Shown piece by piece: positions 1-37,396 of a stretch of DNA of 37,396 bases; position 1 is the stretch's first letter; each line of letters starts with the position of its first letter. The translations under genes and the position numbers were made by a program. Under the pieces are notes generated by a model. The model saw nothing but the letters and a program-made list of their open reading frames with translations. It had not been told where the DNA came from and did no database searches. The DNA comes from Myxococcales bacterium (lineage in GTDB: Bacteria > Myxococcota_A > Polyangia > JAAYKL01), in NCBI GenBank assembly GCA_012522445.1, contig JAAYKL010000058.1:1-37396 (forward strand), in the 5' to 3' direction.

Positions 1-2
1 GG

Positions 3-1709
3 AACAACAACAACGGGAACAGCGACAACAACTGGAACAACAACAACGGCACCGATCCCAACTCCCCTATCAATAGCGACCCTACCCATAACAACAACAA
101 CGGCTCCGATACCGGTCTTCCCACCGATTCAATCAACCCCGGCGATTGCGACCCCACAGGGGCCACCACCGATATCGCGCTATCGGACGGAGGCATCCAA
201 ATCAGCGGGACGGGCGCCACGGTTATGGGCAATGCGCTCACCATCGACGCGGCGGGTACGTATCGCCTCAGCGGCAATATGAACAACGGACAGGTGCTGG
301 TGCGCGCGGGCACAGAAGACACCGTCAAGCTCATCCTGGACGGCATCAACCTGAGCAATGGCGCGGGCGCCGCACTGGTAGCGATCAGCAGCGGGCGCCT
401 CATTCTCGTCACCACGCCGGGCAGCCAAAACAGCATCGCAGACGCCAGCGTGCGCACCGACGGCATCGACGCCAACGGCGCCATCACGAGCCAATCCGAT
501 GTGCTGCTCTGCGGCGGCGGCACCTTGGCGGTCAACGGTCGTTTTAACGATGCGATATCCACCAAGGACAGCATTGTCTTCAACGGGGGCACCTGGCACT
601 TCAACGCCGTAGACGACGCGATACGCGGCAAAGACTATGTCCACATCAAAGACGGCAACATCGTGGTCACCGCCGATGGCGACGGCATCAAGTCCGACAA
701 CGCAAGCAACACGGCATACGGCGTCGTGCAAATCGACGGCGGCGATATTCAAATCACCACAACAAAGGACGGCATCGCGGCCAAAAACCAAGTCATTATT
801 AATGATGGCATCATCCAAATCATTTCTGGCGGCGGTCACACGGTTTATCGAAACAAAAAACTCGACCCCCCGCCCCCCTCCTGCAAGGGCATCAAGAGCA
901 CGCAGAGCATGGTGATCAACGGCGGCGACATTACGGTCAATGCCTCCAACGACGCCATTCACGCCAACCAAAAAATTGCCATCCACGGCGGCACACTGCA
1001 CTTGCTGAGCGGCGACGACGGCATCCACGCGGACTACGAATTCGAAATGACCGACGGCGACGTCACTGTCGAAAATTCGGTCGAGGGCATTGAGGCCGAA
1101 AAAATGTATTTCAAGGGCGGCACGGTGCACGTGGTGGCCAGCGACGACGGGGTGAACGCCTCAGATCCCAATGCTGTCAGCAACCCGTGGGGGTGGCCCG
1201 AGCCTTGCAATACTTGCCTGCTCAGCATCTCCGGTGGATGGCTCGTCATCGACGCTCACGGCGACGGTCTCGACTCCAACGGCAACTTTGAAATGACCGG
1301 CGGCACCGCCATCGTTCACGGTCCCAGGATGAACGTCGGCAAAATGAACAGCGCCATCGACTGCAACGGAAATTTCAACATGCACGGCGGCACCCTGGTA
1401 TCGGTAGACGTCGCACAGATGGCCGACGAAATCAGCGGGCAGTCCACCCAAAAAATACTGAACACCACGCTGAGCACCAACTACCAGGCCGGCACGCTCA
1501 TTTACGTGGCCTCTTCTAGCGGCACGCCACTGCTCACCTTCCGCACCGCCCAGCCCTGGAAAAAACTCACGTTCTCGTCGCCACAATTGCAGTCGGGCAC
1601 TTACAACGTTTACGTAGGCGGCTCGGCTTCGGGCGAGGAACGCGACGGACTCTTCACCACCCCTGTAAACACACAGGGCACGCTGGCCCGATCCGTCACG
1701 GTCAACTAA
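3..1709 (+). CDS. Cthe_2159-like carbohydrate-binding beta-helix protein, 5' end cut by window
   Basis: The reading frame is open to the left edge, so the N-terminus and any signal peptide are missing. The first 40 or so visible codons form an Asn/Gly/Asp-rich low-complexity linker with runs of NNNN. Behind it lies a long right-handed beta-helix type repeat in which short turns of the form D(D/G)(A/G)(I/V/L) recur about every 20-30 residues, for example DDAIRGK, DGIKSDN, DGIAAKN, DDGIHAD, EGIEAEK, DDGVNAS and DGLDSNG. This periodicity is typical of the Cthe_2159 family (carbohydrate-binding domain, Pfam PF14262), secreted proteins that bind cellulose or pectin-like polysaccharide and calcium. 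The last 90 or so residues look like a small beta-sandwich. The family often lives near CotH-type kinases, and a CotH protein is present at 32-34 kb. Binding specificity cannot be told from sequence. Confidence 0.8.
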   Translation, partial: NNNNGNSDNNWNNNNGTDPNSPINSDPTHNNNNGSDTGLPTDSINPGDCDPTGATTDIALSDGGIQISGTGATVMGNALTIDAAGTYRLSGNMNNGQVLVRAGTEDTVKLILDGINLSNGAGAALVAISSGRLILVTTPGSQNSIADASVRTDGIDANGAITSQSDVLLCGGGTLAVNGRFNDAISTKDSIVFNGGTWHFNAVDDAIRGKDYVHIKDGNIVVTADGDGIKSDNASNTAYGVVQIDGGDIQITTTKDGIAAKNQVIINDGIIQIISGGGHTVYRNKKLDPPPPSCKGIKSTQSMVINGGDITVNASNDAIHANQKIAIHGGTLHLLSGDDGIHADYEFEMTDGDVTVENSVEGIEAEKMYFKGGTVHVVASDDGVNASDPNAVSNPWGWPEPCNTCLLSISGGWLVIDAHGDGLDSNGNFEMTGGTAIVHGPRMNVGKMNSAIDCNGNFNMHGGTLVSVDVAQMADEISGQSTQKILNTTLSTNYQAGTLIYVASSSGTPLLTFRTAQPWKKLTFSSPQLQSGTYNVYVGGSASGEERDGLFTTPVNTQGTLARSVTVN

Positions 1710-1778
1710 GCGCGTCGCATCCCAACGCCTGCGCAAAGCCCACGCAAAAAAAATAACCGATAAATGCCGTGAACCGCG

Positions 1779-3587
1779 CTACTGCGGTCGCTCTTGCAGG
1801 GCCTCCAGCCGCGCGTAGGCATCGAGGATTTCGTCTTCCAACGGGCCCACGCGAGACGTCACCCGGGCCACCTCCGCCGCGTTGTCGACAAAGAACGACG
1901 GATCGTTCAACAACGCCTCCAGCTCGGCGTGCTCCGCTTCCATCTCGGCGATGCGCGCCGGCAGCCCTTCGAGTTCGCGCTTCTCGTTGAACGTGAGCTT
2001 TCGCGGCCGCTCTACCGCATCTTTGGCGTGCGCGCGCTCGGAGCGTTCCGGTGATTTCTTGGGAGGCGCTTCCGCTGGCGCGACAGGCGTTCGCTGGGCC
2101 TGCCAGTCGTCAAATCCGCCGACAAAGGTCTCGATGCGACCATCCGGTTCAAACGCGAGGGTGCGGGTCACCGTGTTGTTGAGAAAGGCGCGGTCATGGC
2201 TCACGATGATGGCCGTGCCGCCGAATTCGGCGATGCGCTCTTCCAAGAGTTCCATGGTTTCGGTGTCGAGGTCGTTGGTGGGCTCGTCGAGCACCAGCAC
2301 ATTGCAAGGGCGCAAGAAGAGCTTGGCCAACAGCAGGCGATTTCGCTCGCCACCAGAGAGCACCCACACCGGCGTTCGGGCGCGCTCCGGCGTGAACAAA
2401 AAGTCTTTGAGCCACGAGAACACGTGCCGCGAATGGCCGTTGACTACCACCGCGTCGCCGCCGTCGGGCAATAGATTTTCCATGACCGTCTTGTCGTGAT
2501 CCAGGGCGTCGCGGGCCTGATCGAGGTAGGCCACCTCGGTGTTGTCGCCGCGCACCACTTCACCGCATTGGGGCGACAGCTCGCCCAGCAGCAGGCGGAT
2601 TAAGGTGGTTTTGCCGCAGCCATTGGGGCCGATGACCCCCAGGCGATCACCGCGGTACAGCACCATGTTTAGATCGCGGATGAAGGGCGTTTGCGCATCG
2701 TAGCCAAAACAAGCCCCGCTGGCCGTCACCACGCGCTTGCTCGCACGCCCGGCCTCTTGCACGGCCATCTGCACCGTGCCTTGCCGCTGCCGAGTCTCCA
2801 TGGCCTGCCGGCGCATCTGGATCAACTGGCGCACCCGTCCCTCGTTTCGCGTACGCCGCGCCTGAATGCCTTGGCGAATCCAGGCCTCCTCGGCGGCCAA
2901 GCGCTTGCTGAATTTTTCGAGGTGCACGGCCACCTGAACCAGCCACGCCTCTTTCTTTTCGAGGTAGGCGTCGTAGCGCCCGGGCCAGCTCGTCACCGCG
3001 CCGTTGTCGATGTCGACGATGCGCGTCGCCAGGCGCTGCAAGAACATGCGGTCGTGGGTCACGAAGACCAGGGTCCCCGAAAAGCGCAGCAAAAAGTTTT
3101 CGAGCCAAACGATGGCGTCCAAATCCAGGTGGTTGGTGGGTTCGTCGAGCAACAGCACATCGGGCGCCAGGGCTAAGGCCTGGGCCAACAATACGCGTCG
3201 CTTTTGCCCGCCGGACATCTGCGCCACTGGGGCCTCCGGGACAAGCGCCATGCGCGAAATCATCTCGCTCGCTCGCACCTGGGCCAGGGCCGCCACCTCT
3301 CCTCCCGCCTGTTGTGCCAACGCAGAGACCACCTCCAAGCAGGTGCCCGTAAGCGCGTCCGGGATATTTTGCGGCATGGTGGCCACGCGCAGTCCCGCAG
3401 CGCGAAAGACCTCGCCGCGGTCGGGGGAGATTTCGCCCGTGAGCAATTTGAGCAGGGTGGTCTTGCCGCTGCCGTTGCGTCCCACCAAACAGATGCGCTC
3501 CCCGGCCTCTACATGTAGCTGCACGTCTTCGAGGAGCGGTGGGTGCCCATAGGAGAGGGTGACGTCGCGCAGTGAGATTAAGGACAT
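1779..3587 (-). CDS. uup: ABC-F family ATPase, Uup type
   Basis: This is a 602-residue soluble protein with two ABC nucleotide-binding domains and no membrane segment, as in ABC-F proteins that act on ribosomes or, for Uup, on branched DNA and ribosome assembly. The first domain has Walker A GRNGSGKT at residues 36-43, signature MSGGQKRR from 124 and Walker B LLLDEPTNHLD from 145. The second has GPNGCGKTT and LSGGERNR followed by VLVLDEPTNDLD. Between them is the Arg/Lys-rich ABC-F linker. After the second domain comes a charged linker and then a predicted coiled coil (KLTFNEKRELEGLPARI and onward), the hallmark of Uup compared with EttA. It lies 37 nt downstream of argG on the same strand and may be co-transcribed. 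No clear Shine-Dalgarno sequence precedes the ATG. Confidence 0.9.
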   Translation of the reverse strand: MSLISLRDVTLSYGHPPLLEDVQLHVEAGERICLVGRNGSGKTTLLKLLTGEISPDRGEVFRAAGLRVATMPQNIPDALTGTCLEVVSALAQQAGGEVAALAQVRASEMISRMALVPEAPVAQMSGGQKRRVLLAQALALAPDVLLLDEPTNHLDLDAIVWLENFLLRFSGTLVFVTHDRMFLQRLATRIVDIDNGAVTSWPGRYDAYLEKKEAWLVQVAVHLEKFSKRLAAEEAWIRQGIQARRTRNEGRVRQLIQMRRQAMETRQRQGTVQMAVQEAGRASKRVVTASGACFGYDAQTPFIRDLNMVLYRGDRLGVIGPNGCGKTTLIRLLLGELSPQCGEVVRGDNTEVAYLDQARDALDHDKTVMENLLPDGGDAVVVNGHSRHVFSWLKDFLFTPERARTPVWVLSGGERNRLLLAKLFLRPCNVLVLDEPTNDLDTETMELLEERIAEFGGTAIIVSHDRAFLNNTVTRTLAFEPDGRIETFVGGFDDWQAQRTPVAPAEAPPKKSPERSERAHAKDAVERPRKLTFNEKRELEGLPARIAEMEAEHAELEALLNDPSFFVDNAAEVARVTSRVGPLEDEILDAYARLEALQERPQ

Positions 3588-3624
3588 GGGCGGTGGCGCC
3601 AGAGCGGGGGTGGCGGTTGGCGCA

Positions 3625-4866
3625 TTATTTCAAGCGCGATTTGAGGATGGCGGCGTGGGCGCGCAGGCGCACGGCGTTGATGCGGATGAAGCCTTCGGAG
3701 TCCTTTTGGTTGAAGCCGCCGGACACGTCCATGCTCGACAGCTCCTGGTCGTACAGCGAGCTGGGGCTGGTGCGGCCAATGACGTACACCCCGCCTTTGT
3801 AGAGCTTCAAGAAGACTTCGCCGTCGATGAGCTCTTGGCTCTTGTTGATGGCCGACATGAGAAAATCCATCTCCGGGCTGAACCAGAAGCCGTTGTAGAC
3901 GAGCTCGGCAAACTTGGCCGACAGCATGTCGCGCAGGCGCATGACCTCGCGGTCCATGGCGATGCCCTCAATGTCGAGGTGCGCTTCGCGCAGGATGGCG
4001 CCGCCGGGGGGTTCGTACACGCCGCGGGACTTGAGCCCCACGAAGCGGTTTTCGACGATGTCGATGCGGCCGATGCCATTGGCGGAGCCCAACTCGTTGA
4101 GATAGAGGAACAGCTCGAGGGGATCGGTTTTTTCGGTGCCGTCGTCCTGGTTGGTCACCTTCACCGGCACGCCGTCTTTAAAGGTAATGGAGATGCGCGT
4201 GGCCTTGTCCGGCGCGTCTTCGGGGTCCACCGTGCGGCTGTACAAATCCTTGGGAGGCTCGAAGTCAGGCTCTTCCAAGACGCCGGCCTCGTGGCTGATG
4301 TGCAGCAGGTTGTCGTCCTCGCTGTAGGGCTTGGCCAGGGTGGATTTGATTTCGATGCCGTGCTTTTGGCAATAGGCGATCATGTCGGTGCGGCCGCGAA
4401 ATTCGCCCAAGAACTCTTCCATCTTCCAGGGGGCGATGATTTTGATGTCCGGCGACAGCGCGTAAAAAGTTAGTTCAAAGCGCACCTGGTCGTTGCCCTT
4501 GCCCGTGGCGCCGTGGGCCACATAAGCCGCGTTTTCTTTTTCGGCGATCTCGATGTGGCGCTTGGCGATGAGGGGGCGGGCGATGGCGGTGCCGAGCAAG
4601 TAGCGGCTCTCGTAGATGGCGTTGGCCTGGAACATCGGAAAGATGTAGTCGGTGACCAACTCCGATTGCAGGTCTTCGACGTAGACCTTGCTGGCGCCGA
4701 TTTTTAATGCCTTGGCGCGCACCGCGTCGAAGTCTTCGATTTGACCGACGTCGGCCACGTAGGCGATGACTTCGTATCCCTTTTCGAGCAACCACTTGAG
4801 AATGACCGAGGTGTCGAGACCGCCGCTGTAGGCCAACACCACTTTTTTGTTGTCCGCAGTACCCAT
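3625..4866 (-). CDS. argG: Argininosuccinate synthase
   Basis: This 413-residue enzyme joins citrulline and aspartate using ATP, the penultimate step of arginine synthesis, in the cytosol. The N-terminal PP-loop AYSGGLDTS (12-20) binds ATP. Further family blocks are [25 protein letters not shown] and the C-terminal region ending in [13 protein letters not shown]. The length is normal for the type I bacterial enzyme (about 400). The start is fixed by an AGGAGA ribosome binding site 6 nt upstream. It sits between cca and uup on the same strand. argH is not in the window. Confidence 0.97.
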
Positions 4867-5036
4867 GTTTTTCTCCTGATAAAAGGCGCGCCCTCTGCTT
4901 GGGACGCCGGTGATTCGAACGTCATGTACTCAAACGCCACGGCACAATAGAAGTCAATTAGTTTGCGCGATTGATGACTGGGACGCGGGCTCTGCTGCGC
5001 CCCCCTGCAGCCTCCCCCTGGCCGGGGACCTCGTCG

Positions 5037-6341
5037 CTAGGAGCGCACGCGGAGAGCTCGTTGTCGCGCCAAAGACAGCAGCGCGTCGCGTTGGTTGACG
5101 GCGGGATCGCGCAGCACTTCAGCGAGCAACTCGCGCAGCAGCTCGCCGATTTGGGGGCCCGGCGGCAATGACAACGCCTGCATCAGCGCTGTGCCGGTCA
5201 CCGCCAACTCGGCAATGGAGAGCGGGGCGCCCTGTACATCGGCACTCAGCAGCCGCGTGCAAAACGCATCGGCGTCGCGCGGCATTGGCGCATCTTGGGT
5301 GCGGGACCAGGTGCGCAGCAGATCGCAATAGTCGCTCAGGTATTCGCGCTGCACCGCGCTGGCCAAGGCGCGCAGCGAAGCGATGTCCGCGGTTGTTTCG
5401 CCGCGTGGCAACCCAAAGATTTGCAACAGGTGCGACGTGTGCTTTTGCGTTTTCCGATCGAAGCGAAATGACGTCAGCCAAGCGCTCAGCGCCGCATCGT
5501 AGGGCAGCGGCAACAAAAGCGCCGACAGGCGCAGGGCCAGGGAGCGCGGTGGTATTTCGTCGACCCGCTGGGCCACGTCGCGGTGCAATTCACCCGCGTC
5601 GTCGCGCAGGACAGACGTCAACAGCGGGCAGATGTGCACCATAATCGCCGCGGAGCGCAACAACCGCAGCCCACAGGAAGGCTGCCCACCCAGCAAGAGG
5701 CGCGAAAACTCGTCGCGGCGCCGCTCCACCGACACATTGGCCAAACAATGGGCGCTGGTTTCGATGGCCCGCGCTGTCTCGGGCGCCACCGCAAAGCCGA
5801 GCACCGACGCAAAGCGAGCCGCCCGCATGATGCGCAGTCCGTCTTCGGCAAAGCGCTCTTCGGGATGTCCCACAGCGCGGATCACGCCCGCCTGCAAGTC
5901 GTCGCGACCGCCAAACAAGTCGTAGAAATCTTCGGTCAAGGGGTCCCACGCCATGGCGTTGATGGTGAAGTCTCGCCGCGACAGGTCGGCGCGGATGTCG
6001 CCCAAGTAGCGCACCGCATCGGGATGGCGCCCGTCGCTAAAACCGGCCTCGGCGCGAAAGGTCGTCACCTCGAACTGCTGCCCGCGAAACAACACGGTGA
6101 CCGTGCCGTGGGCGATGCCCGTGGGGATCACGTGCGGGAACAATTTCATGACGCGCTCGGGGGGCGCATCGGTGGCGATGTCCCAGTCGCTGGTCGGCGC
6201 ACCGCGGAGCAAATCGCGCAGCGACCCGCCCACCAAAAAGGCCTGCACGTCATTTTGGGCAAAACGCTGGCACAACTCGCGCACCGCTTCGGGGACGTCA
6301 AATGAAAGAGAAATGGGAGATGATTGCATCATAATCGGCAT
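5037..6341 (-). CDS. cca: CCA tRNA nucleotidyltransferase / class II nucleotidyltransferase
   Basis: The protein is a 434-residue class II nucleotidyltransferase that adds or repairs the 3'-CCA of tRNAs, or acts as a poly(A) polymerase; sequence alone does not separate these well. The head domain carries LVGGSLRDLLRG (36-47), the metal-binding SDWDIAT (51-57, D52 and D54), the RRDFTINAMA block and the EERFAEDGLRIMRAARFA neck motif. The rest is helical body and tail without an obvious HD domain. Three in-frame ATG codons lie close together at the start (6341, 6332, 6329) and none has a good ribosome binding site, so the exact start is uncertain. It diverges from the kinase gene at 6452. The CCA-adding role is the likeliest because no second family member is seen here. 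Confidence 0.88.
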   Translation of the reverse strand: MPIMMQSSPISLSFDVPEAVRELCQRFAQNDVQAFLVGGSLRDLLRGAPTSDWDIATDAPPERVMKLFPHVIPTGIAHGTVTVLFRGQQFEVTTFRAEAGFSDGRHPDAVRYLGDIRADLSRRDFTINAMAWDPLTEDFYDLFGGRDDLQAGVIRAVGHPEERFAEDGLRIMRAARFASVLGFAVAPETARAIETSAHCLANVSVERRRDEFSRLLLGGQPSCGLRLLRSAAIMVHICPLLTSVLRDDAGELHRDVAQRVDEIPPRSLALRLSALLLPLPYDAALSAWLTSFRFDRKTQKHTSHLLQIFGLPRGETTADIASLRALASAVQREYLSDYCDLLRTWSRTQDAPMPRDADAFCTRLLSADVQGAPLSIAELAVTGTALMQALSLPPGPQIGELLRELLAEVLRDPAVNQRDALLSLARQRALRVRS

Positions 6342-6362
6342 GAATTGTTCGCGACGAAGTCT

Positions 6363-6391
6363 TTGGGCACCTGGTCAAACCATGGTACACT
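6363..6391 (+). promoter_or_regulatory. Sigma-70-like promoter of the kinase gene
   Basis: A -35 box TTGGGC (6363-6368) and a -10 box TACACT (6386-6391) are 17 nt apart, which is optimal spacing. Transcription would begin near 6398. This argues against translation starting at the upstream in-frame TTG at 6392 and for the internal starts at 6425 or 6452. Confidence 0.5.
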
Positions 6392-6451
6392 TTGCCCGCT
6401 GAACGCAAGGCTCCGCAACCTCAAATGAACTGCTGCAAACGGGAGCGACAC

Positions 6452-8524
6452 TTGTCTACAACCATCGGCCGTTACCAAGTACTGCAAAAATTGGCCCAAG
6501 GCGGCATGGCGGAGATTTTTCTCGCCACCGCCGACGACGCGCACCTGCAAAACCCCACCGTCGTCATCAAGCGCATCCTCCCTGAGCTGAGCGCCGACCA
6601 ACGCTACCTCGCCATGTTCCTCAACGAGGCCCAACTCGCCGCCCAGATGCGCCACCCCAACATCGTGCGGGTCTTCGAATTCGGCGAGGACAACGGCTTG
6701 CTCTTCATGGTGATGGAATTCGTCGACGGCCTCGACTGCTGGCGCTTGTTGCGGCGCCTCGAAAACACCATCGAAGACATCGTCCCCATTGCGGTGCACA
6801 TCGTCCGGCGCGTGCTCGACGCACTGGAATACGCCCACAACATGAAAGACGTCAACGGCCGGCCGCTGCACGTCGTCCACCGCGATCTGTCGCCCTCCAA
6901 CATTTATGTGTCGCGCCAGGGCACGGTGAAGCTCGGCGATTTCGGTATCGCCCGCGTCGACTCCTCGCGCTTCCGCCCCATCGAAATCATCCCCAAGGGC
7001 AAGTACGGCTACATGGCCCCCGAGCAAGTCGAAGGCAAGACCGTGGACCGCCGCGCCGACGTTTACTCAGCGGGCGTCGTGCTCTCCGAGCTCCTGATTC
7101 GCCAACAGCTCTTTACCGGCACCAACCAACTGAGCGTCATGTTGGACATCCGCGACGGCCGCATCGAGAAGCTCGAAAAAAACGCCGAACGCATTCCGCC
7201 GCGCCTGCTCGACTTGCTCAAAATTGCGCTGGCCCGCGACCCCGCCCAACGCTTTCGCTCCGCCGCCGACTTCAGCCTAGCCCTTCGCGCCTTCGAAACC
7301 GGCGCGTCCCTCTCCATCGAACAAGAGACCCTCTCACGGCTCGTCACCAAGGCCACCGCTGCCAGTTCCTCGGAGTCCGCCATGACACGCCTCGGGGCCA
7401 TGGGCAAGGAGCTGGCCGGCCGCGACCTAGCGGGTACCCTGCACCACACCCAACCCGACGGCATCACCAACAGCATGAGCATCGCGCCGCGCGACGACCT
7501 CGACGAAACACCCATCACCCTGGAGCTCGAACACTACCGCAGCACCGGTCGCTACTGGGCCCAACTGCCCGACGGCCGCACCTTGGGCCCCACGACCTTC
7601 GCCCACATTATCGAGCTGGTGTACAGCGGGCGCATCCAAGCCGACACCCCGCTCTCGGTCGACGGCCGCATCTTCCAACCCACCGAACAATTCGAAGAGC
7701 TGCACCGCCACCTGCCCGGCACCGAGACGCGCCACAGCCTCCAAGCCAGCGCGGCGCAACAGCCCAAGAGACGCGGCATCCTCGAGCTGGAGTCGCCCCT
7801 GCAACTGCTGCTGGCCATGGCGGCGGCCAAAGACACCGGCCTGCTCATCTGCCACTCCGACGGCCAACGAAAAGACATCTACGTGCGCGACGGCATGTCG
7901 GTCTACGTCAGCTCCAACGACCCCTCGGAGCTGCTCGGCGAGTACCTCGTGGCCAACAACATCATTGAACGCGCCGAGCTCGACATGGTGCTGGCCCTGC
8001 TGCCCAAATTCCACGGCCACTTAGGCGACACCCTCATCGCCTTGGGCTTGCTCACCGCCGTCGACGTACTGGAACACATCACCAACCAGGTGCGGGCGCG
8101 CCTCAAAAACCTGCTGCTCTGGCGCTCTGGCGAGTACGAATTCTACGCAGACATCAGCGTCCGCAGCGGCATCGTCGAAGTGCCCACCGATCTGTTCACT
8201 TTCGCGCGCGACGCCTTGTTGGCGCATCTCCACACCCTGGACGGCACCGAAGTGATTGAAAAACTTGAGGAATACCACATCTCCCCCGCTCCCATCCGCG
8301 CGTCCCTCATCGCGCCCCTCGCCCTGCCCTCCGAATTCGAGTACATCATCGGCACCCTGCAAGAGCGCACCACCGTGGCCGAGCTGGTCCGCACCTCCGG
8401 CGCCGTGCCCTTGTACCTGGGCAAGGCCATTTACGCCGCCATCGAGACCGGCCTGTGGCGCTACGAAGGTCCCACCCCCTACTGGCGCGTGCCCGAGAGC
8501 CCAAATGCCGACCAATCGGACTAA
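6452..8524 (+). CDS. Ser/Thr protein kinase with GYF-like and DUF4388 (PatA-type) domains
   Basis: Numbered from TTG 6452 the protein has 690 residues. Residues 7-280 form a Hanks-type kinase: glycine loop LAQGGMAEIFLA, ATP lysine K40, catalytic HRDLSPSN (143-150), DFG at 163-165 and APE at 189-191, so it should be active. HRDxSPxN is the loop form common in myxobacterial kinases. After a polar linker, residues 364-420 resemble a GYF_2-type domain (YWAQLPDGRTLGPTTF), and about 442-580 resemble DUF4388/PatA-N domains found in gliding and signalling proteins. The last 100 residues may be a winged-helix-like tail. There is no membrane helix, so it is cytosolic, unlike the many kinases with a TM segment. 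I prefer TTG 6452 because GGAG lies 6 nt upstream; ATG 6425 and TTG 6392 are in frame too. Confidence 0.85.
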   Translation: MSTTIGRYQVLQKLAQGGMAEIFLATADDAHLQNPTVVIKRILPELSADQRYLAMFLNEAQLAAQMRHPNIVRVFEFGEDNGLLFMVMEFVDGLDCWRLLRRLENTIEDIVPIAVHIVRRVLDALEYAHNMKDVNGRPLHVVHRDLSPSNIYVSRQGTVKLGDFGIARVDSSRFRPIEIIPKGKYGYMAPEQVEGKTVDRRADVYSAGVVLSELLIRQQLFTGTNQLSVMLDIRDGRIEKLEKNAERIPPRLLDLLKIALARDPAQRFRSAADFSLALRAFETGASLSIEQETLSRLVTKATAASSSESAMTRLGAMGKELAGRDLAGTLHHTQPDGITNSMSIAPRDDLDETPITLELEHYRSTGRYWAQLPDGRTLGPTTFAHIIELVYSGRIQADTPLSVDGRIFQPTEQFEELHRHLPGTETRHSLQASAAQQPKRRGILELESPLQLLLAMAAAKDTGLLICHSDGQRKDIYVRDGMSVYVSSNDPSELLGEYLVANNIIERAELDMVLALLPKFHGHLGDTLIALGLLTAVDVLEHITNQVRARLKNLLLWRSGEYEFYADISVRSGIVEVPTDLFTFARDALLAHLHTLDGTEVIEKLEEYHISPAPIRASLIAPLALPSEFEYIIGTLQERTTVAELVRTSGAVPLYLGKAIYAAIETGLWRYEGPTPYWRVPESPNADQSD

Positions 8525-8614
8525 GCCTGTCCCCTCCACAAGCCACGCGAAACACCGAACAACCGGCGCAATTCGCGGGAACGCCGCGGGAATAATGACC
8601 TGTTTCGCACGTTC

Positions 8615-8643
8615 TTGACAAAGCAACCCCGATTGTCTAACAG
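8615..8643 (+). promoter_or_regulatory. Possible promoter of the triple-thioredoxin lipoprotein
   Basis: A perfect -35 TTGACA (8615-8620) is followed 17 nt later by a poor -10 candidate, TAACAG (8638-8643), which lies inside a palindrome. The weak -10 makes the call tentative; a promoter that needs an activator, or is blocked by a repressor on the palindrome, would look like this. Confidence 0.35.
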
Positions 8644-8647
8644 ACAA
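8633..8647. promoter_or_regulatory. Perfect palindrome TTGTCT-N3-AGACAA
   Basis: Two 6-bp arms, TTGTCT (8633-8638) and AGACAA (8642-8647), flank AAC. The element overlaps the only -10 candidate of the downstream gene, so it is well placed to be an operator. The regulator is unknown. Confidence 0.5.
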
Positions 8648-8667
8648 CAATTATACAAATCCAATAC

Positions 8668-8686
8668 GTTAGGATGCAGTCCTAAC
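8668..8686. promoter_or_regulatory. Perfect palindrome GTTAGGA-N5-TCCTAAC
   Basis: Arms GTTAGGA (8668-8674) and TCCTAAC (8680-8686) are exact inverted repeats around TGCAG. It ends 4 nt before the AAAGGAG ribosome binding site (8691-8697) of the gene at 8704. It may be a dimeric regulator site or an mRNA hairpin just before the ribosome binding site. No T-run follows, so it is not a terminator. Confidence 0.5.
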
Positions 8687-8703
8687 CACAAAAGGAGCGC
8701 TCA

Positions 8704-10344
8704 ATGAAAAAAACCATGTTGTTCTCGCTGATGGCGATCTTCGCCCTGTCGATGACGGCTTGTAAGAAACCTGCAAAAGCCGAAAACGACGAAAAACCCG
8801 CCGTCACCGAAAAAGTCCAACTCGACTTCCACATTATGTCCAAATGCCCCTTTGGCGTAAAAGTACTCGAAGCTGTGGCCCCGGTCCTCGACAAGATGGG
8901 CGACAACGTCGACTTCAACGTTTACTACATCGGCCGCGAAAAAGACGGCAAGCCCACCTCCATGCACGGCGACGACGAAGTAAAAGGCAACATCCTCCAG
9001 CTTTGCGCCAAAGAAGTGGGCGGCACCAAGCCTTGGCTCGAATTCCTCAAATGCCAAAACGCCGACTGGCGCAAAATCCCTGCGGGCTGGGAGTCCTGTG
9101 CCACCAAGGCCCAAATCGACGTCGCCAAAATGAAAGCCTGCTACGAAGGCGACCAGGGCACCCAACTCGTGCTGGCCTCCATGAAGGTCTCCGAAGAGAA
9201 AAAAGCCACCGGCAGCCCCACCATCTACTTGGCCGATGAGCGCTACTCCGGCGGTCGCACCGAAGCGGCCTTTGCCCGCGCGCTCTGCGGTAAGTTCCAA
9301 GGCGCCAAGCCCGAGTACTGCACCGACATCCCCGAGCCGACCAAAATCCCCGTGACGGTCATCGGCGATCAGCGCTGCAAAGCCCAGGGCTGCGACCCGC
9401 GCCGTTTTCTCTCCTTCATCAGCAACACCTTCGAAGGCGCCGAAGTCACCACCCTCGACTGGGCCGACGAAAAGGCCAAGGCCCTCTTTGCCAAAACCGG
9501 CGAGCAATACCTGCCGGTGGCCATTTTCGATGCGGCCGTCGAAAAGGAAGAGAGCGGTTACCAGCGCCTGAGCCGTCGCCTCAAAAAACTCGACAGCGGC
9601 GAATTCGTCTACCCCTTGGGGCAGTACGCCCGCCCGCCGTGGGACCCCAACGCTGAGGTCTGCGACGACGGCATCGACAACACGGGCAATGGCCTCATCG
9701 ACTGCGCCGACCCCACCTGCCAAGGCAAGAAGGTCTGCCGCGACGAGATCAAAAACAAAGTCAATCTCTTCGTCATGAGCCAGTGCCCCTACGGTGTGCG
9801 CACGGTCGACGCCATGAAAGAAGTCCTGGAAGCCTTTGGCAAGGACCGCAAAAAGATCGACTTCACCATTGAATTCATCGGCAAAAACAACGACGGCGTC
9901 CTCGGCTCCATGCACGGCGACGGCGAGGTCCAAGAAAACCTCCGCCAGATCTGCGCGCAAAAAATCTATGGTGCCAAGTACAAATACATGGACTACGTGC
10001 TGTGCCGCAACACCGCCTTCACCACCAACCGCGGCAAGGAAGAGCCCGGCGCCTGGGAAGCCTGCGCCACCGGTGGCATCAGCGCGCAAGCGATCCGCAA
10101 ATGCGCCGAAGGCCCCGAGGGACAAAAGCTGCTGGCCGATTCCTTCGCCCTGGCCGAGAGCCTGGGGTTGACCGGTTCTCCGAGCTGGCTCCTCAACAAC
10201 CGCCTCGACATGAACGGCCGCACGCCTGAGCAAATCAAGGCGGCCTTCTGTGCCCAAAATCCGGGCACGGCGGGCTGCGAAAAAACGCTCTCCGCAGCGG
10301 CTCCCGGCGCCCCCGTTCCCGCGGGCTCCTGCGGCGGCAACTAA
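8704..10344 (+). CDS. Lipoprotein with three thioredoxin-like domains and a MopE-type metal motif
   Basis: This 546-residue protein has a lipoprotein signal (LSMTAC, lipid Cys at 20). It looks like an internal duplication around a middle domain. Domain 1 (about 37-205) has MSKCPFG with C48 and a cis-Pro loop GSPT (170-173). Domain 2 (about 215-305) has C225 and C230 in DQRCKAQGC and a YLPV cis-Pro loop. Domain 3 (about 350-526) repeats domain 1: MSQCPYG with C361, SMHGDGEVQEN, and GSPS (491-494). A Cys-rich segment CDDGIDNTGNGLIDC (from 320) ending DPTC matches the putative metal-binding repeat of MopE-like myxobacterial proteins (PF11617). Many paired cysteines suggest disulfide or metal handling outside the inner membrane. 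CPxG has only one Cys, so it is not a standard CxxC oxidoreductase. The ribosome binding site AAAGGAG lies 6 nt upstream. Function is unknown. Confidence 0.8.
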   Translation: MKKTMLFSLMAIFALSMTACKKPAKAENDEKPAVTEKVQLDFHIMSKCPFGVKVLEAVAPVLDKMGDNVDFNVYYIGREKDGKPTSMHGDDEVKGNILQLCAKEVGGTKPWLEFLKCQNADWRKIPAGWESCATKAQIDVAKMKACYEGDQGTQLVLASMKVSEEKKATGSPTIYLADERYSGGRTEAAFARALCGKFQGAKPEYCTDIPEPTKIPVTVIGDQRCKAQGCDPRRFLSFISNTFEGAEVTTLDWADEKAKALFAKTGEQYLPVAIFDAAVEKEESGYQRLSRRLKKLDSGEFVYPLGQYARPPWDPNAEVCDDGIDNTGNGLIDCADPTCQGKKVCRDEIKNKVNLFVMSQCPYGVRTVDAMKEVLEAFGKDRKKIDFTIEFIGKNNDGVLGSMHGDGEVQENLRQICAQKIYGAKYKYMDYVLCRNTAFTTNRGKEEPGAWEACATGGISAQAIRKCAEGPEGQKLLADSFALAESLGLTGSPSWLLNNRLDMNGRTPEQIKAAFCAQNPGTAGCEKTLSAAAPGAPVPAGSCGGN

Positions 10345-10396
10345 GTCCTCTCTCCTGCTCCCGATAATCCCTACAGCCTAATCTCACCGCGCCCAG

Positions 10397-10515
10397 AACA
10401 ACTCCGGACGATACCGGACAACTCCGCAACGACACCGGGCGATACCGGACAACTCCGCAACAACACCGGGCGATACCGGACAACTCCGCAACGACACCGG
10501 AACAACACCGGGCAG
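10397..10515. repeat. 31-bp tandem repeat, about 3.5 copies
   Basis: The unit begins GATACCGGACAACTCCGCAA and is repeated at 10410-10440, 10441-10471 and 10472-10500, with partial copies on both sides (ACAACTCCG before; AACACCGGGC after). Copies differ at only one or two bases. The 31-nt period is not a multiple of three, so it is not coding. The surrounding 10345-10595 gap between two convergent genes holds nothing else that I recognise. Confidence 0.85.
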
Positions 10516-10595
10516 CACTGGGCGCGCCCTTCTTGCGTGCGTGCCTGGCGAGAACGGCTCCGGATTACTGGGGGATTTTTAGAGCTGGGGGATTT

Positions 10596-11441
10596 TTAAA
10601 ACTGGGTGACGTCGTAGTCGTCGGGGAGGTTGCGCGCATCGTAGCAAAACCCGATGCCGTCTTTTTCGACACAGGCGTATTCGCCGGGGGCATCCCACAC
10701 CGGGTCGTGCTCGTCGATGCGGCAATCGGCATCGTCGGTGCAGGGCTTGACGCAGGTCTTGGTCTTCAGGGTTGCCGAGAAGATGAGGGCCGAGATCTCA
10801 ATTTCATTTTCGAGCATCACCAGGCCAGCGGGGCACGTGGTCATCGCATCAAAATCACCGTACTCTGCGGCATTGCAAATCGTTGGTGCGCCGTCGCAGT
10901 TCGTCGCCTGCAGGGCGCAGTATCCGTTGGCAAACCAAATGTGGCTGGACAGGTTGCCATTGTAGCTGCGCGCGCAGACCACTTCGGCACCGGGGTGATC
11001 GGTGGGCAGGTTGCCGCAGCCAACAATGGGCCCGCCGTTGGGCACGGGAACGGGATTGTTGGGCAGGGTGTTGTTGAAGCAAGTCTTGGCCGTGCAGGCG
11101 CAGGGATCGCCCACGTCGTCACCGACATCCTGGGCCACGGGCTCGCTGTCGCTCTCCGTGTCGCCATTTTCCGTCTCCGTGTCGCCGTCCGCGCTGTCCG
11201 TGTCGCCATCAGGGGTTTTGTCGTCGGTGCCCTTGTCGTCGGAACCCTTGTCGTCGGAACCCTTGTCGTCGGTGCCCTTGTCGTCGGTGCCCTTGTCGTC
11301 GGAACCCTTGTCGTCGGAACCCTTATCATCCGTGTTGGTATCGACGTCGCCTTTTTTGTCATCGTCGTCGCTGCCACAAGACACGGCCATCAACAGGGCC
11401 GCCGACAGCAGCCAGGCCCAAACACGCAAATGCTTATTCAT
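10596..11441 (-). CDS. Secreted lipoprotein with (S/T)DDKG repeats and Cys-rich C-terminal domain
   Basis: Starting at ATG 11441 (AAGGAGA ribosome binding site), this is a 281-residue lipoprotein: MNKHLRVWAWLLSAALL followed by lipobox VSC with Cys at 22. Just after the lipid anchor comes a spacer of seven DDKG pentads, (S/T)DDKG, then an Asp/Glu/Thr-rich stretch. The remaining 170 or so residues form a compact domain with about 14 cysteines, many in pairs such as CACTAKTC, suggesting disulfides or an EGF-like fold, with CVKPCTDDADCRIDE near the end as seen in myxobacterial Cys-rich repeats. An upstream in-frame extension to 11813 is only a shadow of the neighbouring gene. It overlaps the end of the preceding gene by 8 nt, so it is probably translationally coupled to it. 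I do not recognise the globular part. Confidence 0.75.
   Translation of the reverse strand: MNKHLRVWAWLLSAALLMAVSCGSDDDDKKGDVDTNTDDKGSDDKGSDDKGTDDKGTDDKGSDDKGSDDKGTDDKTPDGDTDSADGDTETENGDTESDSEPVAQDVGDDVGDPCACTAKTCFNNTLPNNPVPVPNGGPIVGCGNLPTDHPGAEVVCARSYNGNLSSHIWFANGYCALQATNCDGAPTICNAAEYGDFDAMTTCPAGLVMLENEIEISALIFSATLKTKTCVKPCTDDADCRIDEHDPVWDAPGEYACVEKDGIGFCYDARNLPDDYDVTQF
11218..11335 (-). repeat. 15-bp coding tandem repeat giving (S/T)DDKG pentads
   Basis: About seven copies of a 15-bp unit (in coding sense close to GGTTCCGACGACAAG) sit in frame inside the lipoprotein gene. The first residue of the pentads runs S,S,T,T,S,S,T, so there is a higher-order period of about 60 bp. Copy number changes would keep the frame and only alter spacer length. 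Confidence 0.8.
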
Positions 11442-11862
11442 GAATGTCTCCTTCTTCTGCACCTGAACCCGCGGGTTCCAGGCGGTTAATGCGCTCATCT
11501 TCTGACTCGTCGCCGGCAGCCAAAATGCGCCGCTCGGCCGTTTGGTAAAACAAAAACTTAAACTTCGGCAGCACCCGCGCCGTGTAATGCGCCAAGGGCT
11601 CGTCCAATGCGTCTTCGAGCTCGTCGGTGATGCGCCCCGCCTCCTTTGCCGCGGCGACAAGTTCGGGATGTTGCGCCAAGACATCGGCAACCAAGGTGTC
11701 GGCCATTTGCTGCGCCAGGTTTGGCGAACCGATGAGCTTGCGGCTCGGGAGCGGTCTGCGCCGCATCTGGCGCTTGACACCGCGCGTCGTCGTAAACAAG
11801 TGCACCACCACAATGAACAAAAACACGAGCACCCCGAGGGCTGCGAGGCCTTCTATCGACAT
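11434..11862 (-). CDS. Small single-pass membrane protein
   Basis: The start at ATG 11862 overlaps the purD stop codon (TGATG), so it is probably coupled to purD. The 142-residue product has one N-terminal membrane helix (IEGLAALGVLVFLFIVVVHL), a very basic stretch (RGVKRQMRRRPLPSRK) just inside, and an acidic helical cytosolic tail. The orientation N-out, C-in follows the positive-inside rule. I do not recognise the family. Its stop codon lies within the start region of the following lipoprotein gene, so purD, this gene and the lipoprotein form a compact overlapping unit. Confidence 0.65.
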   Translation of the reverse strand: MSIEGLAALGVLVFLFIVVVHLFTTTRGVKRQMRRRPLPSRKLIGSPNLAQQMADTLVADVLAQHPELVAAAKEAGRITDELEDALDEPLAHYTARVLPKFKFLFYQTAERRILAAGDESEDERINRLEPAGSGAEEGDIHE

Positions 11863-13148
11863 CAGCTTCTCCCCTTCTCTGGGGACAGGGCGCGGTGCCC
11901 GATGTCGCGCCGCATGCGCATCCCCGACCACGAAATGCCGTCGGCGACCCGATAGGCAGCGGCCTGTGCAGCACGCAGATCACCGCCCACGCCGGTCACC
12001 CCCAGCACCCGACCGCCGTTGGTCACCACGCGATCGCCGTCGCGCCGCGTACCCGCGTGAAAGACCACCGCATCGGTTGCGGCATCGGCCGATTCGAGAC
12101 CCGAGATGACCTGCCCCTTGTCGCAGGGCCCCGGATAACCGCCCGCCGCCAACACCACGCACAGGGCAGCGCCCGCGCGCCAGGAGAGCGATCGCCCCGG
12201 CAACCGGCCCAAGGCAGCGCTGTACAGCACGTCGGCCAAATCGCTCTCGAGCAGGGCGAGCAAGGGTTGGCACTCCGGATCGCCGAAGCGCACGTTGAAC
12301 TCGAGCACGCGGATGTCGTCGCCGTCGATCATGAGGCCGGCGTAGAGCACCCCGCGAAAGGGATGTCCCTCCGCCGCCATGCCGTTGACAGTGGGCAACA
12401 GCACCTCTTTTTCGATGCGCGCCAACAGCGCTGGCGTCACCAGCGGCGCCGGGCAATACGCCCCCATGCCCCCGGTGTTGGGCCCCGCGTCACCGTCGTA
12501 AGCGGCCTTGTGATCTTGCGAGGCCAACAATGGCAAGATGTGGCGCCCATCGCTGATGGCGAGGATTGACGCCTCTTCGCCCACCAAAAAGTCTTCGATG
12601 ACCACACGGGCACCGGCGCTCCCGAACACCCCGTCGGCCAGCATCTCGCGCACCGCCGCGCGCGCTTCGTCGCGGGTCTGGCAAATGATCACGCCCTTGC
12701 CGGCGGCCAGGCCATCGGCCTTGACCACGCAGGGCATGGGACGCGCTTCGACTTCGGCCAAGGCCTCATCCAGCGCTTCGTGGGCGGTGAACTGCGCCGT
12801 GGGGATGCCGTGGCGCAGCATGAATTGCTTGGAGAACTCCTTGCTGCCCTCGAGCTGTGCCGCGGCGGCAGAGGGGCCAAACACCGGGATGCCGCGCTCG
12901 TCCAGTCGGTCGGCCAGACCCAGCACCAACGGCACCTCGGGGCCCACCACCACGAGGTCGACCCGCTCGGTCACCGCCAACACCAACAGCGCATCAATGT
13001 CGTCAGCAGGCACGTCGACACAGCGGGCGTGTCGCGAAATGCCGCCATTTCCCGGCGCACAAATCACCTCGTCGACGCGCTGACTCTGCGCCAACTTCCA
13101 ACAGAGCGCGTGCTCGCGCCCCCCGCTGCCCACCACCAAAATCTTCAT
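11862..13148 (-). CDS. purD: Phosphoribosylamine-glycine ligase
   Basis: This 428-residue ATP-grasp enzyme makes glycinamide ribonucleotide in purine synthesis. Features seen are the N-terminal MKILVVGSGGREHAL, the PGNGG block, VVVGPEVPLVLGL, PCVVKADGLAAGKGV in the ATP-grasp B domain, NTGGMGAYCPAP and the LEFNVRFGDPECQ metal-binding block. Length and order are normal. A GGAGA ribosome binding site precedes ATG 13148. Its last base overlaps the start of a small membrane protein gene. No other purine genes are close. Confidence 0.96.
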   Translation of the reverse strand: MKILVVGSGGREHALCWKLAQSQRVDEVICAPGNGGISRHARCVDVPADDIDALLVLAVTERVDLVVVGPEVPLVLGLADRLDERGIPVFGPSAAAAQLEGSKEFSKQFMLRHGIPTAQFTAHEALDEALAEVEARPMPCVVKADGLAAGKGVIICQTRDEARAAVREMLADGVFGSAGARVVIEDFLVGEEASILAISDGRHILPLLASQDHKAAYDGDAGPNTGGMGAYCPAPLVTPALLARIEKEVLLPTVNGMAAEGHPFRGVLYAGLMIDGDDIRVLEFNVRFGDPECQPLLALLESDLADVLYSAALGRLPGRSLSWRAGAALCVVLAAGGYPGPCDKGQVISGLESADAATDAVVFHAGTRRDGDRVVTNGGRVLGVTGVGGDLRAAQAAAYRVADGISWSGMRMRRDIGHRALSPEKGRS

Positions 13149-13227
13149 CGGTCTCTCCGTTGTATGCTCGCGATGCCCCCGTCATCGTTCGTTGTGTCGC
13201 GACTGATCGCCTTTGTTATCGTTTATA

Positions 13228-13240
13228 GAGGCGATGCCTC
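13228..13240. other. Palindrome GAGGC-GAT-GCCTC between the ATPase gene and purD
   Basis: A perfect 5-bp inverted repeat lies in the 123-nt gap. On the minus strand it is followed directly by TATAAA, which could be a -10 box for purD, or the pair could be a weak terminator of the ATPase gene. Neither reading is strong. Confidence 0.3.
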
Positions 13241-13271
13241 CGCCTTCGTTTCCCCCCAAAGCCGGGATTCG

Positions 13272-15089
13272 TCAACGCCGTTCTTCGTCGATCGTGCAGC
13301 GCATCACCTCGTCGAAAGACGTTTCGCCCTGGGCGAGTTTTTGCACCGCTGCTTCCCGCAGGGTCACCGTGCCGTCGGCGCGCGCCTGCCGCATAATTTC
13401 GGCCGCATCGGCCTTGCGCGCGATGAGCTCGCGGATGTTGTCGTTGACCTCTAGGAGCTCGAAGACGCCGGTGCGCCCGTACAGACCGGTGTTGCGGCAA
13501 TACACGCAGCCCGCCCCTTCCCACACCGTCAGCGACTCCTGGTCCATGCTCTCCAAGTCGATGCCCAGCAAGGCGAGCTGCTTGGGGTCGAGTTGCACTT
13601 CGACGCGACACCTGGGACAGACGCACCGCACGAGGCGCTGGGCCACCACTCCCACCAGCGTCGAGGAAATCAAAAAGGGGTTGATGCCCAACTCGATGAG
13701 CCGCGTCACGCTGGCAGCGGTGTCGTTGGTGTGCAGCGTCGAGATGACCAAGTGACCGGTCAGGGCCGCCTGGATGGCTTGCTCCGCTGTCTCTGCGTCG
13801 CGGATTTCGCCCACCATGATGATGTCCGGGTCTTGCCGCAGGATGTGGCGCAGCGCCGCGGCAAACGTCACGCCGATGCGCGTCTGGATGGCCACCTGGT
13901 TGAACTCCTCCACCACCATCTCGATGGGGTCCTCGATGCTGACCACGTTGACCTGCGGGCTCGAGAGGTAGCGCAATGTTGAATAGAGCGTGGTGGTTTT
14001 CCCCGAACCCGTGGGGCCCGTCACCAAGATGAGGCCGTTGGGGCGTTCGACGAATTCGAGGTAGCTCGCGTGCGCCGCCTCGGTGAAGCCCAAGTCCGCC
14101 GTGCTCTGGATGAGCACCGTGGGATCGAAAATTCGGATGACCAGCTTCTCGCCAAAGGCCACCGGCAGGGTCGAGACGCGCATCTCCACCTCGACGTCTT
14201 CGCGTTGGGTTTTGAAACGGCCGTCTTGGGGGCGTCGGCGCTCGGCGAGATCGAGGCGCGACATCGTTTTGAGGCGGCTCACCATGGCCGGATGCACCGC
14301 CTTGGGGATTTTGTAGATGTCGTGCAGCACCCCGTCGATGCGCATGCGCACCTGCGAATGCTCGCGCTTGGGCTCGATGTGGATGTCCGAGGCGCGTTGG
14401 TCGAAGGCGTAGTGCAAAATGTAATCGACGGCGTTGACGACGTGCTGGTCGTTGGCCTCGATTTCATCGACCTTGCCCAGGCGCGTGAGCTGCTCAAGGT
14501 TGCCGATGTCAATGGTGGGCGCCATGTCCTTGGCGGCGTGGGCCACCGAGCGCTTAAAGCCGTACACCTCGGTAATAATGCGCTGGATGTCCGAGCGCAG
14601 GCTGAGCACCGGCCGGATCTGCATGCGGGTCAGCACGGCCAGCTCTTCGAAGAGATGCCCCTCCCACGGGTCGGAGACCGCCACCACCAGGGTGTCACCC
14701 TCTTTGCGCAGCGGCAGCACCGACGTGCGCCGGGCAAAGGGCAACGAGACCGTGGAGGTGATGAGGTTGGCATCGAGCTTCAGCGGGTCAATCGTGACGA
14801 ACTCCATGTCCACGTGCTGCGCCAGGGTTTGCACGATGCGCGCCTCATCGACGATGACGCCGTTGGGGTCGCCCCCCTTTCGGAAGCCAAAGGCCGACAT
14901 GATTTGAATGGCGGTGATGTTTTGCCGGGCGACGCGCGACCGGGTCCCGGTGCGTCCGGCGGCCATCGACAGCCGCGCGCGCTGCCCATCCGATCGCACG
15001 ACGGCATCTCGCCCCTGTTCTTGGGTCAAGAGCCCGTGTTGCACGAGAATGGTCGACAGTTCTTCTACGGTGATGCGTTCGGTTCTCAT
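13272..15089 (-). CDS. GspE/PilB-type secretion or pilus assembly ATPase
   Basis: From ATG 15089 the protein has 605 residues; a start at 15122 would add 11. Neither start has a clear ribosome binding site. An N-terminal MshEN-like region (about 80-170: EARIVQTLAQ, SLPFARRTSVLPLRKEGDTLVVAVSDP) precedes the hexameric ATPase core with ASDIHIEP (Asp box), Walker A GPTGSGKT (about 358-365), Walker B DPDIIMVGEIRD and His box TGHLVISTLHTNDT. A tetracysteine zinc motif, CPRC and CVYC, lies near the C-terminus as in GspE and PilB. It would power type II secretion or type IV pilus extension at the inner membrane. No pilin, platform or secretin gene adjoins it, so which machine it drives cannot be told. 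Confidence 0.88.
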   Translation of the reverse strand: MRTERITVEELSTILVQHGLLTQEQGRDAVVRSDGQRARLSMAAGRTGTRSRVARQNITAIQIMSAFGFRKGGDPNGVIVDEARIVQTLAQHVDMEFVTIDPLKLDANLITSTVSLPFARRTSVLPLRKEGDTLVVAVSDPWEGHLFEELAVLTRMQIRPVLSLRSDIQRIITEVYGFKRSVAHAAKDMAPTIDIGNLEQLTRLGKVDEIEANDQHVVNAVDYILHYAFDQRASDIHIEPKREHSQVRMRIDGVLHDIYKIPKAVHPAMVSRLKTMSRLDLAERRRPQDGRFKTQREDVEVEMRVSTLPVAFGEKLVIRIFDPTVLIQSTADLGFTEAAHASYLEFVERPNGLILVTGPTGSGKTTTLYSTLRYLSSPQVNVVSIEDPIEMVVEEFNQVAIQTRIGVTFAAALRHILRQDPDIIMVGEIRDAETAEQAIQAALTGHLVISTLHTNDTAASVTRLIELGINPFLISSTLVGVVAQRLVRCVCPRCRVEVQLDPKQLALLGIDLESMDQESLTVWEGAGCVYCRNTGLYGRTGVFELLEVNDNIRELIARKADAAEIMRQARADGTVTLREAAVQKLAQGETSFDEVMRCTIDEERR

Positions 15090-15249
15090 GGGTCGAAATT
15101 CTAACACAGCGCCCGCATCCATAAAAGAAAGAGCCGCCCTCTCAGGTTGGGCGTCGCAAAATTACCGTCGGGAACGGAGCGAGCGGCGGTGGCGATGCTG
15201 CCTTGGGTGTCGGTCTCGTTGTCGCCTGCGGTGGCGGCCCCAAAACACC

Positions 15250-16881
<1,632 letters not shown>

Positions 16882-16965
16882 TCCCAGCCCTCGCGTGCGC
16901 CCGCATCGCAGCGCCGTTGTCTTTCAAAACGCGCCGTTCCACGTGCCGCCACATCTGCGACAGCG

Positions 16966-19272
16966 TCAGCGGCCGCAGTCCCAGCCCCCAAAGAAATCGA
17001 AGCGGTTGTCGTTGGTATCGATGTTGCCCGGCAGCCGCGAAAAACAGGTGAAGATACCGTTTTCCACCGGGAGCCCCTCGTGCCCCCCAGCCAAATCAAA
17101 GGCGCCGCCCACCTGCAGAGAGTCGACAACCTCGCCGTCCTTGCGCAGCCACAGCAAGAAGGGTTCGTGGCCGACAAAGCGGCTCACCCCGGCGGTATCG
17201 ATAACGGTCACATCGTCCTGCCCCGCTTCGGCGATGATGACCCAACCATTGGCGGGGACAACCCCCGAGAGCGACAGGGCCGGCCCCGAGGGAATGCCTG
17301 TATCTGGATGGCCGCGCTGCAGCGACCAGTCGCCGAGGTCCGCGCCCGGCATCATCTCCAAGGCGATGTGCGCTTGTTCCGGATCGCGGCACACCCGCGC
17401 GATCACCGCCTCGCCCCTGAGGTTCAACACAAAATACCCCTCCGTGCCCAGTTGGGGCACGACGCGCAGCCGCACATGCTCGGGAGCCGCGTCGAAGTAA
17501 TGCTCGGGGTCTCCCAAGGCGCCGGGCGCATCGTCCACCTCGAGCGTGCAGTCTTCTTCATCGTCGCCGTCGCCACAAATTTGCAGGCGCACATCCGGCG
17601 TGGACGCGGGCGATGGATCGAGCCGCCGAGCCACCACAACGGCTTTGTAACGGCAGTCCTCCGCTGCGGGCAACACGGTCTCGAAGACATCTTGGGCCGA
17701 GGCGATGCGCCCGACATGAAACAAATGGGGACACGCCCCCTCCTGCCATTGCGAAACGCCCACGGTCCCGAGAGACGTCGATGAGAGGAAGGCATGCCCC
17801 GATGCGGACAGGTGTAACGGCACCGCACCGTCCACGGCCATGAAGAGATGACCTTGGCGCATCTGGGCCAGGGGCGTTAGGTAGTCGGAGGCCAACCACA
17901 TCGCCTGCAGATCCGCGTAATCCAGCGAAGCGCTGCTCCCCAAGAGGTGCACCAGGCGCGTCACCCCTGTGATCGGCGGTTGAAAAGATGCCGTGGCCAA
18001 CACGGGGGTTTCACTCGCAAACAAGAACTCAGCGGACTTGCCGATCTCATAACCCTGTCGCGGCAATTCGTCTTCGTGGGAGAACGGCAAAAACCCCACA
18101 TGGGCACCGCGCGCCGTGCGCACCACCAACGGGATGCCGCGTTCCCAAAACGAACTTTGCGCCAACCAGGGCAACGCAATGCGCGCCTTACCCGACAGGC
18201 CATTGGCCGCCAGACTCTCGAGGCGCACATGCAGATTGGGCTCGGGGATAACCACATCCCCAAGCAGTGCGTGAAAGAGATTTCCCTCGTCGCCGTCGCC
18301 GTGCTGCAACAGCTCTGGCACGGCAAAAGAGGCAGACTGCGCGACACCGCCGGGCACCAACGGCGCCCCATCGATCACCATGGTGAGGCTGTCATCAGGC
18401 ACGCCGTCTTCGGCGATGGCCACAATTTCCACCGGCACCAACAAGGCGCGACCGTCCACGTTGATCTGCAAACCGGTCCAGCCGCCGGGCCCCTCGGGCG
18501 CTAACGAGACCGTCACCCGCAGGCGATCGCCAAACACGCTTTCGGAGAGGACGCGGTCCACGCGCGCACCGATTCCCGCAGCCAGGGAAGCCGAGAGCGG
18601 GGGATGCGACGCCGCGCCAGAAAAGGGAATGAGGACAGTGCCGACGCCCTTGTCTCGCTCCAGGCGTCCCCAAACACCGGGGATGCTCCACGCCGCCGGG
18701 TGCGACACCACGCGCACAGCAGCAGCGGCCTTGGCGTCGTTTCCTTCCGCGTAAATGTGCAGCAACCCCGCGGTGGCCCCGGGAGATGCGCGCAGCTTCA
18801 AATGAACCGCGTCGTCGTCTTCGTGCCAGGCGACATTGGTGATTTGCCAATGGGGGTCCGCCAAAAACCAACGCACCTGGGACGCGAGGTCCATGCCGTG
18901 TTGCCCCGTCACCACCAAGGTATGCTCCAAGGTTTCTAGGTGCAGCACATCCGGCACCACCGATAGGGCAGGCACCTTTCCGGAGGGCAATACGCGGTAC
19001 CACGCCTCGTATGTGTTGCCGCCGCTAAACAATTGAAACGACGCTGGCCCCACCGGCGCATCGGGCATCGCGTGGTGGTTCTCGATCAACAAACCGCGCT
19101 TTTCACGCGCGGCGTCGTCGATCTCGAAGTCGAAGTGACGGTCGAATCCGATGCCTTGGCGCGGGCTGAGCAATGGAGTGGCCACGAGGTTCATGGTGCC
19201 CTTCTCCATGGTCAGCACCGTTGCATTTCCCGCAGCGCCCTGCACGACGTCGGCGATGGCCCGCAAGCGTCG
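16966..19272 (-). CDS. 3' part of a frameshift-split giant lipoprotein, with lamin-tail-like C-terminus
   Basis: From the first codon after a G8 run (19280-19273) to the stop there are 768 residues in frame. The segment begins RRLRAIADVVQGAAG and continues the Ig-like theme of the upstream gene; no convincing start codon or ribosome binding site precedes it, which supports a split single gene. The middle is beta-rich without recognised motifs. The C-terminal 110 or so residues look like a lamin-tail domain (LTD): ANGWVIIAEAGQ, FLLWLRKDGEVVDSLQVGG and the ending SRLPGNIDTNDNRFDFF, a form common at the end of secreted LTD proteins. The open frame extends upstream to 19365, but that part is out of frame with the conserved-looking protein. 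It could be a pseudogene, a phase-variable gene or a sequencing error. Confidence 0.7.
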   Translation of the reverse strand, partial: RRLRAIADVVQGAAGNATVLTMEKGTMNLVATPLLSPRQGIGFDRHFDFEIDDAAREKRGLLIENHHAMPDAPVGPASFQLFSGGNTYEAWYRVLPSGKVPALSVVPDVLHLETLEHTLVVTGQHGMDLASQVRWFLADPHWQITNVAWHEDDDAVHLKLRASPGATAGLLHIYAEGNDAKAAAAVRVVSHPAAWSIPGVWGRLERDKGVGTVLIPFSGAASHPPLSASLAAGIGARVDRVLSESVFGDRLRVTVSLAPEGPGGWTGLQINVDGRALLVPVEIVAIAEDGVPDDSLTMVIDGAPLVPGGVAQSASFAVPELLQHGDGDEGNLFHALLGDVVIPEPNLHVRLESLAANGLSGKARIALPWLAQSSFWERGIPLVVRTARGAHVGFLPFSHEDELPRQGYEIGKSAEFLFASETPVLATASFQPPITGVTRLVHLLGSSASLDYADLQAMWLASDYLTPLAQMRQGHLFMAVDGAVPLHLSASGHAFLSSTSLGTVGVSQWQEGACPHLFHVGRIASAQDVFETVLPAAEDCRYKAVVVARRLDPSPASTPDVRLQICGDGDDEEDCTLEVDDAPGALGDPEHYFDAAPEHVRLRVVPQLGTEGYFVLNLRGEAVIARVCRDPEQAHIALEMMPGADLGDWSLQRGHPDTGIPSGPALSLSGVVPANGWVIIAEAGQDDVTVIDTAGVSRFVGHEPFLLWLRKDGEVVDSLQVGGAFDLAGGHEGLPVENGIFTCFSRLPGNIDTNDNRFDFFGGWDCGR

Positions 19273-20731
19273 CCCCCCCCGTATCGCGGATGCGCAACAG
19301 GGCCTGGGCAATTTTGCCGTCACCGGTGGTGGCCCGGACCACAGCATGGTCAGGCCCGGTTCCACGCTCGGGGGTCAGCCACAAGACCAGCGTGCGCGCC
19401 GACAACCTGCGCACCTCGTGCACGGTTACCGCCGCCCCCGACAGCGACACCGATGCGTCTTCTTGCCAGGTGTCCGAAACGGCTTCAAAGAACACCACCT
19501 GCCGCGCACAGCGCGACCACTCGCAGCTATCGATGACCGGTGGATACAAGCGCACGCCTTCGCTCTCTGCCGCGGGCAACACCGCCAACGCCGCTGCAGC
19601 ACTTTCACCGGAGCGACTCAGGTGCAAGGTGGCTGGCCCCACATCCGCCGCCGCATCCACCGCGACATCTACCGCCAAGCTGTCCTCCGACAGCACGCGC
19701 ACCGCTTCCACGTGCACCCCCGGATTGTCCAGCACTTCCAGCACCAGCGCGTCTTCGTCGACCGCATCGGTGTCGCTGTCTGTGGGCGCAGGAACGCCAT
19801 CCCCGGGCGGCTCCTCACTCGGGTCTGGCAGCGCAAAGGGGCGCATGTTCTCAACGGTGACCAGCAGGGTTGTCTGCCGCGTCGCTCCGTCGTCGGCCGG
19901 TCGCAGGACGCCATCGGGCACCAGTTGCATCTTCGCATAGTGTGGCGGCCGCACCCGAATGACACCCGTGGCCACTTGGTCCCCAGTGATCACGGTGAGG
20001 GGCACCCAGCGCTCACTCGCACCGTGGGGCACCGCGTACTCGGAAACATTGACGCGCACCGACAGGCCGCAGCCATCCTCGTCCACCTGCAGTTGAAACG
20101 GCAGCACCACGCCATTGTCGCCAAAGGCCAAGCGGCTCTGCCCAGCCCGAAAGCGATCGGCGCCGTCGCAATCCAAGCGCACCGACAGGGCGGTGTTTTG
20201 CTCTCCCGCGAACACCGTGTCCGGCGACACCGTCAACGCTGTCCAGTCGGCCCGATGCGCAACGGTAAAGCGCCCCTGCCGCGTCAGGGCACCGCACTGC
20301 AGCGAGGCGCGGTACGCCCCCACATTTGCATCGCCGGAAACGCGCAGCGTCGCGCGCAACCGGGTGGCGTTGAGCACCGATGTGTCCAACACGTGAATGG
20401 CGGTGGGTTCTACCGGCGTCACACCGGGGTCTGGCTCGTCCTCAAGCGATGATGCGGAGGCATCCAGGGGCGAAAACGACAAGGAAAATGCCGGGTTCTC
20501 GGTGGCGGCCTGCGCGGCCTCACAGCGGTAAAGGTCGAGATCGGCCGCTGCGAATTCCACCAACAGCGTCATGCCCTGCGCCGCGCTACTCGGAAAGACC
20601 GACAGGGGATCCACCGGTGTTTGATCCACTGGTAATGCACACCCCGCCACGAGCAACAGCAGCCCTCCCAACGGCGCGAGCCGCAGGAGAAGCAGTCTTG
20701 CGAAGCGCTCTGAACCTGGTATTCTCAGCAT
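19103..20731 (-). CDS. 5' part of the split giant lipoprotein, Ig-like domains
   Basis: From ATG 20731 the product is a lipoprotein: MLRIPGSERFARLLLLRLAP, then LLLLVAGC with lipid Cys at 31. The mature chain is beta-rich with Ig/IPT-like blocks (for example DTVFAGEQNTALSVRLDCDG and VRLYPPVIDS), an Asp/Pro-rich linker (DPSEEPPGDGVPAPTDSDTD) and ends sensibly at LLRIRDTGG. The next 58 or so codons to the stop at 19103 are Arg/His-rich and out of frame, starting right at the G8 run. With one G removed the frame continues into the downstream part and gives about 1254 residues. No Shine-Dalgarno precedes the ATG, and a possible promoter ends only 6 nt before it. Confidence 0.72.
   Translation of the reverse strand: MLRIPGSERFARLLLLRLAPLGGLLLLVAGCALPVDQTPVDPLSVFPSSAAQGMTLLVEFAAADLDLYRCEAAQAATENPAFSLSFSPLDASASSLEDEPDPGVTPVEPTAIHVLDTSVLNATRLRATLRVSGDANVGAYRASLQCGALTRQGRFTVAHRADWTALTVSPDTVFAGEQNTALSVRLDCDGADRFRAGQSRLAFGDNGVVLPFQLQVDEDGCGLSVRVNVSEYAVPHGASERWVPLTVITGDQVATGVIRVRPPHYAKMQLVPDGVLRPADDGATRQTTLLVTVENMRPFALPDPSEEPPGDGVPAPTDSDTDAVDEDALVLEVLDNPGVHVEAVRVLSEDSLAVDVAVDAAADVGPATLHLSRSGESAAAALAVLPAAESEGVRLYPPVIDSCEWSRCARQVVFFEAVSDTWQEDASVSLSGAAVTVHEVRRLSARTLVLWLTPERGTGPDHAVVRATTGDGKIAQALLRIRDTGGATLAGHRRRRAGRCGKCNGADHGEGHHEPRGHSIAQPAPRHRIRPSLRLRDRRRRA
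19273..19280 (-). repeat. G8 homopolymer at the frameshift point
   Basis: Eight consecutive C on the plus strand (G8 in the coding sense) lie exactly where the sensible protein sequence changes frame. Seven or ten G would join the two parts into one frame of about 1254 or 1255 residues. Confidence 0.9.
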
Positions 20732-20737
20732 GGACAA

Positions 20738-20765
20738 AATGTACCAGAGAATCGGATTTTTCCAA
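20738..20765 (-). promoter_or_regulatory. Possible promoter of the giant lipoprotein, leaderless type
   Basis: On the minus strand TTGGAA (20765-20760) and TACATT (20743-20738) are 16 nt apart. The -10 box ends 6 nt before ATG 20731, so the transcript would start at or next to the start codon. This agrees with the lack of a ribosome binding site. Confidence 0.35.
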
Positions 20766-20769
20766 TCCG
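20753..20769. promoter_or_regulatory. Palindrome CGGATT-N5-AATCCG in a divergent intergenic region
   Basis: Exact 6-bp arms (20753-20758 and 20764-20769) lie between the divergent starts at 20731 and 20818, overlapping the -35 region of the minus-strand promoter candidate. An operator for one or both genes is possible. Confidence 0.35.
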
Positions 20770-20817
20770 CTTCCTGTACATGACAACACCGCAACTCATG
20801 CGAATTTACGAGGAAGC

Positions 20818-21123
20818 ATGTACATTCCCAAAATAGAAGAGAAACACTATTTCTGCTTTAAGTGTGGACACGAAATCGACTTCGACCGCATCAAAATGGC
20901 GCGCACCGACACCTGCCCTCACTGCGGGCAAGATCTGCACTGCTGCCGCAACTGCGAATACTGGGATCCCGGTTATCACAACCAGTGCCGCGAGCGCATC
21001 GCCGAGTACATCGCCGACCGCGAACGCGCCAATTACTGCACCCACTTCACCTTTCGCGACGGCAAAGAAGAAGGCGCCGATCTGCAGGCCGCCAAAGCAA
21101 AACTCAACGATCTGTTTAAATAA
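20818..21123 (+). CDS. Small Cys-rich zinc-ribbon-like protein
   Basis: ATG 20818 follows GAGGA (20810-20814) and gives a 101-residue protein. It carries two treble-clef or zinc-ribbon style Cys pairs, CFKCG (13-17) and CPHCG (33-37), then CCRNCEYWDPGYHNQC, and C74 in the YCTHF block. Nine cysteines in 101 residues point to one or two zinc sites. I recall similar small, unnamed proteins in other deltaproteobacterial-type genomes with the block CRNCxxYDP...C...ANYC. It heads the yicC-gmk cluster, 60 nt upstream of yicC, so a role linked to RNA turnover or nucleotide metabolism is possible but unproven. A longer in-frame extension upstream is antisense to the lipoprotein and not real. Confidence 0.75.
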   Translation: MYIPKIEEKHYFCFKCGHEIDFDRIKMARTDTCPHCGQDLHCCRNCEYWDPGYHNQCRERIAEYIADRERANYCTHFTFRDGKEEGADLQAAKAKLNDLFK

Positions 21124-21183
21124 ACCAGCGCGTCGGACGGGCCCCCTCCGGCTTTCACGCACCGCACACGGAGCCTTGTTGCC

Positions 21184-22056
21184 ATGTACAGCATGACCGG
21201 TTTCGGCAGGGGAAAAGCCCCACTCGCCAACGGCGAATTGGTCATCGAACTCAAGACGGTCAACCACCGCTTCCTCGAGATCCGCAGCCGCACCCCCAGC
21301 GATTTGAGCGGCGTCGAACCCATCGTCGAACGCCTGACGCGCGCCCACCTCTCCCGCGGACACTGCACCATTCACGTCGCCTTCGAGCGCCCCGCAAACA
21401 CCGGCGCCACGCTGCACACCGACGTCTTGTGCACCCACATCGTGCAGCTCCAAACCGTGGCCGAAAAGACCGGCGTGCCCATCGCCGCCCTGCTCCCCAT
21501 CGCCGCGCAGGATCCCCACATCTTTCACACCGCTGCCGACATCAACCCCGAAGACCTTGCGCACGCAGCCCAAACCGCCTTTCGCGAGGCCCTCGACAAG
21601 CTCCTGGCCATCCGACGCGCCGATGGCCAATCGATGGTCGCCGAAATCGCCACACGCCTCGACAACATCAATGACATCACCGCACGCATTCAAGCGCACA
21701 ACGCCCGCACCGCCGAAACGACCATGGCACGCACCCAAGCGCGCCTGGCCCACTTGTTGCGCGACACTGCGGTCACCCTCGACAAAAACAGGCTCGAGCT
21801 CGAAATCGCCATTTTGGCCGACAAGACCGACATCGTCGAGGAACTCACCCGGCTCAGCAGCCATGTGGCGCAAATGAAACAACACCTCCACCGGGACGCC
21901 CCGGCGGGTCGCCGCCTCGACTTTATCATTCAAGAGATCAGCCGCGAGGCCAACACCATCGGCGCCAAAACGGCCTCCGCTGACATCGCCCACCTCGTGG
22001 TCGACCTCAAGAGCGACTTGGAGCGCATCCGTGAACTCGTGCAAAACCTGGAGTAA
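21184..22056 (+). CDS. yicC: YicC family endoribonuclease
   Basis: The 290-residue protein has the N-terminal YicC_N signature MYSMTGFGRG and VIELKTVNHRFLEI, and the C-terminal DUF1732 block RRLDFIIQEISREANTIGAK. YicC (RicC) is an endoribonuclease that cuts small RNAs such as RyhB in E. coli. Length is normal. It is followed after 3 nt by gmk, a pairing seen in many bacteria, so the two are most likely co-transcribed. Confidence 0.95.
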   Translation: MYSMTGFGRGKAPLANGELVIELKTVNHRFLEIRSRTPSDLSGVEPIVERLTRAHLSRGHCTIHVAFERPANTGATLHTDVLCTHIVQLQTVAEKTGVPIAALLPIAAQDPHIFHTAADINPEDLAHAAQTAFREALDKLLAIRRADGQSMVAEIATRLDNINDITARIQAHNARTAETTMARTQARLAHLLRDTAVTLDKNRLELEIAILADKTDIVEELTRLSSHVAQMKQHLHRDAPAGRRLDFIIQEISREANTIGAKTASADIAHLVVDLKSDLERIRELVQNLE

Positions 22057-22059
22057 CCC

Positions 22060-22674
22060 ATGACACCGGACACCCATTCCCCCTTGCTCCTCATCGTTTC
22101 CTCGCCCTCTGGCGCCGGAAAAACCACCCTGTGCCACAAGCTCCTGGCCGAGTTTCCCCGCATCCGCTTTTCGATTTCGCACACCACCCGGCACCCGCGC
22201 CCCAACGAAGTGGACGGGCGCGATTACCACTTTGTCTCGCAGGCCGACTTCGACCAAATGGTGGCCGATGAGCGGTTCATCGAATGGGCCCACGTGCACG
22301 GCAACCGCTACGGCACGGCGCACAGCGAAATCCAGCAGGCCCAAAACAACGACATCGATTTGATCTTCGACGTCGACTACCAGGGCGCCCAGCAAATCAA
22401 GACCGCCTACCCAAAGGCGGTGGGCATCTTCGTGCTGCCGCCCAATATCGACGAGCTCAAGCGGCGTCTCTCATCCCGGGGCACTGAAACCCCGCAATCC
22501 CTGGAGACGCGCTTCAAGGCGGCCATCGATGAAATCGCACAACACGCCCTGTTCGATTACCTGCTCGTCAACGACGATCTCGACACCGCCTACGAACACC
22601 TGCGCGCCATCTTCCTCGCCGAGCGCATCCGACACCACCGAACGGCGCACCTGGCCAAATCTCTGCTGCCCTAA
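22060..22674 (+). CDS. gmk: Guanylate kinase
   Basis: This 204-residue enzyme phosphorylates GMP to GDP with ATP. The P-loop SSPSGAGKTT lies at 14-23. The GMP-binding region follows: SISHTTRHPRPNEVDGRDYH and the EWAHVHGNRYGT block. DLIFDVDYQGAQQIK and the LSSRGTET lid are also in place. Length is standard. It starts 3 nt after yicC. The usual neighbour rpoZ is not downstream; the next gene is convergent. Confidence 0.97.
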   Translation: MTPDTHSPLLLIVSSPSGAGKTTLCHKLLAEFPRIRFSISHTTRHPRPNEVDGRDYHFVSQADFDQMVADERFIEWAHVHGNRYGTAHSEIQQAQNNDIDLIFDVDYQGAQQIKTAYPKAVGIFVLPPNIDELKRRLSSRGTETPQSLETRFKAAIDEIAQHALFDYLLVNDDLDTAYEHLRAIFLAERIRHHRTAHLAKSLLP

Positions 22675-22695
22675 AACCAGCGTCCACAGGGCTTC

Positions 22696-22743
22696 TCGCC
22701 ATGCCGCCGGCGCGTTGGCGAACCACATTTGTTTTCATTTTTG
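22696..22743 (+). terminator. Possible terminator after gmk
   Basis: Arms TCGCCA (22696-22701) and TGGCGA (22716-22721) enclose a GC-rich loop that can fold further (GCCGGC), followed by a T-rich stretch (22728-22743). The T-run starts about 7 nt after the stem, so it is imperfect. Confidence 0.35.
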
Positions 22744-22761
22744 TAGGGGATGTTGTGAGGC

Positions 22762-23325
22762 TTACCAGTCGCCCAGCAAGCGATCGAGGCAAATGGCCAC
22801 AGCGCTGCGCACCGACAAGTGATTCCACTGCGTGGGCGTGCCGATGGGGGCCAGCAACACGTCGGCGCGTTCGAGCACCTCGTCGGCCAACCCGTGTCCC
22901 GTGCCGAAGAGAATTAAGTATGGCCCGCTGTGGGATGCCATGCGCGCGCGCATGTCCCGCCAACCGACGCTGCTGCCCTTGCTGCGGGCACAGGTGGCCA
23001 CCAACACCGGCGGCGTCCCAGAGAGGGCGGTGATGTGCGCCACCGCGTCGTCGAGGGTGCGTTGGATGTGCACCAGCGACAAGGCGTCGGAGCGATCGGG
23101 GACACGGGCCGCGCCAAAGCCCTCGCGCCAATGCGCCAAGATGCGCGTCACCAGTTCGATTTGCGCGTCCAGCGGCGTCACCAGGTGGTAGCTGGCCACA
23201 CCATAGGTTTTGGCGCTGCGCGCATTGTCGTGGATGTCCAGGTTGGTGACCGCTGTGGCCACAATTTCTTTGGCGCGGTTGAGCACCGGATGGTGCAAGA
23301 GCGCAATGTGGACCTCAGGCGTCAC
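22762..23325 (-). CDS. SPOUT-fold RNA methyltransferase (Methyltrn_RNA_4 family)
   Basis: The 187-residue protein matches the small SPOUT family (PF09936, COG4752): N-terminal HIALLHHPVLNRAKEIVATA, NARSAKTYGVASYHLVTP, and a C-terminal knot region LILFGTGHGLADEV and LSVRSAVAICLDRLLG. These features suggest SAM-dependent RNA methylation, probably of tRNA, but the target base is not known to me. It overlaps the end of trmD by 11 nt, which fits co-translation and a shared tRNA-modification role. It is the last gene of the rpsP operon here. Confidence 0.88.
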   Translation of the reverse strand: MTPEVHIALLHHPVLNRAKEIVATAVTNLDIHDNARSAKTYGVASYHLVTPLDAQIELVTRILAHWREGFGAARVPDRSDALSLVHIQRTLDDAVAHITALSGTPPVLVATCARSKGSSVGWRDMRARMASHSGPYLILFGTGHGLADEVLERADVLLAPIGTPTQWNHLSVRSAVAICLDRLLGDW

Positions 23326-24052
23326 GGTTGTTTCGCTCCTGCAGCGCCGCGTCGAGGAGTTGGCGCTCTTTGTCGGTCATCTCGTAGGCCGCAAACAGAT
23401 CGGGGCGCCGCTCCATCGTCGCCAACAAAGCCTGCCCGTGCCGCCACGCGGCGATACGCTGGTGATTGCCCGACAACAGCACCGCAGGCACCTGAGCGCC
23501 GTCGATGATTTCGGGGCGGGTGTATTGCGGGTACTCGAGCAGCCCCGCTGAAAAGGACTCTTCCTGCGTGGAGGCCATGTTGCCGATGACCCCGGGAATC
23601 AGCCGGGAGATCGCCTCGATGATGGCCATGGCCGCCACCTCGCCGCCGTTGAGCACAAAGTCGCCGATGGAGTATTCGGCATCAAAATGCGGCAACACGC
23701 GCTCGTCGATGCCCTCGTAGCGCGCGCAAAACAGCAGCAGCGGGCGGTCTAACTGGGCCAAGCGCCGCGCGTCTGCTTGCCGAAAGGGTTGCCCACGCGG
23801 GCTCATCAAAATGCGGTGGGCGCCCGTGTGTTCGGCCAGCACATCGAGGACGGGGCGCGTCATCAACACCATGCCCGAACCGCCACCGTAGGGCGTGTCA
23901 TCCACAGTGCGGTGCTTGTCGGTGGCGTATTGGCGCAAGTCGATAAAGCGAAAGCCGAGCAGGTCGGCCGCCACGGCCTTTCCGATCAGGCTCGTGCTGA
24001 CCAGGGGCGCGAAGAGCTCGGGAAACAAGGTGACGATATTAAATTGGTACAA
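23315..24052 (-). CDS. trmD: tRNA (guanine-N1-)-methyltransferase
   Basis: This 245-residue SPOUT enzyme methylates G37 of tRNAs with G36, preventing +1 frameshifting. It has NIVTLFPELF at the start, DDTPYGGGSGMV (51-62), FCARYEGIDERV (108-119) and SIGDFVLNGGE (128-138) of the trefoil knot, and the C-terminal domain with AAWRHGQALL. It lies 9 nt after rimM and overlaps the next methyltransferase gene. Confidence 0.97.
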   Translation of the reverse strand: MYQFNIVTLFPELFAPLVSTSLIGKAVAADLLGFRFIDLRQYATDKHRTVDDTPYGGGSGMVLMTRPVLDVLAEHTGAHRILMSPRGQPFRQADARRLAQLDRPLLLFCARYEGIDERVLPHFDAEYSIGDFVLNGGEVAAMAIIEAISRLIPGVIGNMASTQEESFSAGLLEYPQYTRPEIIDGAQVPAVLLSGNHQRIAAWRHGQALLATMERRPDLFAAYEMTDKERQLLDAALQERNNRDA

Positions 24053-24061
24053 GGTTTGCCC

Positions 24062-24601
24062 TCAGCGGCGTTTGGGGGTTTGGGGCAACCCGTCGATGTT
24101 CGCAACGCGCAGGGTGTGCGTGTCAAAGCAAAGCTCGCTCACATACACGTCGACCAGCGGAATTTCCACGGTGTAGGTCTCGGTTTCAACGGTGACAATT
24201 TCCACATCGCTTTGTGGGCGCGAGGAGATGATTTCGCCGATGCGCACCCCGTCGCACCACACCGCCATTCCAATGAGATCGTGTACGTAAAACTCGTCAT
24301 CTTCGGGCGGCGGCAAGTCGTCGCGCGCCACCACCACCACCGCGCCCTTGAGGGCCTCGGCCGCGTCGCGATCGGCGATGTCGGCAAAGGCGACGATGCG
24401 CATGCCCCCGCCAGCCTCGCGCATCGACAACAGCGCGTAAGGCACCGGTGCGGCATCGTGGGGCTGTCGCAGCAGCAATGCCTGACAATGAGACAACAGC
24501 TCGGATTGGGGGTTGTGCAAGAACAAGCGCACTTCACCGCGCACACCGTGGGGCTTTCCGATAACGCCCAATTCGACCCAGCGTTCGCGTACCGCACTCA
24601 T
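24062..24601 (-). CDS. rimM: Ribosome maturation factor RimM
   Basis: The 179-residue protein has the N-terminal RimM block VIGKPHGVRGEVRLF and the C-terminal PRC-barrel with DEFYVHDLIGMAVW and VEIPLVDVYV. RimM binds S19 and assists 16S 3'-domain maturation of the 30S subunit. It lies between khpA (36 nt upstream) and trmD, the classical order. Confidence 0.95.
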   Translation of the reverse strand: MSAVRERWVELGVIGKPHGVRGEVRLFLHNPQSELLSHCQALLLRQPHDAAPVPYALLSMREAGGGMRIVAFADIADRDAAEALKGAVVVVARDDLPPPEDDEFYVHDLIGMAVWCDGVRIGEIISSRPQSDVEIVTVETETYTVEIPLVDVYVSELCFDTHTLRVANIDGLPQTPKRR

Positions 24602-24637
24602 AACGATGGCAAGACTTCTTTGAAAAAGGGAATGGCG

Positions 24638-24874
24638 CTATTCGATGATATCGAGCACCGCGCGTTTTTTCAGCTTGGTGGAGGCAGCGCTAATAATGGT
24701 GCGCATCGCGCGCGCCGTGCGGCCCTGTTTGCCGATCACCTTGCCGAGATCTTCGCGGGAGACCCGCAATTCGATAACCGCGGATTGCTCTCCTTCAATT
24801 TCGGCGACCTGCACTTCATCGGGATTGTCCACCAGCGCTTTAGCCATATATTCGACGAGTTCTTTCATTGACAT
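24638..24874 (-). CDS. khpA: KH-domain RNA-binding protein KhpA
   Basis: This 78-residue protein is a single KH domain. [19 protein letters not shown] is the N-terminal helix, followed by the strand VIELRVS and the GXXG loop in [17 protein letters not shown], which binds single-stranded RNA. KhpA usually works with KhpB/Jag in RNA metabolism. GGAGGA lies 6 nt before the ATG. It sits between rpsP and rimM as in many bacteria. Confidence 0.93.
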
Positions 24875-25017
24875 TTCGATTCCTCCGCTTCCAGTCCGTG
24901 TTTCACTGTTCGATGACCCGTTTTGTCGATTCCCCTATATCTGACCGCGTGTGGCATCACGCAACACGTTTCTTTTGCGCGAAATGTCGTCAGCCCAGGC
25001 TGGCGCAGCGCAACAAA

Positions 25018-25269
25018 TTACTTGGCCTGCCCCTTCCGGTAGCGATTGATGATTTCGGAAACCGTCTGTGTCGGCTTGGCCCCGTGGCCCACCCAATAAT
25101 CAACGCGCTCCAGCTCTAATTTGACGGCGGCGGGATCCTTCGTTGGATCGTAAGTGCCCACAATTTCGATGAAGCGACCGTCGCGCGGTGTTCTCTCATC
25201 AGCAACGACGATGCGATAAAAAGGATTGTGTCGATTGCCTTTGCGCGTCATACGAATTTTTACAGTCAT
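25018..25269 (-). CDS. rpsP: 30S ribosomal protein S16
   Basis: The 83-residue protein begins MTVKIRMTRKGNRHNPFYRI and contains the S16 blocks ADERTPRDGRFIEIVGTYDP and RVDYWVGHGAKPTQTV. S16 stabilises 30S assembly. A GGAGGG ribosome binding site lies 8 nt upstream. It heads the operon rpsP-khpA-rimM-trmD-methyltransferase. A gap of 143 nt separates it from khpA. Confidence 0.98.
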   Translation of the reverse strand: MTVKIRMTRKGNRHNPFYRIVVADERTPRDGRFIEIVGTYDPTKDPAAVKLELERVDYWVGHGAKPTQTVSEIINRYRKGQAK

Positions 25270-25321
25270 CAGTTCTTCCCTCCGTGGGGCTGCAATCGCT
25301 TATTGTACGTAGGCATCCCCG

Positions 25322-25349
25322 AGTATAGCGAATCAAAGCTCAATGACAA
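25322..25349 (-). promoter_or_regulatory. Sigma-70-like promoter of the rpsP operon
   Basis: On the minus strand TTGTCA (25349-25344) and TATACT (25327-25322) are 16 nt apart, each one or two bases from consensus. Transcription would start near 25315 and give a leader of about 45 nt before rpsP. Confidence 0.55.
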
Positions 25350-25449
25350 AGCAGAAAACTGCTCGCGTCAGAATCGCGGCAATATTGCAGAATTGCAGGC
25401 AAAGTCAAGTCATGTCGCGTGGAAAAATGCGCCGCACGCGCCGGAATTG

Positions 25450-25458
25450 TGCTATACA
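25450..25458 (+). promoter_or_regulatory. Extended -10 box TGCTATACA directly before the RlpA-like gene
   Basis: TG-N-TATACA fits the extended -10 form that can work without a -35 box. It ends 6 nt before ATG 25465, and there is no Shine-Dalgarno sequence in between, so the mRNA is probably leaderless. Confidence 0.45.
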
Positions 25459-25464
25459 CGCCAC

Positions 25465-25860
25465 ATGATTTTCCCCACCACACGCTCTGTCTTCTTTGCC
25501 TTGGGCATCTACCTGCTCCTGGGATGCGCCGGCACGCTAAACGCCGACGCGATGCCCGGCCAAAAGACCACCGGGCTGGCCACCTGGTACGCCGACAAAC
25601 TCCACGGACGCACCACCGCCAGCGGCGAAAAATACGACAAGAACGCCATGACCGCCGCCCACCGCGAGCTGCCCTTTGGCACCGTGGTGCGCGTGGTCAA
25701 CCTCGCCAACATGAAGAGCGTCCAAGTGCGCATCAACGACCGCGGACCGTTCAACAACAAAAAGCGCATCATCGATCTCTCGCGCGCCGCGGCGACGCAA
25801 ATCGACATGATTCAAGCGGGCGTCGTCGAAGTGGAGATCGAAATCCTCCAGCGGCCCTAA
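25465..25860 (+). CDS. RlpA-like septal lipoprotein (double-psi beta-barrel)
   Basis: From ATG 25465 the product is a 131-residue lipoprotein: signal IFPTTRSVFFALGIYLL, lipobox LLGC with lipid Cys at 21. The mature part is a single RlpA double-psi beta-barrel: GLATWYADKLHGRTTASGE, LPFGTVVRVVNLAN, VRINDRGPF and RIIDLSRAAA. There is no C-terminal SPOR domain, so septal targeting by denuded glycan is absent in this protein. RlpA in Pseudomonas is a lytic transglycosylase; activity in short forms like this is unproven. The gene stands alone between two minus-strand units. Confidence 0.88.
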   Translation: MIFPTTRSVFFALGIYLLLGCAGTLNADAMPGQKTTGLATWYADKLHGRTTASGEKYDKNAMTAAHRELPFGTVVRVVNLANMKSVQVRINDRGPFNNKKRIIDLSRAAATQIDMIQAGVVEVEIEILQRP

Positions 25861-25876
25861 CGCGCTTACAACAAAT

Positions 25877-26905
25877 TTATGGCGGTGTGATTTTGCGGTT
25901 CCATCCGTAGACATCGGGCACTTCGCCCAGTTGGATGGCCACCAATTGCTGGTACAGTTTGGCGCAGTATTCGCCGGGTTGGGTGCCGTTGCAGTACACC
26001 GCCTCGCGATCGCGATACGCGATGGACTTGACCGGCGTAATCACGGCGGCGGTGCCACAGGTGCCCGCATCGACAAAGTCGAAGATTTCTTCAACCGGCA
26101 CCGGACGTCGCACCGGGCGCATACCCATGTCCTCGGCGATTTGCACCAGCGACATGTTGGTGATGGAGGGCAAGATCGACGGGCTGTGCGGCGTGACGTA
26201 CTGGCCGTCCTTGGTGATGCCAAAGAAATTCGCCGGCCCCGACTCTTCGATATATTTTTTTTCGCGGGCATCGAGGTAGAGCGCTTCGGTGTATCCTGCG
26301 GCGCGCGCCTTCACGCTGCCGCGCAGTCCCGCGGCGTAATTGCCTCCCACCTTGATGTCCCCCACCCCATTGGGAGCCGCGCGGTCAAACTCCTCTTCGA
26401 CGACCAAGCGGATGGGTTCGAAGCCGCTCTTGAAATAGGGCCCCACCGGCATGACAAAGACGAGGAAGGTGTATTCGTCCGCAGGCTTGACGCCGATCTG
26501 CGCCCCGGTGCCGATGAGCAGCGCGCGCACGTACAGCGAAGCGCCCGTGCCATAGGGCGGCACGTATTCCCAGTTGGCGCGCACCACCCGGGCGATGGCG
26601 TCGAGGAAGAGTTCCTCGGGCACCTGCTGCATGAAGACCTTTTCGGCAGAGCGGTTCATGCGCCGGGCGTTTTCGTCGGCGCGGAACATCGTGATGTCGC
26701 CATTTTTTTGCGCAAAGACTTTGAGCCCCTCGAAAATCTCCTGGCCGTAGTGCAAGCAAGTCGCGGCCATGTGCATGGGGAGCACATCTTCGGCGTGCAG
26801 GGTGCCGGCATCCCAGGCGCCGTCCTTCCAAATGTAGCGGATGTTGTGGTTGGTCTTCATGTAGCCGAAGCCCAATTGTTTCCAATTTAGATTGGCGCGG
26901 GTCAT
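25877..26905 (-). CDS. ilvE: Branched-chain amino acid aminotransferase, class II
   Basis: Starting at ATG 26905 (AGGAG ribosome binding site 8 nt upstream) the protein has 342 residues. It is a fold type IV PLP enzyme that interconverts Leu, Ile and Val with their 2-oxo acids. Motifs are CLHYGQEIFEGLKVF, GTGASLYVRALL, the PLP lysine K185 in GDIKVGGNYAAG, EESGPANFFGI and DAGTCGTAAVITPV. The long form with KVGGNY matches the BCAT class II (eukaryote-like) subgroup. In-frame codons upstream to 26962 have no ribosome binding site. The 239-nt gap to hydC holds a short palindrome GCTGCATGCAGC near 26935 and nothing else I recognise. Confidence 0.94.
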   Translation of the reverse strand: MTRANLNWKQLGFGYMKTNHNIRYIWKDGAWDAGTLHAEDVLPMHMAATCLHYGQEIFEGLKVFAQKNGDITMFRADENARRMNRSAEKVFMQQVPEELFLDAIARVVRANWEYVPPYGTGASLYVRALLIGTGAQIGVKPADEYTFLVFVMPVGPYFKSGFEPIRLVVEEEFDRAAPNGVGDIKVGGNYAAGLRGSVKARAAGYTEALYLDAREKKYIEESGPANFFGITKDGQYVTPHSPSILPSITNMSLVQIAEDMGMRPVRRPVPVEEIFDFVDAGTCGTAAVITPVKSIAYRDREAVYCNGTQPGEYCAKLYQQLVAIQLGEVPDVYGWNRKITPP

Positions 26906-27144
26906 GTTGTGCACTCCTGATGTCGAAGAGTTCGCTGCATGCAGCATACCGAACAGCCACATTGCAAGGGGCCATCCGCACGAACGAGAGCGTCCACCAA
27001 AAACGTCCCCATTCGCGTCGGAATGTCTTTACATGAAAACGCGCAAACCCCCAATCTTTTTGTCAGGTTCCGGCGCTTCGGCGGTCATGTCCAGGGCGGC
27101 CGATACAAAAAAACGCAGCGCAGGCTTCGAAAGGATGATGCCGA

Positions 27145-27702
27145 TCAGTTTTCGGTCTCTTCGGTGGGGACGAGGCTCTCGCGGCACTTCTTGATGATGC
27201 GGGGAACGTCGTCGGCGCTGACCCGGGCGTTGACCTCGTCGTTGATGGTCACCACCGGCGCCAGGCCACAGGTGCCCAGGCATGCGGCTTCCTGCAGCGA
27301 AAACGTACCGTGCTTCGAGGTGTGGCCCATGTCGGTGCCGAGGGCGTCTTTGAACTCCGTGGCGACCTTGTCGGCGCCCTTCACATAGCAGGCGGTGCCC
27401 ATGCAGATGTGAATGCGAAACTTGCCCGGCGGGTGCAGTTGAAAGAAGTGATAGAAGGTGGCCACCCCGGCGACGGTCGCTGTGGGGATTTGCATCAACT
27501 GCGCCACCGCATCAATTTTTTCTTTGCCCAGGTATCCCAGTTCGCCCTGCAGTTTGTGCAGCACCGCGATCAACATGCTCGAGGGCACCTCTGACTTCAG
27601 GCAGTCTTCAATGAAGGCCACCACCGACGGCGGCAACTCTTCGCGGGACGCCTTTTGAATTTCGTTCCAGTTGTCTGTATTTTGTGTTGTAGGCATCGTC
27701 AT
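27145..27702 (-). CDS. hydC: Hydrogenase subunit HydC, NuoE-like [2Fe-2S] protein
   Basis: The 185-residue protein has the NuoE fold: an N-terminal helical part (PPSVVAFIEDCL, GELGYLGKEKIDAVA, VAGVATFYHFF) and a thioredoxin-like [2Fe-2S] domain with Cys pairs CMGTAC and CLGTC, the four usual ligands. In trimeric NAD(P)-dependent or bifurcating [FeFe] hydrogenases it relays electrons beside HydB. The ATG overlaps the hydA stop codon (TGATGA), so the two are translationally coupled. It is the last gene of the hydB-hydA-hydC unit. There is no clear terminator, though a T7 run lies about 30 nt downstream. Confidence 0.93.
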   Translation of the reverse strand: MTMPTTQNTDNWNEIQKASREELPPSVVAFIEDCLKSEVPSSMLIAVLHKLQGELGYLGKEKIDAVAQLMQIPTATVAGVATFYHFFQLHPPGKFRIHICMGTACYVKGADKVATEFKDALGTDMGHTSKHGTFSLQEAACLGTCGLAPVVTINDEVNARVSADDVPRIIKKCRESLVPTEETEN

Positions 27703-29492
27703 CAGATTCCCCTTGGCAAGCGCGCACTGTAATTCGTGTGCAGCAATTTTTGCGCCTTCTCACTGCCCGGCGCACCGAGATAGTCCATGTAAAGTTTGCT
27801 GATGGCGGGGTTTTCGTGGGAGCGCCGCAGCGTCTTCCCGGCGTCGATCATGTACAGCGCCTTGGCCCGCAACCAGAGCAGCTCTGGGTCACGCGGCTTC
27901 ATGCCCTTGGGCGGATATGGCTGGCCGCCGCCGCCGATGCAACCGCCCGGACAGGCCATAAATTCAATCAGGTGATACTCCTTGCCCGCCGCCACTTCGG
28001 CGAGCACCTTGGCCGCGTTGGACAAGCCGTTTACGACTGCCACGACAATTTTTTTGCCGTTGACCTCGACCACGGATTCGCGGATGCCGTCCACGGAGCG
28101 CACCTCGTGAAAATCAATTTGGTTGATGCGGCCGTCGGAGAGTTTTTCAACCGCCGTGCGCAGCGTGGCTTCCATGACGCCGCCGGTGGTGCCGAAGATA
28201 TCCCCCGCCCCCGACGATGTGCCCAGCGGGTTGTCAAACGTGTCGCGCGGGTAGTTTTCGAGGTCGATGCTTCCGGTGGTCCAGTAATCGACACCGTACG
28301 ATTTGATCATCCAAATCAACTCGCGCGTGGTCAGCACGGCATCGGTGTAGGGCGTGCCGTCCGGCAGGGTGTGCTCGGAGCGCTTGGCTTCGTACTTTTT
28401 GGCCACGCAGGGCATGATGGCCACGACGTAAACATCGTGCGGATCGATGCCCTTTTGTTCGGCGTAATAGGTTTTGAGCAGCGCCGACGTCATGGTCATG
28501 GGCGACTTGCACGACGAGGCGTGCGGGATCATCGACGGGTGAAAGCGCTCCAAATAGTTGATCCAACCCGGCGAGCAAGAGGTGAACATGGGCAGCGGGC
28601 CCTTGCCTTCCAGGCGTTGCAGAAACTCGGTGGATTCCTCGACGATGGTCAGGTCGGCGCCGAAGTTGGTGTCGAAGACCGCGTCGAAACCCAGGCGGCG
28701 CAGGGCAGCGACCATGCGACCGGTGCTCGGGGTACCCGGGGCCATGCCAAAACCCTCTCCGATGGTGGCGCGGATGGCCGGCGCGGTTTGCACCACCACG
28801 TGCTTCTTGGGGTCGGAGAGAGCCGCCCAAACCGCTTCGGTGTCGTCTTTTTCGAGCAGGGCCGCCGTGGGGCACACCGTGACGCATTGACCGCATTGGA
28901 TGCAGGCCGAGTCGTCCATGTCGGCTTCGTGGGCCGGGGCCACCACCGTGGTAAAACCGCGGCCGTGCTGGCTCAGGTTGTTGATGGCCTGGGTCTCCGA
29001 ACAGACCCGGATGCAGCGACCGCACAAAATGCACTTGTTGGGATTGCGCACCACCGCGCAGCTCGAGTGATCTTCGTGCAGGTTTTTGCGCGTCCCTTCG
29101 AAGAGGCGCTCGCGGATGCCCATCTCGTTGGCCAGGTTTTGCAGCTCGCAGTTGCCGCTGCGCTCGCAGGTTTGGCAGTCCTTGTCGTGGTTGTCGAGGA
29201 TCAGCTCGACGATGTCGCGACGCGCTTGGCGAATTTGCAGCGAGTTGGTCTCCACCTCCATGCCCTCCCACACCTTCACCGAGCAGGCCGCCATGTAGTG
29301 TCCGCGGTCCTTGACGTCGACCACGCAAACGCGGCAGGCGCCGGGAATGCTCAAGTCGGGGTGGTGGCAAAGCGTGGGGATGCGCACGCCGACATGCGAC
29401 GCCGCCTCCACAATGGTCGAGCCCTCTTCGACTTCGATTTTCAATCCATCAATGGTGATGGGGATCATTTTCTTTTTGTTTTCGGTAGTCAT
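27702..29492 (-). CDS. hydA: [FeFe] hydrogenase catalytic subunit HydA (HndD-like)
   Basis: From ATG 29492 (GGAG 5 nt upstream; GTG 29498 is also in frame) the protein has 596 residues. It begins with a [2Fe-2S] domain (C42, C53, C56, C70), then the His/Cys cluster (H102, C106, C109, C115) and two [4Fe-4S] clusters (C154-C164, C197-C207). The H-cluster domain follows: TSCSPGW (304-310), MPCVAKKYE with C362, and FMACPGGCIGGGGQP with C514 and C518. The first motif has Ser in place of the second Cys of TSCCPxW; together with SSCKSP shortly after, this resembles HndD-type enzymes as I recall them. It reduces protons or oxidises H2. It lacks the extra C-terminal [2Fe-2S] domain of Thermotoga HydA. 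It lies 12 nt after hydB. The maturases HydEFG are not in the window. Confidence 0.95.
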   Translation of the reverse strand: MTTENKKKMIPITIDGLKIEVEEGSTIVEAASHVGVRIPTLCHHPDLSIPGACRVCVVDVKDRGHYMAACSVKVWEGMEVETNSLQIRQARRDIVELILDNHDKDCQTCERSGNCELQNLANEMGIRERLFEGTRKNLHEDHSSCAVVRNPNKCILCGRCIRVCSETQAINNLSQHGRGFTTVVAPAHEADMDDSACIQCGQCVTVCPTAALLEKDDTEAVWAALSDPKKHVVVQTAPAIRATIGEGFGMAPGTPSTGRMVAALRRLGFDAVFDTNFGADLTIVEESTEFLQRLEGKGPLPMFTSCSPGWINYLERFHPSMIPHASSCKSPMTMTSALLKTYYAEQKGIDPHDVYVVAIMPCVAKKYEAKRSEHTLPDGTPYTDAVLTTRELIWMIKSYGVDYWTTGSIDLENYPRDTFDNPLGTSSGAGDIFGTTGGVMEATLRTAVEKLSDGRINQIDFHEVRSVDGIRESVVEVNGKKIVVAVVNGLSNAAKVLAEVAAGKEYHLIEFMACPGGCIGGGGQPYPPKGMKPRDPELLWLRAKALYMIDAGKTLRRSHENPAISKLYMDYLGAPGSEKAQKLLHTNYSARLPRGI

Positions 29493-29504
29493 GTTCACTC
29501 CACT

Positions 29505-31685
29505 TTAATCCCGTGTAATCGCAGAGAATTTGCAAACTTCAAAACAACGGCCGCAGCGGATGCAGGCTTCTTGATCGATGACATGCGGTTTTTTGCGTTC
29601 GCCGGTGATGCAGCCCACCGGGCACTCGCGCGCGCACAGACGGCAGCCGATGCACGCGTCTTCGAGGATGGTGTAGCGCAACAGCGCGGTGCACTTGCGC
29701 GACGGACAGCGCTTGTCGATGACGTGCGCTTCGTACTCCTCGCGGAAGTAGCGCAGCGTAGAGAGCACGGGGTTGGACGCCGCGCGGCCCAGTCCGCACA
29801 GGGAGGTGCGCTGCATGAGCAAGGCCAGCCGCTCGAGCTTGTCCAAGTCCTCGGGGACGCCCGTGCCGCCGGTGATGCGCTCGAGGATTTCGAGCATGCG
29901 CACCGTGCCTTCGCGACAGCTCGTGCACTTGCCGCAGGATTCGTTCTTCGAGAAAGTTAAGAAGAACTTGGCGATGTCCACCATGCAGTCGTCTTCGTCG
30001 AGGACAATCATTCCGCCGGAGCCCATCATGGAGCCGAGCTCCATCAGCGCTTCGAAGTCCACGGGCAGGTCCATGAAGTCCATGCGGATGCAGCCCCCCG
30101 CCGGACCGCCGGTTTGGATGGCCTTGATTTTTTTGCCCTCCGGGGAGCCGCCGCCGATGTCGAAGACGATGCGCTGCAAGGAGGTGCCCATGGGCACTTC
30201 GACGAGACCGGTGTGCTTGACCTTGCCAGCCAGGGCAAACACCTTGGTGCCGCCGCTCTTGTCGGTGCCGATTTGCGAAAACCACTGCGGTCCATAGGTG
30301 AAGATCACCGGGATGTTCACGTAGGACTCGACGTTGTTAATGAGCGTGGGCTTGCCGAAGAGGCCTTTTTGCGCCGGAAAGGGCGGTCGGATGCGCGGTT
30401 GTCCGCGGCGCCCCTCAATGGAGGCGATCAACGCGGTCTCTTCGCCGCACACGAAGGCGCCAGCCCCCAGGCGGATTTCGAGGTCAAAGGAAAAGCCGGT
30501 GCCCAGGATGTTGTCGCCCAGCAGATTGAGGGCGCGGGCTTGGGCCAGGGCGTTTTCCACGCGGCTCACCGCCAGCGGATATTCGGCGCGGATGTACAAG
30601 AAACCCTTTTGGGCCCCCACGGTGAAACCGGCGATGGTCATGCCTTCGACCACGGCAAAGGGGTCGCCCTCCAAAATGCTACGGTCCATGAAGGCGCCGG
30701 GATCGCCCTCGTCGGCGTTGCAAATGACGTAGCGCGTATCCGACGGCGTGTTGAGGGTTTGCTCCCACTTGAGGCCCGTGGGGTAACCGCCGCCACCGCG
30801 CCCGCGCAGCTTGGACTCGTGGAGCTGCGAAATCACCCAGCGCTGATCGTGTTTGTCGAGCACCTTGGCCAAGGCCAGGTAGCCGTCTTGCAACAAGTAG
30901 GAGTCGATGTCCTCGGGGTCGATGACGCCGCTGTTGCGCAGGGCCACGCGGGTTTGCATGTTGAAAAAAGGCAGGTTGCCGTAGCGGGAGAAGAAGACGT
31001 CGCTCACCGGTTTTTCGTGCAGCATCAAGCGCTCCACCGGTTCGCCGCCCAGCTCGTGCTCGGCGATAATGGCGTCCATGTCCTCGTAGGAGTGAATGGC
31101 GTAGATGATGCGATCCGGTCGCAGGGCGATGTGCGCGATGGCGTCGCCCGCCGTGTCGCTGTCGCACAGGTGGAGGCAGTCGGTTTCCCGCACTGCCACG
31201 CGCGTCATGTCGACACCCGCCGCCGCCATTTTGTCGGTGAAGCCCTTCATTAAATCGGCGTTGTCAAAGCTCTCGCACTGCCGCGTGGCACAAAACCAAT
31301 ACTCGCGGCGAAACACCACCTCGTCGGTTCTGTCGAGCATCATGTCGACGACGGGTTCTCCGCCGACGACGTGGCGCGTAAAAATATCGTGCACGCCCCG
31401 CCACGTTACTTGCTCGTACTTCACCGGCATCTGCCCCGGGGCAAACACACCGACGATGGGCTCGCGGCTGCAGCGCCCCGAACATCCCGTGCGGCGAATG
31501 ATGATGTCATCGCGACCGCTCGCTTTGATGTGGCGGACAAACTCCGCGTACACCTTGGGCGCACCCGCCGCATTTTCGCATGTGGCCGAGCCGATCTCGA
31601 TCACGATGCTCTCTGGCGGCTCTTTGGCTTCCATGCGCCGTGCCGCTGCGTCCAGAATGGATTTGTGCAACTCTGTTACAGGCAT
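29505..31685 (-). CDS. hydB: Hydrogenase subunit HydB, NuoF-like FMN/NAD(P) subunit with two thioredoxin-like domains
   Basis: From ATG 31685 (AAGGAGA, 6 nt) the protein has 726 residues, about 100 more than Thermotoga HydB. Residues 20-120 form a first thioredoxin-like ferredoxin domain with only three of four Cys (C36, C68, C72). Residues 125-225 form a second with all four (C132, C137, C170, C174). The NuoF core follows: FMN loop RGRGGGGYPTG (294-304), CNADEGDPGAFMDR, GAGAFVCGEETALI, and a [4Fe-4S] site C584, C587, C590, C630. The C-terminus has two ferredoxin [4Fe-4S] clusters (C678-C688, C708-C718), as in HydB rather than complex I. It binds NAD(P)H and FMN and is the likely bifurcation site. 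It is the first gene of the unit. Confidence 0.94.
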   Translation of the reverse strand: MPVTELHKSILDAAARRMEAKEPPESIVIEIGSATCENAAGAPKVYAEFVRHIKASGRDDIIIRRTGCSGRCSREPIVGVFAPGQMPVKYEQVTWRGVHDIFTRHVVGGEPVVDMMLDRTDEVVFRREYWFCATRQCESFDNADLMKGFTDKMAAAGVDMTRVAVRETDCLHLCDSDTAGDAIAHIALRPDRIIYAIHSYEDMDAIIAEHELGGEPVERLMLHEKPVSDVFFSRYGNLPFFNMQTRVALRNSGVIDPEDIDSYLLQDGYLALAKVLDKHDQRWVISQLHESKLRGRGGGGYPTGLKWEQTLNTPSDTRYVICNADEGDPGAFMDRSILEGDPFAVVEGMTIAGFTVGAQKGFLYIRAEYPLAVSRVENALAQARALNLLGDNILGTGFSFDLEIRLGAGAFVCGEETALIASIEGRRGQPRIRPPFPAQKGLFGKPTLINNVESYVNIPVIFTYGPQWFSQIGTDKSGGTKVFALAGKVKHTGLVEVPMGTSLQRIVFDIGGGSPEGKKIKAIQTGGPAGGCIRMDFMDLPVDFEALMELGSMMGSGGMIVLDEDDCMVDIAKFFLTFSKNESCGKCTSCREGTVRMLEILERITGGTGVPEDLDKLERLALLMQRTSLCGLGRAASNPVLSTLRYFREEYEAHVIDKRCPSRKCTALLRYTILEDACIGCRLCARECPVGCITGERKKPHVIDQEACIRCGRCFEVCKFSAITRD

Positions 31686-31754
31686 AAATTTCTCCTTGTG
31701 AAACAAACCGCAAAATGAAGAGCGCGAACGCTGTACTGTGCTGTGTCACGGCGG

Positions 31755-31789
31755 TGGGCGCAAAAGAAAAACGCTGTCCCTCGCGCCCA
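31755..31789 (-). other. Inverted repeat in the hydB leader
   Basis: Exact 7-bp arms TGGGCGC (31755-31761) and GCGCCCA (31783-31789) enclose 21 nt. If transcription starts near 31800, this hairpin would form in the 5' part of the roughly 110-nt hydB leader. The role is unknown. Confidence 0.4.
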
Positions 31790-31822
31790 ACGCAGCCGGG
31801 GTCTAGTATCGAAAAGGCATAA

Positions 31823-31850
31823 AGTCAACCGTTCTGTGATAAAATTCACA
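31823..31850 (-). promoter_or_regulatory. CRP/FNR-type operator and -35 box upstream of hydBAC
   Basis: TGTGA-N6-TCACA (31835-31850) is an exact match to the CRP consensus half-sites. Six nt beyond it on the minus strand lies TTGACT (31828-31823), a good -35 box; the -10 is poor (GATACT or TACTAG at spacing 12-14, TAGACC at 17). The operator centre lies about 42-47 nt from the possible start, near the class II activator position. The 353-nt region 31686-32038 holds this, the leader hairpin, two direct CACAAGAT copies and further inverted repeats (31963-31979, 31980-32006). Confidence 0.55.
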
Positions 31851-31962
31851 AGATTTTCCACAAGATAAAAACTTCCGTTCCAAAAATCACAGCCGCTGGG
31901 TTTTGCGGCGACCAAACCGAAGCGGCCAGCCGCGTGAATTGTGTGCGCCGTATAGGTAAGCG

Positions 31963-32006
31963 GAGCGGCACAACCGCTCTTGTCGCCATCTATCGGACAG
32001 CGACAA
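31963..32006 (-). terminator. Pair of hairpins downstream of the CotH gene
   Basis: Two adjacent inverted repeats, TTGTCGC/GCGACAA (31980-31986 with 32000-32006) and GAGCGG/CCGCTC (31963-31968 with 31974-31979), lie 32-76 nt after the stop of the CotH gene. Neither has a T-run, so termination is only a guess. Confidence 0.25.
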
Positions 32007-32038
32007 TGGGCCGCTTGTGACACATTCTTGTCGGCGGG

Positions 32039-34204
32039 TCAAAAGCGAAAATAGATGTTGTCGATTTGCAAGGTGGCGTGTTCGGTTTCGGCGATCATCT
32101 CGCCGTCATTCGACCGCTGGGGATACAGCTCGAAGACCACGGCGGACAGGCGTGACAGCACCTCGGCGCGGGCCGCGGCGTCGGATCCCGTCCAGCCTTG
32201 ATCGCCGGACCATGCGTCCTTGGCCCAGTCGGGGTAGCCAATGCTGCCCAGCGTGATTTTGAACGTGGTGGGCGCCGACGTAACGATGATGTCGCGCGAA
32301 AAGACCTCCCAGATGCCGCCGTACAACGCGCTGTACACCGGGCTGCGAAAGTCGATGCGCAGATTGCGCTCTCGATCGGCGCGCAGGGTCACCGACATCT
32401 CCACCATTTTGGAAACATCGATGGTGCCGCCGCCATCGACCTCCACCGCCACGCCGGCCACTTCATTCCAGGCGCCGGGGATGCGCGTGTAGTCGACCTC
32501 CATGCGCAGGTCCGCGAGGCCCGACAGGGGGTCTGCCGTGCTCCAGGTGGTGACGGTGGTGGTGCCGGAGGAGGCGTAGTCGTAAGTCCAGATGGGCGCG
32601 GTGTCGGCAGCCCCGTCGATGAACTCGTAGTTGTGGATGATGTCGCGCCTCAGGCCCGTTTCGTCCGTGGGGGCATTGAGCGCGTCGGCGTCGGGCTCAT
32701 CCCAATGCGACTGTTCGATGTACCCCTCCAGCAGGTGCTGTTCGAAATCGAAGATGGCGTCTTGGAGAATGCCGCGCAGCTCGTCGACCCGGCGCTCCCA
32801 TTCCTGCGTGTTGACGTAGGGGTCGTCGGCGATGGCCGGGGCCACCAGTTCGGCCCAGCGCGTCACCTTGGCGTTGAGCGCATCGTAAACAAAGATGGTG
32901 TCGAGCAGCTCTTGCCCCGCGGCGGCAAAGTCGTCCCAGTGGTTGTGCGCCAGCAGATGGATGAGGTTGTCGCAGCCCGGCGGCGTGACCCGCGTGGGAT
33001 CGTTGGCGGTCCACACCGACATGGGCGTGCAGTCCGCGGGTTTCACGTTCCAGTTGGGGATGGGCGCCGCGGTGACCCACTGCTGCGGATTCATGAACGG
33101 GTCAAAGGGCGGGAAGGTGTTGTCGAGGTCCCAGGGAACGAGGTGGAACATGTCGATGGGGCCGTCGTCGTGGTACCAGTAAAAGTTGTGCGGGGTCCGG
33201 GGGCTGTAAAACGCCGTGATACCGTCCCAGTTTTGCAAGGCGCGGTCCACGGCCATGTAGCGCACCAGGGCGCCGATGTCGGTCCAGTCCGCCATGTCGG
33301 CCGAAAAGGTTGCGGCGGTGGCCTGGGCCACTTGGTTGCCAAAGGCGATGAAGTCGGACACATCGCCCACCTCCTCGTTGGTCTTCAGGGCGCTGCGCAC
33401 GTGGTCGGGGCTTAGATCTGCCACGGGCCAGATTTCTTTGTAGAGGTTGCCGTCGCCCCCTTTGGCGTAGTGCGCCTTGGTGTAGCGGCCGTCGATTTGC
33501 TCCACGGCGAGCACCAGCCCCTCGTAGCGGCCGTTGATGAAGAGCTTGGCGTGGGCGGTCAGGGGCGCGTCGATGCCGAATTCGTTGAAGATGCCGTAGG
33601 AGAGGCTGTCGCGCATTTTGCTCGCGTCGGCGCTCAGGGCGTGCAGGTTGAGGTTTTTGAGACCGTGGAAGCGCTGCTGATCGTCGTAGCGTTTGAACGA
33701 AATGCGCAAAGAGAGTTTGGCGCACTCGCCAGCGTGACTGCGGACGCCGCCAAAATCGTTCCAGCAGTGCGACAGCGTCCAGGCGCCTTTGTAGCGCAGG
33801 CCAATGCTCTCGAAGAGCGACTCGCCCGCCTTGGCCACCACCCGCAGGGACGCCGGGCGGTACACCTTGTCGACACCGTGGGCCTGCAGGTCGCTGTATA
33901 CGTCTTCATCAATGGTGATGTGGTATTCCTTGAGTTCGTCTTGGTTGAACACCTGCTCGGCCAGCGTGCGCTTGGAGAAGGTGCGTGTGTCGTTGGGGTC
34001 GCCGTACCCCGTGTCCAGGGGAAGGGTCGAGGAGTCTTGGGGGGCGGTGTCGCTGTCCGCGACGTCGGTGGCGTTGTCGGTGGCAAGGCCAGAGGTTTTG
34101 GCGTTGCACGAAGCCAGCAACAGCAAGACCGCAACCGAGATGCCGAAAAACAATGCAATGCGCGCCACAATGATGAACAAGCGGTGAATCGAATGCGATG
34201 ACAT
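32039..34204 (-). CDS. CotH-family lipoprotein kinase with C-terminal beta-sandwich
   Basis: From ATG 34204 (AAAGGAG, 5 nt) the protein has 721 residues. The lipoprotein signal ends LLLLASC with lipid Cys at 33. After an Asp/Thr-rich linker comes a CotH domain (about 80-430): YHITIDEDVYSDL, GLRYKGAWTL, LNLHALSADASKMRDSLSY, LVLAVEQIDGRY, and the kinase-like active block DRALQNWDGIT followed by HLVPWDLDNTF. CotH is an atypical protein kinase of spore coats, but lipid-anchored CotH proteins outside Firmicutes probably act on cell-surface proteins. The last 180 or so residues resemble a carbohydrate-binding beta-sandwich (YDYASSGTTTVTTWS onward). It diverges from glyA. Upstream in-frame codons to 34291 overlap the ribosome binding site and are not used. 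Confidence 0.85.
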   Translation of the reverse strand: MSSHSIHRLFIIVARIALFFGISVAVLLLLASCNAKTSGLATDNATDVADSDTAPQDSSTLPLDTGYGDPNDTRTFSKRTLAEQVFNQDELKEYHITIDEDVYSDLQAHGVDKVYRPASLRVVAKAGESLFESIGLRYKGAWTLSHCWNDFGGVRSHAGECAKLSLRISFKRYDDQQRFHGLKNLNLHALSADASKMRDSLSYGIFNEFGIDAPLTAHAKLFINGRYEGLVLAVEQIDGRYTKAHYAKGGDGNLYKEIWPVADLSPDHVRSALKTNEEVGDVSDFIAFGNQVAQATAATFSADMADWTDIGALVRYMAVDRALQNWDGITAFYSPRTPHNFYWYHDDGPIDMFHLVPWDLDNTFPPFDPFMNPQQWVTAAPIPNWNVKPADCTPMSVWTANDPTRVTPPGCDNLIHLLAHNHWDDFAAAGQELLDTIFVYDALNAKVTRWAELVAPAIADDPYVNTQEWERRVDELRGILQDAIFDFEQHLLEGYIEQSHWDEPDADALNAPTDETGLRRDIIHNYEFIDGAADTAPIWTYDYASSGTTTVTTWSTADPLSGLADLRMEVDYTRIPGAWNEVAGVAVEVDGGGTIDVSKMVEMSVTLRADRERNLRIDFRSPVYSALYGGIWEVFSRDIIVTSAPTTFKITLGSIGYPDWAKDAWSGDQGWTGSDAAARAEVLSRLSAVVFELYPQRSNDGEMIAETEHATLQIDNIYFRF

Positions 34205-34392
34205 GAGGCTCCTTTGGGCACGTGAACAGTGGGAGGACAAAGGCTCGCTCCAGGTGAATCCCGAAAAAAATAACATAGAAAAATTAAGCATTACGGTCCT
34301 TTTTGCTCTCAGACTGGATCATTTTCCGTCGCGCAGGATTCATTTTCCGTATTTGCAAGAGCGGTCTTGTGGGTGAGCAAGGCGGCGGAGCC

Positions 34393-34440
34393 GGGGTGCG
34401 AAACGGGGTGCGAAACAGGGTGCGAAACGGGGTGCGAAAC
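34393..34440. repeat. 12-bp tandem repeat GGGGTGCGAAAC, four copies
   Basis: Four consecutive 12-bp units (34393-34404, 34405-34416, 34417-34428, 34429-34440) differ at one base only (AGGG in the third). They lie about 26 nt upstream of the glyA -10 box. The unit is a multiple of three and could encode GVRN repeats in a short frame, but nothing else supports a gene there. The rest of the 337-nt divergent gap 34205-34541 holds only the glyA promoter elements. Confidence 0.85.
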
Positions 34441-34465
34441 GGATTCCCCTTTTTCTTAGAAGGAT

Positions 34466-34471
34466 TATACT
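34466..34471 (+). promoter_or_regulatory. Probable -10 box of the glyA promoter
   Basis: TATACT lies 70 nt upstream of glyA. No good -35 box is found at 16-18 nt, where the sequence is ATTCCCC, so an activator may be needed. Confidence 0.4.
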
Positions 34472-34477
34472 GCCGTT

Positions 34478-34492
34478 CCGTTCACTGAACGG
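34478..34492. promoter_or_regulatory. Palindrome CCGTTC-N3-GAACGG at the glyA transcription start
   Basis: Perfect 6-bp arms (34478-34483, 34487-34492) lie 6 nt after the -10 box, covering the expected start of transcription. This is a typical repressor position, or it would make a 5'-end hairpin of the mRNA. Confidence 0.45.
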
Positions 34493-34541
34493 ATGTGCCC
34501 ACATCTACGGGCACAAAATTCACATCTATTAAGGAGCCGCC

Positions 34542-35789
<1,248 letters not shown>

Positions 35790-35849
35790 CCCACCGCTGC
35801 GCCGCAAGGCCGCAACGCCGGGCCACCCACACGACAAAGGAGTCCACAC

Positions 35850-36713
35850 ATGACCACCCGCATCGCCTGGATTCAAAGCCGCTACCAGGGCACGGTCGAA
35901 AGCACCCACCGGCACTACCTGGCCGAGGCCCAAAAGCTCGCCGACCAAGGCGTCGACCTGCTGGTGCTCCCCGAGCTCTTCACCACCCGCTACTTCTGCA
36001 TCTCGCAAGACAGCGACAACTTCGACCTCGCCATCACCACGGACCACCCGCACCTCGCCGACTGGCGCGAGATGGCCCGCACCCTCAACTGCGTCATCGT
36101 GTACTCCTTCTTCGAAAAGCGCGCCGACGGCCTCTACCACAACACCGCCTGCGTCATCGAGCGGGACGGCAGCACCGCGGGCATCTACCGCAAGGGGCAC
36201 ATCCCCGACGACCCGGGCTTCAACGAAAAATACTACTTCTCTCCGGGGGACACCGGCTTTCACCCCATCGCCACCAGCGCCGGCGTGCTGGGGGTCCTCA
36301 TCTGCTGGGACCAGTGGTTTCCCGAGGCGGCCCGCGCCATGTGCCTGCGGGGGGCGCAAATCCTCATCTACCCCACGGCCATCGCCTGGGACGCCCAAGA
36401 GCCCGACGACATCAAGCCCACCCAGTGCGACGCCTGGATCACCGTGATGCGCGGCCACGCCATCGCCAACAACGTCTACGCCATGGCCGTGAACCGCATC
36501 GGCGACGAGGGGCACCTCACCTTCTGGGGCAACTCCTTCTTGTGCCGCCCCGACGGCAGCCTGCAAGCGCACCAAGACCACACCGACGACGGCCCCGAGT
36601 GGAGCGTCGCCGACTTCGCGCAAACCGAAGCCCTGCGGCGTGCCTGGCCCTTCTTCCGCGATCGCCGCACCGACGACTACGGCGTGCTGCTCAAAAAATG
36701 GGGCACCCCTTAA
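35850..36713 (+). CDS. aguB: N-carbamoylputrescine amidase
   Basis: The 287-residue nitrilase-family enzyme hydrolyses N-carbamoylputrescine to putrescine, CO2 and ammonia. The catalytic triad is visible: E42 in LVLPELF, K115 in GIYRKGHIPDD and C152 in GVLICWDQWFPE. The segments PDDPGFNEKYYFSPGD and IYPTAIAWDA are typical of AguB/plant NLP1 types. AAAGGAG lies about 10 nt upstream. The stop TAA is immediately followed by the aguA ATG, so the pair is coupled and the assignment is supported by context. Confidence 0.95.
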   Translation: MTTRIAWIQSRYQGTVESTHRHYLAEAQKLADQGVDLLVLPELFTTRYFCISQDSDNFDLAITTDHPHLADWREMARTLNCVIVYSFFEKRADGLYHNTACVIERDGSTAGIYRKGHIPDDPGFNEKYYFSPGDTGFHPIATSAGVLGVLICWDQWFPEAARAMCLRGAQILIYPTAIAWDAQEPDDIKPTQCDAWITVMRGHAIANNVYAMAVNRIGDEGHLTFWGNSFLCRPDGSLQAHQDHTDDGPEWSVADFAQTEALRRAWPFFRDRRTDDYGVLLKKWGTP

Positions 36714-37396
36714 ATGACGCGCCGCCACCCCGCCGAGTGGGAACCCCAGGCCGCCACCTGGCTCGCCTGGCCCCACAACGCGCAAAACTGGGGACACCGC
36801 CCGGAGATCATCGACTTCTACGCGTCGCTGGCCGCGCGCATCGCCCAGTACCAACCCTGTCACATCCTGGTGCCGCCCCACGCCCGCGCGTCGTTTGAAC
36901 AGGCCCCGCTGCCCCGGCACACCCCCTTTGCCATCGCGCCCTTTTTCATCCCCACCGACGACATCTGGGTGCGCGACTACGGCCCCTTCTTCGTGGCCGA
37001 CGGACCGCACCGGCGCATCGTCTCCTTTGCCTTCAACGCCTGGGGCGAAAAATTTCCCCCCTACGACACCGACAACCAGGTCCCGGCGCGCATCGCCGCG
37101 CAGCTCGGCTGGCCCATCGAGTCCCACGACTTCATCCTCGAAGGGGGCGCCATCGAATTCGACGGCCTGGGCACGGCCCTCACCACCGCGCCCTGCCTGG
37201 TGGGTGAGGCGCGCAACCCCATCGAGCAAAAAACGGCGCTGCAAAACGCCATCTGCACGGCCTTTGGCCTCGACGACTTGCTGGTGCTGCCCTTTGGCCT
37301 AGAGGGCGATCACACCGACGGCCACATCGACAACCTGGTGCGCTTCGTCGCCCCGGGACACCTGGTGCTCAACGCCGACTGCGACGTGCACAGCGA
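36714..37396 (+). CDS. aguA: Agmatine deiminase, 3' end cut by window
   Basis: The frame starts at ATG right after the aguB stop and stays open to the right edge, giving 227 residues of an enzyme that is usually about 340-370. Family blocks are WEPQAATWLAWPHN (9-22), PTDDIWVRDYGP (80-91), ILEGGAIEFDG (141-151) and GLEGDHTDGHIDN (195-207) with the catalytic His at 204. The nucleophilic Cys lies in the missing C-terminus. It turns agmatine into N-carbamoylputrescine, the substrate of AguB. No agmatine-producing arginine decarboxylase is seen in the window. Confidence 0.94.
   Translation, partial: MTRRHPAEWEPQAATWLAWPHNAQNWGHRPEIIDFYASLAARIAQYQPCHILVPPHARASFEQAPLPRHTPFAIAPFFIPTDDIWVRDYGPFFVADGPHRRIVSFAFNAWGEKFPPYDTDNQVPARIAAQLGWPIESHDFILEGGAIEFDGLGTALTTAPCLVGEARNPIEQKTALQNAICTAFGLDDLLVLPFGLEGDHTDGHIDNLVRFVAPGHLVLNADCDVHS

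Follow-up and report, generated by a model that had tools for sequence, protein, structure and literature searches.

A conserved lipoprotein gene split at a G8 run in a myxococcal draft genome: a probable recent slippage allele

The split gene

We begin by considering how a gene that reads as one lipoprotein comes to lie in two reading frames. In the window, by which we mean the whole stretch of 37,396 nucleotides that was analysed, the minus strand from 20731 to 16966 holds one lipoprotein gene in two frames (486 and 768 codons), with the change of frame at eight consecutive G. An earlier note, made from the letters of the DNA, left the choice between a phase-variable surface protein, programmed slippage, a recent pseudogene and a homopolymer sequencing error. 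The features on which the argument draws are the following.

16966..20731, minus strand: the whole disrupted lipoprotein gene (both halves match one ORF in relatives; yicC-gmk synteny)
20639..20731, minus strand: signal peptide with the lipobox LVAGC and a predicted acylated Cys31 (read from the translation)
19273..20731, minus strand: 5' frame, N-terminal half, 486 codons (translation, homology, codon usage)
19273..19280, minus strand: G8 homopolymer, the frame-change site (sequence, codon usage, frame-break scan)
16966..19272, minus strand: 3' frame, C-terminal half, 768 codons (ORF, homology)
15250..16881, minus strand: downstream FG-GAP lipoprotein gene on the same strand (Pfam FG-GAP; it also adjoins the homologue in relative G003)
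21184..22056, plus strand: yicC, the divergent neighbour and synteny anchor (Pfam YicC, synteny)
22060..22674, plus strand: gmk, guanylate kinase, the second synteny anchor (Pfam Guanylate_kin, synteny)

The 5' frame starts with the ATG at 20731 (MLRIPGSE...LLLLVAGC) and continues to ...LLRIRDTGG at the G8, which is found at 19280-19273 of the minus strand as assembled and is followed by CGACGC. Past the run this frame adds 56 out-of-frame codons and stops at 19105-19103; the 3' frame has no stop between 19365 and the TGA at 16968-16966. The codon-usage profile puts the frame change at the G8. A seven-state Viterbi/HMM frame-break scan switches at 19259, with the G8 inside the scored junction region, and the G8 is the sole G/C run of at least seven in the window. 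Further decay, in the form of extra stops or indels, is absent from the 3.7 kb of the split gene. The description in the earlier note, a gene of 1254 residues divided exactly at the G8 with both halves otherwise free of stops, is thus borne out by sequence, codon usage and scan, the length being 486 + 768 when the frames are trimmed at the run.

Since both halves keep coding codon usage and have no further stop, the frame change is recent, if it is real. The same perfection of the two halves is what one expects if the gene is intact in living cells and the break is an artefact of sequencing or assembly at the G run, or the consensus of a mixed population. This is the main rival to a real frame change, and we judge it a serious possibility though not a likely one. 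It draws strength from the high Illumina error at polyG/C runs of at least eight, a known weak spot of short reads (PMC4235727), and from the expectation that lone homology-confirmed frame breaks are mostly sequencing errors (PMC3711429).

Homologues in the family

The next point is whether the gene exists in one piece elsewhere. The comparison set consists of 14 genomes of the family, the window's own included; no genome of the same genus was found. The genome itself appears to be a metagenome bin, and two of the relatives are MAGs. The C-terminal half matches 13 of the 14 genomes (own included) and the N-terminal half does likewise, with no match to either half in G009. In nine relatives (G002, G003, G004, G006, G008, G010, G011, G012 and G013) a single ORF of 1183-1341 codons covers both halves and the junction, and the two halves align to the same ORF in consecutive order with zero gap between them. 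The homologue of G001 is divided between two contigs and that of G007 is incomplete, near a contig end. The earlier note took the halves for one gene split at a homopolymer, to be checked by aligning homologues across the junction and to be given up if these proved to be two separate proteins. The nine relatives are continuous and gapless there, each with a single ORF, which also speaks against two separate genes joined by translational coupling. A translation restart for the C-terminal half is set aside as well, because no signal peptide of its own is seen in the 3' half and the relatives have one ORF.

In those relatives whose contig extends far enough, the homologue is found beside the divergent yicC and gmk, a synteny that supports orthology. 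What appears in the draft genome as a split gene is then a member of a conserved, so far unnamed lipoprotein family located beside yicC-gmk. The homologue of G005, which belongs to another genus, is itself cut by an in-frame TAG (L079:5526-5528), which precedes the position of the window's break by about 24 codons, so that the two genes have independent lesions in the same interdomain segment.

The relatives also bear on the tract. Ten relatives have at most 2-5 consecutive G near the junction and no G tract there, which makes programmed slippage or an ancestral contingency locus unlikely. One of the earlier choices was programmed slippage at the run; it, or frameshifting, would make the full-length protein from the split gene, and poly-G transcriptional slippage has been discussed for bacteria in the literature. 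The slippery tract is absent at the junction in all relatives examined, however, and a -1 ribosomal shift would meet a stop within 30 codons, only a +1-type frame joining the halves. This excludes the -1 shift but would still allow one of +1 type, or slippage by RNA polymerase. We therefore consider this explanation highly improbable.

Protein architecture and the predicted product

Sequence profiles tell little about the protein. At E<=0.01 neither half has a Pfam domain, and at E<=0.1 the 13 homologues show nothing noteworthy; NCBIfam gives no credible match for the lipoprotein, and a PDB sequence profile search no match. The lamin-tail-like C-terminus that had been suggested earlier finds no lamin-tail profile match in Pfam, either in the window or in the 13 homologues. 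Modelled with AlphaFold2 from 4 sequences, the intact homologue L084 comes out as nearly all beta-strand, at low confidence (mean pLDDT 57). Foldseek searches with this model return nothing more specific than tandem chains of Ig/cadherin type, at TM-scores no higher than 0.24, which we read, tentatively, as a beta-sandwich tandem and no more. The Ig-like domains of the earlier note are accordingly reduced to a beta-sandwich architecture, for which this low-confidence homologue model is the sole backing. In the model the junction corresponds to residue 437, which follows strand 424-433, the final one of the N-terminal tandem, and is near the start of a low-confidence stretch (435-507).

We favour, with reasonable though far from complete confidence, a slippage allele that is recent and specific to the lineage, in a conserved gene for a surface lipoprotein; it possibly arose within a mismatch-repair-defective population. 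Of the earlier choices this corresponds to the recent pseudogene, understood as a frame-break allele, which is the best supported because the relatives are intact across the break. Replication slippage at the G run would have recently shifted the frame of a gene that encodes a lipid-anchored protein of the cell surface, about 1250 residues long, either in the lineage or in the population that the assembly represents. The product as assembled would be a truncated lipoprotein made of the signal peptide, the N-terminal beta-sandwich domains and 56 foreign residues, and the C-terminal 768 residues would be neither made nor exported. With the break at a predicted domain boundary, such a truncated product may still be exported.

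Long runs and frame breaks in the genome

We turn to the rest of the genome (3.12 Mb, 143 contigs, 88% complete), where the main rival, an error at the run, can be weighed. The genome has 23 G/C runs of at least eight, and only the one at 19280-19273 splits a gene. The other 22 comprise 15 that are inside predicted genes with no frame break, several of them near gene ends, and 7 that are intergenic. Tracts in L058, L064, L068 and L069 looked suspicious at first, but their genes are intact. The longest G run, a G14 (G000:C63:391-404), is located where a predicted gene ends, close to the end of a contig; the second longest, a G11 (G000:C94:18460-18470), is intergenic.

The frame-break scan was applied to 784 kb and then to a further 260 kb, 1.04 Mb in all, and recovered 69 of 120 simulated one-base deletions (a sensitivity of about 58%). 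In the 784 kb the split lipoprotein gene is the sole strong mid-gene frame break, and in the further 260 kb there is one weaker break. Inside the predicted genes of this 1.04 Mb sample, no strong break is found at 40 A/T runs of at least eight or at 57 G/C runs of exactly seven. Among the other candidates from the scan, L103, L104, L105, L109-L112, L117, L119-L121 and L169 were explained by overlapping genes, by gene boundaries or by failure of the filter; L107 is a proline-rich region in an intact gene. The weaker break is in a lipoprotein gene that looks frame-broken (L167:15609-16926, minus strand, on G000:C26); next to it is a tandem paralogue with a single ORF that matches both pieces in order.

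The rarity of frame breaks in 1.04 Mb indicates that the assembly is not generally indel-prone, unlike uncorrected long-read assemblies, and a general homopolymer artefact is unlikely. A homopolymer sequencing error, offered earlier as one choice, is in its systematic form likewise disfavoured by the 15 gene-internal G/C runs of at least eight with no break, as it is by the unbroken long A/T runs. An isolated error at this one run keeps the standing that we gave it above.

The same counts bear on a contingency locus, in which a selected, reversible variation of tract length would switch the surface protein between full-length and truncated forms. Runs of 6-8 G are mutable and runs of more than seven hypermutable, so that a G8, here inside a surface lipoprotein gene, is one of the shorter hypermutable tracts (PMC4235727). 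Pilus genes of B. breve do switch at G tracts that divide a signal-peptide ORF from the rest (PMC9187656), and a broken mutL, discussed below, would raise the switching rate. These points are opposed by the lack of the tract in every relative examined, by its mid-gene position, and by the rarity of long G/C runs in the genome: 23 of at least eight are observed versus about 159 expected from the dinucleotide content at the window's composition. As no other gene is broken at a long G/C run, there is no set of contingency loci, and we regard a contingency locus as improbable.

Mismatch repair genes

Mismatch repair influences how often slippage occurs, and the same genome was therefore examined for mutS and mutL. 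In E. coli an A8 tract frameshifts, on average, about 119-fold more often once mutS is lost (PMC3306285). The mutS gene (mutS1) is intact. The mutL gene is in two frames in the assembly (G000:C55, about 13510-15353, L100), with the frame change at a CGCGCGC repeat near G000:C55:13866 (repeat region about 13862-13875), inside the ATPase domain. Its N-terminal 120 codons carry the ATPase motifs and the remainder the DNA_mis_repair and MutL_C domains. The family homologues are intact across the break point, and no second mutL was found in the genome. From about 2 breaks per Mb and the 58% sensitivity, we estimate the chance of a mutL-sized gene being broken at about 0.6%. As a sign of a mismatch-repair defect the break is suggestive but not proof, and the same assembly doubts apply to it.

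A genuine mutL break would leave mismatch repair defective and slippage at such tracts more frequent, and a change such as that at the G8 would be easy to acquire and to revert. An excess of indels at repeats, the mark of a mutator, is not seen, the scan having found few breaks in 1.04 Mb. This counts against a longstanding mutator, from which more broken tracts would be expected; the population may still be a recent mutator. A fuller scenario is a natural mutator in which mutL was inactivated by slippage at the CG repeat and the lipoprotein G8 was an early consequence; an uncultured anaerobe would then toggle its mutation rate as well as a surface protein by slippage at repeats. We hold this to be unlikely. 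A real mutL break would mean that a population of an uncultured bacterium is naturally deficient in mismatch repair. For the present the split gene serves mainly as a caution and a lead: a gene split in a draft genome, together with a frame-broken mutL.

Comparison with known systems

Returning to the recent slippage allele that we prefer, we compare it with four published cases. The closest in kind are the "singleton fs-genes" of GeneTack (PMC3711429), which like the window gene have a break in a single lineage, intact homologues and no conserved recoding site. The window gene differs from them in that its G run is longer than in most such cases, and in that mutL is also broken in its genome. 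In the sortase-pilus switch of B. breve (PMC9187656) a G run also parts the ORF with the export signal from the remainder of the surface protein, and the length of the tract decides whether the full-length product is made. Those tracts are conserved in the genus (G11/G12) and their length heterogeneity has been measured, whereas the window's tract is not shared by the relatives and is represented by a single assembled length.

The polyG contingency loci of Campylobacter and Neisseria (PMC4235727) share with the present case a G run within a gene that specifies a surface component. Their genomes hold many such tracts, however, while here one of 23 breaks a gene and the orthologues have no tract. 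Finally, in the switching of Salmonella mutL by tandem-repeat slippage (PMC2955026), mutL is likewise altered at a short tandem repeat; the change there is of 6 bp, and here the repeat is a dinucleotide, at which reversion and a mutator phenotype would be predictions.

Other features of the window

Rfam and tRNA scans of the window found nothing. At 27145-31706 the window carries an [FeFe]-hydrogenase-like set of genes (2Fe-2S thioredoxin-like, iron-only hydrogenase large subunit and Nuo51-like), which suggests an anaerobe, and at 32039-34291 it encodes a CotH-kinase protein.
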